Source: Aliiroseovarius sp. S1339
GTDB taxonomy: Bacteria; Pseudomonadota; Alphaproteobacteria; Rhodobacterales; Rhodobacteraceae
Assembly: GCF_023195695.1 (NCBI RefSeq)
Contig: NZ_JALPQG010000001.1
Coordinates: 1-64,000, forward strand
Direction: 5' to 3'
Length of the DNA stretch: 64,000 bases
The notes below the pieces were generated by a model. It saw nothing but the letters and a program-made list of their open reading frames with translations. It did not search any database and was not told the DNA's origin. The position numbers and the translations under genes were made by a program. How positions within the stretch are numbered: the first letter of the stretch is position 1; every line of letters starts with the position of its first letter. Positions 1 through 64,000 of the stretch are shown one piece after another.

Positions 1-150
1 CGAGGCATGACAGATCATGACATCAAGCAGATCTGCGATCAGCTCAACAACACGCCCCGCAAATGCTTGGGATGGAAAACTCCAGCGGAGGTGTTCCGTG
101 AAAAGATGATGGAGGAAACAGGCAAACACCCCTACCCTCAGCGCCAATAG
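1..150 (+). mobile_element. IS30-type transposase, C-terminal fragment (cut by window edge)
   Basis: The first 49 codons are open and end in TAG at 148-150. The peptide contains LNNTPRKCLGWKTPAEVF, which matches the conserved C-terminal end of the integrase core of IS30-family transposases (family pattern LN.RPRK.LG..TP.E.F). The start of the gene lies outside the window, so I cannot tell whether the copy is intact. The right terminal inverted repeat should lie just downstream but could not be defined without the left end. The element borders the methylated-amine cluster. Confidence 0.8.
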
Positions 151-553
151 GAGTCGCAGTTCAACTATCGCTCACAGGCGCAAAGCTTGTCAGAGTACGT
201 AGATAATGAGAATGAGATTCGTCTCGGTCCAGTTTCAAGGATTCATGATTTTTGCGCTTTTCAGCGAAATCTGTAGATTTAGCCGACGCAAGCGATCACA
301 GCGACAGCAGTATTGATCAATTCAAATAGCGCTGCTTTTAAGGAATGTTCTTGAAGTAGAGGATATTGGGTGATGCAGTAGATCCTCGGCATTCGGAGCA
401 AAAAAAGGGAAACGGACGTGCATCATCATAGCGAGACGGAAGATCTCTTGACCCGGCCTGAAGTAGCGACGAGGGCTGTGTTTTGTTTTCATAAATGCTG
501 GTTGACCGCCCTGCCCGCCTCAAGCAGATCGTTCCCTGACAAGGCCGTCTTCA
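151..553. other. Intergenic region downstream of the IS30 transposase
   Basis: About 400 bases with no ORF that resembles a protein. It should contain the IS30 right end and the 3' flank of tmoV, whose stop is at 554. It is more AT-rich than the genes beside it. I see no tRNA, no clear terminator and no recognisable gene fragment here. Confidence 0.5.
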
Positions 554-2533
554 TCAATCGAGACCCAGGAGCTTTTTCTGGTCGTTCGCCCATTTCAGGA
601 TGGTCAGGTCAAAGGTCAGCGCCATCAGAGCCACGCAAATGCCCAGCACAAAATTCTTGCCCAGATCAGTGCCTGCAAGGGTGCGTTGAAGCTCTTGGCC
701 AAGGTCTTGCGTGCCGATGAACGCCGCAATGATGACCATGAAGAAGGCAAACATAATCGCCTGATTGAACCCAACGGCCATCGTAGGCAGCGCCAGCGGC
801 AGTTGCACCTTCCACAACTTTTGCATCCGTGTGGCACCCGCCATGTCGGCGGCCTCGGTCATCTCTTCCGGCACGGTGCGCAGCCCCTCGATCGTATAGC
901 GGATCAGCGGCACCATAGCGAAGATCAGGATCGAAAAGATTACCGCAATGTCAGTAATGCCAAACAGCATGATCGCCGGAATTAGATAGACAAAACTCGG
1001 GAAGGTTTGCGCCGTATCGCAAACCAGCAAAATGCGCTTGGACCACTTTTCCGTCCGTGCGGCCACAATGCCGATGGGCAGGCCCAGAAGCATCGCAATA
1101 GCCACCGCTGATAGAACAGAATAAAGCGTGATAACTGAGCGGTCCCACCACCCGGACAGCGCCACCAGCGAAAAGAACAGTGTCGCATAGATCGCCTGCT
1201 TTCTGCCCCCCAGCCACAGCGCGAAGGCTGCCACGAGCAAGATGAGCGCGGGCGTCGGGATTGATAGCAGGAAGTTGCGGAACGGGATCAGGATTTGCAC
1301 ATTCACAAAGGCGCGCAGAAAACCAGTGGTGGCCTTCACCGCGCCAATGTCGAGGAAGCCTTTGATCAGATTGTCCAGCTCTTTACCCATGGAGAAGTTC
1401 TGCGTGCGACCGAGCTGACCCGCCTCAGGGATTATTTGTGCGACGAGAACAAAAAATACGAACGCGCCTGCGGCAAGGCACAGTGTCAGGTGGCGCTTCC
1501 ACCATGGGGTGCCTTTCTCGAAATGTTCAGGCTGTTTGACCACCCAGGCCTTAGACATGCGGTCCAGCATCACAGCCAGAAGCACGATGGTAATGCCAAT
1601 TTCAAACGATCGACCAAGCTTGAAGCTGCCCATCATCGCCAGTAATTTTGCCCCAAGACCGGGCATGCCGATGAAGGCCGTCAGAACCACCATGGCAAGG
1701 CAAAGCATGATCACTTGGTTTACACCCACCAGAATTTCCGTTCGGGCCGACGGTAAATAGACATGGAATAACAGCTGACGACGGGTGCAACCGCTCATGT
1801 TGCCGGCTTCCACCACTTCGGGTGAAACCTTCTTTAGGCCAAGCGTTGTCATCAGGATCATCGGCGGGATCGCATAGATGGTGGTAGCCACCGCACCAGC
1901 CGTTGGACCCACCTTGAAGAAGATGACCGCAGGTAGCAAATAAGTGAAGAAGGGTAGAGTTTGCAGAACCGACAGGATTGGTTTCAGCGCCGCGTCTACC
2001 CATGGCTTGCGCCACGCCAAGATGCCAAGACCCAAGCCGATAAGGAACGCCGAAGGGGCTGCGACGACAAGAACTGACATCGTCTCCATGGCAATTTTCC
2101 ACTGCCCGATCAGCGCCGTCCATACGAATGTGCCCGCAGCCAAAAGCGCCATGGTCCAGCCGCCAAGGTAATAACCAATCACCCCCGCGACAGCCGCGAT
2201 AGCGGTCCATGGGATGGGGCCAATACTCGGCCAACGCCGCTTGCCGAACAGCAAGTTAGCGGTCGTATCAAGGAAAGCCTGTAAAATTTCGGTCAGAAAG
2301 CGCGTGAGCTTCAACAGCCCCAGATCATCTTTCACGAAGTTGAAAATCGCGTCCAGCCAGCCTGCGAAATTCGGGACCACCGCCTCTGGCACCCGAAACA
2401 AGGCGGCGGGCAGCAGGCCCGCGTATTGAAGCAGCATGAGCACGATGGCGACACCCACAAGGATAAGTGCGCCACGCGGGCGCGTCAGCGTCTGACCTGT
2501 GCGCAATTCAGGCTGGGCTGTCGTCTCTGCCAT
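554..2533 (-). CDS. tmoV: TMAO ABC transporter permease (two fused permease halves)
   Basis: Inner-membrane permease of a quaternary-amine/TMAO importer of the ProW family, 659 residues. It holds two complete permease domains in tandem. Each carries its own EAA-type cytoplasmic loop: EAGNMSGCTRRQLL in the first half and EAADMAGATRMQKLW in the second, each followed by similar QxIM and AAFIG/TAFIG stretches. The polypeptide can thus supply the whole transmembrane dimer. The ATG overlaps the TAA of the ATPase gene by one base (TAATG), which suggests translational coupling. The gene order binding protein-ATPase-permease and the TMA genes around it support TmoV rather than a general glycine betaine permease. 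Substrate range is inferred. Confidence 0.85.
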   Translation of the reverse strand: MAETTAQPELRTGQTLTRPRGALILVGVAIVLMLLQYAGLLPAALFRVPEAVVPNFAGWLDAIFNFVKDDLGLLKLTRFLTEILQAFLDTTANLLFGKRRWPSIGPIPWTAIAAVAGVIGYYLGGWTMALLAAGTFVWTALIGQWKIAMETMSVLVVAAPSAFLIGLGLGILAWRKPWVDAALKPILSVLQTLPFFTYLLPAVIFFKVGPTAGAVATTIYAIPPMILMTTLGLKKVSPEVVEAGNMSGCTRRQLLFHVYLPSARTEILVGVNQVIMLCLAMVVLTAFIGMPGLGAKLLAMMGSFKLGRSFEIGITIVLLAVMLDRMSKAWVVKQPEHFEKGTPWWKRHLTLCLAAGAFVFFVLVAQIIPEAGQLGRTQNFSMGKELDNLIKGFLDIGAVKATTGFLRAFVNVQILIPFRNFLLSIPTPALILLVAAFALWLGGRKQAIYATLFFSLVALSGWWDRSVITLYSVLSAVAIAMLLGLPIGIVAARTEKWSKRILLVCDTAQTFPSFVYLIPAIMLFGITDIAVIFSILIFAMVPLIRYTIEGLRTVPEEMTEAADMAGATRMQKLWKVQLPLALPTMAVGFNQAIMFAFFMVIIAAFIGTQDLGQELQRTLAGTDLGKNFVLGICVALMALTFDLTILKWANDQKKLLGLD

Positions 2534-3549
2534 TAGCCATTCTCCAACAGAATTTCCAACGCTTCGGTGCGGTTCATGCCGCCGATGACTGTGCCGTCTT
2601 TGGCAACCGGAATAACGTCGCGGGTGTCTTGGACAAGCAGGCGGGCAAGGTCCTGCACCGTTGCCTTTGCGTCCACAGGATCGCCCTCGCCTATTGTTTC
2701 AGCGGTCGCAAGAACGCGGGCATGGACCACGCGGGCCTTGTCGATATCTTCGGTGAACTTACGCACATATTCGGTCGCGGGGCGCAGAACGATCTGATCG
2801 GGCGTGTCGCACTGCTCCACCGCGCCGTCTTTCATGATGGCGATGCGGTCGGCAAGGCGCAGGGCTTCGTCAAAGTCGTGAGTGATGAACACGATGGTCT
2901 TGCCAAGCAGCGCTTGCAGGCGCAGGAACTCGTCTTGCATCTCGCGCCGGATCAGCGGGTCGAGCGCGGAAAACGGCTCGTCCAGAAACCAAATGTCGGG
3001 CTCGATGGCGAGGCTGCGTGCGATGCCAACGCGCTGTTGCTGTCCGCCGGACAACTCGCGAGGGAAATAATCCTCGCGGCCCTCAAGGCCGACCAGTTTC
3101 ACAACTTCCAGCGCGCGCGCGCGGCGTTCGTGTTTGTCTTGGCCACGCATCTCAAGTGGGAAGGCCACATTCTCCAGCACCGTTCGGTGCGGCAGCAGGC
3201 CGAAGCTTTGAAAAACCATGCCCATCTTGTTTCGACGCAACTCGATCAGCTCTTTTTCGGTGAGCGACATGATGTCCTGCCCGTCCACCTCAATGCTGCC
3301 ACCGGTGATTTCGTGCAGGCGTGAGAAGCAGCGCACCAGTGTCGACTTTCCCGACCCCGACAGCCCCATAATGACCAACATTTCACCCTTGCTAACATCG
3401 AGCGAGACATCCTTCACGCCTGCGATGTAGCCATCTTCGCGGATCTGATCAAAGCTCTTACCTTCCGCCATTTGGGCAAGGTAGCGTTCAGGATGTGCCC
3501 CAAAGATTTTCCAAACATTGCGGCAGGAAATCACGGGTTTGGTGGTCAT
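2533..3549 (-). CDS. tmoW: TMAO ABC transporter ATP-binding protein
   Basis: Cytoplasmic ATPase of the TMAO importer, 338 residues, ProV-like. Visible motifs in order are Walker A GLSGSGKST, the signature LSGGQQQR, Walker B IWFLDEPFSALD and the switch histidine in ITHDFDEA. The last roughly 90 residues look like the CBS-type regulatory tail common in ProV proteins (NRTEALEILL near the end). It is the middle gene of tmoXWV, 102 bases after tmoX and overlapping tmoV by one base. By sequence alone it could serve glycine betaine; the TMAO assignment rests on the gene neighbourhood. Confidence 0.86.
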   Translation of the reverse strand: MTTKPVISCRNVWKIFGAHPERYLAQMAEGKSFDQIREDGYIAGVKDVSLDVSKGEMLVIMGLSGSGKSTLVRCFSRLHEITGGSIEVDGQDIMSLTEKELIELRRNKMGMVFQSFGLLPHRTVLENVAFPLEMRGQDKHERRARALEVVKLVGLEGREDYFPRELSGGQQQRVGIARSLAIEPDIWFLDEPFSALDPLIRREMQDEFLRLQALLGKTIVFITHDFDEALRLADRIAIMKDGAVEQCDTPDQIVLRPATEYVRKFTEDIDKARVVHARVLATAETIGEGDPVDAKATVQDLARLLVQDTRDVIPVAKDGTVIGGMNRTEALEILLENG

Positions 3550-3651
3550 GATGCGGCTCTCCCCTCACCGATCCAAGCGCCGGTGCTCAAAACGTCTGCC
3601 CGGAGGTTACTCCGGACAGACGCATTTTCTTAGTGATTTGTCAGATAGGCT

Positions 3652-4885
<1,234 letters not shown>

Positions 4886-6136
4886 ATGCGCTACTCCGGC
4901 TTTAAGGTCATCAAGGAAGCCCTGACGGGCCACCGAGGCTGGACGCCCGCATGGCGCGACCCCGAGCCCCAAAGCCACTATGACATCGTCATCATTGGCG
5001 GTGGCGGTCATGGGTTGGCGACTGCGCATTACCTGTCCAAAGTGTATGACGAGAAGCGGGTTGCCGTTCTGGAAAAGGGCTGGATTGGCGGTGGCAATGT
5101 CGGGCGCAACACGACCATCATCCGCTCCAACTACCTGCTCGACGGAAACGAGCCATTCTACGAGATGTCGTTGAAGCTGTGGGAAGGGTTGGAGCAAGAC
5201 CTGAACTACAACGCTATGATCAGCCAACGCGGCATCATGAACCTGATCCATTCGGATGCACAGCGCGATGCGTTTGTCCGGCGGGGCAACGCGATGATGT
5301 TGAACGGCGCGGACGCCGAATACCTGAATGAAGACCAAATCCGCAAGGAATACCCGTTTCTGAATTTCGACGATGCTCGCTTTCCTATCAAAGGGGGGCT
5401 GGCGCAGCGACGTGGCGGCACCGTGCGCCATGACGCAGTCGCATGGGGCTTTGCGCGCAGCGCCGACAGCCACGGCGTCGACATCATCCAGAACTGCGAG
5501 GTGCAGGGCTTCCGCATCGAAGGCGGCGTGTGCAAAGGCGTCGAAACTTCGCGCGGCTTTGTCGGGGCGGGCAAAGTCGGGTGCGCGGTGGCGGGAAATT
5601 CAGGACGTCTGATGGCCATGGCGGGCATGCGGCTGCCGATTGAGAGCCACGTATTGCAGGCCTTCGTCTCTGAGGGTCTGAAACCCGTCCTACCCGGTGT
5701 CATTACCTTCGGCGCAGGCCACTTCTATGTGTCGCAATCCGACAAGGGCGGGCTGGTCTTCGGCGGCGATCTTGATGGCTATAACTCCTATGCCCAACGC
5801 GGCAACCTGCCTGTGGTCGAAGACGTCTGCGAGGGTGGCATGGCGATCATGCCGATGATTGGCCGCGCCCGGATGTTGCGGATGTGGGGCGGGATCATGG
5901 ATATGTCCATGGACGGTTCCCCCATTATCGACCGCACCCATATCGATGGGCTCTATTTCAATGGCGGCTGGTGCTACGGCGGCTTCAAAGCGACGCCTGC
6001 ATCGGGCTATGCCTTCGCCCATCTGTTGGCGAAAGATGAGCCGCACGAGACTGCGACTGCATACCGGATCGACCGCTTCCGTACCGGTCACATGATCGAC
6101 GAAAAGGGAATGGGCAATCAGCCCAACTTGCACTGA
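4886..6136 (+). CDS. mgdA: N-methylglutamate dehydrogenase subunit A (SoxB-like)
   Basis: Flavoprotein subunit, 416 residues, homologous to the beta subunit of heterotetrameric sarcosine oxidase. An FAD/NAD Rossmann motif IIGGGGHGLATAHYL lies near residue 37. His182, in GGTVRHDAVAWGFA, matches the histidine that binds FMN covalently in SoxB. With MgdB, C and D it oxidises N-methylglutamate to glutamate and passes the methyl carbon to tetrahydrofolate. Automatic pipelines would call it sarcosine oxidase. I prefer MgdA because mgsABC and gmaS lie in the same region and no glycine betaine or dimethylglycine demethylase gene does. The stop overlaps the mgdB start (TGATG). Confidence 0.82.
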   Translation: MRYSGFKVIKEALTGHRGWTPAWRDPEPQSHYDIVIIGGGGHGLATAHYLSKVYDEKRVAVLEKGWIGGGNVGRNTTIIRSNYLLDGNEPFYEMSLKLWEGLEQDLNYNAMISQRGIMNLIHSDAQRDAFVRRGNAMMLNGADAEYLNEDQIRKEYPFLNFDDARFPIKGGLAQRRGGTVRHDAVAWGFARSADSHGVDIIQNCEVQGFRIEGGVCKGVETSRGFVGAGKVGCAVAGNSGRLMAMAGMRLPIESHVLQAFVSEGLKPVLPGVITFGAGHFYVSQSDKGGLVFGGDLDGYNSYAQRGNLPVVEDVCEGGMAIMPMIGRARMLRMWGGIMDMSMDGSPIIDRTHIDGLYFNGGWCYGGFKATPASGYAFAHLLAKDEPHETATAYRIDRFRTGHMIDEKGMGNQPNLH

Positions 6137-6420
6137 TGATTATCAACCACCCCCTACTCGGCCCGCGCGACAGCGCCGAATTCATCTATATGGGCGACGC
6201 AGGGCTCATCAATCGCCCTGACCCTGAAACCGCCAGCGGAGAAGAATGGTATGCATATGCCTATCTACGCGACAACCCGGCGGGCGAGCATCGGGAATTG
6301 TGGTGGCATGAGGGCGGCGACCGCTCTTGGCTGGTGGTGACGCGCAACACGGTAACGCACGAAATATCCAAGGTCGAAATCGCACGTGATGTGGCCCGCG
6401 CGCAAGGACGCTCAAAATGA
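6136..6420 (+). CDS. mgdB: N-methylglutamate dehydrogenase subunit B (SoxD-like)
   Basis: Small subunit, 94 residues, matching the delta subunit of sarcosine oxidase in length, gene position and the stretches GPRDSAEF, RPDP and YLRDNPAG. SoxD proteins bind zinc through two cysteines near the N-terminus (CPYC type), a histidine and a third cysteine. Here the N-terminus reads NHPLLGPR and there is no cysteine in the whole protein, although WWHEGGDRSW keeps a histidine. Either MgdB proteins do not bind zinc or this lineage lost the site. It is translationally coupled at both ends, by one base to mgdA and four to mgdC. Confidence 0.8.
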   Translation: MIINHPLLGPRDSAEFIYMGDAGLINRPDPETASGEEWYAYAYLRDNPAGEHRELWWHEGGDRSWLVVTRNTVTHEISKVEIARDVARAQGRSK

Positions 6421-9356
6421 CCCAGTCCAATCGCCTGAGCGGCGGCCAGATCGACCGCAACACCACGCTGAAATTTACGTTCGACGGCAAGACCTACGAT
6501 GGCCACCCCGGTGATACACTGGCCTCTGCACTGCTGGCGAACAACGTGCGTCTGATGGGCCGATCGTTCAAATACCACCGCCCGCGCGGGCCTTTGACTG
6601 CGGGCTCGGAAGAACCGAACGCCATTGTTGAGTTGCGCAGTGGCGACCGCCAAGAACCCAACACCCGCGCGACAACGGCCGAGCTATATGACGGCCTCGT
6701 CGCCAAATCGCAAAACCGCTGGCCCTCGCTTGCCTTCGATGCCATGGCGATTAATGACCGCTTCTCGAATTTTTTGACGGCAGGCTTCTACTACAAGACC
6801 TTCATGTGGCCCGCCGCGTTCTGGGAAAAGGTATACGAGCCGATTATTCGCAAAGCCGCAGGGCTTGGATCGCTGTCCATGCAGGCGGACCCCGACGCGT
6901 ATGACAAGGGCTTCCGCCATTGCGAATTGTTGATTGTCGGCGCGGGGCCCGCAGGCCTGATGGCCGCTTTGACGGCTGGGCGTGCCGGGCGTGATGTTAT
7001 CTTGGCAGACGAAGATTTCGCCATGGGCGGGCAACTAAATTCCGAAACCTTTGCATTGAATGACGCCCCTGCCCTTGATTGGACCACCGCCACCGTGGCC
7101 GAGCTGTCGTCGCTGCCCAACGTCCGCCTGATGCCCCGCACGACGGTTATTGGCGCGTTCGATCACGGCATCTATGGCGCTGTTGAGCGGATATCGGACC
7201 ACTTGGAAACCCCGCCAGAGGGCAAGCCGCGCCAAATTCTGTGGCGTATCTACACCCAAAAAACTCTCCTTTGCGCAGGCGCCACCGAGCGCTCGATTGC
7301 CTTTGAAAACAACGACCGACCGGGCATTATGCTTGCCTCGGCTATCCGGACATATGCGAACCGTTGGGCGGCCACACCGGCACAGCGTGTTACGATCTTT
7401 ACCAACAATGACGACGGCCACCGCACAGCCGCCGATCTGCACGCCAAGCATGTGAATATTGCCGCCGTTGTGGACACGCGTGCAGATGCCCCGTTCAGCA
7501 GCGACTATGAGGTTATCAAAGGCGCACAAGTGGTCGACACAAAAGGTCGCCTTGGGCTGACATTCGCTGAGTTGCGGTTGGCGAATGGCGAAAGTCGAAC
7601 CGTCGAGTGCGGTGCGTTGGGCGTCTCGGGAGGTTGGAACCCGAATGTGCATTTGACCTGCCACCAACGCGGACGGCCAACTTGGAACGAGGACTTGGCG
7701 GCTTTCGTGCCGGGCGCCGACCTGCCCCCCGGGATGACCGTCGCAGGCGCGGCAGACGGCACGTTTTCCACCCATGGCGCGCTGACCTCCGGTGCGAATG
7801 CCGCTGCGCGGATACTGGACATCAAGCCCTCCGACGCCCCAACCACCGAGGATGCCGCCGTCAGGCAAACACCGTTCTGGTTTGTCGAAGGCTGCTCTCG
7901 TGCGTGGCTTGATCAACAAAACGACGTGACCGTGAAAGATGTGAAGCTGTCTCATCAAGAGGGCTTCCGCTCGGTCGAACACCTGAAACGTTACACCACA
8001 CTCGGCATGGCCACCGATCAGGGAAAGACGTCCAACATGGGCGGGCTAGCCATCATGGCAGAGCTTGTGGGTAAATCCATCCCCGAAGTTGGCACCACAA
8101 TTTTTCGCCCACCGTACACGCCCACAGCCATCGGCGTGCTGGGTGGCCGGATGCGCGGGATGGATTTTCACCCGACCCGCCTGACGCCTTCTCACTTTTG
8201 GGCAAAAGAGCGCGGCGCGGTCTTTGTCGAGGTCGGCAACTGGTTGCGCGCGCAGTGGTTCCCCATTGCGGGCGAAACCAATTGGCGCGCAAGTGTTGAC
8301 CGTGAAGTTCGCGCCACTCGCAATTCGGTCGGCGTGTGCGACTGCACAACGCTGGGCAAAATCGACGTGCAAGGCACCGACGCGGCATTGTTCCTGAATA
8401 AAGTATATTGCAACGGGTTTGCCAAACTCGCCGTGGGCAAAACCCGGTACGGTTTGATGCTGCGCGAAGACGGGATTGCCATGGATGACGGCACCGCGGG
8501 GCGACTGGCGGAGGATCATTTCGTGGTCACCACGACCACCGCCAATGCAGGCAAGGTCTATCAGCACATGGAATTCGTGCGCCAATGTCTGATGCCGGAC
8601 GCCGACGTGCAGCTGATTTCCACCACCGAGGCGTGGGCGCAATATGCCGTTGCGGGGCCAAATTCACGAAAGCTGTTGCAAAAGATCGTGGACCCCGCGT
8701 TCGACATCTCTAACGACGGCTTTCCCTTCATGGCCTGCGGCAACATCACCGTTTGCGGCGGGCTGCGTGCGCGCCTGTTCCGTATCTCATTCTCGGGCGA
8801 GTTGGCATTCGAGATTGCCGTGCCGTCGCGGTATGGTGACGCTTTGATACGCAAGTTGATGGCCCAAGGCGAAGAATTCGATGTCACGCCATATGGCACC
8901 GAAGCACTTGGCGTTATGCGGATAGAGAAAGGCCACGCGGCTGGCAACGAGTTGAACGGCACCACCACGGCGCTGAACCTTGGAATGGGGCGGATGGTGT
9001 CCAAGGCGAAGGACAGCATCGGCTCCAAACTGTCAGAGCGCGCGGGGCTAAACGAAGACGGCGCACTGGCGCAAGTGGGCATAAAGCCGGTGAACGCAGC
9101 CGATAAGATCACCGCCGGCGGGCATTTGATGGCGGCCACAGGCCCGGTCGATGCGAAGCACGATCAAGGCTACGTTACCTCCGCCGCCTTCTCTCCAAGC
9201 TTGGATCACATGATTGGGCTTGGGTTCCTGAAAGACGGCGGCAGTCGGCTGGGTGAAACGATGCGGCTGGTGTCACCCGTGACCGATCTAACGGTGGAGG
9301 TCGAGATCGTCTCGGCCCATTTTGTCGATCCCGAAGGGGAGCGTGTTCGTGCATGA
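6417..9356 (+). CDS. mgdC: N-methylglutamate dehydrogenase subunit C (SoxA-like)
   Basis: Large subunit, 979 residues, with the layout of the sarcosine oxidase alpha chain. An N-terminal ferredoxin-like fold covers residues 15-90 (FDGKTYDGHPGDTLASALL). A dinucleotide-binding flavoprotein domain begins near residue 170 (IVGAGPAGLMAALTAGRAG). The last roughly 380 residues are a GcvT-type tetrahydrofolate-binding domain, including NWRASVDREV and SGELAFEIAVPS. The GcvT part is expected to turn the released methylene group into 5,10-methylene-THF. It overlaps mgdB by four bases and mgdD by eight. Confidence 0.84.
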   Translation: MTQSNRLSGGQIDRNTTLKFTFDGKTYDGHPGDTLASALLANNVRLMGRSFKYHRPRGPLTAGSEEPNAIVELRSGDRQEPNTRATTAELYDGLVAKSQNRWPSLAFDAMAINDRFSNFLTAGFYYKTFMWPAAFWEKVYEPIIRKAAGLGSLSMQADPDAYDKGFRHCELLIVGAGPAGLMAALTAGRAGRDVILADEDFAMGGQLNSETFALNDAPALDWTTATVAELSSLPNVRLMPRTTVIGAFDHGIYGAVERISDHLETPPEGKPRQILWRIYTQKTLLCAGATERSIAFENNDRPGIMLASAIRTYANRWAATPAQRVTIFTNNDDGHRTAADLHAKHVNIAAVVDTRADAPFSSDYEVIKGAQVVDTKGRLGLTFAELRLANGESRTVECGALGVSGGWNPNVHLTCHQRGRPTWNEDLAAFVPGADLPPGMTVAGAADGTFSTHGALTSGANAAARILDIKPSDAPTTEDAAVRQTPFWFVEGCSRAWLDQQNDVTVKDVKLSHQEGFRSVEHLKRYTTLGMATDQGKTSNMGGLAIMAELVGKSIPEVGTTIFRPPYTPTAIGVLGGRMRGMDFHPTRLTPSHFWAKERGAVFVEVGNWLRAQWFPIAGETNWRASVDREVRATRNSVGVCDCTTLGKIDVQGTDAALFLNKVYCNGFAKLAVGKTRYGLMLREDGIAMDDGTAGRLAEDHFVVTTTTANAGKVYQHMEFVRQCLMPDADVQLISTTEAWAQYAVAGPNSRKLLQKIVDPAFDISNDGFPFMACGNITVCGGLRARLFRISFSGELAFEIAVPSRYGDALIRKLMAQGEEFDVTPYGTEALGVMRIEKGHAAGNELNGTTTALNLGMGRMVSKAKDSIGSKLSERAGLNEDGALAQVGIKPVNAADKITAGGHLMAATGPVDAKHDQGYVTSAAFSPSLDHMIGLGFLKDGGSRLGETMRLVSPVTDLTVEVEIVSAHFVDPEGERVRA

Positions 9357-9912
9357 TCTGATAGCCATAACTGCGCTTGGCGGCAGCGCCCCGCGCGTTG
9401 ACCGCGTGGCGGATACGACGCTGACCGAAAACCCCGGGATCGCGCTGGCGTCAGTCGCCGCGCGTATGGACCAAGAGACTACGTGCCGCAAACATTTGAA
9501 AGCCGTCATCGGCGCGGTTCCCGGGCCCGGCAAGGTACAGCTGCACGACCCTGAAGCAGGATTTTGGATGGGTCCCGATCAGTGGATGGTCGGCGCACCG
9601 TTCGACACACATGAAGACTTGGCCGCGCAACTAAAGGCGCGGTTTGGCGAGTCGGCATCGGTGACCGAGCAAACCGACGCTTGGGTCTGTTTCGATCTGC
9701 GAGGCGACGGAATGGAGGCGGTGATGGAGCTGCTGTGCAACGTCAACATCCGCGCCATGCAAACCGGTGACGCGCAGCGTACATCTATTCACCATCTGGG
9801 CTGCTTTGTGCTGCGCCGCGACCCATCCGATTGGGTGCGCATCCTTGGGCCGCGTGCTTCGGCAGGCTCGCTACATCATGCGATCCTGACCGCGATGAAA
9901 TCTGCACTTTAG
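9349..9912 (+). CDS. mgdD: N-methylglutamate dehydrogenase subunit D (SoxG-like)
   Basis: Gamma subunit, 187 residues, related to SoxG/GcvT-like chains (PGPGKVQLHDPEAGFWMGPD, AGSLHHAILTAMKS). The start is ambiguous. I chose GTG at 9349, giving VHDLIAITALGG, because a GAAGGGGA ribosome site ends nine bases before it and because SoxG proteins begin close to this ALGG motif. An ATG at 9322 would add nine residues inside mgdC. The stop codon overlaps the stop of the convergent regulator gene. It is the last gene of the mgdABCD operon. Confidence 0.78.
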   Translation: MHDLIAITALGGSAPRVDRVADTTLTENPGIALASVAARMDQETTCRKHLKAVIGAVPGPGKVQLHDPEAGFWMGPDQWMVGAPFDTHEDLAAQLKARFGESASVTEQTDAWVCFDLRGDGMEAVMELLCNVNIRAMQTGDAQRTSIHHLGCFVLRRDPSDWVRILGPRASAGSLHHAILTAMKSAL

Positions 9913-10907
9913 GTCGATGGCACCGGCATGTCGCCCACGACGCGAAAGGCATTGATCCGCGCGCGGTCTTCTTGCGGGCTTAGACCAAACGCGGTGCGGT
10001 AATGTGCAATTAATGGCGTCGGCGAGGCGTAGCCCACCGCGCAAGCGATCTGCGCCATACTGTCTTTGGAATAAAGCACGAGCTGCCGCGCGGCCTTCAT
10101 CCGCAGCTTGCGATAGTAATGTGTAGGGTTCTGGCCTGTTGCCTTCTTAAAGGCGCGTTCCACCTGACGCGGTGTTACGTTCAAGCTGTCCGCCACCTCG
10201 CCAATGGAAATTGGATCCTCGATGCGTCCTGCGAACAATGCAACGGCGCGGCCCACGAGGTCTGGCAGTGAAGGGTCGGCGCTGGCTTGCATTGGCACCC
10301 GCTGCCGAACCCCCTCGCCGCGCATCGTTGGATGCTGGAACCAACATGCGACCTCGTGGGCGATATCTGCCCCCAAGCGGTCCTCGACCAGTCTTAGCGC
10401 CAAATCAAACGCAGACGCCGCGCCCGAGACGGTATAGCGGCGGCGGTCGGTCACGATGACGTCCCCTTCGGCTTGCATGTCTGGGAATTCGGCGCGGTAT
10501 GCCGCCTCGTAGCACCAATGCACCGAGCAGCGATGGCCAGCCATCACACCAGCACGCGTGAGTGGAAACACCCCGCCACTGATGCCTCCCAATATAACGC
10601 CACGTCGATCCATGGCCCGCAAAATACCGTTAGAGGCTTTGGGGTCCGTGAAGGTGCTGGTGGGGCTGGACAGAAGAAACAACATGTCAACGTCACGCAA
10701 ATCCGTCAAAGCGCAATCCGGCTCGAAGCTAACAGCGGCACTTGAGGCGACCTTTTCGCCATGCTCAGACACGAGTTTCCAGGCAAAAGATTGCCGTCCT
10801 GCAATCTCGCCTGCGGCTCTGAGTGGCTCGATAAAGGAGGTCAGGCAAGCCATCGGGAATCCGGGAAAAATTAGAAACCCAATCCGCAATATTTCACTGT
10901 CGTTCAT
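9909..10907 (-). CDS. GlxA/AraC-family transcriptional regulator
   Basis: 332 residues. The N-terminal two thirds are a DJ-1/PfpI-like amidotransferase fold (IGFLIFPGFPMACLTSFIEP at the start, MDRRGVILGGISGGVF near residue 115), and the last roughly 100 residues are an AraC-type double helix-turn-helix (SIGEVADSLNVTPRQVERAF, then YASPTPLIAHYRTAFGLSP). This is the architecture of GbdR-like regulators of quaternary-amine catabolism. It lies convergent to mgdD and divergent from the XRE-cupin regulator, so control of one of the methylated-amine operons is likely, but the ligand cannot be read from sequence. Confidence 0.85.
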   Translation of the reverse strand: MNDSEILRIGFLIFPGFPMACLTSFIEPLRAAGEIAGRQSFAWKLVSEHGEKVASSAAVSFEPDCALTDLRDVDMLFLLSSPTSTFTDPKASNGILRAMDRRGVILGGISGGVFPLTRAGVMAGHRCSVHWCYEAAYRAEFPDMQAEGDVIVTDRRRYTVSGAASAFDLALRLVEDRLGADIAHEVACWFQHPTMRGEGVRQRVPMQASADPSLPDLVGRAVALFAGRIEDPISIGEVADSLNVTPRQVERAFKKATGQNPTHYYRKLRMKAARQLVLYSKDSMAQIACAVGYASPTPLIAHYRTAFGLSPQEDRARINAFRVVGDMPVPST

Positions 10908-10931
10908 CTTTATATTTCTATCAGGAATAAT

Positions 10932-10950
10932 CTGACTATAATATAATCAG
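10932..10950. promoter_or_regulatory. AT-rich 19-base palindrome in a divergent promoter region
   Basis: CTGACTATAATATAATCAG is a near-perfect inverted repeat (one mismatched pair plus the centre) and contains TATAAT and TATAATC-type -10 sequences. It sits in the 98-base gap between the leftward GlxA gene and the rightward XRE-cupin gene. It may be an operator or overlapping -10 elements. Which regulator binds is unknown. Confidence 0.4.
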
Positions 10951-11005
10951 TTTTCATGGAAAGGCGATTGATCGTTCTTCTATGACCCCCTAAAGCGATT
11001 GCGCT

Positions 11006-11662
11006 ATGGACATCGAGAAAATCAGCCCGAATATGGCGTCGAAACTCACCCAAAATCCGCACAAAACGCGGGATGGTGAACGAGAGAAAGTACTTGAGGT
11101 CGCCATCGGCCGTGAGGTGCGTGCTTTTCGCCGCCAGAAAGAGCTTACCGTGGCCGAGCTGGCCGCGATCACCGGACTTTCGATCGGTATGTTGTCAAAG
11201 ATCGAAAACGGCAACACATCCCCATCGCTGACGACCTTGCAAACGCTCGCCAACGCGCTGAGCGTGCCGCTGACCGGCTTCTTCCGCCGCTTTGAGGAAA
11301 GTCGCCAAGCCGTCCATACAAAAGCAGGTGAGGGGGTTGAAATTGACCGCGAAGGCACGCGTGCGAACCACCAATACAACCTGTTGGGACATATTGGTGC
11401 GAACGCCTCTGGCGTCATCGTGGAGCCGTATCTGATTACGCTCAGCGACAAGTCAGACGTGTTTCCAGCCTTTCAGCATGGCGGGATCGAGACGATCTAT
11501 ATGCTGGAGGGAGAGGTCGACTATCGCCATGGTGACGTCGTGCATTCCTTGCAGCCTGGTGACACATTGTTCTTCGACGCAGATGCCCCGCATGGGCCAG
11601 AGCAGTTGGTGAAATTGCCCGCCCGCTATCTGTCGATCATCAGCTACCCGCAAAACGCCTGA
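11006..11662 (+). CDS. XRE-family regulator with C-terminal cupin sensor
   Basis: 218 residues. A Cro/C1-type helix-turn-helix lies at about residues 35-90 (ELTVAELAAITGLSIGMLSK, then ENGNTSPSLTTLQTLANAL). A cupin_2 beta-barrel follows at about 145-205 (ETIYMLEGEVDYRHGD, LQPGDTLFFDADAPHGPE). Proteins of this build often regulate amine, amino acid or aldehyde catabolism and sense a small molecule in the cupin. It ends 25 bases from the 3' end of dmmC on the other strand. No strong ribosome site precedes the ATG; an in-frame ATG nine codons later is possible. Confidence 0.82.
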   Translation: MDIEKISPNMASKLTQNPHKTRDGEREKVLEVAIGREVRAFRRQKELTVAELAAITGLSIGMLSKIENGNTSPSLTTLQTLANALSVPLTGFFRRFEESRQAVHTKAGEGVEIDREGTRANHQYNLLGHIGANASGVIVEPYLITLSDKSDVFPAFQHGGIETIYMLEGEVDYRHGDVVHSLQPGDTLFFDADAPHGPEQLVKLPARYLSIISYPQNA

Positions 11663-11687
11663 CAGACCAATCCCCGTGCCCGCGCAG

Positions 11688-12755
11688 TTACTTCTGCAAA
11701 GGCGGCTCGGTATCAGTGTCAGCGAACACGCCCAGTGACGTGGGCAGCCCGTCGTCGAATTGTGACAAGTAGTCCAGCATCATCGGGCGGTTGTCGATGA
11801 AACCTTTGTAGGTTGCCAATTCATCGGGCAAATCGCGGATCACGCGATGCAAGCGGCGGCCCCATTTGGGCTTCGTCATCAGATCTTGGAAGCTGCACAA
11901 ATAACAGCGGATCGGGAACACCAGCGCATTCGAGCGCGGCAGGCGGAAGAATGTCTGCAGCTCCACTCTCAGATGTTGCTTTGACCCAATATTTTCCGGC
12001 GTCAGCGACGTCTTCTGGATGCCCCATTTGTGATAGTTCTCTGGGCTGGTATCCAGCAGAGGGTTCACCGTCATCGTCCAGTTCAATCGCCGCGCAGGTG
12101 CACCTTGCTGGATGTTGAGCAAGAACTTCAGCGCACGCACAAAGATGCCCTTCTCATGGGCCAGCGGCACAGGTGCGTGCCATTCAAAAAAGTTCATGCC
12201 GATATCGAAATCAAGCGACCAGTCAGCCTGCGTCGTGATCATACCCGCATCCATCCACAGGTTTTCGTCACGCTGGTCCAACACGCAGAAATCACCCTGC
12301 GCTTGACGCGTGATGTATTCCATTGGTCCGTAAGGCAGCGTGGTTTCGTCCATGAATGTGAACGTGTCGTCGATCCCCATGGGTTTGTTGACCCACCGCC
12401 ATGTGTCCCCGTCACGGTGCAGCTCGAACAGGTCGGGATAATCCTCTGATTTGGAAACCATGATCAGTTCCAGCAAGTCCCAACCTGCCAGCGTCATATG
12501 CGGTAAGCATTGGCACCGCAGTGGGTCATCCGCCAACACCATGGCGCGGTCACGCATCTCGGCCACGTAATGCTCGTCCACATCGAAGCGCTTCTCATAA
12601 ACCGAGTCCGCTGGCCCTCCTCGGTGTTGTTCCATGTTAACCGAATACATGTAGCTGTCTTCGTGGAACGGGAACGGGAAGCGGTCGATGGCCCTTTGCG
12701 AATTGTGGAAAGAGTAGTCGTCACGGAAGGTTTCGTCATTGAATTGCAGGGTCAT
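11688..12755 (-). CDS. dmmC: Dimethylamine monooxygenase subunit C (DUF3445, heme-dependent N-demethylase type)
   Basis: About 355 residues of the DUF3445 (heme-dependent oxidative N-demethylase) family. Recognisable stretches include QCLPHMTLAGWDLLELIMVS and LRVELQTFFRLPRSNALVFP. It is taken as a subunit of the enzyme converting dimethylamine to methylamine and formaldehyde. The ORF is open further upstream, but that extension would overlap dmmB. I chose the ATG at 12755, one base after the dmmB stop. It is the last gene of dmmDABC. The subunit name follows the gene order of characterised dmmDABC clusters. Confidence 0.85.
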   Translation of the reverse strand: MTLQFNDETFRDDYSFHNSQRAIDRFPFPFHEDSYMYSVNMEQHRGGPADSVYEKRFDVDEHYVAEMRDRAMVLADDPLRCQCLPHMTLAGWDLLELIMVSKSEDYPDLFELHRDGDTWRWVNKPMGIDDTFTFMDETTLPYGPMEYITRQAQGDFCVLDQRDENLWMDAGMITTQADWSLDFDIGMNFFEWHAPVPLAHEKGIFVRALKFLLNIQQGAPARRLNWTMTVNPLLDTSPENYHKWGIQKTSLTPENIGSKQHLRVELQTFFRLPRSNALVFPIRCYLCSFQDLMTKPKWGRRLHRVIRDLPDELATYKGFIDNRPMMLDYLSQFDDGLPTSLGVFADTDTEPPLQK

Positions 12756-12756
12756 A

Positions 12757-13743
12757 TTAGCGGTCCAGTTCCAGAGATTTGCCAACAAAGCGACTGACGC
12801 AGGGCATGATTTTCTTGCCTGATGCGTGTTCTTCGTCATCCAGCCAATGGTCGCGGTGGACGAATTCGCCATCCGCAGCGATCACTTCGGTTTCACATTG
12901 CCCGCATGAACCGCCGCGACACAGGAACGGGGCCTCGACCCCTGCCCGCTCGATTGCTTCCAACAGGCTTTCATCTTCGCGTACGGTGATGGTCTTGTCC
13001 GATCTGCACAGGCGCACTTCAAAGGGTTCGCCCGGTTCAGGAGCGAGGAATTCTTCCGAATGGACATGTTCATCGGGCCAGCCTGCGGCGGTGGCCGTGG
13101 CGTGAACCCAATTGATCATACCTTTTGGACCACAAACATAAGCATGGGTGCCTAAGGGTTGGCCGTCGAGCAGATGTTCAAGGTCAATCGCTTGAGATTG
13201 CTCATCAAAATAGATGTGCACCTTGCCCGGGTACTTATAGCTCAGAACGTCCACATAGCTGCCAAGGCTTTCCGAGCGGCAGGCGTAATGCAGCTCCCAA
13301 TTCCCGTTTGAACGTTCCAGCTGGGCAATCATTGCCATGAACGGGGTGATACCGATGCCACCTGCAAAGAACAAATGCTTGCGCGCGCGTAAATCCAGCG
13401 AGAACAGGTTGACCGGATAGGTGATCGTCATCTCGTCGCCGACCTTAACATTGCGGTGCATGAACAGCGAACCACCGCGCCCTTCATCGTCGCGACGCAC
13501 GGATATAGCGTAGGTCGACAAATCGCCCGGATCCGACATCAGTGAATAGGGGTTTAGACGCGTGCGGCCATTATCGTTCATCTCGACCACCGTGTGCGCC
13601 CCACCAGAGAATGGTGGGAAAAGCGCACCATCGCGGCGTTGGAATTCAAATCGCGTGACGAGGTCATTCAGCGGTACGACAGCAGAGACGGCAATGTCGA
13701 TCTTCTCGGCTCCGGCCTTCACTTTCTGGGGTGCGGCGCTCAT
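12757..13743 (-). CDS. dmmB: Dimethylamine monooxygenase subunit B (ferredoxin reductase-ferredoxin)
   Basis: 328 residues with the layout of phthalate-dioxygenase-reductase/VanB proteins. A flavin-binding barrel comes first (RLNPYSLMSDPG), then an NAD(P) domain (FFAGGIGITPFMAMI, THAYVCGPKGMI) and a C-terminal plant-type [2Fe-2S] domain with cysteines in CRGGSCGQC and a fourth in MPCVSR. It should carry electrons from NAD(P)H to the oxygenase component. The ATG shares four bases (ATGA) with the dmmA stop, so the two are translationally coupled. The open frame extends upstream into dmmA, but that part has no reductase similarity. Confidence 0.87.
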   Translation of the reverse strand: MSAAPQKVKAGAEKIDIAVSAVVPLNDLVTRFEFQRRDGALFPPFSGGAHTVVEMNDNGRTRLNPYSLMSDPGDLSTYAISVRRDDEGRGGSLFMHRNVKVGDEMTITYPVNLFSLDLRARKHLFFAGGIGITPFMAMIAQLERSNGNWELHYACRSESLGSYVDVLSYKYPGKVHIYFDEQSQAIDLEHLLDGQPLGTHAYVCGPKGMINWVHATATAAGWPDEHVHSEEFLAPEPGEPFEVRLCRSDKTITVREDESLLEAIERAGVEAPFLCRGGSCGQCETEVIAADGEFVHRDHWLDDEEHASGKKIMPCVSRFVGKSLELDR

Positions 13744-14336
13744 TCGTAAATCCCCTTCGCTTCGGGCACATTGCCCGGGTCTTCTGCGTCGATACATACA
13801 CCCTGATAGGCGGCTAAACGGCGCGAGTAGTGGTCGCGCACAAACAGGTTCAGGCCACAATGCGCACAGACAAAAGGATCGGTTTCCACGTCTTCGGTGA
13901 TGCCTTTGCAATGCACACATTGCATTCGCCGCGCGATGGAGCCGCGATGCTCCGTCTGAATGGCGGTGTGTGGATATCCGGCCTGCATCGCCTCGTTCTG
14001 GGCTTGGCCCATCAAACCTTCGGTACCGGCAAGGTAGATTTGCAGACCCATATGGGCGTTTTGCAGAACATGACGGATGCGCTGAAGCGAGGCCGCGTAG
14101 CTAGGTCCCTCATAAAACTGGGCAGGCTTGAGTGCGCGAAGTTTATCCGTGAAGACGGCACCTTTTGGGATATAGATGATGTGGGTTTTGGCCATTAGTT
14201 CAGGTGTGGCCACGTCGAGAATCGCCTCGGCCCCGTCAGCATCCGCGACCATCAGGTGATGTTTTCCGGGGCGCGCTTCCAACGTACCATAGACGGGGCG
14301 GCTTCTTATTGACGGCGGGAATTCAAACTTAGGCAT
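13740..14336 (-). CDS. dmmA: Dimethylamine monooxygenase subunit A
   Basis: 198 residues. It is recognised by position between dmmD and dmmB and by its C-terminal metal-binding region with CVHCKG and CAHCGL (two CxxC pairs 18 residues apart), followed by FVRDHYSRR. The N-terminal 130 residues resemble a small oxidoreductase-type fold (THIIYIPKGAVFTDK, QNAHMGLQIYLAGTEGLMGQ), close to the NAD domain of reductases. The two CxxC pairs suggest a rubredoxin-like or zinc site, so it may be an electron-transfer or structural subunit. Its exact role in the complex is not obvious from sequence. Confidence 0.8.
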   Translation of the reverse strand: MPKFEFPPSIRSRPVYGTLEARPGKHHLMVADADGAEAILDVATPELMAKTHIIYIPKGAVFTDKLRALKPAQFYEGPSYAASLQRIRHVLQNAHMGLQIYLAGTEGLMGQAQNEAMQAGYPHTAIQTEHRGSIARRMQCVHCKGITEDVETDPFVCAHCGLNLFVRDHYSRRLAAYQGVCIDAEDPGNVPEAKGIYE

Positions 14337-14391
14337 TGTCGTCCTCTAGTAAAGCAAGAAGGGCGCGAGCCTTAACCCGCACCCTATCCGA

Positions 14392-15540
14392 TTAGCCTTT
14401 GGCGATACGAATTGTCTTTTCTTTGTCGTAGAATGGCATCTCTTCGGTAACACAGCCGATTTCGGTGCCGTCCTCGTTTCTTACCGTCAATTTCACGCCT
14501 GGTGTAGCGCAATCCTTGGGCATACGGGCGATGCCGACATTGTGCTTGTTCAGCTCGGAATACATCCCGAAGGTCACGACGCCAACTTTCTTGCCATCCT
14601 GCAACAAATCCGCACCTTCGTCGGCCGGTGTGGTGCCGTCCAGACGGACGCCGTAGATCTTGAAGCGCTCCTTGCCCTCTAACGCATAGTGGTTTTCCGC
14701 ACCGATGAAGCCAGTCTTTTCCGGCGAGACCGTGAATTCCAGACCCAGTTCCCATATCGTGTCGCCCACATGCGGGGCGTCATCAAACGGATAGGTCTCG
14801 GAGTTGTCGCCCGGGTAGAACAGCAGGTAGCTTTCGGTGCGCAACAAATCGAGGGTCGAAAACTGCACCGGACGGATCCCCATGCTTGCGCCTTCGGACA
14901 GGATGTTGTCCCACAAATGCGTGGCATCCTTGGCGCCTACGAAAATCTCATAGCCCCGCTCGCCGGTGTAACCCGTACGAGAGATCATCACATCACGTCC
15001 AAACAGCCGCGTGTTCATGATGCCGAAATAGGCAAGATCACGGATGCCCTTGATGTGCTTGGCAAGGAAATCGACTGCGACAGGGCCTTGCAATGACATG
15101 TCGTGCAGGTCGTCGTCGAACAATACAGAGACGTTTTTGGCGGCTGCAACGGACGTGAACTGCTCCATCCCCGCGCCTGTGCCGTGGACGACCATCCATG
15201 TGTTCACCGCAAGATGATAGATGATGCAATCGTCGATGAACTTGCCATCAGCGTTCAGGATAGAGGCGTATGTTGAGCGGCCCGGAGCTATCTTTTCGAC
15301 GTTGCGGGTGGTTACCCGATCAATCACATAGGCCGCATCGGCGCCGACGATATGCAGTTTCTTCAGACCAGACACGTCCATCAGCCCGGCTTTGGTGCGG
15401 ATAGCTTCGTAGTCTGCTTTCGCCCGCTCGGGTGTATGATCATAGAACCAAGCGGTGCCCATACCGTTCCAATCCTCAAGCTCTCCACCGATTTCCGCGT
15501 GGCGGGGGGCGAGGACGGAGTGTCTCCAGATTATGGCCAT
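14392..15540 (-). CDS. dmmD: GcvT-family protein of the dimethylamine monooxygenase operon
   Basis: 382 residues of the GcvT/aminomethyltransferase family, with LMDVSGLKKLHIVGADAA near the N-terminus, RTGYTGERGYEIFVG in the middle and GARDATHLWD-like folate-site features (GAKDATHLWD here). It is the first gene of dmmDABC. A likely task is trapping the formaldehyde made by DmmABC on tetrahydrofolate; this is inferred from the fold and operon. The ATG at 15540 follows GGGAGA by seven bases and gives MAIIWRHSVLAPRH; the open frame continues 15 codons upstream without similarity. Confidence 0.82.
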   Translation of the reverse strand: MAIIWRHSVLAPRHAEIGGELEDWNGMGTAWFYDHTPERAKADYEAIRTKAGLMDVSGLKKLHIVGADAAYVIDRVTTRNVEKIAPGRSTYASILNADGKFIDDCIIYHLAVNTWMVVHGTGAGMEQFTSVAAAKNVSVLFDDDLHDMSLQGPVAVDFLAKHIKGIRDLAYFGIMNTRLFGRDVMISRTGYTGERGYEIFVGAKDATHLWDNILSEGASMGIRPVQFSTLDLLRTESYLLFYPGDNSETYPFDDAPHVGDTIWELGLEFTVSPEKTGFIGAENHYALEGKERFKIYGVRLDGTTPADEGADLLQDGKKVGVVTFGMYSELNKHNVGIARMPKDCATPGVKLTVRNEDGTEIGCVTEEMPFYDKEKTIRIAKG

Positions 15541-15712
15541 GTTGGTCTCCCTGTCGTGTTTTTGTGAATCTTTGTTGGGACGCATTGAGCCTCAGAGCAG
15601 CTCAAAAAGCAACATTGCAGGCAAATTTTTTTCCTGACAGGCAATATTGAAGAGGCAGCCTTTTTCCGCCCCCTCCATCTTCCGAAACAATCTTACGCTA
15701 AAGACAGCATCG

Positions 15713-15743
15713 TTGACAGAATCTAAGTCTGTGAGTTTATATA
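15713..15743 (+). promoter_or_regulatory. Candidate sigma70-type promoter of the amt operon
   Basis: TTGACA at 15713-15718 is followed after 17 bases by TTTATA at 15736-15741 (overlapping TATATA at 15738-15743). The pair lies about 60 bases before the GTG start of amt in the 261-base divergent region between dmmD and amt. A GGGAG ribosome site is at 15791-15795. Sequence evidence only. Confidence 0.5.
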
Positions 15744-15801
15744 CAGGAATAAAATATCACTAACAGGCAAAAAGCCTGAAAATTCAACAGGGAGTTGAAC
15801 A

Positions 15802-17178
15802 GTGGACGGTAATCTAAACGCACTGACCACGGTGTTCACCGAGTTTTATTACTGGGTCACCGTGGTCTTCATGTTCCTCATTCACGTCGGGTTTTGTATG
15901 TATGAGGTTGGCGCAAGCCGACGGCGCAACCATATGCACACGCTGATGAAAAACATCATGATCATTCCCTTGGTCACTGTTACGTTTTTCTTCTTTGGAT
16001 GGTGGATATATTGGGCATTTCCCAACTTCTACATCTTTGGTGGCTCAATTGATTTTGACGCCGGCGCAGCCAACACGCCTTGGTCCCCAACCATGGCGAC
16101 CAACCTCGAAGATCGAATCACTGGCGTTTTTTGGGCCGCGTTCTTGCTGTTCTCATGGACAGCGGCTTCTATCGTGTCCGGCTCTGTGATCGAACGTATC
16201 CGATCGTCCGCCTTGTGGGTCCACGCCGTCCTTATTGGGTCAGTATTCTGGATCATCGACGCGGCTTGGGGGTGGCACTATGCGGGCTGGATGGTCAAAT
16301 ACCTTGGCTACCACGACGCCTATGCGTCTGGTGTGATCCATGCGATTGCGGGCGGTTATGCGCTTGGTGTGATCATGGTGCTGGGCCCCCGCATCGGTAA
16401 GTTTGCAGCCGACGGCACCCCACGCGATATTCCACCGCATAACCCGTGGCTGCTAACCGTCGGGATTTTCCTGATCTATACCGGTTTCTGGGGCTTCTAC
16501 GCCGCCTGTAACGTGCCGATCATCGCTCCTGAAGTGATTGATGGTCAAATCGTTGGCACCACTTGGACAGCCACGAATATCTATCTGGCACCGACGACCT
16601 TATCGGCGATTACCTTCAACTTCCTGATGTCTTTGTCGGGCGGTCTGATGGCGGCTTACGTGGTCTCAAAAGGCGATGCGTTCTGGACATTCTCAGGCGG
16701 TCTTGCCGGGATCATCACTGCGTCGGCGGGCAATGACCTTTACCACCCGATCCAAGCCATGTTGGTTGGCGCTGTTGGCGTCGTGATCGTCTACAAGCTG
16801 CACTACTGGGTAGAGAAGCGGTTCAAACTTGACGATGCTGTGGGTGCGGTCGCGGTGCACGGCTATTCCGGTGTTGTCGGTCTGATCATTGCAGGCTTCC
16901 TACTTTGGGGCGCGCCTACCTCACCATTCGAAGGCTATGCGACGATCACACCGTGGGGCCAAGCCACCGGTGCCGTGATCATGTTCTTCGTGCTGGGTTT
17001 CTTGCCGGGGTTCCTTGTGTCCAAAATGCAGGCCGCCGCTGGTGTACTGCGCATTCCAGAAGAGGTGGAATTGCAAGGGCTCGACTATGCAGAACACCAC
17101 GCCTACGAGGACGCAAAGGCTGACATAATCGAAGCCGACAAAGCGCATCTTGCAGCCACAACAACTCCAGCAGAGTAA
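15802..17178 (+). CDS. amt: Divergent Amt-family ammonium/methylammonium channel
   Basis: 458 residues, about 11 membrane helices. The pore features of Amt proteins are present in divergent contexts: the twin-histidine pair is found in GVIHAIAGGYALG and AVAVHGYSGVVG, the recruitment-site aspartate in LGYHDAYASG, and SGSVIERIR stands where SG..AER is usual. Start is GTG with a GGGAG ribosome site. Between dmmDABC and mgsABC-gmaS, uptake or recapture of methylammonium or of ammonium from methylamine use is a reasonable role. Substrate preference cannot be decided from sequence. The acidic C-terminal tail is rich in Asp, Glu and Ala. Confidence 0.85.
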   Translation: MDGNLNALTTVFTEFYYWVTVVFMFLIHVGFCMYEVGASRRRNHMHTLMKNIMIIPLVTVTFFFFGWWIYWAFPNFYIFGGSIDFDAGAANTPWSPTMATNLEDRITGVFWAAFLLFSWTAASIVSGSVIERIRSSALWVHAVLIGSVFWIIDAAWGWHYAGWMVKYLGYHDAYASGVIHAIAGGYALGVIMVLGPRIGKFAADGTPRDIPPHNPWLLTVGIFLIYTGFWGFYAACNVPIIAPEVIDGQIVGTTWTATNIYLAPTTLSAITFNFLMSLSGGLMAAYVVSKGDAFWTFSGGLAGIITASAGNDLYHPIQAMLVGAVGVVIVYKLHYWVEKRFKLDDAVGAVAVHGYSGVVGLIIAGFLLWGAPTSPFEGYATITPWGQATGAVIMFFVLGFLPGFLVSKMQAAAGVLRIPEEVELQGLDYAEHHAYEDAKADIIEADKAHLAATTTPAE

Positions 17179-17188
17179 GGAGACGAGT

Positions 17189-17404
17189 ATGTCAACTATT
17201 GGATACAAAGACTGGGCCGTTGATCTTGCCGAAGTAGGAGCCGTCTATCCGCTCCAAGGCTGGGAGGTCGCGATGACCATCGTAGGCGTAATTTTCTGGC
17301 TGGTGTGGCACCGCATCCAGTTTGTTCGCGAAGGCGAACATCTGGAGAAAGCCAAGAAGATGGGAGATCAGGACAAAGTCAAAAAAGCGCTCGAGCGATA
17401 CTAG
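17189..17404 (+). CDS. Small single-pass membrane protein downstream of amt
   Basis: 71 residues from the ATG at 17189, preceded by AAGGAGA. There is one hydrophobic segment (VAMTIVGVIFWLVWHRIQFV, about residues 28-47) and then a highly charged, mostly helical tail (GEHLEKAKKMGDQDKVKKAL). It begins ten bases after the amt stop, so it is almost certainly co-transcribed with amt. I do not recognise a named family. A stabilising or regulatory partner of the channel is the simplest guess, in place of the GlnK that often accompanies amt. Confidence 0.75.
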   Translation: MSTIGYKDWAVDLAEVGAVYPLQGWEVAMTIVGVIFWLVWHRIQFVREGEHLEKAKKMGDQDKVKKALERY

Positions 17405-17411
17405 AGTTTCG

Positions 17412-17441
17412 CGAGGGGGCGGCTTAACAATCGCCTCCTCG
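17412..17441 (+). terminator. Possible hairpin after the amt operon
   Basis: CGAGGGGGCG at 17412-17421 pairs with CGCCTCCTCG at 17432-17441 with one mismatch and a ten-base loop. There is no U-run after it, so it may be a weak or factor-dependent end, or an RNA-stabilising hairpin, before mgsA. Confidence 0.35.
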
Positions 17442-17544
17442 ACCTATCCTCATAGGAATATTTATTTCCTCAGGGTTGAGAGTTGTTTTTTTTGATGCTA
17501 GCCTTTGATTCAGCTGCAAACCCACTCCCGAAAGGATCACGCAT

Positions 17545-18474
17545 ATGTGCGGAATTGTTGGACTTTTCCTGAAAGACCCTTTGCTTGAGCCAAAGCTCGG
17601 CGACATGCTGACTGACATGCTGATCACGATGACGGATCGCGGGCCGGACAGTGCGGGTATCGCAATTTATGGGGCGGAGTCAGAAGGCAACTCCAAACTG
17701 ACCGTACAATCGGACACGCCTGATCAGGATTTTTCCAAGCTCGACAATGAGTTGCGCAAGATGGTCAAAGGCAAGGTCTCAATGGATGTGATCGACACTC
17801 ACGCAGTGCTAACGATGCAAGCCGACCAGATCGCAATAGCCCGCGCCGCGTTGGCCGAAATCCGGCCGTCGGTTCGGGTCATGTCTCAGGGCGATACGCT
17901 GGAAATCTACAAGGAAGTTGGCTTGCCCAAAGATGTGGCAGCACGCTTTAACCTGCGACAGATGAGTGGGACGCATGGCATCGGCCACACACGAATGGCC
18001 ACCGAGTCGGCGGTGACAACCATGGGGGCGCACCCGTTCAACACTGGCACGGACCAGTGCTTGGTCCATAACGGCTCGTTGTCCAACCACAACTCCCTAC
18101 GTCGCAAGCTGCGCCGCCTTGGCGTTCACATCGAGACCGAGAACGACACAGAAGTGGGCGCGGCCTACCTGACGTGGAAAATGCAGACCGGCTCGACGTT
18201 GGGCGAAGCCCTGCAATCAAGCCTCGACGATCTGGACGGTTTCTTCACCTTTGTCGTTGGCACCAAGGACGGCTTCGGCGTGGTGCGCGACCCGATCGCG
18301 TGCAAACCTGCAGTTATGGCCGAGACGGACCAATACGTGGCCTTCGGGTCCGAGTATCGTGCTTTGGTGAACCTGCCAGGCATCGACACCGCCCGCGTCT
18401 GGGAGCCGGAACCCGCAACGGTTTATTTCTGGTCGCACAACGCGGCACCCACCGCACAAGAGAAAGCGGCATAA
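17545..18474 (+). CDS. mgsA: N-methylglutamate synthase subunit A (class II glutamine amidotransferase type)
   Basis: 309 residues starting MCGIVGLF, so Cys2 is the N-terminal nucleophile of an Ntn-type glutamine amidotransferase. Other family features are TDRGPDSAGIAIYG, GIGHTRMATESAVTTMGAHP, CLVHNGSLSNHNSLRR and DGFFTFVVG. It corresponds to the amidotransferase part of glutamate synthase split into its own gene. With MgsB and MgsC it makes N-methylglutamate using the methylamino group carried by gamma-glutamylmethylamide. mgsB starts at the base after its stop. Confidence 0.87.
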   Translation: MCGIVGLFLKDPLLEPKLGDMLTDMLITMTDRGPDSAGIAIYGAESEGNSKLTVQSDTPDQDFSKLDNELRKMVKGKVSMDVIDTHAVLTMQADQIAIARAALAEIRPSVRVMSQGDTLEIYKEVGLPKDVAARFNLRQMSGTHGIGHTRMATESAVTTMGAHPFNTGTDQCLVHNGSLSNHNSLRRKLRRLGVHIETENDTEVGAAYLTWKMQTGSTLGEALQSSLDDLDGFFTFVVGTKDGFGVVRDPIACKPAVMAETDQYVAFGSEYRALVNLPGIDTARVWEPEPATVYFWSHNAAPTAQEKAA

Positions 18475-19158
18475 ATGCAAACATTCGATCTTGAAGCGCG
18501 TGGGTTGCGCGACCTGAACGCAACTCTCCACGCGCAGGCTGAGAATACGAACCAAACCCATTGGGAAATCATCAATCCAAAAGGCAGCCACGCGATCGCG
18601 GTGGGTCTGGACGCACCGATCGAGGTGAGTGTCAAAGGCTCAACCGGCTACTACTGCGCTGGAATGAACAAGCAGGCGACTGTGCATGTCCATGGCTCTG
18701 CCGGTCCGGGCACGGCCGAAAACATGATGTCAGGTACGGTGATCGTCGAAGGCGACGCATCACAATACGCGGGGGCGACCGGCCACGGTGGCACGCTGAT
18801 CATCAAGGGCAACGCATCGTCGCGCTGTGGAATTGCGATGAAAGGCATCGACATCATCGTGCACGGCGATGTTGGTCACATGTCCGCTTTCATGGCGCAG
18901 TCCGGCAATATCGTGGTCTGCGGCGATGCGGGCGACGCACTTGGTGACAGCTGCTACGAGGCTCGTTTTTTCGTGCGCGGTTCGGTCAAATCGCTTGGTG
19001 CCGATTGCATCGAAAAAGAGATGCGTCCCGAGCATATTGCCATTCTTGAAGACCTGCTTGAACGTGGCGGCTGCGACGCCAAAGCGTCCGAGTTCAGGCG
19101 CTATGGCTCGGCCCGCCAACTGTATAACTTCGATGTCGACAACGCTGCGGCTTATTAA
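18475..19158 (+). CDS. mgsB: N-methylglutamate synthase subunit B (GXGXG domain)
   Basis: 227 residues of the GXGXG right-handed beta-helix fold that forms the C-terminal domain of glutamate synthase large subunits. Repeating glycine-rich turns are visible: VHVHGSAGPGTAENM, IVEGDASQYAGATGHGG, IIKGNASSRCGIAMKG, IVHGDVGHMSAFMAQSG and VVCGDAGDALGDSCYEA. It is a structural part of the MgsABC complex. It begins directly after the mgsA stop and ends ten bases before the mgsC start. Confidence 0.87.
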   Translation: MQTFDLEARGLRDLNATLHAQAENTNQTHWEIINPKGSHAIAVGLDAPIEVSVKGSTGYYCAGMNKQATVHVHGSAGPGTAENMMSGTVIVEGDASQYAGATGHGGTLIIKGNASSRCGIAMKGIDIIVHGDVGHMSAFMAQSGNIVVCGDAGDALGDSCYEARFFVRGSVKSLGADCIEKEMRPEHIAILEDLLERGGCDAKASEFRRYGSARQLYNFDVDNAAAY

Positions 19159-19168
19159 GGATATCCCG

Positions 19169-20509
19169 ATGAAAGATCACGACGCCCGGGGCATCCCGCA
19201 CACGACACCGCGCCAGTCCGCGACCTTCAGCCAAGACGTCAACAGCGACATCCGTCGCGCGGCAGCCACGGGCATTTACGACATCAGAGGCGGCGGCGCT
19301 AAACGCAAGGTGCCACATTTCGATGACCTGCTGTTCATGGGCGCGTCGATCTCTCGCTACCCGCTCGAAGGCTATCGTGAGAAATGCGAAACCAAAGTCA
19401 CACTCGGCACCCGCTTTGCAAAGAACCCGATAGAGCTTGATATCCCGATCACCATTGCGGGCATGAGTTTCGGCGCTTTGTCCGGCCCCGCGAAAGAGGC
19501 TTTGGGCCGCGGTGCAAATGCGGCAGGCACATCGACCACCACCGGTGACGGCGGCATGACACCAGAAGAACGCGGCCATTCTTCAAAGCTGGTCTATCAG
19601 TACCTGCCTTCGCGATACGGCATGAATCCCGATGATCTGCGCAAAGCCGATGCGATCGAGATTGTGGTTGGCCAAGGTGCCAAGCCCGGTGGCGGCGGCA
19701 TGTTGTTGGGGCAGAAAATCTCTGACCGCGTGGCCGAGATGCGCAACCTGCCGAAAGGCATCGATCAACGCTCGTCCTGCCGCCATCCGGATTGGACCGG
19801 CCCCGACGATCTTGAAATCAAGATCCTTGAGTTGCGCGAAATCACCGGCTGGAAGGTTCCAATCTACGTCAAGATTGCTGGCGCGCGCCCCTACTTTGAC
19901 ACGACACTCGCTGTCAAAGCCGGTGCAGATGTTGTGGTTCTGGACGGCATGCAAGGCGGCACGGCGGCAACGCAAGACGTCTTTATCGAGCATGTCGGGC
20001 AACCCACTTTGGCGTGTATTCGCCCCGCCGTAAGGGCGCTGCAAGACCTCGGCATGCACCGCGAAGTGCAGTTGATCGTCTCTGGCGGCATTCGGTCTGG
20101 TGCAGATGTGGCGAAAGCCATGGCGTTGGGGGCTGATGCTGTTGCAATCGGCACGGCCGCCCTGATCGCACTGGGTGACAACGACCCGAAATGGGAGGCC
20201 GAGTATAACGAGTTGGGCACAACTGCTGGTGCCTATGATGACTGGCATGAAGGTCTGGACCCTGCAGGCATCACCACGCAGGACCCGGAACTGATGAAAC
20301 GCTTTGACCCCATTGAAGGTGGTCGCCGGTTGAAAAACTATCTCAAGGTGCTGACGCTCGAGGCGCAAACCATCGCGCGGGCTTGTGGCAAAAATCACAT
20401 GCATAATCTGGAGCCAGAAGACCTTGTGGCCCTGACAATGGAGGCCGCCGCCATGGCCCAGGTTCCATTGGCCGGCACCGACTGGTACCCCGGCAAACCT
20501 AATACTTAA
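19169..20509 (+). CDS. mgsC: N-methylglutamate synthase subunit C (FMN glutamate synthase core)
   Basis: 446 residues, equivalent to the FMN-binding synthase domain of glutamate synthase. Visible are ITIAGMSFGALSGPAKEAL, GQGAKPGGGGMLLGQKIS, VPIYVKIAGARPYFDT and VSGGIRSGADVAKAMALGAD. The ATG at 19169 is ten bases after the mgsB stop; the frame is open far upstream through mgsB but that part is a shadow. A complete split set of mgsABC next to gmaS distinguishes it from ordinary GOGAT. Confidence 0.88.
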   Translation: MKDHDARGIPHTTPRQSATFSQDVNSDIRRAAATGIYDIRGGGAKRKVPHFDDLLFMGASISRYPLEGYREKCETKVTLGTRFAKNPIELDIPITIAGMSFGALSGPAKEALGRGANAAGTSTTTGDGGMTPEERGHSSKLVYQYLPSRYGMNPDDLRKADAIEIVVGQGAKPGGGGMLLGQKISDRVAEMRNLPKGIDQRSSCRHPDWTGPDDLEIKILELREITGWKVPIYVKIAGARPYFDTTLAVKAGADVVVLDGMQGGTAATQDVFIEHVGQPTLACIRPAVRALQDLGMHREVQLIVSGGIRSGADVAKAMALGADAVAIGTAALIALGDNDPKWEAEYNELGTTAGAYDDWHEGLDPAGITTQDPELMKRFDPIEGGRRLKNYLKVLTLEAQTIARACGKNHMHNLEPEDLVALTMEAAAMAQVPLAGTDWYPGKPNT

Positions 20510-20522
20510 TTCTAACAAACGA

Positions 20523-20549
20523 AGGGCGCGACAGTTATGTACGCGCCCT
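20523..20549 (+). promoter_or_regulatory. Hairpin between mgsC and gmaS
   Basis: AGGGCGCG at 20523-20530 and CGCGCCCT at 20542-20549 form a perfect eight-pair stem with an 11-base loop, in the 70-base gap between mgsC and gmaS. There is no U-run, so I read it as an intercistronic processing, stability or attenuation structure, not a full terminator. Confidence 0.45.
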
Positions 20550-20579
20550 CACTGTTGCGACCAATAGGGACGAAAACAA

Positions 20580-21914
20580 ATGGGAACTGACCTTGCTAAA
20601 TTCGCCAAGGATAACGGCGTAAAATATTTCATGATTTCATTCACGGATCTGTTCGGAGGCCAACGCGCCAAGCTGGTCCCTGCCCGCGCTATTGCGGACA
20701 TGCAAGAAGATGGCGCGGGCTTTGCAGGCTTCGCCACATGGCTGGACCTGACGCCTGCTCACCCTGATATGCTGGCCGTGCCAGACCCCGAAGCGGTGAT
20801 CATCCTGCCGTGGAACAAAGAAATCGCTTGGGTGCCCGCCAACTGCGTGATGGAAGGCGAACCCGTTGCCCAAGCCCCACGTAACGTGCTGCGAAAGCTG
20901 GTCGCACAAGCCGCCGAAGAAGGCATGCACGTCAAAACCGGCATCGAGGCCGAGTTCTTCCTGCTGACCCCTGCTGGCGACCAGATATCAGACGAATTCG
21001 ATACCGCCGCCAAGCCATGCTACGACCAGCAAGCTTTCATGCGCCGCTTGGACGTGATCCGCGAAATCTCTGACTACATGCTGGAACTTGGCTGGGGGGC
21101 GTACCAAAACGACCACGAGGACGCCAACGGTCAGTGGGAAATGAACTGGGATTTCGACGATGCGCTGGCGACCGCCGACAAGCATTCCTTCTTCAAGTTC
21201 ATGGCCAAATGCGTGGCCGAAAAGCACGGCTACCGCGTTACCTTCATGCCCAAGCCGATAGAGGGGCTGACCGGCAATGGCTGCCACGCCCACATCTCGG
21301 TCTGGGACGCGCCGGGCGCAGCATCCAAGACCAACGTTTTCGCCATGGAAGCGAACGATAGCAGCCAAACTGCCGAGCTTGGCCTGTCCGAGGAAGGCCG
21401 CTTCTTTCTGGGTGGTATCATGAAACACGCGTCAGCGTTGGCCGCGATCACCAACCCCACGGTGAACAGCTACAAGCGCATCAACGCGCCGCGCACGATA
21501 TCGGGGGCCACCTGGGCTCCGAACACGGTCACATGGACCGGCAACAACCGCACCCACATGGTCCGCGTTCCCGGCCCCGGCCGTTTCGAGCTGCGCTTGC
21601 CCGACGGCGCGGTGAACCCATACTTACTTCAGGCCGTCATCATTGCGGCGGGGCTATCGGGGGTGCGTACCAAAGCTGACCCGGGCAAGCGCCATGACAT
21701 CGATATGTATGCTGACGGCCACAAGGTTCGCGGTGCACCAAAGCTGCCTTTGAATATGCTCGACGCCTTGCGTGACTATGACAAAGACAAGGAACTGAAG
21801 GCGTCGATGGGCGAGGAATTTTCCAACGCTTACCTGAAGATGAAACACGAAGAATGGAACTCGTTCGTGTCGCATTTCTCCCGTTGGGAGAAAGAAAACA
21901 CACTCGATATCTAG
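20580..21914 (+). CDS. gmaS: Gamma-glutamylmethylamide synthetase
   Basis: 444 residues of the glutamine synthetase superfamily. It joins methylamine to the gamma-carboxyl of glutamate with ATP, the first step of the indirect methylamine pathway. Metal- and substrate-site regions are [38 protein letters not shown] and [19 protein letters not shown]. It is similar in length to GlnA but lacks the usual adenylylation-loop region. Assignment as GmaS rests on its place between mgsABC and tmm. Confidence 0.87.
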
Positions 21915-21921
21915 TCGCGGC

Positions 21922-21939
21922 GGCGGGGTGACCCCCGCC
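21922..21939 (+). promoter_or_regulatory. GC-rich hairpin between gmaS and tmm
   Basis: GGCGGGG at 21922-21928 and CCCCGCC at 21933-21939 form a seven-pair stem with a TGAC loop, in the 46-base gap between gmaS and tmm and 21 bases before the tmm ATG. No U-run follows. It may separate message levels of the two genes. Confidence 0.4.
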
Positions 21940-21960
21940 CAACACCTAACGGAGATCTAC

Positions 21961-23295
21961 ATGCCCAAACGTATCGCCATCATCGGGGCTGGCCCGTCCG
22001 GTCTTGCCCAGCTTCGCGCTTTCCAGTCTGCCAAACAAAACGGCGAGGACATCCCCGAGATCGTCTGCTTCGAGAAGCAGTCCAACTGGGGCGGTCTGTG
22101 GAACTACACGTGGCGCACGGGCGTGGATCAGTATGGCGAGCCGGTGCATGGGTCGATGTATCGCTACCTTTGGTCGAACGGCCCCAAGGAAGGTTTGGAG
22201 TTCGCAGATTATTCCTTCGAGGAACATTTCGGCAAGCAAATCGCCTCCTACCCGCCCCGCGCGGTGTTGTTCGACTATATTGAAGGACGTGTGAAGAAGG
22301 CCGGGGTGCGCGACCAGATCCGCTTCGAGACTGCCGTGCGGCGCGTAGAGTTTGAGAACGGCAAGTTCGAGGTCACCGTCAAAGACCTGCCGAACGACCA
22401 TGAATACACCGAGACATTCGACCATGTGATCTGTGCCTCTGGCCACTTCTCAACCCCGAATGTGCCGGAATTCGACGGGTTCGACATGTTCAAGGGCCGC
22501 GTTTTGCACGCTCACGACTTCCGCGACGCATTGGAGTTCAAAGATCAGGACTTGCTGCTGGTCGGCACATCGTATTCTGCCGAGGATATCGGCTCGCAAT
22601 GTTGGAAGTACGGCGCCAAATCGATCACCATCAGCCACCGCACCGCGCCTATGGGCTATGACTGGCCCGAAAACTGGGAAGAGGTGCCGCTGCTGGTGAA
22701 GGTCGACGGCAACACCGCGCATTTCAAGGACGGCACCACCAAGCATGTGGACGCCATTATCCTATGTACCGGCTATCAGCATCACTTCCCCTTCATGGCT
22801 GAAGACCTGCGTTTGAAAACTGCCAACCGCTTGGCGACGGCTGACCTCTACAAAGGTGTCGCGTGGGTGCACAATCCTGCGCTCTTCTATCTTGGCATGC
22901 AGGACCAGTGGTTCACTTTCAATATGTTCGACGCCCAAGCGTGGTGGGTGCGCGACGCCATCATGAGCAAGATCGCCCTGCCCTCACAGGCCAAGATGGA
23001 GGCCGACGTCGCAGACCGCATCGCGCGCGAAGATGCAGGCGCGGACGACTACGATGCCATCTGGTACCAAGGCGACTACATCAAGGAACTGATCGCCGAA
23101 ACGGACTACCCCAGCTTCGACGTGGAGGGCGCTTGTCAGGCCTTCAAGCAGTGGAAAGGCCACAAGAAGGCCGGGATCATGACCTTCCGCGACAACTGCT
23201 ACAAATCGGTGATGACCGGCACCATGGCCCCCGTCCATCATACCCCGTGGAAGGACGCGTTGGACGATAGCCTAGAGGCCTATTTGCAGAATTGA
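21961..23295 (+). CDS. tmm: Trimethylamine monooxygenase
   Basis: 444-residue flavin-containing monooxygenase that oxidises TMA to TMAO with NADPH and O2. The FAD site [15 protein letters not shown] is at residue 7. The FMO fingerprint (FxGxxxHxxxF) is [11 protein letters not shown], and the NADPH-site motif is [11 protein letters not shown] with the tyrosine typical of Tmm; [11 protein letters not shown] is the C-terminal ATG-type motif. Start ATG is preceded by GGAGA. Downstream lies a strong hairpin terminator. Bacterial FMOs can also act on indole or sulfides, but the gene context fits TMA. Confidence 0.9.
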
Positions 23296-23300
23296 GCGTC

Positions 23301-23340
23301 CCCTACGGCCCCACCTGCAAGCGGGTCGTAGGGATTATTC
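23301..23340 (+). terminator. Terminator-like hairpin after tmm
   Basis: CCCTACGGCCC at 23301-23311 pairs with GGGTCGTAGGG at 23323-23333 (one G-U pair) across an 11-base loop and is followed by ATTATTCTGTT. It starts six bases after the tmm stop and should end the rightward amt-mgs-gmaS-tmm transcripts before the convergent SMR gene. Confidence 0.6.
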
Positions 23341-23399
23341 TGTTGGCCGATTGGAGCCCATCTGGACGAGCGGGCGCAGAGTGTCTCTGAGGTATTTTC

Positions 23400-23723
23400 C
23401 TATGCAGAAGAGCTCGAAATCTTCATCAGCACGATCCCCGCAACGATCAGAAGGGCTGCGATCAGACGCAACGGCGTCAGAGCCTCCCCCAGCCCGATAA
23501 CACCCACGGCGAACGCCCCGACGGCACCAATGCCGGTCCAGACAGTGTAGGCGGTGCCAAGTGGAAGCGATCGCATCGCGATCGAAAGCAGGAAGACGCT
23601 CGCAATCATCGTGACAATAGTGATTATGCTGGGCACTAACAGCGTGAACCCCAAGGATTTTTTCATGAAGAACGTCCAAAGAACTTCCAACAAACCAGCG
23701 AAAACGAGATAAATCCAAGCCAT
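23400..23723 (-). CDS. Small multidrug resistance family exporter (SugE/Gdx-like)
   Basis: 107 residues with four hydrophobic helices. The essential SMR glutamate is in LLEVLWTF (residue 13), and LPLGTAYTVWTGIGAVGAF is the family signature. The sequence is nearer SugE/Gdx than EmrE. Gdx proteins export guanidinium and some SMR proteins export quaternary ammonium compounds, so removal of an excess or toxic methylated cation would fit the cluster. No guanidine riboswitch was recognised in the 171 bases upstream. Confidence 0.85.
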   Translation of the reverse strand: MAWIYLVFAGLLEVLWTFFMKKSLGFTLLVPSIITIVTMIASVFLLSIAMRSLPLGTAYTVWTGIGAVGAFAVGVIGLGEALTPLRLIAALLIVAGIVLMKISSSSA

Positions 23724-23894
23724 TATTTGGCCCTTTCTATTGGGCCGGCCCGTCCTGGAATCTTTTGGAAAAGCCGGTCGTCCCGCATGGGGTGTCTAGT
23801 AGTTATGAAGTTGTTACCGGCCAAAGAGTGCGCCCAAAACGTGGCTGGGCCAACCGCGTTTAAATCCCACAAAGCGACAACTCCCCTATCCCCT

Positions 23895-24281
23895 TCACTT
23901 CGGCACAAACGCCAGCCGCCGGCCGTTTAGTATCTTGAACGGCGTCGGCGGGGTTGTCTTTGAGACCCAGAAGTAGTCGCCCAGATACTCCATCACGTAC
24001 CATCCCTCCCACTCGGTATCGCTTGGCCAGATGGACTGGAATTCGTCACGCTCGGCATCGCTGCGCCATTCACCTTGGCTGGATGGGGTGCCTTCTTGCG
24101 CGAAGATTGTTGTGCCATCGGGGTCGAAATACTGTCGGTAAGCGCGACCGTCCCAAATACCGACTGCGGTGTTTCCCGTAAGAAGTGCCGTGATGTCTTC
24201 GGCCTTCAGTTTCACTGATTGCGCGACCGCTGGAACAGCAAGCAATGCGCATAGGAATGCAAGTGCGACGCGGCGCTTCAT
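23895..24281 (-). CDS. Hypothetical secreted protein coupled to the globin gene
   Basis: 128 residues with a signal peptide (FLCALLAVPAVAQS, cut about residue 20). The mature part has a repeated aromatic-glycine character: AVGIWDGRAYRQYFDPDGTT, GEWRSD and WYVMEYLGDYFWVSK. No family recognised. The pattern resembles small periplasmic domains that bind a ligand through a beta-sheet, but I cannot name one. Its ATG shares four bases with the globin stop, and that gene is coupled in the same way to tdm, so it is part of the tdm operon. Confidence 0.7.
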   Translation of the reverse strand: MKRRVALAFLCALLAVPAVAQSVKLKAEDITALLTGNTAVGIWDGRAYRQYFDPDGTTIFAQEGTPSSQGEWRSDAERDEFQSIWPSDTEWEGWYVMEYLGDYFWVSKTTPPTPFKILNGRRLAFVPK

Positions 24282-24676
24282 TCGCCCGCCACCTTTCCGT
24301 CGTTCACCAGGATCATCGCGACCCGCCGCAGCGTTGCACGCAAGCGGTCGATATGGCTACCTTCATGGCCCAGATCGTCAAGCGCTCGGTCCATGAGCGT
24401 CAGCCAGTTCTCGGCATCTTCTAAGCGGATCGGAACATGGGCGTGGATATCGCGCACGTTCATGTGGCGGTGCTTTTCCATGTAGTACTGCCGCCCGCCC
24501 ATGAAGCCGGACAGAAAATCGAACTGCTCGACCCGCGTGTGGGCAAGCCCGTGATTTTGAAGGTGTAGCGACACAATCTGGCGGCCTTCCGGCATAGACT
24601 CGACCAGATCATAGAAATGCTCGACCAACGCGCGCAAAGCGGTTTCGCCGCCGATTTGGTCAAGCACTGTTGTCAT
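24278..24676 (-). CDS. Truncated hemoglobin, group II-like
   Basis: 132 residues. The build is that of group II truncated hemoglobins: LDQIGGETALRALVEHFYDL for helices A-B, FLSGFMGGRQYYMEK for E, then HRHMNVRDIHAHVPI with candidate proximal histidines, and ENWLTLMDRAL with the tryptophan at the G8-like position. It is tied to tdm by a four-base stop-start overlap and in the same way to a secreted protein gene. Possible roles are oxygen delivery to the oxidative demethylation steps, or handling NO or an oxidant. None can be chosen from sequence. Confidence 0.82.
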   Translation of the reverse strand: MTTVLDQIGGETALRALVEHFYDLVESMPEGRQIVSLHLQNHGLAHTRVEQFDFLSGFMGGRQYYMEKHRHMNVRDIHAHVPIRLEDAENWLTLMDRALDDLGHEGSHIDRLRATLRRVAMILVNDGKVAGE

Positions 24677-27045
24677 GAGCGCGGGCGCTCTTTCTTGGGA
24701 TCGAACGCCGCCAAGTCAGGGCGGATCGTTGCGGGCAAGCGCTTTTGATGACCGTCGAGCTTGCCGATTTCCAACTGTGTTCCGGCTTCGGCATGGGCCA
24801 CATCGACCCGGGCGATCGCGATGTTGCGTCCCAGAAGCGGTGAGCGCATGGACGATGTAACCTCACCCACCTGCGCGCGGCCCACATGGACGCAATCGCC
24901 ATGGCCGACCTCAACCTGACTGTCGATATCCAGCCCCACCAGTTTGCGCATAGGATGCTCTTTACGACGGATCAGGGCATCGCGCCCGATGAAATCGTCT
25001 TCTTTGGACTTTAATGGCACAGTAAATCCGACACCTGCTTCGTAAGGATCGGTTTGGTCCGAGAAGTCATAGCCCGCAAAGATCAGCCCTGCCTCAATGC
25101 GCACCATGTCCAGCGCATCCAGCCCCATCGGTTTCAGGCCGTGCTCTTTGCCAGCGTCCCAGATTGCGTCGAAAATCTCCTCGCAATCCTTCGGGTGGCA
25201 CATCACCTCATATCCCAGTTCACCGGTATAGCCGGTGCGTGACAGAACGAAGGCGGTGCCGCTTTCGTTGTTAAGCCGCGCCGGTGTGAAACGGAACCAG
25301 CCAAGTTGATCAAATTCAGGATTGTGTGGTGCAGTCCAAGTGATTTTGCGCAGCAGATCGCGGCTTTCTGGTCCCTGCACCGCGACGTTGTGCAACTGAT
25401 CGGTCGATGCACGCACCAACACCTTCAACCCCAACTTCTCGGCCTGCTCACGGATCCATTCCCCGCCGTAGTCAGAGCCGCCAATCCAGCGGAAATTGTC
25501 GCGGCCCAACCGGAAGACGGTGCCATCGTCGATCATGCCGCCATGCTCATAGCACATCGCGGTATAAACAACGGCACCCACAGCCAAAGTCTTCATATTA
25601 CGAGTGAAGACATATTGGCACAGCGCCTCTGCATCTGGTCCTGTGATCTCGAATTTACGCAGGGGCGACAGGTCCATGATGACGGCCTTTTGTCGGCAGG
25701 CGCGGTATTCCTCAATCGGGCCGGTTTCGGCATAACAACTCGCCAACCAATAGCCGTTATACTCGATAAAGTTGCGAGTGTGCTTGGCGAAGCTGTCGTG
25801 AAATCCGGTTTGCTTGGTCATTTTAGGTTCCGCATCTGGAGTGGGCCGGTACGCGACCGAGCGTTGGAAGGTCTCTTTGCCGCTATAGGTGCGGATGTGA
25901 ATGTCGGTCGGGTTCCAGCCATTGGCCGCCGACGTGTCGTCGGGACAGGCGGAGCTGACGCAGACGATATCCGTGAGTGCGCGCAACAACACGAAGTCGC
26001 CGGGGCGCGACCATGGTTCGTCGGAATACATCACGCCATGCTCGTCAAGGAAGGTGTTGAAGAAGAAGTTGATTGCCATCCAGCCACGGCGCGGGGCAAC
26101 GCCGTAATCGGCGAGCGCCCCATTGAAGTTGGTCGAGCAGTTAACGTGGCCGGGATAACCCATGTCGTTATAATACTTCTCGGTACAAGCCATGGCGAAC
26201 GCGTCATGCCGCCCGCAGGTGTCTTGCACGACCTCGACCAACGGCAACATTTCCTGATCATAGTATTTCGCGTGTAGTCCGGGCATTGGATAAGCATGGC
26301 CCATCAGTGTGCGGGTCGTCGTCACGTCAAGCGCGTGCTCAATGCCCTTGTCCAACTTGCGCGCCGAAAAGCATTCGAAGTCAGTGCATTGGCGACCGTC
26401 CACATCCTGGATTTGGATGTAGTCGCCCGCCTTAACGAAATAGGACTCGGCGGTGGCGTTGTGGATTCTGACGTCCAGCACAGGGTCGGCCAATGGGTCC
26501 GGCAACTCGAACTTGACATGTTGCTTGATGACGGCGCGTTTCACCATGACGGTAAGTGGCGTGGTGGTGTCTTGTGCTTCAATATCCATGGCACCGCCGG
26601 GGGCCGCGATGATCACGACCCCGTCGCGCGTTGCGCGTAAGGTCTCTTCCGACTTAGCGCGGGAAATGGCGTCGAACAGCCGGATAGCTTGTGCGTGGGC
26701 CACGTCTATCGCCCGCGCGTCAAGCCCCATCCGCAAGCCACGCAGTGAATTGTCAGAGCTGACCAACAGCGCCCGCAGACCCGTGGCCTGTGCGTTGGCG
26801 CTCGTGCCCAAAATTGCCGCATCAATTCGGCCTTTGCCGTCGGCGGCAACGATCTCGGCCACCTGCCCGCCTTCATCGTTGATCACGGTGATCTGGTCAC
26901 CCGCCTCAACGGGGATCAGCACGGCGCCGGCCCCTTCGACCACATAGCGCTCTGTTCCCGGCGGCATCGAGAAGACACGAGGTTGGATAATTTCGCTGGG
27001 TTTCGGAGGGCCCGGCCTTACCTTAGGATACGGATCATCAAGCAT
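24673..27045 (-). CDS. tdm: TMAO demethylase (aldolase)
   Basis: 790 residues with the two-part build of Tdm: an N-terminal DUF1989-type metal domain (about residues 1-400) and a C-terminal GcvT tetrahydrofolate domain (about 420-780). Cysteines likely to serve the zinc site are in DGRQCTDFECFS, CGRHDAFAMAC, GHVNCSTNFNGA and VSSACPDDTSAANG. The GcvT part shows LSRTGYTGELGYEVMCHP and VGFTVPLKSKEDDFIGRDA. It converts TMAO to dimethylamine and formaldehyde, and the GcvT part may capture the formaldehyde on folate. It is the first gene of the tdm-globin-secreted protein operon. Confidence 0.88.
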   Translation of the reverse strand: MLDDPYPKVRPGPPKPSEIIQPRVFSMPPGTERYVVEGAGAVLIPVEAGDQITVINDEGGQVAEIVAADGKGRIDAAILGTSANAQATGLRALLVSSDNSLRGLRMGLDARAIDVAHAQAIRLFDAISRAKSEETLRATRDGVVIIAAPGGAMDIEAQDTTTPLTVMVKRAVIKQHVKFELPDPLADPVLDVRIHNATAESYFVKAGDYIQIQDVDGRQCTDFECFSARKLDKGIEHALDVTTTRTLMGHAYPMPGLHAKYYDQEMLPLVEVVQDTCGRHDAFAMACTEKYYNDMGYPGHVNCSTNFNGALADYGVAPRRGWMAINFFFNTFLDEHGVMYSDEPWSRPGDFVLLRALTDIVCVSSACPDDTSAANGWNPTDIHIRTYSGKETFQRSVAYRPTPDAEPKMTKQTGFHDSFAKHTRNFIEYNGYWLASCYAETGPIEEYRACRQKAVIMDLSPLRKFEITGPDAEALCQYVFTRNMKTLAVGAVVYTAMCYEHGGMIDDGTVFRLGRDNFRWIGGSDYGGEWIREQAEKLGLKVLVRASTDQLHNVAVQGPESRDLLRKITWTAPHNPEFDQLGWFRFTPARLNNESGTAFVLSRTGYTGELGYEVMCHPKDCEEIFDAIWDAGKEHGLKPMGLDALDMVRIEAGLIFAGYDFSDQTDPYEAGVGFTVPLKSKEDDFIGRDALIRRKEHPMRKLVGLDIDSQVEVGHGDCVHVGRAQVGEVTSSMRSPLLGRNIAIARVDVAHAEAGTQLEIGKLDGHQKRLPATIRPDLAAFDPKKERPRS

Positions 27046-27204
27046 GTTTTAGGTCCCCGTCGCGCCCATGTTGCATGAGTGGAATAATTCTTTAACAAAA
27101 AGAATAACCAGCCGATCTGTGTCCTGCAAAGAAAATCGGTCGGTGCGCAGACGTTTTCCGATGCTTGGCAAGAGATGGGGTGCTTTCCCGAGAGAATAGC
27201 AGCC

Positions 27205-28218
27205 TTAATGCTTAAGAATTTTTACCCGTCTGCGCGCGCGCAGCTTGGATGGCGTTTGGCCGAATTCCTCCTTCACCGCATTTGCCATGGTCGCGAGTGA
27301 TCCGAACCCCGTGGCTACGGAAATCTCTGTGAGCGGCATCAGTGTTTCTTCCACCAGGTCCTTGGCGCGCCGTGTGCGCAGTCGCTTATAAAACCTTGCG
27401 GGTGTGTCGTCGAAGACTTCTCGAAAGTTGCGCTCCAGTTGACGGGTGGACAGACGCAAGTCGCGCACCAATTCGCTAATCGGTATGGGATCGGCGAGCG
27501 TGCTCTCCATGATACGGATGGCTTGCGTAACTTGACCGTCAAATAACGCAGCGTTGTCAGCCAGGTTTTTGGGCTGCTCCGCATCGCTTTTGCGGATCGT
27601 GTGTATTAGCAGTCGATTGCCCAGCTCCGCCACTTGTGGGCCATCGAGCATTGGAGCGATCAGTCCCAGGATTAACTCTGCGGTTGCCCCCGCCCCTGCG
27701 GCGGTGACGATACCGTCTGAATTTTCCGAGAAACAATGGGTCAGGTTTGGGTGGTATCCTTCCTCCGACAGCATTTCGACATCGCGCCAATGGGTGGTAA
27801 CTTTTCCCGCAGGCGCATGTGTCGCCTTGATATATGCGGTGGCCGCGTCTGACAGCAGCGCAACCGGGCGGGCTTTGCGCTGCATTGCGCGGGCGCGCTT
27901 TAGCCATTCGTCGGAACGCGCGGTATTTGTTCCGCCCACCACAATCATGACATCAGACAGCAAATGATCAGGCACTGCCAACTCGGAGCGTACTATCATG
28001 TCGCTCCGGCTCTTGGTCAGCCCCGGCGTGTCGGACACAATGCGCCACGTGAAGCGCGCTGTGCCGCATAACTCATTGGCCAATGTTAACGTTCGGGTGA
28101 CCGATGATAGCTCGAAATCACAAAAACCCGCGCTGACGAACAGCTCGAAACTGCGGAGAGTGCTTGGTTTCCCTGCGACAGCTAAGTTCATGTTGAATTT
28201 GGTCCCGTAACGTCCCAT
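27205..28218 (-). CDS. GlxA/AraC-family transcriptional regulator
   Basis: 337 residues: DJ-1/PfpI-like N-terminal domain (FELFVSAGFCDFELSSVTRT near residue 25, VVGGTNTARSDEWL near 93) and a C-terminal AraC helix-turn-helix pair (PISELVRDLRLSTRQLERNF, then VATGFGSLATMANAVKEEFG). It is the second regulator of this build in the region and sits directly upstream of tdm in the same direction (159-base gap). A GGAGG ribosome site inside the preceding small ORF and a TAAATG junction suggest the two are co-translated. Control of tdm or of TMAO use is inferred. Confidence 0.83.
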   Translation of the reverse strand: MGRYGTKFNMNLAVAGKPSTLRSFELFVSAGFCDFELSSVTRTLTLANELCGTARFTWRIVSDTPGLTKSRSDMIVRSELAVPDHLLSDVMIVVGGTNTARSDEWLKRARAMQRKARPVALLSDAATAYIKATHAPAGKVTTHWRDVEMLSEEGYHPNLTHCFSENSDGIVTAAGAGATAELILGLIAPMLDGPQVAELGNRLLIHTIRKSDAEQPKNLADNAALFDGQVTQAIRIMESTLADPIPISELVRDLRLSTRQLERNFREVFDDTPARFYKRLRTRRAKDLVEETLMPLTEISVATGFGSLATMANAVKEEFGQTPSKLRARRRVKILKH

Positions 28219-28509
28219 TTAAACCTCCAGCTCGCCAGCCGCACGGCGAGAATGCAGCGAGACGGAGCGTGCCATATGGTGGCATTCCGTCACCGCTGCA
28301 CCTTCGGCCATCAGCATCATCACCGCGGATTTTTCAACGATCTCTGAATGACCAATCATCACAACCTCCGGCATATCGCTGATTGAGATCGACACAAGCT
28401 CGGGTATATTATGATGGGCATCGCAAACCGCACGGCAACTCTCAAGAATGCGAGCCGCGACGGCCTTTCCGTCCATCAGGCGGTGGTCGGCGATCAAGTC
28501 CTTCATCAT
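28219..28509 (-). CDS. Mini-FolD: FolD-like ORF lacking the central catalytic region
   Basis: 96 codons with ATG and TAA. Residues 11-22 (LMDGKAVAARIL) match the N-terminal motif of FolD (bifunctional methylene-THF dehydrogenase/cyclohydrolase). Residues 49-77 (VVMIGHSEIVEKSAVMML, then GAAVTECH) match the NADP-domain motif VVIGRS.IVGKP...LLL...TVT.CH of the same protein. In a normal FolD of about 290-300 residues these segments lie over 120 residues apart. The catalytic Tyr-Lys region between them is gone, as is everything after the NADP motif. It abuts the GlxA/AraC gene. Either a decayed folD with an in-frame deletion or a repurposed small protein. Confidence 0.6.
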   Translation of the reverse strand: MMKDLIADHRLMDGKAVAARILESCRAVCDAHHNIPELVSISISDMPEVVMIGHSEIVEKSAVMMLMAEGAAVTECHHMARSVSLHSRRAAGELEV

Positions 28510-29128
28510 GGCATGCCCCAGAAATTATCATAGCGATTTGATACTGTGGCTTGCACAGCGATTTTTCCTAAAATTCAACATTTATTACTTGGGGTCAATG
28601 TCCGGGCCACAGCCATCGGCTGATGGCTCAACAGACAAGTCCTCCAGCGCCCCGATCAAATGCCAACGAGACGGCTCGGAAAGTGTAGGTTTGGGGCGCC
28701 TAACCTGCTGGCGTCGGACATACACCTCTGAACGCCCAAGCGTGGGGGTCGAATATCTGACACCGATCCAGAAACTGAAAACAGCATAGGTTCCACTTCT
28801 TCGCAGTTAAGCCGACACAGACGTTAATGGTTCACTTTCCAGCCCTCCTGTTGCAACAGGGCGTGCGGGCGGCGATATCCGTAGCTCACTGGGCTTTCCG
28901 CGTTTCTCAGCGCAAAGGCAATCTGTTCATCGTTGATAAGTTTCTTCGAAATAGGCTCGCTCCTTATCGTGCCAGAAGTATACCCAAATTTCCGCATTAA
29001 ATTTGAACCGGCTTCAGCGGGTCAAGACCAGACGCATCTTCCCAATTGACTGAGGTCATTGAGCCAAAATCAAGATCCGACATAGTGGTTCCAAACCGTT
29101 AAAAATCGTGAATTGTTGGAGAGGTGCC
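28510..29128. other. Gene-poor stretch with mobile-element debris
   Basis: Over 600 bases without a convincing intact gene. A perfect inverted repeat (AGCCATC, GGCT loop, GATGGCT) lies at about 28612-28629. Between 28585 and 28806 both strands are open: the minus frame has no ATG, and the plus frame forms part of an ORF starting inside the mini-FolD gene. I could not identify a protein in either. An IS3-type remnant follows at 28806-28952. The rest to 29128 holds the upstream region of the CPBP gene and nothing else I recognise. Confidence 0.5.
28806..28952 (-). pseudogene. IS3-family transposase remnant (OrfA start fused to OrfB segment)
   Basis: Read on the minus strand from 28946, the frame gives KKLINDEQIAFALRNAE, which is the start of an IS3-type OrfA, followed at once by YGYRRPHALLQQEGWKVNH, which is the conserved HTH_21 region near the start of OrfB. 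The frame then meets TAA at 28826-28824 where a lysine codon is usual, and continues RLCRLN. Most of OrfA and the start of OrfB have been deleted and the rest is inactivated. Confidence 0.7.
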
Positions 29129-29968
29129 ATGTCAGTAGCAGATGACCCACCCGTCCGGGGTATCCCGTCCCGCGCCCTGCTCTTTTTCGTATTCATCACA
29201 TTTGCGATCACATGGGGGGTGATTGGGTCCTACATTTTCTTTCCCGAACAGGCCATGGCCGCGTTTGGCCAGATCAGCGGCTCGCATCCGTTCTTCTTTC
29301 TCGCGACTTGGGCGCCTGCGATTGCGGCTGTCATCCTTGTCCTAAGCTACAGCGGCCTTTTTGGCGTGTGGGCTTTTCTGTCGCGGATTTTTCTGTGGAG
29401 GATGTCGCTTGGTTGGGTCGGCTTTGTCCTGGTCGTGCTGCCCTTGGTGTTCATGGTCGGATCGCTGGCAAAGGGCGGACCGCTGCTTGCCCCGATGCCG
29501 CCTGAGGGTGCCAGCGCGATGTTCGCCGTTCTTTTCATGATGCTGTTCCTCGGACCAATCGAGGAGTTCGGCTGGCGCGGTATCGCACAGCCGCTGCTGC
29601 AGCGCCATATAGCGCCGATCTGGGCGGGTGTTACAATTGGCGCGTTCTGGGGTGTGTGGCACCTTCCCGCGTTTTATTTGTCGGGCACAGTTTTCGGCGG
29701 TTGGGACTTCTGGCCTTTCTTTGTTGGCAACATCACTCTTGCTGTGCTTGTCACCCCGATGCTGAACGCGGGTCGTGGGGGGCTGCTTTGGCCGATGCTT
29801 TTTCACTGGCAATTGATCAACCCCTTCTGGCCGGATGCACAGCCCTATGACACGTGGATACTCGTTGTCGTGGCCGTTGTGGTGGTCTGGGTCAACCGCG
29901 AAACAATGTTCACACGGCAGGGCGCGGTGACCGACGTTATCCCCGACCTGACAGGCCGACGGGCATGA
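29129..29968 (+). CDS. CPBP-family intramembrane glutamic protease
   Basis: 279 residues, about seven or eight hydrophobic helices. The CPBP/Abi signature is present: EEFGWRGIAQPLLQ (EExxxR motif) and GAFWGVWHLPAFYL (second, histidine-containing motif), with LFHWQLIN as the third. I chose the ATG at 29129 because GGAGAGG lies six bases before it; an upstream ATG at 29108 adds seven residues. Function in bacteria of this group is mostly unknown. It overlaps the serine hydrolase gene by four bases (ATGA). Confidence 0.83.
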   Translation: MSVADDPPVRGIPSRALLFFVFITFAITWGVIGSYIFFPEQAMAAFGQISGSHPFFFLATWAPAIAAVILVLSYSGLFGVWAFLSRIFLWRMSLGWVGFVLVVLPLVFMVGSLAKGGPLLAPMPPEGASAMFAVLFMMLFLGPIEEFGWRGIAQPLLQRHIAPIWAGVTIGAFWGVWHLPAFYLSGTVFGGWDFWPFFVGNITLAVLVTPMLNAGRGGLLWPMLFHWQLINPFWPDAQPYDTWILVVVAVVVVWVNRETMFTRQGAVTDVIPDLTGRRA

Positions 29969-31146
29969 CGTGTCGGGCTGTTCTTTTGGCGGCGATGTGT
30001 GGACTCGTGGCGGTGATTTCGCCCCTGTCATGTATCGCAGGGGCCGATGAGTTGCCGTCTCAGGTGCAAGAGTTACTGGATGGGTTTTGCGCTGACTACG
30101 GGTTTCCCGGCGCAACCGCCGCCTATGCCCTAACGGATGGATCTATCGAGAGTGTGGCGACGGGGCTTGCCGATGTTGAGGCTGGAACGCCGATGACACC
30201 TGAAAGCCGCATGCTGGCCGCCAGCATTGGCAAAAGCTTTGTCGGGGCGACCGTGCTGGCACTTGAAGCTGACGGGCTGCTTGATCAGAGTGACCTTGTC
30301 GCGCGCCACCTTGGTGACCGCGATTGGTTCGACCGATTGGCAAATCATGAAACGATGAGAATTGGTGACCTGCTTAGACATAGCTCTGGCCTTCCCGATC
30401 ACGTCCACACCAAGGCCTTCGCTGCCGAAATGCGCGCACGGATGCAATCGGGTGGCGACGCGTTGTCACCCGAAGCCGCCATCGGTTTTGTGCTTGATAC
30501 CGACGCACTGTTTCGTGCTGGGACAAGTTGGGCATACAGCGACACTGGTTATTTGCTGCTTGGCCTAATTATCGAGCAGGTTGCAGAACGCCGTTACTAT
30601 GATCTTGTGGCCGAGCGGTTCCTGAACCCTTTGAAGCTCACGGCAACTGCACCGTCCAACAAACGAAGGCTGCCGGGCCTTGCTGTCGGTTACGTTTCTG
30701 AGGACAATCCGTTTGGCATGCCGGTTCGCATAATGGACCAAGATGGACGGCTGCTATGGGACCCTGCGATGGAGTGGACGGGCGGAGGGCTGGCCTCCAC
30801 CTCGCGCGATCTTGCGGCATGGGGACGGGCGATTTTTGGCGGCTTTGCAATGGCGGTCCCCTATTTGGACCGGCTGCTTGATGGCATGGCCATATCGCCT
30901 GACACGCCAGATATTCTGTATGGCGCGGGGATTGCGATTTATAAAGATACACCGCACGGGCCGGTATTTGGGCATGGTGGATGGATCCCCGGCTATGTCT
31001 CGAGCTTGCGCCACTACTCAAACCACGGCGTTACGATTTCATTCCAGATCAACACTGACGTCGGCATCGCAGATGACAGCACCGACCTTGTGCAAGCTCT
31101 TGAGGCCGCTCTGGCCGATCTTGTGATCACTGAGAGTGGCGGGTGA
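29965..31146 (+). CDS. Serine hydrolase of the beta-lactamase class C / penicillin-binding family
   Basis: 393 residues with a signal peptide (VLLAAMCGLVAVISPLSCIA; the cysteine may mark a lipoprotein). The active-site SxxK motif is in AASIGKSFVG (near residue 84) and the YxN-type motif in AYSDTGYLLLG (near 190). FGHGGWIPGYVSSLRHY corresponds to the third (KTG/HxG) motif. The substrate could be a peptide, ester or D-amino acid compound; nothing indicates antibiotic resistance. It is translationally coupled to the CPBP protease gene, so the pair probably acts together at the envelope. Confidence 0.82.
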   Translation: MTCRAVLLAAMCGLVAVISPLSCIAGADELPSQVQELLDGFCADYGFPGATAAYALTDGSIESVATGLADVEAGTPMTPESRMLAASIGKSFVGATVLALEADGLLDQSDLVARHLGDRDWFDRLANHETMRIGDLLRHSSGLPDHVHTKAFAAEMRARMQSGGDALSPEAAIGFVLDTDALFRAGTSWAYSDTGYLLLGLIIEQVAERRYYDLVAERFLNPLKLTATAPSNKRRLPGLAVGYVSEDNPFGMPVRIMDQDGRLLWDPAMEWTGGGLASTSRDLAAWGRAIFGGFAMAVPYLDRLLDGMAISPDTPDILYGAGIAIYKDTPHGPVFGHGGWIPGYVSSLRHYSNHGVTISFQINTDVGIADDSTDLVQALEAALADLVITESGG

Positions 31147-31188
31147 AAGAAAAGAGCCCCAACGCTTTTGTCCAGCCGCTAGCCTCCA

Positions 31189-32034
31189 TCAAGGCGCCCT
31201 GGCCGGATATGCAAGCTCAGTCACGTTTGCGATGAAGAACGGGAAGTAGTCGTCTGTCCCAAACCAGTTTCCCGCCTCAACATGCATCGGCACGCGAAAG
31301 CCCTGCACCAATTGGAAGTCAGTCAGGTAGCCGCCAAAGGGCTGCAGGCGATGCACGCCCTCGGGGTTCGCGTTGCTCCAACGTTCAAACGCGACCCTCG
31401 TTGGCTGCCCGTCACTGTCGACTGTAACATCGACAGATTGCGCGATCCCGCCATTGTGTATCGTGTAGCGTGCGGTGTCTTGATCGACGGCTTCCCACGT
31501 GACGTTAGGTCCGGGCAGAATGGCCGCTGGTGTCCAGAATGCTGCCTCGGCGACGTAACGCCCAAAGGCCGAACGCGTATGATCCGCGTCACCCCCAAAA
31601 CGGGCGACAGGGATCAACCCCACCAGCCAGAACCGCGTCCAGCGCCCTGAGTCTGAGCCTGACATCCGCATCAACCCAAGTCGGCCCGCCATCTTCCACA
31701 CGAAGCCGTCAGGGGCCGCCAATACCTGCGTTGCGGACATGTTCATATAGTTCGGCACATCCTTGCTGCCGAGGCTGAACTGCCCCTCCATTTCAATCTG
31801 CGCGACGGTGTATAGGGGCGTCCCCTCGTCGATCGCGAATGAAAAATAGCGCCGCGCCGGTTCGGGCAAATCGGAGACCATCGCTTGCGAGAATCGTTCC
31901 GGCTCTTCTGGTTGGAGCGCGCGCAGGCGGTTCATTTCCGACCAGTCGCCCCGATTGTCGAGCTGCCGCCATCCGAGCAACCCGACAAGCAATAGGACCA
32001 CGAATACAAACGCCACAAGAAGCAGAACCTTCAT
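31189..32034 (-). CDS. DUF6544-type membrane-anchored protein
   Basis: 281 residues with an N-terminal hydrophobic anchor (about residues 3-22, VAFVFVVLLLVGLLGW). The rest resembles the DUF6544/DUF6920 group: LPEPARRYFSFAIDEGTPLY, MNMSATQVLAAPDGFVWKM, RWTRFWLVGLIPVAR, WTPAAILPGPNVTWEAV and NPEGVHRLQPFGGYLTDF. The family is thought to have a lipoprotein-like beta fold, function unknown. It stands alone, convergent with the serine hydrolase. Confidence 0.7.
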   Translation of the reverse strand: MKVLLLVAFVFVVLLLVGLLGWRQLDNRGDWSEMNRLRALQPEEPERFSQAMVSDLPEPARRYFSFAIDEGTPLYTVAQIEMEGQFSLGSKDVPNYMNMSATQVLAAPDGFVWKMAGRLGLMRMSGSDSGRWTRFWLVGLIPVARFGGDADHTRSAFGRYVAEAAFWTPAAILPGPNVTWEAVDQDTARYTIHNGGIAQSVDVTVDSDGQPTRVAFERWSNANPEGVHRLQPFGGYLTDFQLVQGFRVPMHVEAGNWFGTDDYFPFFIANVTELAYPARAP

Positions 32035-32147
32035 TCATCCCCCTATCAGCCGAAGCAATCGATCCAATCACCCCTATACTCGTGCTCATCTCATGCCCGT
32101 TCAAGGGTTACAGTGCGTCATGGTCGTCGCTTAGCAAAGGCATCACC

Positions 32148-32837
32148 CTACCCCAGCGCATAGCCCGTTCCCCGCACGGTGCGCAGTGGATCGTCTCCGC
32201 CGTGGCGGCACAGGGCTTTTCGCAGACGGCCAACATGGACGTCGACAGTGCGCGTATCGACATAGACATCACGCCCCCATACACGGTCCAGCAATTGCTC
32301 GCGGCTCCAGACACGCCCCGGTTTTTCCATCAGCGTAGACAGAAGGCGAAATTCGGTCGGCCCAAGTTTTACATCTGCCCCTGATCGTGTCACGCGGTGG
32401 CTTTCGCCGTCCAGCCTGATGTCGAGATATTCCAACCTTTGGCCAACCGCTGCCGGGCGCGTGCGGCGCAGCTGGGTGCGAACGCGCGCCATCAGCTCAC
32501 TGACCGAAAACGGTTTGACCACATAGTCATCCGCGCCGGTTTCCAAGCCGCGCACGCGGTCAACCTCTTCTGAGCGGGCCGACAGCATGATCACCGGAAT
32601 GTTGCGGGTTTCCTTGCGGGTTTTCAGGCGGCGGCAAATCTCGATGCCCGACACGCCGGGCAACATCCAGTCCAGCAACACGAGGTCAGGCATCACCTCA
32701 TCGACAAGGATCAGCGCATCATCGCCGGTTTCAGCCATGGCCACGTCATAGCCTTCCGCGCCAAGGCTATAGCGTAGGATTTCGCGCTGTGCAGGCTCGT
32801 CTTCAACCAGCAACACGCAAGGTTTGTCAGCGGTCAT
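32148..32837 (-). CDS. phoB: Phosphate regulon response regulator PhoB
   Basis: 229-residue OmpR-type response regulator. The phosphoacceptor aspartate is in PDLVLLDWMLPG (near residue 53) and the receiver lysine in DDYVVKPFSVSEL. A winged-helix DNA-binding domain fills the last 95 residues (LGPTEFRLLSTLMEKPGRVW, VHVGRLRKAL). It is the last gene of the pst-pho block; its ATG shares four bases with the phoU stop. It should bind Pho boxes such as the candidate upstream of pstS. Confidence 0.93.
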   Translation of the reverse strand: MTADKPCVLLVEDEPAQREILRYSLGAEGYDVAMAETGDDALILVDEVMPDLVLLDWMLPGVSGIEICRRLKTRKETRNIPVIMLSARSEEVDRVRGLETGADDYVVKPFSVSELMARVRTQLRRTRPAAVGQRLEYLDIRLDGESHRVTRSGADVKLGPTEFRLLSTLMEKPGRVWSREQLLDRVWGRDVYVDTRTVDVHVGRLRKALCRHGGDDPLRTVRGTGYALG

Positions 32838-33565
32838 TGCGTGCCCTCGATATGGCCTGCGGTCGGGGTTTCGTAATTGGGCGCATTGCCTTTGGGCCGC
32901 GCCTCGTCAGGCATGTCGCCGGTCACCAGATAGATTACCTGCTCAGCGATCGAGGTGACGTGATCCCCCATCCGTTCGATGTTCTTGGCGATGAAATGAA
33001 GGTGCATACAAGACGAGATGTTGCGCGGGTCTTCCATCATGAAAGTCAGGAATTCGCGAAACAGCGCGTTATACATCTGGTCAACTTCAAGGTCGCGCTG
33101 ACGCACATCCAGCGCCAATGCCTCGTCGCGGCGGATATAGGCGTCCAGCGCGTCAGACAGCATTTTCTGCACTTCATCTGCCATCCGCTTGATCGCGCCT
33201 GATGCGCCGTCGATGGGCTGCATATGCACCAGAACCGTGGTCCGTTTGGCCATGTTCTTCGCGTAATCTCCGATACGTTCCAGATTTCCGGCGACTTTCA
33301 TCACGGTCAGAACCGTGCGCAGATCAGATGCAATCGGCTGGCGTAGCGCCAGAAGACGCGCGCATTCTTCGTGGATTTGCATATCCAGCGCGTCAATTTT
33401 CTTGTCGTTCTTACGCACGGTATCGGCAAGTTCTTCGTCGCGCCGCTTAAGTGACTTCGCGCCGTCACGGATCGCGTCTTCGACCATGCCGCCCATTTTC
33501 ATCAGATGGGCCTGAATTTCTTCAAGGTCGCGGTCAAAGGCAGATGCGATATGTTGGTCCGTCAT
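32834..33565 (-). CDS. phoU: Phosphate signalling regulator PhoU
   Basis: 243 residues from the ATG at 33565 (MTDQHIASAFDRDLEEI), which follows GGAGAGAG; the frame is open 37 codons further upstream without similarity. The two PhoU helical-bundle repeats are visible, with the metal-site motif ERIGDYAKNMAKRT in the first and ERMGDHVTSIAEQVI in the second. It links the Pst transporter to PhoR and damps the Pho response. It lies between pstB and phoB. Confidence 0.92.
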   Translation of the reverse strand: MTDQHIASAFDRDLEEIQAHLMKMGGMVEDAIRDGAKSLKRRDEELADTVRKNDKKIDALDMQIHEECARLLALRQPIASDLRTVLTVMKVAGNLERIGDYAKNMAKRTTVLVHMQPIDGASGAIKRMADEVQKMLSDALDAYIRRDEALALDVRQRDLEVDQMYNALFREFLTFMMEDPRNISSCMHLHFIAKNIERMGDHVTSIAEQVIYLVTGDMPDEARPKGNAPNYETPTAGHIEGTQ

Positions 33566-33599
33566 GGGTCTCTCTCCTGCCCCTATGGGCGGTCTTTCG

Positions 33600-34397
33600 T
33601 CAGCCGATCCGGCCAGTGATGTAGCTTTCGGTGCGCTTGTCTTCCGGGTTGGTGAATATCTTATCGGTGTCACCATATTCCACCAGATTGCCCAGATGGA
33701 AAAACGCTGTTTTCTGGCTGACGCGCGCGGCCTGTTGCATCGAATGGGTGACGATCACCACGCAATAGCTTTGGCGCAACTCGTCAATCAACTCTTCCAC
33801 CTGTGCGGTGGCGATGGGGTCGAGCGCCGAGCACGGCTCGTCCATCAACAGCACTTCGGGTTCCGTGGCAATCGCGCGCGCAATGCACAGCCGCTGCTGT
33901 TGGCCGCCTGACAGGCCGGTGCCGGGGGCATGAAGGCGGTCTTTCACCTCGTCCCAGATGGCCCCACGACGCAGGGATTTTTCGACAATGTCATCCAGCT
34001 CGGCCTTGTTTCTGGACAGCCCGTGAATGCGCGGACCATAGGCGATATTGTCATAGATCGACTTGGGGAACGGGTTTGGTTTTTGAAACACCATCCCGAC
34101 CTTAGCGCGCAATTGCACCGGGTCGACGCGTTTGTCGTAAATATCCTCGCCGTCCAACAGAATTTCCCCGCTGACGCGGCAAATGTCGATTGTATCATTC
34201 ATCCGGTTCAGGCAGCGCAGGAAGGTCGACTTGCCACAGCCGGACGGCCCAATAAAGGCGGTCACCGTCTTGTCTTGTATGTTGACCGAGACATCCTTGA
34301 TGGCGTGGTTGTCGCCATAATGGACCTGCACGCCGCTTGCGGTGATTTTGATGTCCTGCATCGCCGCGACCTTCTCGATTTTCGTCATATCGTTCAT
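33600..34397 (-). CDS. pstB: Phosphate ABC transporter ATP-binding protein PstB
   Basis: 265 residues starting at the ATG at 34397 ([14 protein letters not shown]); a longer frame runs into pstA. Walker A is [19 protein letters not shown], the signature [16 protein letters not shown], Walker [16 protein letters not shown] and the H-loop [12 protein letters not shown]. The stretch [19 protein letters not shown] is typical of PstB. It energises high-affinity phosphate uptake. Confidence 0.94.
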
Positions 34398-34411
34398 GTG
34401 TTTGGTCTTTC

Positions 34412-35761
34412 CTACCAGCGACGCTCGAACCGGCGACGCAGAATGATTGCGATGATGTTCATGCACATCAGGAATAAAAGCAGGATGATAATGCCGCCCC
34501 ACGCGCGTTCATAATAAGCTGGATCGGCGCGTTTGGCCCATTCATAGATCTGCGCGGGCATGGCCGAATTTGGCGACATAAAGCCGTCGACCAACCCGCT
34601 GGGATAGTTTGATGCGACATAGCCCACCATCCCGATCAGCAGAAGCGGCGCGGTTTCCCCAAGCGCCTGCGCCAACCCGATGATGGTTCCCGTAAGAATG
34701 CCCGGCATGGCCAGTGGCAGCACATGATGGAACACGGTCTGCATCTTGGACGCGCCCACACCCAAGGCGGCTTCGCGGATCGAAGGTGGTACGGATTTCA
34801 GTGATGCGCGGGTCGAAATGATGATCGTTGGCAAGGTCATCAGGGTCAGCACCAGCCCGCCGACCAGCGGCGCCGATTGCGGTAGGTGGGCAAACTGAAT
34901 GAACACCGACAGCCCCAATATGCCGAACACAATAGACGGCACAGCGGCGAGGTTTGCGATGTTCACCTCGATCAAATCTGTGAACCAGTTCTGCGGGGCG
35001 AATTCCTCTAGATAGATCGAGGCCGCGACCCCAACCGGCAAGGCGCAGGCCAGCACTACAAGCATCATATAAAGGCTGCCCAACATTGACACACCGATCC
35101 CCGCTTGTTCCGGGCGGCTTTCCGACGCGTCCGCGCCGGTGATGAAGGGCAGGTTGAAACCCTTCGACACAACCCCTGCCCCATAAAACGCATCGACCAG
35201 ATCAAGATGCGCGGGCGTCAGGTTCTTGTCGCGCGTAAGGCTTTCGCGGCTGACGCGGCCTTTCAGATACCCATCGACGCGCGATGAGGCCAGCAGGTGG
35301 AATTCGACCGTGTCACCGATCCGATCCGGGTTGGCGATGACAAAGTCGCGAACGTCTGCCGCCGCACTTGAACTGAGCATCTTGCGCAGGTCTTTGCCCT
35401 TCGAAAACGGGTTGTCAATCGCGGCGTCGGTGAGGGCTTGCGCTAAGGCGGCGTCGATCAATGGGTTATACCCGAAGGTCGTGATCTTCTTGATGGCCTC
35501 AAGATCGCGGGTGCCGGATTTGTCGATTTTTGCTTCAGACAGTTCGACATTAAGGGTGATGAACGTTTGCTGGAACGCGCCCATACCTTTGGCGAAGATC
35601 GAGGTGATCAACACCATGAGGAACAGCAAACCAATGGCGATGGCCCCAATGCCATAAGCGCGAAAGCGTGCCTCGGCCGCATTGCGTTTCTTGGTACGTG
35701 CATCCAACGCCAGAAGCGAGGATTGCGCGCGCGCACCAACGGGGAAATTCGCGTCGCTCAT
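34412..35761 (-). CDS. pstA: Phosphate ABC transporter permease PstA (long form)
   Basis: 449 residues, against roughly 280-300 for the E. coli protein. The extra length is an N-terminal extension with one membrane helix (about 35-60) and a periplasmic segment. The permease core from about residue 220 has [20 protein letters not shown], the EAA-type loop [20 protein letters not shown] and [16 protein letters not shown]. Long PstA proteins are common in alphaproteobacteria. The ATG shares four bases with the pstC stop. Confidence 0.9.
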
Positions 35762-37224
35762 TCGTATTGCTCCCGATATTTGCGCACGATGTAAAGCGCG
35801 AGGATATTCAGGCCAAGCGTCAGGACGAACAGCGTCATGCCAAGGGCGAAGGCCACCAGCGCTTCGGGACTGGCAAAGTCGCTGTCGCCGGTCAACTGGC
35901 TGACGATCTTGGCTGTGACGGTAGTCATTGCTTCAAACGGGTTCAGGTCCAGCCGGGCGGCGGCCCCTGCCCCCATAACGACAATCATTGTCTCGCCAAT
36001 CGCGCGGCTTGCGGCCAAAAGAACGGCACCCGCGATGCCTGGAAGGGCAGCCGGCAGCACAACCTGACGTACGGTTTCAGACTGCGTGGCACCCAGCCCG
36101 TAAGAGCCGTCGCGCATCGCCTGTGGCACCGCATTGATAATGTCGTCGGACAGCGAACTGACAAATGGGATCAACATGATACCCATCACAAGGCCCGCGG
36201 TCATTACCGAGCGTGCGCCCTGCATCCAGCCCAAACCGTCCGCGCCAAACACGTTGACCAGCAAGGGTCCGACTACGGTCAGGGCGAACAGGCCATAGAC
36301 GATGGTTGGGATGCCCGCCAGCACCTCTAACAGCGGTTTGGCGAAAGCGCGGGTTGTGCGGCTGGCATATTCTGACAGATAGATGGCGGCAAACAGCCCG
36401 ATGGGCACGGCCACCAAAAGGGCCACGAAGGAAATATAGAGCGTGCCCCAAAGCAGCGGCAGAATGCCCAGATGTTCCGACCCGCCACGGCCCTCCGGGC
36501 TCCAGGTTGTGCCAAACAGGAAGTCAGCGGCTGGGAACATGCCAAAAAAACTGATCGTGTTGAAGATCAGAGACAGAACAATGCCGACCGTGGTCAGGAT
36601 CGCGAGCGACGCAGCCCCTATCAGCAGCAGTTTCACACCATACTCGACCGTATTGCGCGCCCGAAACGTGCCCGAGGTCATGCGCATCGCGGCCAGAAAA
36701 CCCAGGGACGCAACGACCAGCACGACGAACGTCATGGCACGTTGCCCGGTGGTCGACTGGTCACGCAGCAATCGCGCGGCGGTTAGTATGTCGGCGCTGA
36801 TATCGCTGCCGATTGCCACGCCAACACTCCCAAGCAGCGCACGCAGGTCGGAGGTTTCGGGGTCAAGTGTGTGAATGCCCTCGGCGGTGATGACACCCTG
36901 ACGAAGGGCGTCACCCAACCCATCCGCGACGCGGTTCACATCGCTCATGATCAGGTTCAACTGACCTGCGTCACTGTAAAGTGCGTCGGGAATGTGGCCC
37001 GAGACATTGGCATTGATCATGATGGGTTGGATCACGACCCACACGGCCAGAACCAGAAGCGCGGGCACCAAGGCCAGCATTGCAACGTTGAACCCGTAAT
37101 AATTCGGAAGCGAATGCAGCTTTCGCCGGTCCCCGCCAACCGACGCAACCGCGCGGCCGCGGCCGAGAATGAACCCAGTGGCGGCCAGTGCCAGTATGAT
37201 TATGAGTAACCAGAGTGCGGACAT
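35758..37224 (-). CDS. pstC: Phosphate ABC transporter permease PstC (long form)
   Basis: 488 residues from the ATG at 37224 (MSALWLLIIILALAATG). Like PstA it is longer than the enterobacterial protein, with a periplasmic segment of about 80 residues between the early helices (NVSGHIPDALYSDAGQLNLI) and a further helix pair before the core. The core shows YLSEYASRTTRAFAKPLLE, the loop YGLGATQSETVRQVVLPAAL and ASRAIGETMIVVMGAGAA. It is coupled by ATGA to pstA and follows pstS after 61 bases. Confidence 0.9.
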   Translation of the reverse strand: MSALWLLIIILALAATGFILGRGRAVASVGGDRRKLHSLPNYYGFNVAMLALVPALLVLAVWVVIQPIMINANVSGHIPDALYSDAGQLNLIMSDVNRVADGLGDALRQGVITAEGIHTLDPETSDLRALLGSVGVAIGSDISADILTAARLLRDQSTTGQRAMTFVVLVVASLGFLAAMRMTSGTFRARNTVEYGVKLLLIGAASLAILTTVGIVLSLIFNTISFFGMFPAADFLFGTTWSPEGRGGSEHLGILPLLWGTLYISFVALLVAVPIGLFAAIYLSEYASRTTRAFAKPLLEVLAGIPTIVYGLFALTVVGPLLVNVFGADGLGWMQGARSVMTAGLVMGIMLIPFVSSLSDDIINAVPQAMRDGSYGLGATQSETVRQVVLPAALPGIAGAVLLAASRAIGETMIVVMGAGAAARLDLNPFEAMTTVTAKIVSQLTGDSDFASPEALVAFALGMTLFVLTLGLNILALYIVRKYREQYE

Positions 37225-37285
37225 GATGAACTCTTGCAGCAAAAGCAATAAGCGGTGCGAGGTCCCTGCCCCGCACCGCCAGATT

Positions 37286-38338
37286 TCAGTTGGTCAGAAC
37301 GTCTTCTGCCGCAACAGACGCTTGGGTGGCGGCCAGTTCCGGGTCAGCCACCAGGCCATATTCCGACAGCGGGCCGTCGGGTCCGGCAATCTCGTCCGAG
37401 ATGAAGAATTCCGCGAATTCTTTTACACCGGGGATGACGCCGATATGGGCCTTCTTGATGTAAAAATATAGCGGGCGCGACACGGGGTATTCGCCGGACG
37501 CAATCGTGTCCGTTGACGGTGCGACGCCCGACATGGTCGCCACTTTCAACGCGTCAGTGTTGTTTTCGTAAAAAGCCAGACCGAAGATCCCGATGCCATC
37601 CTTATTTGACGAGATCGACGCAAGCGTTTCGGTATAGTCGCCGTCGATATCGACGGATTTGCCATCGGTGCGCACTTTGTAACACATCTTGGCCGCGGCT
37701 TTCGCCTTGGCCTTGTCGTCGTCACCTTCCGCACCTGCCAGAAACGCGTCATATGCGCCGGTTGCCTTACAGCCTGCTTCCATCACTTTCACCTCAAACA
37801 CTTCGCGGGTGCCGTGTTTGGTGCCGGGGATGAACGCTGCGATGTCCGTGTTGGGCAGGTCGGCGTTGAGATCAGACCATTTTTTATGGGGGTTCTCGAC
37901 CAGCTTGCCGTCGACAACCACCTGCGCGCCAAGGGCGTGATAGATGTCGGCTGGATCAAACGTGGTAAAGTCGGGTCCTTCGATCTGGCTCGCGAACACG
38001 ATGCCATCATAGCCGATCCGAACCTCCAAGATATCGGTGACACCTGCGTCGGCGCAAGCGGCGACCTCGCTGTCTTTGATCTTGCGTGACGCGTTCGCGA
38101 TGTCGATTGTGTTTTCGCCAACACCATCACAGAACCGTTTCAGACCAGCCGACGAGCCGCCCGATTCAACAACCGGGGTCGGGAAGTCGAAGTTCTCGCC
38201 GAAAGCTTCCGCAACGATCGCGGCATAGGGCAGCACGGTCGATGATCCGGCGATCTGAACCTGATCACGGGCGTGAGCAGCGGTTGCAGACACGGCGGCG
38301 ATCGCCAGCGTAGATGCGGTTAGGTTCACAAAGGACAT
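37286..38338 (-). CDS. pstS: Phosphate-binding periplasmic protein PstS
   Basis: 350 residues with a signal peptide (STLAIAAVSATAAHA, cut about residue 23). The phosphate-site motif IAGSSTVLPY begins the mature protein, and VVESGGSSAGLKRFCDGVGE and IPGTKHGTREVFEV carry further expected ligand residues. It is the first gene of the transporter operon. The candidate Pho box lies 74-106 bases upstream of its ATG. Confidence 0.9.
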   Translation of the reverse strand: MSFVNLTASTLAIAAVSATAAHARDQVQIAGSSTVLPYAAIVAEAFGENFDFPTPVVESGGSSAGLKRFCDGVGENTIDIANASRKIKDSEVAACADAGVTDILEVRIGYDGIVFASQIEGPDFTTFDPADIYHALGAQVVVDGKLVENPHKKWSDLNADLPNTDIAAFIPGTKHGTREVFEVKVMEAGCKATGAYDAFLAGAEGDDDKAKAKAAAKMCYKVRTDGKSVDIDGDYTETLASISSNKDGIGIFGLAFYENNTDALKVATMSGVAPSTDTIASGEYPVSRPLYFYIKKAHIGVIPGVKEFAEFFISDEIAGPDGPLSEYGLVADPELAATQASVAAEDVLTN

Positions 38339-38411
38339 GGATTTCTCCTGTTTTGAAATGGCATCGCCCGCTTGGACGACATGAGGTTGTCCTAGAGCTG
38401 TTGATCAAAGC

Positions 38412-38444
38412 TTTTGTGTAAGTTTTGTAAAAGTAGTGTGACAA
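38412..38444 (-). promoter_or_regulatory. Candidate Pho box, three 11-base repeats
   Basis: On the minus strand, three 11-base units follow one another: TTGTCACACTA (38444-38434), CTTTTACAAAA (38433-38423) and CTTACACAAAA (38422-38412). Units two and three match at 9 of 11 positions. The 7+4 layout and the TGTCAC/TTACAC cores agree with PhoB direct repeats (CTGTCAT plus four AT-rich bases). The position just upstream of pstS is as expected. Confidence 0.55.
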
Positions 38445-38503
38445 TTGGCGCCTGCAGACCGATTTTCTGCCTCAGAACAGAAACAAACCAGCCCCGCAGC
38501 TTG

Positions 38504-39541
38504 TCAGGTTTTCGGTGGCAGCGGCAATGAAACCAAAAATGTACTGCCTTCGCCCGGCGTGCTTTCGATCCGCAGCCGCCCGCGATGGCGATTGACGATG
38601 TGTTTCACGATCGCCAGCCCCAACCCGGTGCCGCCGAGCGCGCGCGAGCGATGGTCATCGACGCGATAGAACCGCTCGGTCAATCTTCCCAGATGCTTTG
38701 GGTCGATGCCTTCGCCGTCGTCTTGGACCGTGATTTGTAAGCCCGGCCCTTTGAATGCCGGGATCATGTCCGCAGACTTGACCGTTACCTGAACCGACCC
38801 GCCTTCGCGACCATACTTGATCGCGTTTTCAAATAGGTTGGTGAAAACCTGAATAAGCTGGTCCCTGTCCCCCAGCACAACAATCGAGCGCGGTGCGTCA
38901 AAGTTGGTGTGAAAGACAACCCCTCGTTCGCCCGCCGCCGGGCTGAGTGCGTTGATCACCGACAATATGACCTGATCCAACTCGATCAAATCAGTGGGGC
39001 GCATACGCACCATGTCTTCAACGCGGCTCAGGGACAAGAGGTCTGTCACCAGCCGGTTCATCCGGTTCGCTTCCCCATCCATAATATCCAAAAACCGCGC
39101 GCGCGCGTCAGGATCGTCGCGTGCAGGGCCGCGCAAGGTTTCTATAAAACCCGACAGCGCGGTCAACGGCGTGCGCAACTCGTGGCTGACATTCGCGACG
39201 AAATCCGACCGCATCTGCCCCGCCTCTTCATGAGACGACACGTCAACAAAGGTCAATACGACCGCATTTTCCGAGCGAACGGGGGCCACATGGACGTCAA
39301 AAACCAGTTCGCGACCGGGTCTTGACATGAGATAGCGAACGCTGGATTTGGGTGCGCCGGACAGCACCGATTCGACCGCCTCAAGTAATGCAGGTTGACG
39401 AACGGAGTTGGCAACATGTCGACCGATCAGATTGGCACCGAGCAAGTCCGTCGCCGCGTCATTTTGCTGCGTGACCCGGTGATCGCGACCGATCATCATG
39501 GTCGGCACCGGCAAGGCCTGCAAAATTTCAACTGACGCCAT
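38504..39541 (-). CDS. phoR: Phosphate regulon sensor kinase PhoR (no membrane segment)
   Basis: 345 residues. A PAS domain (residues 1-110, ILQALPVPTMMIGRDHRVTQ at the start) is followed by the dimerisation helix with the phosphoacceptor histidine (FVANVSHELRTPLTALSGF) and an ATPase domain with the N box (QVFTNLFENAIKYG), the G1 box (DDGEGI) and G2 (GGTGLGLAIVKHI). E. coli PhoR has an N-terminal membrane anchor; none is visible here. It lies upstream of pstS on the same strand, separate from phoB at the other end of the block. Confidence 0.88.
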   Translation of the reverse strand: MASVEILQALPVPTMMIGRDHRVTQQNDAATDLLGANLIGRHVANSVRQPALLEAVESVLSGAPKSSVRYLMSRPGRELVFDVHVAPVRSENAVVLTFVDVSSHEEAGQMRSDFVANVSHELRTPLTALSGFIETLRGPARDDPDARARFLDIMDGEANRMNRLVTDLLSLSRVEDMVRMRPTDLIELDQVILSVINALSPAAGERGVVFHTNFDAPRSIVVLGDRDQLIQVFTNLFENAIKYGREGGSVQVTVKSADMIPAFKGPGLQITVQDDGEGIDPKHLGRLTERFYRVDDHRSRALGGTGLGLAIVKHIVNRHRGRLRIESTPGEGSTFLVSLPLPPKT

Positions 39542-39768
39542 AACGCCCCCAAAACGGACTTCGTTTCCTCAGACCAATGAGATGGCCGGATAATAACGGC
39601 ACGTCAAACAGCAAAAATACAACATTCCGCGTGCAGAGAGAATTGCAAATTCCACGTTCGCCTTATATGTGCATTCGGGAAGGCAATCCGACGGGCGGGC
39701 ACGGCGTCCACCTGTCATTTCAAGCGGCTAATTGTGGCGATAGAATCCTCAGAACGGGAACCGGGTTG

Positions 39769-40155
39769 ATGGCAAGTGACCGCGCCGAAAAACCGATGCT
39801 ATTGGCATTGGGAGGCGATACATTCTTTGAATCCCTTTCTACGGATACATACCGTGTTTCGCACATGACGTGCGACGTTTTCTGTAAGATGACGCGGGAC
39901 GACTTCGAAGAAAAGTCGATCCAACTGGTGCTGTCAGCGTTGTTTTGCGCCCAGACGGATTGCATCGAAATTGGTCAGCGTTTACATAGTCTTGGATTTC
40001 AGGGCACCTATTTGATCCGCGCCGACACCCTACCAAACCCGGCCATCATCAAACGCGAACTCCGTCAGCTATATCCGGGTTTGGATTTTCGGATCGTTAT
40101 GCCCGACGAGATGACGCATGCTTTGGACAGCCCGGAGGCAGCAACCGGTCAATAG
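39769..40155 (+). CDS. Hypothetical protein with a receiver-like fold
   Basis: About 128 residues from ATG 39769 (MASDRAEKPMLLALGGDTFF); the frame stays open upstream to 39577 but that part does not look coding. The layout of alternating strands and helices (IQLVLSALFC, TDCIEIGQRLHSLGFQGTYL, PNPAIIKRELRQLYPGLDF) resembles a receiver or Rossmann-like domain without recognisable catalytic residues. No family recognised. It is divergent from phoR and overlaps the 3' end of the DUF6456 gene by seven bases. Confidence 0.55.
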   Translation: MASDRAEKPMLLALGGDTFFESLSTDTYRVSHMTCDVFCKMTRDDFEEKSIQLVLSALFCAQTDCIEIGQRLHSLGFQGTYLIRADTLPNPAIIKRELRQLYPGLDFRIVMPDEMTHALDSPEAATGQ

Positions 40156-41234
40156 ATCAGGTCATGGTCATCGCCAGAGACCTTGCCATAATGGCGCGCA
40201 AGATAGCTTAGCGCGACGCGCAACATGTATTTGCCTGACCGCGCGGGCATCGACATATCCGCCTCGACCCGTTCCATACCCCTTTCGTGACAGCATACCG
40301 CCATGGCAATCTGAGCGAGCTCTGGACCCAGCGCACCGATCGCATCCGAAAACCGCTTGCGGGCGTCAAGCTTGCGGTCCGAAGGGTGGCCGGACGGCGC
40401 TGGCGTCTGGATTGCAGCTTGCACCCGATCCCAGGTGGCCGTGCCCGACAGTGCAAACTTGCCCAAGGCAAAGTCGCGATGCAACCGTTCGGCTGCGTTC
40501 ACCAGATCGGGCGCAAGATAGGGTTGCTGGCGCCCTTTGGCACGCCCCAGAACCCGCACTGGGCTGTCTGCGCCGATGGGACGTTTTGACCGTGCGCCCT
40601 TCGATGAGTTGGCGGATTTTGCCCCTTTGTGAAGGTCGGTAAGCCCCACCTGTGCCTTGACAAATCCCGTTGCACGACTTTCCATCTGAGCCAGCATCCG
40701 GTTCAACGCCACCCGGCCCTCGGACGTCATGTGGTAACGGCAAATGCGCCCTTTGGTGCTGCCGTCGATCCAACCGCGAAGGGCCATCACCTCGACCACC
40801 TCGGTCGGGCCTTTGGCCAAGGCCACCGGGTCACCCCCCTCATTGGCCGCCAGCACGACGGCGGTGTCGACGCCCTGACTGACAACCATCACGGCCTTGT
40901 CTTTCATCATCGCCCGCAACAACCTGAGCATATGGGGCGATACGGGGTCGTCCTCGATCGTTTCCAATGTGGCCTCAATCGCTTCAAGGTCGGCCTGCCC
41001 GTCGCGCACGCCTTCGCCCAAGCGGGTTAACAGGGAATCAACCAACGGATCATCCCGGCGCGCCTCGGTCTTGCGCACTTGGCGCATCACGGTCGAAGCA
41101 TGAACCCCCATATCGCGCGCAAGTGCCCGGATCGACGCGCCCTTTTCGGTATGTTTTAGATACAGATGGACCTCGTCCGGCAACCAGCGCAATACAGTGT
41201 TGTGTTCGATCCCAGATGGCGTCGCGTTTTGCAT
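40149..41234 (-). CDS. DUF6456 protein with helix-turn-helix
   Basis: 361 residues. A helix-turn-helix lies near residues 30-55 (KGASIRALARDMGVHASTVM). A conserved C-terminal region from about residue 240 (LVNAAERLHRDFALGKFAL, DRKLDARKRFSDAIGALGPE, GMERVEADMSMPARSGKYML) corresponds to the DUF6456 domain of Rhodobacterales proteins, and SYLARHYG ends the protein. Probably a DNA-binding regulator; target unknown. It is divergent from the DUF6477 gene. Confidence 0.75.
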   Translation of the reverse strand: MQNATPSGIEHNTVLRWLPDEVHLYLKHTEKGASIRALARDMGVHASTVMRQVRKTEARRDDPLVDSLLTRLGEGVRDGQADLEAIEATLETIEDDPVSPHMLRLLRAMMKDKAVMVVSQGVDTAVVLAANEGGDPVALAKGPTEVVEVMALRGWIDGSTKGRICRYHMTSEGRVALNRMLAQMESRATGFVKAQVGLTDLHKGAKSANSSKGARSKRPIGADSPVRVLGRAKGRQQPYLAPDLVNAAERLHRDFALGKFALSGTATWDRVQAAIQTPAPSGHPSDRKLDARKRFSDAIGALGPELAQIAMAVCCHERGMERVEADMSMPARSGKYMLRVALSYLARHYGKVSGDDHDLIY

Positions 41235-41478
41235 TCAAGCCCCTTCCAATTGGCGTTCCGTGCGTTTCGCGATATCCCACCGCGCAACCGCAGGTTGAAT
41301 TTAAGCCGATAGACCTATCATTCGTTTGGTTAGCGGTTCGTTAACCCATATCGCTCGCAGTAAGGATTGTTGCCAAAGCGGTAAGATTTGTTAAAGCCTG
41401 CGAACGGTGCAAATCGCCCTCGCGCAACACCCGCTTTGGTTGAGTCATGATCACGAGGAATCACTGAAAGGGATCCTC

Positions 41479-41775
41479 ATGACTGACGCCTTCACTTGCT
41501 TTAAAGCACTTCGCCGCCCCCGCCTTCTGGTGCGGGCTGCGCGCTTCGGATTGGTCGACTATAACCGCGATAGAGACTTGAAAAAGCTTATGAAAACCGC
41601 CGCGACACCTAGTCCGGCCAATGCGGTTAACGAATTGTTGCAGGAAGAAGCGCGGCTAGAGGATACACGCAAAACGGGGGATGCGTCCTACTCCATTGCT
41701 TATCATGTCGAGATTCTGATCGCCCTGATGTCGGAAGTGCGACTGCTTCCGCACGGCCCGCGTGAGGTCCGATGA
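41479..41775 (+). CDS. DUF6477 family protein
   Basis: 98 residues from ATG 41479, preceded by AAAGGGAT. FTCFKALRRPRLLVRAARFG and the helical ELLQEEARLEDTRKTGDASY place it in the small Rhodobacterales-specific DUF6477 family. Function unknown. The frame is open 24 codons upstream, but the chosen ATG matches family length. It is divergent from the DUF6456 gene, with 244 bases between them. Confidence 0.7.
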   Translation: MTDAFTCFKALRRPRLLVRAARFGLVDYNRDRDLKKLMKTAATPSPANAVNELLQEEARLEDTRKTGDASYSIAYHVEILIALMSEVRLLPHGPREVR

Positions 41776-41797
41776 TCGCATCTGAGACCTCAATAAG

Positions 41798-41821
41798 TAA
41801 GGGGGCCGTTAAGCCCCCTTA
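41798..41821. terminator. Hairpin between convergent DUF6477 and MttB-like genes
   Basis: TAAGGGGGC at 41798-41806 pairs perfectly with GCCCCCTTA at 41813-41821 across a six-base loop. It lies between two convergent genes and may serve both. No long T-run follows on either strand, so efficiency is uncertain. Confidence 0.5.
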
Positions 41822-41875
41822 CCCAGTCGTTAACCGTATCGAACGGACACGGAACAGTTGGTAAACGATTCCGTC

Positions 41876-43417
41876 TTAGCCAAACGCATCAGGCATGGAT
41901 GCCTTTTTGGCTTCAACATAATCGCGCAAGCCTTCGGCGATCCCAGGATCCATGCCGGGCTGTTGGTAATCTGTCAGCAGTTTCGCGACGCGGGCAGATG
42001 CCAATGCCTCGGTGTCGCGCGCGCCTTCTTCTTCCCACGTCTCAAACGGTTTGTAATCCAACAGGTCCGAGCGCCAGAAGGCCGATTTGAAATTCGCCTG
42101 CGTATGCGCGCAACCAAGATAATGCCCGCCCGGCCCAACCTCACGGATCGCGTCCATCGCTTGCCCGTTTTCGTCGATTGAAATGCCCTGTGCCAAATGG
42201 TGCAGCGTGCCAAGCTGGTCGGCATCCATGACGAATTTCTCAAGGCTGGCGACCAGTCCGCCCTCAAGCCAACCCGCCGCATGCAGCATGAAGTTTACGC
42301 CGGACAAAAGGCCCATATTCAAGCTGTTGGCCGTTTCATAGGCTGCTTGCGCATCTGGCAGTTTCGACCCGTTAAATGAGCCCGCAGAACGATATGGCAG
42401 ACCCAAACGACGGAATAGCTGCCCCGCGCCATAGGTCACATGTGCGGCTTCAGGCGTGCCGAAAGTTGGCGCGCCAGAATTCATGTCGATCGACGATACA
42501 AACGTGCCCGCCACAACCGGCGCACCTTTGCGGATCAACTGGCTATAGGCCACGCCTGCCAGCACCTCGGCCAGCACTTGCGTCAGGGTGCCTGCGACCG
42601 ATACCGGTGCCATGGCACCACCGACAATAAACGGCGAGATGATGGAGGCTTGGTTGTTGGCGGCAAACACCTCCATCGCGCCCATCATCACGTCGTCATA
42701 TTGCATCGGCGAGTTTATGTTGATGAGCGACGTCATCACCGTGTTGTCCCGCACGAAGTCTTTGCCAAACAGAATCTCGGACATCTCAATACTGTCCTGG
42801 GCGCGTTCGGGCGCAGTTACGGACCCCATGTAAGGCTTGTCCGACAGGGTCATATGGGCGTGTAACATGTCCAGATGACGCTTGTTCACCGCCACGTCGG
42901 TCGGCTCGCACACCGTGCCACCAGAATGGTGCAGCCACTTGGACATATAAGTCAGCTTCACGAATTTGCGGAAATCCTGCATCGTTGCGTAACGACGCCC
43001 GCCTGCCACGTCGCGCACGAAGGGTGGGCCATAGACGGGTGCAAGCACCAGATGGTTGCCGCCAATTTCGACATTCCGTTCGGGATTGCGGGCATGCTGC
43101 GTAAACTGGCTGGGCGCCGTTTTGCACAGCTCACGCGCCAATCCGCGCGGGATACGCACCCGTTCCCCGTCAATATCGGCCCCCGCCTCTTTCCACCGCT
43201 CAAGTGCGGCAGGGTTTTCAACGAAATTGACGCCGATTTCCTCAAGCACCGTTTCGGCGTTGTATTCGATGATCTCCATCGCCTCTTCGTTGAGGATTTC
43301 GAGATTGGGAATGTTGCGCGTGATGAATTTCGCACATTCGATGCGAACGGCGGTGCGTTCAGCGCGACGAGCAGCGCCGCCGCCCCCGCGACCACGACGG
43401 GTGGGTGCCTCGGTCAT
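41876..43417 (-). CDS. Trimethylamine methyltransferase (MttB) superfamily protein, non-pyrrolysine
   Basis: 513 residues. MttB-superfamily features include LEILNEEAMEIIEYNAETVL at the N-terminus, RIPRGLARELCKTAPSQF, TVMTSLININSPMQYDD and VGPGGHYLGCAHTQANFKSA near the C-terminus. It has no in-frame TAG, so it is of the glycine betaine methyltransferase-like branch and not the pyrrolysine TMA enzyme. No corrinoid protein gene lies nearby. Substrate is unknown; a quaternary amine is likely. I placed the start at 43417 (GGAGGA nine bases before). The frame continues 243 codons upstream, antisense to guaA, and is taken as a shadow. Confidence 0.8.
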   Translation of the reverse strand: MTEAPTRRGRGGGGAARRAERTAVRIECAKFITRNIPNLEILNEEAMEIIEYNAETVLEEIGVNFVENPAALERWKEAGADIDGERVRIPRGLARELCKTAPSQFTQHARNPERNVEIGGNHLVLAPVYGPPFVRDVAGGRRYATMQDFRKFVKLTYMSKWLHHSGGTVCEPTDVAVNKRHLDMLHAHMTLSDKPYMGSVTAPERAQDSIEMSEILFGKDFVRDNTVMTSLININSPMQYDDVMMGAMEVFAANNQASIISPFIVGGAMAPVSVAGTLTQVLAEVLAGVAYSQLIRKGAPVVAGTFVSSIDMNSGAPTFGTPEAAHVTYGAGQLFRRLGLPYRSAGSFNGSKLPDAQAAYETANSLNMGLLSGVNFMLHAAGWLEGGLVASLEKFVMDADQLGTLHHLAQGISIDENGQAMDAIREVGPGGHYLGCAHTQANFKSAFWRSDLLDYKPFETWEEEGARDTEALASARVAKLLTDYQQPGMDPGIAEGLRDYVEAKKASMPDAFG

Positions 43418-43603
43418 GGTAATCCTCCAAAATGTCCTGTTGATTTGTGAATATCCTGCGGTCCCCGCTAAATCCGCTCGCAAGCGTCCTTCATGGGGCA
43501 AAAGCGACATCCTGCCGGTAAAGCCAGAAAAAAACGTCCGCCAGATGGCGTTGATGCGCGCGCGGGACTTGCTTTGCCCGGGCCCCTGCCCTAATCCGAC
43601 GAC

Positions 43604-45163
43604 ATGACAGATCAAAGCCACGACCGCCTTCTTATCATCGACTTCGGCAGCCAGGTGACGCAACTTATCGCGCGCCGCCTGCGCGAGCTGAACGTCTATT
43701 GCGAAATTCACCCCTACCAGAAGGTCACGATGGGTTTCGTGCGCGAAATGGCCCCGAAAGCGGTGATTTTGTCTGGCGGCCCTGACAGCGTCACCCGTGA
43801 GGGCAGTCCGCGCGCGCCACAAGAGATTTTCGACTATGGTGTGCCCATTCTGGGCATCTGCTATGGTCAGCAGACCATGATGACCCAGTTGGGCGGCAAA
43901 GTGGAAAGCGGCCACGGCACGGCAGAGTTCGGCCGCGCCTATGTGACCCCCAGCGCCAAGCTCGACTTGTTGGACGGCTGGTTTGACCACGGCGTTGAAC
44001 AGGTCTGGATGAGCCACGGCGACCATGTCTCTGAAATCGCTCCGGGTTTTGAGGTCTATGGAACCTCGCCCAACGCCCCCTTCGCGATCACCGCCGATGC
44101 CAGCCGTCATTTCTATGCCGTGCAGTTCCACCCGGAAGTGCACCACACCCCCAAAGGGGCGAAACTTTACGAGAATTTCGTGAAGCTGGCCGGGTTCAAA
44201 GGCGACTGGACCATGGACGCCTATCGCGACGAGGCGATCCGCGTCATTCGTGAACAGGTTGGCGAAAAGAAAGTGATCTGTGGCCTGTCCGGCGGCGTGG
44301 ACAGCTCAGTGGCCGCTGTGCTCATCCACGAAGCCATTGGCGATCAGTTGACCTGCGTTTTTGTCGACCACGGATTGCTGCGTAAAGGTGAAGCCGAAGA
44401 GGTCGTGACCATGTTCCGCGACCATTACAACATGCAACTGATCCATGCAGATGAGCAGGAGCTGTTTCTGGGCGAGTTGGACGGGCAAAGCGACCCCGAA
44501 ACCAAGCGCAAGATCATTGGTCGCCTGTTCATCGACGTGTTCCAGAAACATGCCGACCAGATCGAGGGCGCAGAGTTTTTGGCCCAAGGCACGCTGTATC
44601 CGGACGTCATCGAAAGTGTCAGCTTTTCTGGCGGCCCGTCGGTGACAATCAAGTCGCATCACAATGTGGGTGGCCTGCCCGAGAAGATGGGCCTGAAGCT
44701 GGTCGAGCCGCTGCGCGAGTTGTTCAAAGACGAAGTGCGCGCCTTGGGTCGCGAACTCGGCCTACCGCAAAGCTTCATCGGTCGCCACCCCTTCCCCGGC
44801 CCCGGTCTTGCCATCCGCTGCCCCGGAGAGATCACCCGCGCCAAGCTCGACATTCTGCGCGAAGCGGACGCTGTCTATATCGACCAAATCCGCAAACACG
44901 GATTGTATGACGAGATCTGGCAGGCCTTTGTCGCGATCCTGCCCGTCCGCACCGTGGGTGTGATGGGCGATGGGCGCACCTATGACTATGCCTGTGCGCT
45001 GCGTGCCGTGACCTCGGTGGACGGTATGACAGCCGATTACTATCCGTTCAGCCACGAATTTCTTGGTGAAACCGCGACCCGGATCATCAACGAGGTCAAG
45101 GGCATCAACCGCGTCACCTATGACGTGACCTCGAAGCCACCCGGCACGATCGAGTGGGAATGA
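43604..45163 (+). CDS. guaA: GMP synthase (glutamine-hydrolysing)
   Basis: 519 residues, full length. The N-terminal class I glutamine amidotransferase domain has the nucleophile cysteine in [10 protein letters not shown] and [10 protein letters not shown] for the catalytic His-Glu pair. The ATP pyrophosphatase P-loop is [14 protein letters not shown], and the C-terminal dimerisation domain ends [16 protein letters not shown]. It makes GMP from XMP. No strong ribosome site is seen before the ATG. A clear terminator follows. Confidence 0.96.
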
Positions 45164-45176
45164 CACAACTACTAAA

Positions 45177-45207
45177 ATACGCCGCCGTAAGGGCGGCGTA
45201 TATATTT
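45177..45207 (+). terminator. Rho-independent terminator after guaA
   Basis: ATACGCCGCC at 45177-45186 and GGCGGCGTAT at 45192-45201 form a perfect ten-pair stem with a five-base loop, followed by ATATTTC. It begins 13 bases after the guaA stop. Confidence 0.75.
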
Positions 45208-45403
45208 CATGACGGTGTCACCCGCGCGCGACTGACATCACAGTAATTCCCCTCGCTTTCAATCCAGAGACTTGCTAGCCGTGAGAAATGTCGCAACCGC
45301 CTCGCATCATACTCTCCGGACATAAGGCCTGCATGAAATCAAGCCCTTGGGCCAGGATCACTGCGGGCATCCCACGTCGTTACAAGATCGAAGAGGTTGC
45401 GTC

Positions 45404-46282
45404 GTGACAGCGACCCTGCGGGCCGCGCTCTGGATGACCGGGGCGATAACGTCGTTCACGGCGATGGCCGTCGCGGGGCGCGCGGTCAGTCACCAACTGG
45501 ATACGTTCGAACTGATGCTCTACCGTTCCTGCGTTGGGTTTGTGATTATCCTGTCGATTGTTATGATCAACGGACGACAATGCGAACTGAGGACCGCAAA
45601 CGCCCCCCTGCATCTGCTGCGCAACCTTGCGCATTTCGCCGGACAGAACCTTTGGTTCTTCGCTCTGACGGCGATCCCGTTGGCACAAGTCTTTGCGTTG
45701 GAATTCACCTCGCCCCTGTGGGTCGCTGCTCTGGCGCCATTGGTGCTGGGCGAACGCCTGACCGCGACACGCGCCATCAGCGCCATGGTCGGTTTCGTCG
45801 GCATTCTGATCATCGCGCAGCCGGGGTCCGGGCTGGGCCTGTCAAACGGCATCGTCGCAGCCGCGCTGTCAGCGATCTGTTTTGCGTTCACCGCGATGTT
45901 CACCCGCAGGCTGACCCGGACCGAGACCACACTGGCGATCCTGATGTGGCTGACCGCGACACAGCTTGTGTTCGGGCTGATCACCGCAGGTTTCGACGGG
46001 AATATCACCCTGCCGACGTGGGCCACGGCCCCCTGGCTCGTGCTGATTGGATGTGCCGGACTTCTGGCGCATACCTGCTTGACCATCGCACTGTCGATCG
46101 CCCCGGCATCCGTGGTTATTCCGATCGACTTCACCCGCTTGCCGCTGATCGCGCTGATCGGGGCGGTGTTTTACGGCGAGCCGGTCGGCTGGGCTTTGGT
46201 TCTTGGCGGCGGTCTGATCGTTCTGGCGAACCTCGTCAACATCCGCGCCGAGTCGACCGTAAAACCGGCGCTCGGTAATTAA
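45404..46282 (+). CDS. EamA/DMT-family transporter
   Basis: 292 residues with about ten hydrophobic helices and the two EamA repeats: VALEFTSPLWVA-type region in the first (FALEFTSPLWVAALAPLVLG) and VVIPIDFTRLPLIALIGAVF in the second, each near the end of its half. The start is taken as GTG 45404 after an AGAGG site; an ATG ten codons later is possible. Substrates of this family vary and cannot be assigned. It is a single gene. Confidence 0.82.
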   Translation: MTATLRAALWMTGAITSFTAMAVAGRAVSHQLDTFELMLYRSCVGFVIILSIVMINGRQCELRTANAPLHLLRNLAHFAGQNLWFFALTAIPLAQVFALEFTSPLWVAALAPLVLGERLTATRAISAMVGFVGILIIAQPGSGLGLSNGIVAAALSAICFAFTAMFTRRLTRTETTLAILMWLTATQLVFGLITAGFDGNITLPTWATAPWLVLIGCAGLLAHTCLTIALSIAPASVVIPIDFTRLPLIALIGAVFYGEPVGWALVLGGGLIVLANLVNIRAESTVKPALGN

Positions 46283-46476
46283 TGCAAACTATACTAAAGT
46301 GTTTTGTTGCGATCATTTCTACCAGAAAGCGTGTCCTTTCCACATCGTTTAACGGGTTATAAACAACGCAGTGATATCTGACCCAAGGTAACGATTGACC
46401 AATATCAAGTGCGACAAATAGCTTGTTCCTAATGTAACTATGCATATTGGACAGTTAGTGGTTCACGGGAGGAACG

Positions 46477-47550
46477 ATGAACAACCTTAAACTTACAACA
46501 GCTGCGCTTTTCACTGCCGCGGCAACCACCGCACAGGCGGGGATTGATCGCTCGGGTCAAAACATCGGCATCCTTTTCGAAGAGGGCAACTATGTCGAAT
46601 TGAGTTTTGCAAATGTGAGCCCGGATATTGCAGGAACCAACCCGTTTGTTGGTTCGATTTCGCAATCCGCCGTAGACTATAACTCTTTCGGCTTCGGGTT
46701 TAAAAAACAGATCAATGACCAGTGGAGCTTTGCACTGATCTATGATCAGCCCTATGGCGCGAACATCAGCTACGAAAACACGCCGATTCAGATTCCATTT
46801 CCACCGGGATCTGCTAATCCGGCGATGGCTGAAGTGAAAAGCCACGCCCTGTCGGGTATCGTTCGTTATGAGATGGGCAATGGTTTTAGTGTCCACGGTG
46901 GTCTGCGTGCCCAGAAACTCTCGGGCGCCATTCTGTCGGGGGATGGGCAACTGGAAGCGTCCAGCGAGTATGATCTAGGTGGTCTGGTTGGTGTGGCATA
47001 CGAACGCCCCGACATCGCAATGCGCGTGGCGTTGACCTATTTCACTGCGATCGAGCATGATCTTACCGGTACGCATAACCTTTTGCCGGCCACAGGAAAT
47101 GTCGAGATGCCGGCTGCCTTCAACTTGGATTTCCAGACGGGTATCGCGGCAAACACGTTGCTCTTCGGGTCCGTTCGCTATGCGAAATGGGACGGAATCA
47201 CTTTGAGCTCAAACAGCGATGTTTTCGGCCCGGTGGATTGGGTGGATTTCGTTGAAGACATCACCACCTACAAGCTGGGCTTGGGTCGCAAGTTGAATGA
47301 TAACTGGTCCATTGCAGGCACCGTTTCCTATACTAGTGGCTCGGATGTAGGTACCACTCTGCTGGCTCCTGCGGGCGCAACCACAAGCATTGGTCTTGGC
47401 GCCACATACACCCAAGACAACATGAAAATTCAGGCAGGTGTTCAATACTCAATGATTGACGAGAAAACCGTCACCACGGGTATTGGGCCAACCACCTTTA
47501 GCGATGGCAATGCACTTGCCTTCGGTATGAAGGTTGGTTTCAGCTTCTAA
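46477..47550 (+). CDS. FadL/OmpP1-type outer membrane protein
   Basis: 357 residues with a signal peptide (KLTTAALFTAAATTAQA, cut about residue 22). Alternating short amphipathic strands, many aromatic residues and a terminal phenylalanine (FGMKVGFSF) indicate an outer-membrane beta-barrel. The mature N-terminus GIDRSGQNIGILFEEGNYVE and the arrangement resemble the OmpP1/FadL/TodX family of hydrophobic-compound porins. GGGAGGA precedes the ATG. The 194-base upstream gap should hold its promoter; a strong terminator follows. Confidence 0.83.
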   Translation: MNNLKLTTAALFTAAATTAQAGIDRSGQNIGILFEEGNYVELSFANVSPDIAGTNPFVGSISQSAVDYNSFGFGFKKQINDQWSFALIYDQPYGANISYENTPIQIPFPPGSANPAMAEVKSHALSGIVRYEMGNGFSVHGGLRAQKLSGAILSGDGQLEASSEYDLGGLVGVAYERPDIAMRVALTYFTAIEHDLTGTHNLLPATGNVEMPAAFNLDFQTGIAANTLLFGSVRYAKWDGITLSSNSDVFGPVDWVDFVEDITTYKLGLGRKLNDNWSIAGTVSYTSGSDVGTTLLAPAGATTSIGLGATYTQDNMKIQAGVQYSMIDEKTVTTGIGPTTFSDGNALAFGMKVGFSF

Positions 47551-47572
47551 TCCGGCTTGCAACATGATGATA

Positions 47573-47602
47573 AAAACGCCCCGCAATTTGCGGGGCGTTT
47601 TC
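47573..47602 (+). terminator. Strong terminator after the FadL-type gene
   Basis: AAAACGCCCCGCAA (47573-47586) and TTGCGGGGCGTTTT (47588-47601) are perfect complements around one T, giving a GC stem with flanking A and T runs. It can act on both strands; the gene on the right also reads rightward. Confidence 0.85.
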
Positions 47603-47659
47603 GTTCGTGCGCGAAGCATTTGACCCGCCCGCCCCTGCCCCTTACGAAGGTGCAAAACG

Positions 47660-48532
47660 ATGGGTAACCAGATGCTGTATAAAAACGCACAGGAATGGCT
47701 GAACGCCCCGCATAAACGGGTGCTTTTCTTTGGCATGTCGGGGCTGGGGAAAACCTATCTGTCAACAATGCTGCGCGATCAAGGTGATTGGTTCCACTAC
47801 TCGATCGATTACCGGATCGGCACGCGTTATATGGGCGAACATATCGCGGATAATTTCAAAGCCGAGGCGATGAAAGTGCCGTTCCTGCGCGACCTTTTGC
47901 TATCAGATTCGATCCGAATTACGTCCAAGATCAGCTTTGACAACCTGACCCCTGTCGCCACCTATCTTGGCAAACCCGGCGACCCGGCCAAAGGCGGCGT
48001 GGCAATCGACGAATACCGCAGGCGGCAGGACCAGTTCAAAACCGCCGAGATGTCGGCCCTTTTGGACACCGGGCACTTCATCGAACGTGCCGGGCGCATC
48101 TATGGCTATCCCCACTTCATCTGCGACACTGGCGGCTCCATCTGTGAATGGATAGATCCGGCACTAGGCGAAAATGATCCCTTGATCGCTGAACTTGGCC
48201 AACAGTGTCTTCTCGTCTGGCTCAAAGGGGATGATGCGCATACCCAAAGGTTGGTTGAACGCTTTGACCGCGCGCCCAAGCCGATGGCCTATCAACCAGA
48301 GTTTCTGGTGCGCGCTTGGGATGAATACCTGTTGAAATTCAAACTGCAAGAGGGTGATGTTGATCCAGATGACTTCATCCGCTGGACCTATGCGCAAGCG
48401 CTGGCGCATCGTCAGCCGCTCTATGAACATATGGCGCGTTATGGCGTGTCGCTTTGCGCACACGAGGTCGCGTCGATCAAAAGCCCTGACGACTTTGACA
48501 CGATGATCGCCGCGGCCATTGACGCCACCTGA
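47660..48532 (+). CDS. P-loop ATPase, function unknown
   Basis: 290 residues. A Walker A motif GMSGLGKT is in VLFFGMSGLGKTYLSTML, near residue 25. Further on are FICDTGGSICEWIDP and CLLVWLKGDDAHTQRLVERF, the latter at the place expected for a nucleoside kinase-like lid or sensor. It resembles small Rhodobacterales ATPases annotated without function. It precedes metA by 47 bases on the same strand and may share its message. Confidence 0.75.
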   Translation: MGNQMLYKNAQEWLNAPHKRVLFFGMSGLGKTYLSTMLRDQGDWFHYSIDYRIGTRYMGEHIADNFKAEAMKVPFLRDLLLSDSIRITSKISFDNLTPVATYLGKPGDPAKGGVAIDEYRRRQDQFKTAEMSALLDTGHFIERAGRIYGYPHFICDTGGSICEWIDPALGENDPLIAELGQQCLLVWLKGDDAHTQRLVERFDRAPKPMAYQPEFLVRAWDEYLLKFKLQEGDVDPDDFIRWTYAQALAHRQPLYEHMARYGVSLCAHEVASIKSPDDFDTMIAAAIDAT

Positions 48533-48579
48533 TCCGACCCCATCTACGTTCCTTCCTCTGACATCCAAGGACATCTGAC

Positions 48580-49518
48580 ATGCCTATCAAGATCCCTTCA
48601 TCCCTGCCCGCCGCTGACGTGCTGACGGAAGAAGGCGTGATGGTCATGTCCGAGGATCAGGCGTCCAAACAGGACATCCGTCCGATGCGGATCGCCCTTT
48701 TGAACCTGATGCCAAAAAAGATCGAGACGGAAACCCAGTTTGCACGCCTGATCGGGGCGCATCCGCTCCAGATTGAGCTTACGCTGATCCGTCCGTCCGA
48801 ACACACCTCAAAAACCACCAGCCAGGCCCATATCGGCGAATTCTATCAACCGTGGGAGGAGGTCCGCGATCAGAAATTTGACGGGCTGATCATAACAGGC
48901 GCCCCGATCGAACACCTACCGTTTGAAGACGTCACATATTGGGATGAGATCAGCCAGGTCTTTGACTGGACCCAGACCAATGTTCATTCAACCTTTGGCG
49001 TTTGCTGGGGGGGTATGGCGATGATTTATCACTTCCATAAGGTGAAGAAGCACATTCTGGATGCGAAAGCCTTTGGCTGCTTCCCGCAGAAAAACCTGGA
49101 CCCCGCGTCTCCGTATTTGCGCGGGTTTTCGGATAGTTGCGTCGTTCCGGTCAGCCGCTGGACCGAGATGCGGCAAGATGAAATTGACGCTGCCCAAGGG
49201 TTGACCACCCTTCTGGGATCGGACGAGGTCGGGCCGTGTTTGGTTGAGGATACCGCCCATCGCGCGCTCTATATCTTCAATCATTTCGAATATGATACCA
49301 GCACGCTGAAGGGCGAATATGACCGCGACGTCGCCAAGGGCGCGCCAATCAACGTGCCGATGAACTACTATCCCGGCAATGATCCCGCCAACCGGCCGGA
49401 AAACCGCTGGCGCAGCCACGCGCATCTGCTTTACGCCAACTGGATCAACGAGATGTATCTGACCACGCCCTTCGACATCGACAAGATCGGCGAAAGTCGT
49501 CAGGACCGTCGCAACTGA
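48580..49518 (+). CDS. metA: Homoserine O-acyltransferase (MetA family, acetyl type predicted)
   Basis: 312 residues of the MetA family. The nucleophile cysteine is in [10 protein letters not shown] (near residue 142), and the glutamate and histidine partners are in FNHFEYD and nearby. Residue 111 is glutamate ([12 protein letters not shown]). In this family Glu at 111 was linked to use of acetyl-CoA and Gly to succinyl-CoA, so O-acetylhomoserine is the predicted product. It starts methionine synthesis. Only 47 bases separate it from the upstream gene, too few for the SAM-II riboswitch seen before metA in some relatives. Confidence 0.92.
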
Positions 49519-49592
49519 GTTGGGTCAGGTCGTGTCGCAATTGCCAACCGGCAGCGAACGCCCCATAATGGCGCGAAATCAGGAGTTTGCGT

Positions 49593-50462
49593 ATGTCTTT
49601 GCCTTTCGATGGTGCGATTTCGAAATTTTATAAAGAGACTGCACCCGACGCGGTGCGAAAGGTGATCAAAAAGGCCAGCAAGAAGGATATTCTGTCGACC
49701 ACCTATCCTTATGAAACGCCGATGGACAAAGACACTTATGAGGCCGAGATTGAAGCGCTACAGCTTGAGTTGGTGAAGCTTCAGGCCGATGTGAAGGCCA
49801 CCGGAAAGCGGGTTGTCGTTGTGTTTGAAGGGCGTGATGCGGCGGGCAAAGGCGGCACGATCAAGCGCATTCGCGAGAACTTGAACCCGCGTGTGGCGCG
49901 CGTTGTGGCGCTGTCCAAACCGTCGGATCGTGAGGCGGGGGAATGGTATTTCCAACGCTATGTGCGTGAACTGCCGTCGGCCGGAGAAATCGTGCTGTTT
50001 GACCGCAGTTGGTACAACCGCGCCGTGGTCGAAAAGGTTTTCGGATTTTGCGAAGATCATCAACGCGAGGCGTTCTTTCGCCAGCTGCCGGAATTCGAGG
50101 ATATTTTGGTAGATGAGGGCATCCATTTCGTGAAGCTTTGGCTGAATGTCGGGCGCGCAGAACAGTTGCGCCGCTTCCTGTCGCGCGAAAAAGCCCCCCT
50201 AAAGCAGTGGAAGCTCAGCTGGATCGACGTCGAGGGGTTGCAACGATGGGACGCCTATTCCGACGCGATCACCGAGACCTTCGAGCGTAGCCATCGTAAA
50301 CGCGCGCCATGGACTGTTGTGCGGTCTGATGACAAGAAACGCGCCCGTCTGGCCGCTATTCGCGCCGTCCTGCAAGGGATTGATTACGCTGGTAAAGATG
50401 GAAATATTGCGCATGCGCCAGACAGCAAAATTTGCGGAGGCCCCGATATCTGGGATGGCTAA
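49593..50462 (+). CDS. ppk2: Polyphosphate kinase 2
   Basis: 289 residues of the PPK2 family. Walker A is [15 protein letters not shown] (near residue 78) and the Walker B/lid region is [15 protein letters not shown]. It transfers phosphate between polyphosphate and nucleotides. Length fits class I PPK2. The ATG at 49593 follows AGGAG by seven bases. Its last eight bases overlap the TetR gene. Confidence 0.9.
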
Positions 50463-51072
50463 ACGCGGCTATCATCATGGCAACCTGCGTCAGGCGCTGG
50501 TCGATGCGGCCCTTGAGCTGATCGAGGCGAAAGGGCCCACCGGCTTCACCTTGTCCGAGGCAGCAAAACAGGCCGGTGTCACGCCCGCCGCGGTTTATCG
50601 CCATTTTGCAGGCCGCGAAGACCTGATCGCTGAGGCCGCGCGTCAGGGCTATGAGATTTTTGCGGATCTGATGGAATTTGCCTATGATAAAGGCCACCCA
50701 TCCGCCTTGGCGAGTTTTGAGGCAACAGGCCGCGCTTATCTAGCTTTTGCCCGGAAATATCCCGGCCACTACATTTCGATGTTCGAAAGCGGGATTTCGA
50801 TCAACCATTCGCCAGACCTTGCCCGCGTGGCTGGGCGCGCCATGGGCGTGCTGGAAAAAGCGGCCGAGAAACTGGCTGAAAACATCCCGCAAGACAAACG
50901 CCCCCCCTCGCGGATGGTCAGCGCACATGTCTGGGCGATGAGCCACGGTGTGGTAGAGCTGTTTGGTCGTGGCAGTCCGGGCCAGAAAAGCCCGTTTCCG
51001 CCCGAAGAACTGTTGGAAAGCGGGATCGGGATTTATTTGCGCGGGCTTGGGTTGATCAAGCCCGACGGGTGA
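50455..51072 (+). CDS. TetR/AcrR-family regulator
   Basis: 205 residues. The DNA-binding domain is clear: [20 protein letters not shown], then [20 protein letters not shown]. The C-terminal ligand domain resembles the WHG type ([15 protein letters not shown]). I chose ATG 50455 ([10 protein letters not shown]), which overlaps ppk2 by eight bases; other in-frame starts lie upstream within ppk2. The overlap suggests co-expression with ppk2. Confidence 0.82.
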
Positions 51073-51116
51073 ATCGCCCTTGGGTCAGGCGCGGATGAAC
51101 CTCGCGCATGCTGGAC

Positions 51117-52337
51117 TTAGACCAGCAGTCGGTGGCAAAGCTCCAACCCCTCGATCAGCCGATCGACCTCGTCTTTGGTGTTATAAAGACCGAACGATGC
51201 GCGGGCGGTGGCAGAGACTCCCAGATGCTCCATCAACGGTTTGGCGCAATGATGCCCGGCCCTGACAGCAATCCCTTTTTTATCAAGGATGGTCGAGATG
51301 TCATGGGCATGGGCCGCACCTTCCATGGTGAATGAGAAGATCGCGGCTTTACCGGGTGCATGGCCCTGCACATTGACCCAATTCAGGCCCGCAAGACGTT
51401 CTGACGCGTAGGCCGCAAGCGATGCTTCATGGGCGGCGACATTCCCCATCCCCAAATCCATCAGATATTCAAGCGCGGCGCCAAACCCAATGGTTTGCAC
51501 GATGCCCGGCGTCCCGGCTTCGAACTTCAAAGGGGGGGAAGCGTAGGTCACATTGTCTTTTGATACCTCGTTGATCATATCGCCGCCGCCGAAGAACGGC
51601 TGCATTTCCGCTTGCCGTTCGCTGCGGATATAGATCGCGCCGGACCCTGACGGACCATAAAGCTTGTGGCCCGTGATCGCATAGAAATCGCACCCGATAT
51701 CTTGCACATCAACCGGCAAATGCACCGCGCCTTGCGAGCCATCCACCAGTACAGGCACGCCCTTGACCTTAGCCCCCGCGCAGATCGTCTTTACGTCCAC
51801 CACGGTGCCAAACACGTTGGAACACTGGGTAACGGCGATCAGTTTCGTGCGATCGGTGATCGCGTCGAGCACTTTTTGGGCATCCAGTGATCCGTCCACT
51901 TCGGGATCGACCCATTTCAAGACCACCCCTTGCCGTTCGCGCAGGAAATGCCACGGCACGATATTGGCGTGATGCTCCATCGTGGACAGAATGATCTCAT
52001 CGCCCGCAGTCAGGCGCGGCGCGGCCCAAGCGTACGAGACGAGGTTGATCCCTTCGGTCGTGCCCGAGTTAAAGATGATCTCGTTTTCCGACCCGGCATT
52101 CAAGAACCGCGCCACGGTGGCGCGCACGGCCTCGTATTTCTCGGTCGAAAGGTTCGACAGAAAATGCAGGCCACGGTGGACGTTGGAATACTCCTCGCCA
52201 TAAGCGCGGGTGACGGCGTCGATCATCACCTGCGGCTTTTGTGCCGACGCCCCATTGTCGAGATAGATCAAAGGTTGACCGTTCACCTGACGCGACAGGA
52301 TCGGAAAGTCCGCACGGACCTTGTTGATGTCAAACAT
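51117..52337 (-). CDS. sufS: Cysteine desulfurase SufS
   Basis: 406 residues, group II (SufS/CsdA) type. The PLP lysine is in YAITGHKLYGPSG (near residue 228) and the active-site cysteine in RAGHHCAKPLMEHLG (near 364), in the short-loop context of SufS. Start MFDINKVRADFPILSRQVNG is typical. It gives sulfur for SufBCD. It is the last gene of the SUF block in this window; no sufE, sufU, sufA or sufT is found directly after it. Confidence 0.92.
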   Translation of the reverse strand: MFDINKVRADFPILSRQVNGQPLIYLDNGASAQKPQVMIDAVTRAYGEEYSNVHRGLHFLSNLSTEKYEAVRATVARFLNAGSENEIIFNSGTTEGINLVSYAWAAPRLTAGDEIILSTMEHHANIVPWHFLRERQGVVLKWVDPEVDGSLDAQKVLDAITDRTKLIAVTQCSNVFGTVVDVKTICAGAKVKGVPVLVDGSQGAVHLPVDVQDIGCDFYAITGHKLYGPSGSGAIYIRSERQAEMQPFFGGGDMINEVSKDNVTYASPPLKFEAGTPGIVQTIGFGAALEYLMDLGMGNVAAHEASLAAYASERLAGLNWVNVQGHAPGKAAIFSFTMEGAAHAHDISTILDKKGIAVRAGHHCAKPLMEHLGVSATARASFGLYNTKDEVDRLIEGLELCHRLLV

Positions 52338-52351
52338 GACGCGAACTCCGA

Positions 52352-52951
52352 TCAGTTGGGTGTGGTCATTGGCACGGGTTCAACACCCAGCAAGACCAGC
52401 ACGAAAGACAGCGCGAAAACAGCGATAATCATGAAGCCAAGGATCGACGTGAACACCAGCCCGGTCGACTGAAAGCCGTGGCTTTCGCAGGTAAAATGGC
52501 TGAGCACCCAAAAAAATAAAAACACCGAGGCAACCATCATGATCGCCGCAAGACCCGGGGCAAAGAAAGTCAGGATCAGTGTGACCGCCTGCAATACGAG
52601 AAAGATCAGCTCCATCCAGACGACGGTGATGATCGCATCAGACAATCCACCCTGCCCGCCAAACATTCGCCCAATCAGATAGATCGCCCAAGCGAGGCCA
52701 AACATAAACCCGGCTTCGATCATCCCCAGCAGGACGGGGCTGGACAGAAGGGTGCCCATTTGCTCGGGGTCCATTGGGAACATCATGCCAGCAATCACGC
52801 CAAGGGCCGCGTTCAAGACCACGACCAGCATCAGGGCTGTCCACAGGGTTTCGCGTGACACGTTTAGGTCGAATAGGTCGCGCGCAACCTTGCGCGGTTC
52901 TGGCACCGTTTGCAGCGCCATTCCGAAAAGATAGCCGGGGTCAAACCGCAT
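52352..52951 (-). CDS. YIP1-family membrane protein
   Basis: 199 residues with about five hydrophobic helices. The N-terminal FGMALQTVPEPRKVARDLFD before the first helix and the overall pattern match YIP1-type proteins found in SUF clusters of Rhodobacterales. Function unknown. It lies 14 bases from sufS and three bases after the next membrane protein gene. Confidence 0.7.
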   Translation of the reverse strand: MRFDPGYLFGMALQTVPEPRKVARDLFDLNVSRETLWTALMLVVVLNAALGVIAGMMFPMDPEQMGTLLSSPVLLGMIEAGFMFGLAWAIYLIGRMFGGQGGLSDAIITVVWMELIFLVLQAVTLILTFFAPGLAAIMMVASVFLFFWVLSHFTCESHGFQSTGLVFTSILGFMIIAVFALSFVLVLLGVEPVPMTTPN

Positions 52952-52954
52952 GGA

Positions 52955-53443
52955 TCATCCTTCCACCTGACGTTCCGCTTCACGCAGGTTGATGGACCAG
53001 AACAACAAGAAAGCCAACAGCGCAAGCGCGCCGGTTACCGTCATTTGCACGCCTTCGCCGATGAAGCCTGCAACCATGCCCCACAACAACCAAAGCGGCG
53101 TCGCGCAAAGAAGCGCCCAGAACAGCGCAAAACGCGCGCGAAACGCCGTTCCCCGCCCGCCAACCAGACGCATCACAAAATGGCTGAGCGTCCCGATCAG
53201 ATAGAACGCAAGCGGCATGATGAAAATCCATGCCAACATGGTCGCGCCCATCAGCATGTTCAAATCTTCGCCGGTTTCGTGCGCAACGCGGGCCAGACGC
53301 GGCAGTTGCGCGGCGAATACCAGAAGGCAGCCGCCCATTAGCACCGCCAGCGCCTTGTCTTCACGGGTGCCCATGCTCAGACGTCGCTGAAACACCGCGC
53401 GTGGCGCGCGGTAGCTTCGAATGACATCGTCGATCACAGACAT
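52955..53443 (-). CDS. Hypothetical multi-pass membrane protein in the SUF cluster
   Basis: 162 residues, four or five hydrophobic helices (ALAVLMGGCLLVFAAQLPRL, ATMLAWIFIMPLAFYLIGTL, ARFALFWALLCATPLWLLWG). It may be a divergent relative of the adjacent YIP1 protein, but I do not recognise a named family. It lies between sufD (15 bases) and the YIP1 gene (3 bases), so it is in the operon. Confidence 0.65.
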   Translation of the reverse strand: MSVIDDVIRSYRAPRAVFQRRLSMGTREDKALAVLMGGCLLVFAAQLPRLARVAHETGEDLNMLMGATMLAWIFIMPLAFYLIGTLSHFVMRLVGGRGTAFRARFALFWALLCATPLWLLWGMVAGFIGEGVQMTVTGALALLAFLLFWSINLREAERQVEG

Positions 53444-53458
53444 TTCGCAGGCCCCTGT

Positions 53459-54748
53459 TTAGCCACGATGGCGGGCAAGCCACGCATCCAGACGGTCAGT
53501 GATCTCGGCGCTGATGGCGTCATCTTCGATCTCTTCTATCGCGTCGGCAAGGAAAGCCAGCACCAGAAGATCGGTGGCGATATGAGCCGGGATGCCGCGC
53601 GAGCGCAGATAGAACATCGCCTCTTCATCAATCGCGCCCGAGGTCGATCCGTGCGAGCAGATCACATCATCCGCATAGATCTCTAGTTCAGGTTTCGCTT
53701 GGAAACTTGCGTCATCATCCAACAACAGAGATTGCGATTTTTGATAGCCGTCCGTTTTCTGGGCCTTCTGTTTCACAAGAATTTTGCCCTGAAACACGCC
53801 TTTCGCGCCGTTCTTCAGCACCTTTTTAAACACCTGACGGCTTTCGCAGGCCACTGCGTCATGGGTTATGAAAACCGTGTCGTCGTGATGGAATTCCCCA
53901 TCCGCTCCGTCGCCCAAAGCAGCACCGGCCGCATGGGCAATGGCATCGTCGCCCAAAAACTCGATGACACATTCGTTGCGGGTCAGTTTGCCGTTCACCG
54001 TCATGGTGAAGCTTTTGAACACCGATTGTGCGCCCAAACGGGCAAACATGTGAGTGATCGCTTGGCGTTGATGATCGCGACCCTGCGCGCGAACATGGTG
54101 GAATTCGCCGCCATCAGCCACGTCAACCTCAACAACCTTTGAGAAGCGCGCAGCCGCGGCCCCGTTTTCCAGAAGGGTCAGCTTCGCGCCCGCTTCCACC
54201 CGGATCACGTGGTGCAGCACAGCGTCTGAATTTGCATCGTCATGGCGATAGAACACGCTGACCGGGCGGCTTATGCGCCCCGTCGCGCGGATCACCACGC
54301 CATCTGTCGCCATCGCCGTGTTGTGGGCGGCCAGCGGGCGGACCACGGGCGACTGCCCGCGTGTTTCAAGCACCCCATAAAGGTCTTTGGCCCAGTGGAT
54401 ATCCTTGGCGGCTGCATCTGACAAACGCTCAATCTCAAGCCCCTCGCCGGACAGATCATCCGACGCCTCGGCATCAAAAACGCCGTCGACGAAGACAATC
54501 TTCAAGCGGTCAACCTGATGGAAAACCGGCGGTTCGCCATCATAGTCGAAAACCTCAGCTGATGCAGGCGTGGCCGTGATCAGGCTGTCGGGACGTGTCC
54601 ATTTCCAATACTCGTCACGGCGCGTGGGCAAACCCATCTCGGCCAGCCGGTGGGCGGCATCTGCGCGCGCGTCGTGCGCCCACGCACCTGACACTGGTCG
54701 CGCATCGGCGCTGATAAGCGTTGGCGCTGGTTTGGCGGCGGTGTTCAT
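53459..54748 (-). CDS. sufD: Fe-S assembly scaffold protein SufD
   Basis: 429 residues. The C-terminal beta-helix core of the SufB/SufD family is clear: FHHDDTVFITHDAVACESRQ, GVFQGKILVKQKAQKTDGYQ and ICSHGSTSGAIDEEAMFYLR. It forms the SufBC2D scaffold. Its ATG shares four bases with the sufC stop. Confidence 0.9.
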   Translation of the reverse strand: MNTAAKPAPTLISADARPVSGAWAHDARADAAHRLAEMGLPTRRDEYWKWTRPDSLITATPASAEVFDYDGEPPVFHQVDRLKIVFVDGVFDAEASDDLSGEGLEIERLSDAAAKDIHWAKDLYGVLETRGQSPVVRPLAAHNTAMATDGVVIRATGRISRPVSVFYRHDDANSDAVLHHVIRVEAGAKLTLLENGAAAARFSKVVEVDVADGGEFHHVRAQGRDHQRQAITHMFARLGAQSVFKSFTMTVNGKLTRNECVIEFLGDDAIAHAAGAALGDGADGEFHHDDTVFITHDAVACESRQVFKKVLKNGAKGVFQGKILVKQKAQKTDGYQKSQSLLLDDDASFQAKPELEIYADDVICSHGSTSGAIDEEAMFYLRSRGIPAHIATDLLVLAFLADAIEEIEDDAISAEITDRLDAWLARHRG

Positions 54749-55509
54749 GCGTCAATCTCCATCTCGGCAAGGATGCCCGCATAGCCGTTGTTTTCAACCT
54801 CTAGCGCCAGTTCGGGTCCGCCAGATTTCACGATCCGGCCATCGGCCATGATGTGCACCACGTCGGGTTTAATATGGTCCAGAAGGCGTTGATAATGCGT
54901 GATAACTAGGAACGAACGTCCAGTATCTCTCAGCGCATTCACGCCTTCGGACACCAGCTTCATCGCGTCCACGTCCAGACCAGAATCGGTTTCGTCCAGA
55001 ATGCACATCTTGGGTTCCAGCATCGCCATTTGCAGGATCTCGTTGCGCTTCTTTTCGCCGCCCGAAAAACCGACATTGACGGGGCGTTTCAGCATGTCGG
55101 CGTCGATTTTCAGCTCTTTGGCCTTGGCGCGGATGAACTTCAGGAAATCCGCTGCAGACATTTCGTCCTCGCCGCGTGCCTTACGCTGTGCGTTCACCGC
55201 GGTGCGCAGGAAGGTCATGTTGCCAACACCGGGAATTTCGACCGGGTATTGAAACGCCAAAAACAGACCGGCGGCGGCGCGCTCTTCCGGGTCCATGTCC
55301 AGAAGGTCATTGCCTTCAAGCGTCGCGCTGCCTTCTGTCACCTCGTAGCCGTCACGGCCCGACAACACGTAAGACAGCGTTGACTTGCCCGAGCCATTGG
55401 GCCCCATGATTGCGTGCACTGACCCAGCGGGCACCTCAAGGTCGACCCCTTTCAGGATACGCTTGTCTTCTTCTTCAAGTTTGACGTGCAGGTTATTGAT
55501 TTTCAGCAT
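54745..55509 (-). CDS. sufC: Fe-S assembly ATPase SufC
   Basis: 254 residues. Walker A is MGPNGSGKSTLSYVL, the signature FSGGEKKRNEILQM, and Walker B CILDETDSGLDVDAMK, all in the SufC form. LFLAFQYPVEIPGVGNMTFL is typical. It drives the SufBCD complex by ATP hydrolysis. Confidence 0.95.
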   Translation of the reverse strand: MLKINNLHVKLEEEDKRILKGVDLEVPAGSVHAIMGPNGSGKSTLSYVLSGRDGYEVTEGSATLEGNDLLDMDPEERAAAGLFLAFQYPVEIPGVGNMTFLRTAVNAQRKARGEDEMSAADFLKFIRAKAKELKIDADMLKRPVNVGFSGGEKKRNEILQMAMLEPKMCILDETDSGLDVDAMKLVSEGVNALRDTGRSFLVITHYQRLLDHIKPDVVHIMADGRIVKSGGPELALEVENNGYAGILAEMEIDA

Positions 55510-55519
55510 TTTTATATCC

Positions 55520-55831
55520 TTACGAAACAGTGACAGCCGTGCCCGAGGCCGACACCATCAGCATATTGTTGATCACTTCATAGTCGAGGTCCACGCCCAC
55601 GACCGCATTGGCGCCCATTGACGCCGCTTGTTCTTCCATTTCGGCCAGCGCTGTGCGTCGCGCCTTGCCCAGTTCTTCTTCATACGCGCCCGAGCGCCCG
55701 CCCACGATGTCACGCACCTGTGCAAAGATGTCGCGAAAGATGTTCGCGCCCAAAATGGCCTCGCCCGTGACGATGCCGTGATATTTCACAATGGGATGGC
55801 CTTCGACCGAGGGGGTTGTTGTGACAATCAT
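55520..55831 (-). CDS. YbjQ/UPF0145-family protein
   Basis: 103 residues with the YbjQ pattern: [39 protein letters not shown] and [16 protein letters not shown]. The family forms a small pentameric fold; a heavy-metal role has been suggested but not settled. It sits ten bases upstream of sufC on the same strand, inside the SUF operon. Confidence 0.85.
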
Positions 55832-55859
55832 TCGAAGTGCTCCAATTCAACCTGCCGCA

Positions 55860-56072
55860 TCACCGCCACCGATCAAGAACAGCGAGCGCACCGCGCGCCG
55901 TGAGCCAGCCAAGGAAAATACCCCCGCCGACCCAATACATCGGGTTCAGTTGGTCCAATTTGTGCAGGTTTACATAGATGATCCCCGCTAAACCGCCGAT
56001 CGCCGGAAACACGTATGGAATGACGGTCTCGAAACCCTCAAGGATCGCTCTCATCTTGCTTTGCTGTTCCAT
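55860..56072 (-). CDS. Small membrane protein between sufB and ybjQ
   Basis: 70 residues, with two hydrophobic stretches (VIPYVFPAIGGLAGIIYVNL and MYWVGGGIFLGWLTARGALA). No family recognised. It is in the same direction as its neighbours, 36 bases after sufB and 28 before the YbjQ gene. A start at the internal methionine (MRAILEGFE) is also possible. Confidence 0.6.
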   Translation of the reverse strand: MEQQSKMRAILEGFETVIPYVFPAIGGLAGIIYVNLHKLDQLNPMYWVGGGIFLGWLTARGALAVLDRWR

Positions 56073-56108
56073 CGACTTTCCTCTGACTGACGCACCGACC
56101 GGGAGTTT

Positions 56109-57632
56109 CTATCCCACCGATCCTTCCAGCGAAATCGCCACGAGCTGTTGCGCTTCCATGGCAAATTCCATCGGCAGCGCCTGCAGAACTTCCTTGGCAA
56201 ACCCATTGACGATCAGGGCCACGGCCTCTTCTTCGTCCATGCCACGCTGGCGGCAATAGAACATCTGTTCTTCGTCCACCTTGGATGTGGTCGCTTCGTG
56301 CTCAACGCGTGACGAATTATTCTTCACCTCAATGTAAGGCACCGTATGCGCCCCGCATTTGTTGCCGATCAGAAGGCTGTCACATTGCGTATAGTTGCGC
56401 GAGTTCTTGGCCTTCGGGTGCATCGACACAAGCCCGCGATAGGTATTCTGCGCAAACCCCGCCGAAATACCCTTGGACACGATCCGCGATTTCGTATCGC
56501 GCCCCAGATGGATCATCTTGGTGCCGGTATCGGCCTGCTGATGGTTGTTGGTGATGGCGATCGAATAGAACTCGCCCTGGCTTTCGTTGCCGCGCAGGAT
56601 GCAGGACGGGTATTTCCACGTCACAGCCGAGCCTGTTTCGACTTGTGTCCACATCACTTTTGACCGGTCACCCCGGCAATCGGCGCGTTTGGTCACGAAG
56701 TTATAGATGCCACCCTTGCCGTTTTCATCACCGGGATACCAGTTCTGAACCGTCGAGTATTTCACCTCGGCGTCTTCTTCGATGATGATTTCGACCACGG
56801 CCGCGTGCAGTTGTGCAACGTCGCGCTTGGGGGCCGTGCAGCCCTCAAGATAGCTGACGTAAGAGCCTTTGTCGGCGATGATCAGCGTGCGCTCGAACTG
56901 GCCGGTATTTTCCGCGTTGATGCGGAAATATGTGGACAGCTCCATCGGGCAGCGTGTGTTGGGCGGGATATAGACGAACGACCCGTCCGAGAAGACGGCC
57001 GAGTTCAGCGTCGCATAATAGTTGTCCGACACCGGCACGACCGAGCCGAGATATTTCTTCACCAGTTCGGGATGATCACGGATCGCTTCCGAGATCGAAC
57101 AGAAGATGACCCCGGCTTTTTTCAGCTCTGCCTGAAACGTGGTGCCGACAGAGACAGAGTCAAACACTGCATCCACAGCAACCTTACGGCCTTCAGCGGG
57201 GATATTCTCGGCCCCTTCGACGCCAGCCAGGATCATCTGTTCCTTCAGGGGGATGCCAAGTTTTTCGTATGTTGCCAGCAGCTTAGGGTCAACATCGTCA
57301 AGCGACTTCGGCTTTTCCTCCATCGACTTCGGACGGGCATAGTAATATTGGTCCTGAAAATCTATTTCGGGATAATCCAGCAGGGCCCACTCCGGCTCGA
57401 CCAGCTTTTCCCAGCGGGCGAAGGCGTCAAGACGCCATTCGGTCATCCATTCTGGTTCTTCGTTTTTGGAAGAGATCAGGCGCACGATATCGCGGTTCAA
57501 GCCCTTGGGGGCGTATTCCATCTCGATATCGGTTTCCCAGCCGTACTTATATTGTCCGGCCAGCGATTTCACCGCTTCGACGGTTTCCTCTTCAACGCCC
57601 TCTTTGACGATCAGTTCATCTACACCGGCCAT
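56109..57632 (-). CDS. sufB: Fe-S assembly scaffold protein SufB
   Basis: 507 residues. Typical motifs include [20 protein letters not shown] near the N-terminus, [60 protein letters not shown] and [11 protein letters not shown]-like [20 protein letters not shown]. It is the scaffold on which clusters form with SufC and SufD. It follows the desulfurase gene by 27 bases. Confidence 0.95.
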
Positions 57633-57659
57633 GTCATCCTTTCACCGACCGCACGCACC

Positions 57660-58727
57660 TTATCGGCCACGCGCTCGGAACTTTTCATATTCACGGCTCC
57701 AGGCATGTGCGAATGCCAGAACCTCTTTCTCACTCGTATCGCGGCCAAGCGAGACGCGCAAAGCGCATCCCGCCTGTCCCCGATCAAATCCCATCGCCTC
57801 GAGTGCGGCGCTGGTTTTTACCTTCCCGGATGAACAGGCCGATCCTGCGGAAACCGCAAATCCGGCCAGGTCCATCACCATCACCTGCGTCTCGCCCTTC
57901 CAGCCCGGAGTGACGAAGCAAGAGGTGTTGGGAAGCCTGTTCGCGTCTTTCCCGACAAAAATAGTCTTATTTGAAGATTCCGCAATGGTATTTTCTAGAA
58001 TCTTTCTAAGTTTCTTGATGCGCGCGCCTATTCCGTCTTCCAAATCCGCTTGTGCTGCACGGGCCGCGGCGGCAAAACCTGCAATGCCCACGACATTCTC
58101 GGTGCCAGATCGCCGCCCCATCTCTTGCCCACCGCCTTTGATGCGCGCTTCAATCTCGGTGCCGCGTTTGACGACAAGTGCGCCGATGCCCTTTGGGCCG
58201 CCAAGCTTGTGGGCCGATACGATGGCCATCTGTGCGCCACACCAATTGAACGCAAACGGGATTTTTCCAAAACCCTGCGTGGCATCCGTCAGCATCAAGC
58301 CTTCGGGCAGCGTCTGGATCACGCCGGTTTCAGAGTTTGCCAATTGGAGTGCGCACGTGGCGGGATCGTCGACCGTCACTGTCCCGTTTCCATCCACAGC
58401 CAACCGTTCGTCACACCAAGAGCGGACCGCATCATGTTCAATGCCCGCACAAGACGCGCCTTTTCCGGCCAGCGCCAGCGCCGCCGCTTCTGTCGCGGAC
58501 GATGTAAAGATAATGTCGGCCCCTTCGGCCCCTAATGCGGCGGCAATGTCCTTGCGCGCGCGCTCGATCAACCCTTTGGCCGTACGCCCTTCTGCATGAA
58601 CCGAGGATGGGTTTCCGACCACATCCATTGCGCCAACCATCGCGGCGCGCGCCTCAGCGCGCAGCGGCGTCGTGGCATTCCAGTCAAGATAGGTCCGGCT
58701 CACCGACGCGCCCCATTCATTCGTCAT
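57660..58727 (-). CDS. Cysteine desulfurase, IscS/NifS type
   Basis: 355 residues of the group I (IscS/NifS) class, shorter than E. coli IscS. The PLP lysine is in VSAHKLGGPKGIGALV (near residue 189) and the active-site cysteine in SAGSACSSGKVKTSAAL (near 303). YLDWNATTPLRAEARAAM starts the fold. It overlaps iscR by eleven bases. With sufS it makes two cysteine desulfurases in one cluster; which one feeds SufBCD is not evident. Confidence 0.9.
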   Translation of the reverse strand: MTNEWGASVSRTYLDWNATTPLRAEARAAMVGAMDVVGNPSSVHAEGRTAKGLIERARKDIAAALGAEGADIIFTSSATEAAALALAGKGASCAGIEHDAVRSWCDERLAVDGNGTVTVDDPATCALQLANSETGVIQTLPEGLMLTDATQGFGKIPFAFNWCGAQMAIVSAHKLGGPKGIGALVVKRGTEIEARIKGGGQEMGRRSGTENVVGIAGFAAAARAAQADLEDGIGARIKKLRKILENTIAESSNKTIFVGKDANRLPNTSCFVTPGWKGETQVMVMDLAGFAVSAGSACSSGKVKTSAALEAMGFDRGQAGCALRVSLGRDTSEKEVLAFAHAWSREYEKFRARGR

Positions 58728-59178
58728 CCACCACCGAAAACAATGTCGGCACGGCAGGGCATGGGGTCAGTTCGTTCTTCACTACATCTGACAAGCGGGT
58801 CTGGTGTAGAAATACATAGACATGCGCTGACAGGCCTTCCCACAGCCGATTTGTCAGTGACTGGGCCTTTGAGCCGGACATGCCACCCGACGCCCCTGCC
58901 CCTTTGTGCATCGCCGATACCGTCTCATCCACAGCGGTCAGGATTTCTGACACACGAATGTCCGAGGCCGCGCGCGCAAGCCTATATCCGCCGCCAGGGC
59001 CGCGCACGCTGTCCACAAGCCCGGCACGGCGCAGCTTTACGAACAACTGCTCAAGATAGGGCAGCGAAATGTCCTGCCGCTTGGCAAGGTCGGTCAGCGA
59101 TAACAGTGCGTCGCTGTCCTGCAGCGCAAGATCGGCCAGCGCCACCATTGCATAGCGCCCCTTTGTCGACAGCTTCAT
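58717..59178 (-). CDS. iscR: Rrf2-family regulator IscR (single-cysteine type)
   Basis: 153 residues from ATG 59178 (MKLSTKGRYAMVALADLALQ). The winged helix and PYLEQLFVKLRRAGLVDSVR are standard for IscR. The three cysteines that hold the [2Fe-2S] cluster in E. coli IscR are absent; that region reads SAMHKGAGASGGMSGSKAQS. The only cysteine is near the C-terminus (TPCPAVP). Rhodobacter sphaeroides IscR has been described as lacking the usual ligands but still regulating Fe-S and iron genes, so this is likely the same type. It is the first gene of the SUF operon. Confidence 0.88.
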   Translation of the reverse strand: MKLSTKGRYAMVALADLALQDSDALLSLTDLAKRQDISLPYLEQLFVKLRRAGLVDSVRGPGGGYRLARAASDIRVSEILTAVDETVSAMHKGAGASGGMSGSKAQSLTNRLWEGLSAHVYVFLHQTRLSDVVKNELTPCPAVPTLFSVVDDE

Positions 59179-59366
59179 GGCGTAACCTCCCCGTAAAAAC
59201 ATTGACCTTTTGGACTATGCCCACTAGGTCACATAGGACTGGCAAAGGCAGGCCCACGGCCCGCCAATTCGCCACCCCCGTATTATGGTGCGGGTCCGGA
59301 CGCGTCAAGAAAGCTGGCAGTTGCCGCACGACGCAGGATCTGACGAAAAAAAGAGGCCAAGACCGA

Positions 59367-60020
59367 ATGCCCGAAGTGATTTTTCCCGGCCCCGAAGGCC
59401 GGCTTGAAGGCCGATACCACGCTCAAAAGGAAAAAGACGCCCCCATCGCCATCATTCTTCATCCGCACCCGCAATTTGGCGGCACGATGAACAATAAGGT
59501 CGTCTATAACCTGCATTACGCGTTCCACAACATGGGCTTTAACGTGTTGCGGTTCAATTTCCGTGGCGTGGGTCGCAGTCAGGGCGAATATGATCAGGGC
59601 GTCGGCGAATTGTCTGATGCGGCTTCGGCGCTGGATTATCTGCAATCCATGAACCAGAACGCCAAGCATTGCTGGGTCGCTGGGTTCTCGTTCGGTGCAT
59701 GGATCGGGATGCAACTTCTGATGCGTCGCCCGGAAATCACCGGCTTTATATCGGTCAGCCCGCCCGCCAACATGTATGATTTCAGCTTTCTGGCACCCTG
59801 CCCCAGTTCCGGACTGATCATCAACGGCACCGCCGACCGTGTGGCCCCGCCTGCCGACACGCACGCGTTGGTCAATAAGCTGCACGAGCAAAAGGGCATC
59901 ACTATCACCCATACCGAGGTAGAACGCTCGGGCCACTTCTTTGAAGATGACCATATGGACACGATGATCACGCATGTGGACGAATACGTCCGCCGCCGCC
60001 TGACCGAAACGACCCGTTAA
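59367..60020 (+). CDS. Alpha/beta hydrolase
   Basis: 217 residues from ATG 59367 (MPEVIFPGPEGRLEGRY). The nucleophile elbow is GFSFGAWIG (near residue 110), the oxyanion region ILHPHPQFGGTMNNK (near 32) and the final histidine ERSGHFFEDD. It matches the small hydrolases of the DUF3089/dienelactone-like group seen across alphaproteobacteria. Substrate unknown. A much longer open frame upstream overlaps iscR and the desulfurase gene on the opposite strand and is rejected. Confidence 0.82.
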   Translation: MPEVIFPGPEGRLEGRYHAQKEKDAPIAIILHPHPQFGGTMNNKVVYNLHYAFHNMGFNVLRFNFRGVGRSQGEYDQGVGELSDAASALDYLQSMNQNAKHCWVAGFSFGAWIGMQLLMRRPEITGFISVSPPANMYDFSFLAPCPSSGLIINGTADRVAPPADTHALVNKLHEQKGITITHTEVERSGHFFEDDHMDTMITHVDEYVRRRLTETTR

Positions 60021-60031
60021 GCGAGGCACAG

Positions 60032-60274
60032 ATGGATCTTCTTGAACAAGTCTCGGACGGATTGGCCAAAGAAGTGCTGAAAGCCGTCGATGCGACTGGC
60101 AACGAATATCTGGTGGACGAGATCAAGAAGACCATCGGCGCTTCCTCAACCACATTGGAAGAGGCTTTCATGACCGCCGTGCGCATCCGCCGCGCCGAGG
60201 CGCGCGGGCGCGAGATGTTGATACAGCTTTTGAAGAAACACGTGGAAGCTGAGCGGTCTGAACAGCCTGAATAG
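60032..60274 (+). CDS. Small helical hypothetical protein
   Basis: 80 residues, no cysteine, predicted mostly helical and charged (DLLEQVSDGLAKEVLKAV, TTLEEAFMTAVRIRRAEARG). It starts 11 bases after the hydrolase stop and reads in the same direction. No family recognised. Codon use is like that of its neighbours, so I consider it a real gene. Confidence 0.65.
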   Translation: MDLLEQVSDGLAKEVLKAVDATGNEYLVDEIKKTIGASSTTLEEAFMTAVRIRRAEARGREMLIQLLKKHVEAERSEQPE

Positions 60275-60292
60275 TCCCAAGGTACAACAGCC

Positions 60293-60706
60293 CTAATCAT
60301 TGCCCTTGTCGGTGCGCGTATCGTCCCAGAGCATTGGTTCCCACAGCTCAACCTTGTTGCCTTCCGGGTCCATGATCCACGCAAAATCACCGTTTTCGTG
60401 ACGCTCTGGCCCAGCAACGATCGCCACGCCCGCTGTCTTCAGTTGTTCCAGCAGCCCGGCCAGATCATCGACACGGTAGTTTATCATGAAGCTCGACGTG
60501 CTGGGGGCAAACCAATCGCTGGTACTGTCGGCGGTGCTCCAGACAGTCAAACCTTTGTCATCCGCATGGTCATCCTGCCAGTTCAGGACCGCCCCACCGA
60601 AATCTTCAAGCGCGATGCCCAGATGGGTTTGATACCACGCGGCCAACGCGGCGCCGTCACCTGTGGATTTGATGAACACGCCGCCGATTCCGGTTACTTT
60701 TGCCAT
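60293..60706 (-). CDS. VOC-family (glyoxalase/bleomycin resistance fold) protein
   Basis: 137 residues. The vicinal oxygen chelate fold is seen in TGIGGVFIKSTGDGAALAAW at the N-terminus, SSFMINYRVDDLAGLLEQL in the middle and FAWIMDPEGNKVELWEPM at the end, where the glutamate is the usual metal ligand. The substrate cannot be assigned. It is a single gene, convergent with the small protein gene. Confidence 0.82.
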   Translation of the reverse strand: MAKVTGIGGVFIKSTGDGAALAAWYQTHLGIALEDFGGAVLNWQDDHADDKGLTVWSTADSTSDWFAPSTSSFMINYRVDDLAGLLEQLKTAGVAIVAGPERHENGDFAWIMDPEGNKVELWEPMLWDDTRTDKGND

Positions 60707-60803
60707 CGCTTGCCCTCCTCGCGCAGGTTAAGCCGCACACGGAAACCCGAATGGCGGCCTTTCGATGTTACACGACAGGTGCTTGCGCGTAAAACCGGGT
60801 GGT

Positions 60804-62282
60804 TTACAGGCGATAAATCTCGGAAAATTTGGCCTCTAGATAAGACAAGAGCGGTTCGACCGACACTTGTTTACCCGTTGCAGTCTCGATCACCTCTTGC
60901 GGAGCAAACAGCGCGCCGTGTTGTTGCACTTTCTCTTTCAACCACGCGGTCGCATAGGTCGCATTGCCTCGTGCAAGATTGGCGTCAAGGTCGGGCAGAT
61001 CAGCCCGGAGCGCGTCATGCAGACAGCCCGCATAGACATTGCCAAGGCTATAGGTCGGGAAGTAGCCAAACAGGCCCACTGCCCAATGCACATCCTGCAA
61101 AACACCGTTTGAGGATCGATCAATCCTATACCCGAAATCGGCTTCAAACAGGGCATTCCAGGCTTCTTCCAAGTCGGCCACGTCCAGTTGACCGGAGATC
61201 AAACGACGTTCCAGATCGAAGCGCAGCATGACATGCAGGTTATACTGCACCTCGTCGGCCTCGGTGCGGATATAGCCCTTTTCCAGCCGGTTTACGGTGC
61301 CATAAAACGCATCAGCGTCACCGGCACAGCCGTGGTCGAATTTGTTTTCCATCTGGCGATACAGCCAATCCGTAAATGCGCGTGAACGGCCAAGCTGGTT
61401 TTCATAAATACGCGACTGGCTTTCATGCACTCCCATCGAGGCGCCGCGGCCAATGGGCGTCAGCAGATAACTCCGGTCTACGTTCTGCTCATAACAAGCA
61501 TGCCCGACCTCGTGGATGGTGGAATAAAAGCAGTTGAATGGGTCTTGTTCATTGGTGCGCGTAGTGATGCGCACATCAAGGCCCGAACCTGAACTGAACG
61601 GATGCACCGCTTTGTCGATCCGGCCATAGGTCAAGTCATAGCCAAACTTATCGGTAAGCTTTTTGGATAGATTCATTTGCTTCTTGGCGGGATAGGTGCC
61701 GACGAGCTTTTCGGGTTGATGGGATGCGCCCAGGGTGGCGTCGCGCAAGCTTACCAACCGGGGCCGCATGGCATCAAACATCGTCTGAATATCTTGGCCG
61801 GATGCGCCCGGCTCGTAGTCGTCCAGCAGCGCATCATATAGGTCGCCATCCCCCGCAATAGCTGCGGCTTCTTCCCGACGCAGCGACACGATCTCTTTCA
61901 GCACCGGCCGGAACGCGGCAAAATCGTCTTTTGCGCGCGCATCTGCCCATTTGCCTTGCGCAACCGAGGTCGCGCGGGCAATCGCGCTGGACAGCTCGAC
62001 CGGAACTTTCTGCGCGCGGGTTTGGGCGCGCTTGATTTCGCGAATTTGGGCGGCGGACACGTCATCAAGCTTACCCGCTTCAATTTCGTCCAGCCACGCA
62101 CCGACTTTGGGATCAATCCGGCGGGCGTGCAGCATTTTTTCAATCGCTGCCAATTCCTCGGCCCGTTGTGGCCCTGCCCCCTCTGGCATCATGGTTTCCT
62201 GATCCCAGCCCAAGCGGCCTGCGATTTCGGTTAAAGCTTGGGTGTCGCGTTGGAACACCATCAGGTCTTCAAATGCTGTCAT
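60804..62282 (-). CDS. Carboxypeptidase M32 family
   Basis: 492 residues. The zinc-binding HExxH is in STIHEVGHACYEQN (near residue 257) and the third ligand lies further on in GVHESQSRIYENQLGRS. RLGWDQETMMPEGAGPQRAE and VRITTRTNEQDPFNCFYSTI are family-typical. It is a cytoplasmic metallocarboxypeptidase, probably removing C-terminal residues from peptides. It lies ten bases downstream of ctaA on the same strand. Confidence 0.9.
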   Translation of the reverse strand: MTAFEDLMVFQRDTQALTEIAGRLGWDQETMMPEGAGPQRAEELAAIEKMLHARRIDPKVGAWLDEIEAGKLDDVSAAQIREIKRAQTRAQKVPVELSSAIARATSVAQGKWADARAKDDFAAFRPVLKEIVSLRREEAAAIAGDGDLYDALLDDYEPGASGQDIQTMFDAMRPRLVSLRDATLGASHQPEKLVGTYPAKKQMNLSKKLTDKFGYDLTYGRIDKAVHPFSSGSGLDVRITTRTNEQDPFNCFYSTIHEVGHACYEQNVDRSYLLTPIGRGASMGVHESQSRIYENQLGRSRAFTDWLYRQMENKFDHGCAGDADAFYGTVNRLEKGYIRTEADEVQYNLHVMLRFDLERRLISGQLDVADLEEAWNALFEADFGYRIDRSSNGVLQDVHWAVGLFGYFPTYSLGNVYAGCLHDALRADLPDLDANLARGNATYATAWLKEKVQQHGALFAPQEVIETATGKQVSVEPLLSYLEAKFSEIYRL

Positions 62283-62292
62283 GTTTTAGGCC

Positions 62293-63441
62293 CTAACTTC
62301 GCACAGATTGTTCAGCGGGATAGCCCGCCAAGAAACGAGCGTTCAGGATCAAAACCCAAGCCATGATTGCACCCACCTGGTGTGTGATCGCCACATGAAG
62401 CGGCGAGGCTTGTAACACTGTGGTAATCCCCAGCACCAACTGACCCAACACCATCACGGTCGCAAACGTAAAGCCCGCGCGTATCATCTGGTTGCCTGAT
62501 CGTCGTGACACGCGCCAAACAACCAAAGCATAGATAACCAACAGATAGCCCATCATACGGTGCATGAACTGCACAAGACCTGCATTTTCGAAGAAGTTGC
62601 GCCAGATGGGGGATAAGTCGAAGGCATCGGGCGGAAAGAACTGGCCCGCCATCCACGGCCAATCGACGAATGACCGGCCTGCATCGATCCCCGCAACCAA
62701 CGCGCCCAACAGGATTTGCAGCAGCGCCAGATGCATCAGGCCCGTGCCCATGCCAAACAGTTTTGCTTCGCGGTTTCGGCGCGCAGCCATCAGGCTGGCC
62801 TCTTTGCGGCCCAGCATAAGGATATACCACGCAATCAGGCCCAGAATGACAAAAGCCAGCCCAAGGTGGACGGCCAAGCGGTACGAGGCCACATCGACGC
62901 GCTCGCCCGACAAGCCAGACGACACCATCCACCAGCCTATCGCACCCTGCACGCCACCAAGCGCGCCCAACATCAGCAGGCGACCAGTCCAGCCGTTGGG
63001 AATCTTTCGTGCTGCCAGAAACCCAAAGAACCCGACGGCCCAGACCAGTCCAATGAATCTGCCAAGCTGGCGATGCCCCCATTCCCACCAATAGATGGAT
63101 TTGAACGCCGCAAGGTCCATGCCGCTGTTTTGTAGTTTGAATTCGGGGATTTGCTGGTATTTCGCGAACTCGGTCGCCCATTCGGTGTCATTCATTGGCG
63201 GCATCGCCCCGGTGAACGGCGCCCATTCGGTGATCGAAAGACCCGAATCCGTCAGCCGCGTCAGCCCGCCAACAACCACCATCGCGGCCACCAGCGCAAA
63301 TAGAACCATCAGCCACAAGCGCACAGCACCGCGCGCCGCGCCGCCACCCGACCCACGTTCGATCACACCGGCTTTGGGGCCTTCCTGCGGGGCCGTGGTC
63401 TTGTCGCTGACTTCTTCAAAAATGCTGCGGGGTTTGGACAT
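62293..63441 (-). CDS. ctaA: Heme A synthase (COX15/CtaA)
   Basis: 382 residues from ATG 63441 (MSKPRSIFEEVSDKTTAPQE); the frame stays open 21 codons upstream. About eight membrane helices. Key family segments are GLTRLTDSGLSITEWAPFTG, WWEWGHRQLGRFIGLVWAVG and FMHRMMGYLLVIYALVVW, which hold heme-ligand histidines of the two halves, and VAITHQVGAIMAWV at the end. It oxidises heme O to heme A for cytochrome oxidase. Confidence 0.92.
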   Translation of the reverse strand: MSKPRSIFEEVSDKTTAPQEGPKAGVIERGSGGGAARGAVRLWLMVLFALVAAMVVVGGLTRLTDSGLSITEWAPFTGAMPPMNDTEWATEFAKYQQIPEFKLQNSGMDLAAFKSIYWWEWGHRQLGRFIGLVWAVGFFGFLAARKIPNGWTGRLLMLGALGGVQGAIGWWMVSSGLSGERVDVASYRLAVHLGLAFVILGLIAWYILMLGRKEASLMAARRNREAKLFGMGTGLMHLALLQILLGALVAGIDAGRSFVDWPWMAGQFFPPDAFDLSPIWRNFFENAGLVQFMHRMMGYLLVIYALVVWRVSRRSGNQMIRAGFTFATVMVLGQLVLGITTVLQASPLHVAITHQVGAIMAWVLILNARFLAGYPAEQSVRS

Positions 63442-63637
63442 CTGGCTCTCCCATTCGCTTTCGCGCGATATTCCTTTACTTGGCGATGAATGCCAAGGGG
63501 GCAAGACCTAAGAAAAACCGAGAAATTCCGTCTGTTTCCGCGGTTAATCCGGTCCTTTCGGTTGCCCCTTCCGACAAGCCGATGATATAGTCGCCAGACC
63601 TAGATATTGTGTGAAACGCACCAAAACGGCGGACAAC

Positions 63638-64000
63638 GTGACAGACACCCCAGAAGTACCGGAAAACGAAGGCGAAATGCCGCCTGAACGTCCCGTTTAT
63701 GACGGCCCGCAAATCTCGATTGAGGAGGAGATGAAAACCTCCTATCTCGATTATGCGATGAGCGTGATCGTCAGCCGGGCGATCCCCGACCTTCGGGACG
63801 GGTTGAAACCGGTTCACCGGCGCATCCTTTACGCGATGTATGGCACCGGCAACACCCATGACAAACCTTACCGCAAGTCGGCACGTCCGGTGGGCGACAC
63901 GATGGGTAAGTATCACCCGCACGGCGATTCAGCGATCTATGACGCGTTGGTACGGATGGCGCAGCCGTTTTCCATGTCTTTGCCGCTTCTGGACGGTCAG
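63638..64000 (+). CDS. gyrA: DNA gyrase subunit A, N-terminal part (cut by window edge)
   Basis: 121 codons from GTG 63638 to the window end. The start of GyrA is clear: [20 protein letters not shown], then [20 protein letters not shown] and [20 protein letters not shown]. The residues at the usual quinolone sites (S and D in GDSAIYD) are the susceptible form. The active tyrosine would lie just beyond the edge. Start is a GTG; no strong ribosome site was identified. Confidence 0.93.

Follow-up and report, generated by a model that had tools for sequence, protein, structure and literature searches.

Bacterial pseudogenes can form by internal deletion between short repeats. A functional FolD, the enzyme of interest here, has both of its domains in full, at a length of about 280-300 aa, together with the catalytic centre, an intact NADP loop and a C-terminal TPVPGGVGP segment. 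In Rhodobacterales, a FolD paralogue of about 290 aa is encoded in trimethylamine-degradation clusters, in front of the gene for an AraC/GlxA-type regulator and of tdm. The roles of Tyr50 and Lys54 in Escherichia coli FolD are covered by the accessible part of PMC5688156, according to which the K54N variant had no detectable cyclohydrolase activity and about 19% dehydrogenase activity. As to regulation, TmaR of Ruegeria pomeroyi, the gene for which adjoins mgdABCD, is presented in the accessible part of PMC13390433 as a master regulator of the AraC type for the catabolism of trimethylamine.

Here we consider a 96-codon open reading frame (ORF) of Aliiroseovarius sp. S1339, found in a stretch of 64,000 nucleotides that was analysed as a whole and is called the window below. 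We argue that this frame is very probably a pseudogene of the full-length, ~290-aa FolD paralogue of the trimethylamine-degradation cluster that was internally deleted twice, and that this pseudogene is most probably fairly recent. Like the paralogue, the fragment precedes the araC/glxA gene and tdm, and it retains residues 1 to ~49 as well as the NADP segment; unlike the paralogue, it lacks about 200 residues and the catalytic centre, and it is changed at six residues that are invariant in 45 relatives. It resembles bacterial pseudogenes produced by deletion between short repeats in the repeat at its first join, the loss of most of the gene, the relaxed constraint and the presence, in another part of the genome, of a related enzyme, but differs from them in that its frame remains open up to a stop that abuts the next gene, a position that perhaps favoured in-frame loss.

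Anatomy of the fragment

The features of the window that are needed to follow the argument are these (loci and genomes of relatives are denoted below by L and G numbers, respectively):

28219-28509, minus strand: ORF of 96 codons (96 aa, ATG start, TAA stop), the probable remnant of the folD paralogue of the methylated-amine cluster
28363-28509, minus strand: segment 1, the N-terminal ~49 FolD residues, up to ...MPEV (tblastn with residues 2-50 of the L030 FolD, 63% identity, E 3e-15)
28240-28368, minus strand: segment 2, the NAD(P)-binding segment, fragment residues 48-90 (tblastn with residues 164-206 of the L030 FolD, 81% identity, E 1.6e-16)
28219-28239, minus strand: final six codons with the stop, in the place of the folD C-terminus; similarity of this tail mostly not significant
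27205-28218, minus strand: intact AraC/GlxA-type regulator (DJ-1_PfpI and HTH_18), directly downstream of folD in relatives
24673-27045, minus strand: tdm, trimethylamine N-oxide demethylase (NCBIfam NF053776, 1206.8 bits, cut-off 1100)

The ORF reads on the minus strand, and the plus-strand letters of 28219-28509 in that frame are interrupted by stops. With the strand added, the account given in the preliminary description, namely, a 96-codon frame with an intact start and stop that touches its neighbour, is correct: the TAA of the ORF abuts the ATG of the regulator gene. The relationship to FolD exceeds what chance would give. Specifically, the Pfam model of the FolD NAD(P)-binding domain (PF02882) matches fragment residues 47-90 with 30.9 bits against a cut-off of 27 (E 2e-07), the match covering profile positions 37-80, that is, 44 of 160. 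For the first half of the fragment, Pfam reported nothing; here, the N-terminal FolD motif that had been proposed earlier is borne out by tblastn, residues 1-49 matching the N-terminus of the full-length L030 FolD (see the list). FolD models of NCBIfam match at E up to 0.01 in 18 cases, 17 of them inside residues 41-90 and one at residues 8-27, all with scores far under the cut-offs (at best 29.3 bits versus 421). Residues 48-90 are also matched by three plasmid records, two of which are annotated as bifunctional FolD and one of which carries no annotation.

The two segments overlap by 6 nt, GAGGTT, which mark the first join. The corresponding two E-V codon pairs are spaced by 115 codons in all four relatives measured, and L030 carries GAGGT at both positions that match the join. 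Accordingly, 115 codons are gone between ...PEV and VMIGHS, including the helix aligned to Tyr50/Lys54 of E. coli FolD and the central part, so that the catalytic part is absent, as claimed in the preliminary description; the latter overlooked, however, that most of the C-terminal part is gone as well. After HSRRA, the fragment has only six more codons before its stop, whereas the 296-residue frame of L030 has 90 more and ends with AAGWVN, which puts the loss at the second join at about 85 codons; the C-terminal TPVPGGVGP segment is absent from the 96 aa. In most relatives, folD ends with AAGW.., and the AAG found at the second join of the fragment fits this pattern. Since comparison of the last six codons with the folD C-termini of 10 relatives yielded shuffle P values from 0.014 to 0.79 (10 comparisons), at best a weak similarity, we infer from position only that these codons come from the folD C-terminus. 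The NADP loop reads GHSEIVEKS in the fragment versus GHSEIVGKP in the subfamily, with the changes G59E and P61S. Thus, of the hallmarks of a functional FolD, the fragment shows only the similarity to the NAD(P)-binding domain, and neither the complete two-domain length, nor the intact loop, nor TPVPGGVGP.

The same place in relatives

Relatives were collected by scanning a species-genome collection with peptide patterns of the 96 residues, and the best 80 of 116 were examined. In 78 of these best 80, the match comprises residues 48-89/90 at 74-84% identity; L055 and L091 match longer stretches of the fragment, with 59% and 66% identity. The stop-to-stop frames around the matches span at least 289 aa in 79 of the best 80, and the one in L083, of 164 aa, ends at a contig edge. 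The order folD, regulator (49-64% identity) and tdm on one strand was found in 12 of the best 80 loci (L026, L030, L038, L040, L042, L045, L046, L049, L051, L066, L082 and L088) and, additionally, in G260; G390 is the same record as L046, so that this order was not counted separately there. A further 24 of the best 80 have folD and tdm, the regulator match being absent among the matches listed. Other cluster genes follow in relatives with varying completeness, namely, those for a globin and a 128-aa protein, the genes that we take to be tmm and gmaS, and a glutamate-synthase-like gene. With full-length folD occupying the equivalent place, the earlier suggestion that the ORF is a residue of a cluster folD gene is supported. 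The regulator and tdm without folD in front were found in seven other loci (G233, G207, G422, G421, G413, G414 and G415).

No short counterpart of the fragment emerged from either of two wider searches, which could, however, miss a much-diverged one. Within the genus (21 genomes, E to 1e-3), 15 of the 20 congeners match, all in open frames of at least 305 aa (305-407); for the family, a set of 394 genomes with close to one per genus (E to 1e-8) gave matches in 48 of the 393 others, in open frames of at least 200 aa. As all matches in the 20 congeners and 393 family genomes lie in frames of at least 200 aa, the idea of a hitherto undescribed protein family of this build, raised in the preliminary description, is not upheld. 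The same description proposed to take absence of conservation in sister genomes as a sign of decay; the outcome is on the side of decay, but true sisters are lacking, as tdm was found, at E up to 1e-150, in only one of the 21 genomes of the genus, the window's own. For the same reason, close sisters for a direct dN/dS estimate are lacking.

The surroundings of the ORF include several further features:

28796-29030, minus strand: remnant of an IS3-family transposase, apparently deleted internally, its two pieces sharing 6 nt
28562-28568, minus strand: GGAAAAA, 66 nt before the start of the fragment
9909-10907, minus strand: second GlxA/AraC-type regulator, beside sarcosine-oxidase-like genes

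The two pieces of the IS3 remnant, which overlap by 6 bases in the window, are separated by about 370 bp in the copy on a Sagittula plasmid; the transposase model HTH_21 matches the remnant under its cut-off, and the element lies some 0.3 kb upstream of the folD remnant. Of 11 relatives examined, 6 (L026, L040, L042, L043, L049 and L082; counts without statistics) have GGAAAAA as well, 61-81 nt upstream of the start of folD; these letters are, perhaps, a candidate part of the original promoter region or a regulator site. Similar letters also precede araC in some folD-less loci. The regulator may still have its promoter upstream of the remnant. In five relatives that were read (L026, L038, L045, L153 and L155), a transporter gene on the opposite strand, EamA/DMT-like by eye, separates the regulator from tdm; tblastn found no match to it in the window, which has a 160-bp gap (27046-27204) instead, and it is missing from G207, too. 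Thus, the locus has probably lost several pieces.

With regard to the regulators, plasmid records contained one distant example. The gene position of the second GlxA/AraC-type regulator of the window resembles that of TmaR, as far as the latter is described in the accessible part of PMC13390433; the sarcosine-oxidase-like genes beside it, at 4886-9912, perhaps encode N-methylglutamate dehydrogenase.

Constraint on the fragment

For the analysis of constraint, 45 of the best 80 (of 116) relatives, mostly Rhodobacterales, with complete ORFs were picked by hand and aligned with the fragment over 83 codons. Since the loci had been found via short peptide patterns of the fragment itself, the respective residues are forced to look invariant, which works against finding changes in the fragment. 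In a leave-one-out comparison, the fragment departs at 7 of the 36 columns that are invariant in the 45 relatives, or, when residue 91 is set aside because of its place at the second join, at 6 of 35 (G44S, G59E, P61S, A63V, T72A and T80A), as against a single departure in 4 of the 45 relatives and none in the other 41. At columns conserved to at least 95%, the fragment is changed at 10 of 42, and a relative at no more than 3 of 43.

A codon model was applied to 20 sequences, the fragment and 19 of the 45 relatives. Pairwise NG86 dN/dS values were saturated and several of them undefined. With a single omega over 81 codons, the fragment branch shows 0.069 versus 0.057 elsewhere (p 0.74), and omega = 1 is rejected (p 4.9e-4); this branch is long and saturated, and mostly records the purifying selection that preceded the damage. 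Because the pairwise values were saturated and the single-omega model was uninformative, each segment was given omegas of its own, on branch lengths common to both. For the 41 codons of the NADP segment, this yields an omega of 0.055 on the fragment branch versus 0.003 elsewhere (LRT 20.6, p 5.6e-6), and the same test repeated on the 19 other terminal branches reveals no relaxation (LRT 0.21-1.76). With both segments freed, the NADP segment has 0.041 versus 0.003 and the N-terminal segment 0.086 versus 0.132 (LRT 21.0, p 2.7e-5), so that the two-segment model shows no relaxation of the latter on the fragment branch. When freed alone, the N-terminal segment has an omega of 0.025 versus 0.137 (LRT 11.1), but with the branch length at its bound (20.1), so that we base no conclusion on this value. 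The codon-model estimates come from an optimiser that was stopped at 80 iterations (40 for controls) and from a tree in which several deep nodes are weak, with support of 47-79. The openness of the frame is uninformative either way because, in simulations with about 20 random substitutions, the ORF remains open with a probability of 0.60. Taken together, we read the constraint tests as indicating recent decay.

Origin of the fragment and alternative explanations

The following sequence of events can be envisaged. Originally, a folD paralogue of about 290 aa would have been located directly upstream of the AraC/GlxA regulator gene, as in relatives. Two internal deletions, of ~345 bp and ~255 bp, would have taken out the catalytic centre together with the larger part of the C-terminal region; the first of these would most simply be accounted for by short-repeat recombination at the direct repeat GAGGT. 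The loss would have been affordable if the canonical FolD/Fhs pair of the cell makes the paralogue dispensable. That the frame stayed open from the old start up to the start of the regulator might be due to chance, or to the harm that out-of-frame versions would do to the translation of the regulator; the remnant may still be transcribed together with the latter. What counts against decay, besides the single-omega test, is that the frame is intact with both start and stop kept, two in-frame deletions having a prior of about 1/9.

This feature leads to a different explanation, which appears unlikely, although it is the best of those considered besides decay: the sequence of the remnant would be irrelevant, but its translation would be kept, the ORF being a leader that delivers ribosomes to the regulator by translational coupling and tolerates only in-frame deletions. 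The contact between the TAA and the regulator ATG and the GGAGG within the last codons of the ORF are in line with such coupling, even if GGAGG could serve the regulator without it. Furthermore, in 10 of 13 distinct folD-carrying loci with this regulator, the regulator start, as placed by a script, follows the stop of folD at a distance of 0-6 nt, and the folD-less clusters of G233 and G207 have ATG ORFs that end 2 and 1 nt, respectively, before the regulator:

L153, 7592-7678: 28 codons (G233)
L154, 7768-7863: 31 codons (G207)

As a background, an ORF of at least 24 codons is so placed before 190 of 4557 ATGs (4.2%) and in some 3% of shuffles. After G233 and G207, a leader function looked strong as the main reading; it was no longer preferred after 13 stretches from ten more genomes of the G207 genus, five of the stretches with araC and tdm, had been considered (the genus of G233 comprises one genome). 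In particular, an ORF of at least 24 codons is absent from five of the eight araC- and tdm-containing loci without a full folD (G422, G421, G413, G414 and G415), a 19-codon ORF of G414 is missing from the similar G415, and none of 17 further loci (related regulator, no tdm in the stretch read) has an ORF of at least 24 codons within 5 nt. Hence, a leader ORF at the regulator start has been kept in just three of the eight folD-less araC-tdm loci, the window included, a tally that omits the 17 loci without tdm in the stretch read, nine with a regulator identity of 52-55% (G390 C186 and eight others) and eight with 38-47%; in three of those nine, a 17-codon ATG ORF ends 1 nt before the chosen start. 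Slightly less likely still is that the body of folD was lost under selection for keeping a translated leader, the enzyme gene turning into a coupling leader, with the 28 and 31 codons of G233 and G207 as further stages.

That the fragment works as a shrunken FolD binding NADP, folate or a full-length FolD, as had been entertained in the preliminary description, seems highly improbable. Such a protein would agree with the open frame, its ATG and stop, with the presence of the FolD NADP segment and with the rejection of omega = 1 over the whole branch, but the NADP loop carries G59E and P61S, the NADP segment is relaxed, no short counterpart was found in the genomes searched, and both the catalytic centre and the C-terminal part are gone. 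Nor does the AlphaFold2 model of the 96 residues, built with a 20-sequence alignment, show any sign of a stable fold (mean pLDDT 59.9, pTM 0.34); its quality is too low for a search by fold. The least probable explanation, to the point of being negligible, is a chance ORF or an assembly artefact: no supporting point was found, and the alignments of both segments to FolD (E ~3e-15 and 2e-16) have the order, the reading frame and the place in the genome that one would expect. We therefore retain the twice-deleted pseudogene of the cluster folD paralogue as the preferred explanation.

Folate enzymes of the genome and the intact paralogue

Besides the fragment, the genome encodes one full FolD above the Pfam cut-off (219.6 bits), which adjoins Fhs on another contig and has Lys at the place of Lys54; a second full FolD above this cut-off was not found. 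There are two Formyl_trans_N proteins; the lengths of their open frames, 212 and 318 aa, would fit PurN and Fmt. Oxidation of the methylene-tetrahydrofolate from the cluster can presumably run without the paralogue.

In the intact cluster paralogue, the place of the catalytic Lys54 is occupied by Gln, within Y-x-R-x-Q, in 45 of 45 rows inspected by eye (among L026-L105); the three solved FolD chains that were aligned have Lys there. Judging from the K54N data, the intact Gln paralogue should lack cyclohydrolase activity and is, possibly, a dehydrogenase-only FolD. Another FolD-like protein of the Gln type is encoded together with Fhs and a canonical FolD in the three congener loci that were read (L012, L016 and L019, of G006, G020 and G018, respectively). 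A literature search for folD in combination with trimethylamine, tdm or gmaS found nothing, which is no claim on what is in print.

Implications

The fragment is a real remnant of a known gene, and an ordinary one. Its importance hardly goes past annotation, which should list it neither under FolD nor as a new family of mini-proteins. Some lineages, it suggests, can do without the folD paralogue of the trimethylamine cluster. The fragment also offers a small test case for whether loss of a gene in frame is favoured where translation of the downstream neighbour may be coupled. The more interesting object than the remnant is the family of intact paralogues with Gln in place of the catalytic Lys.
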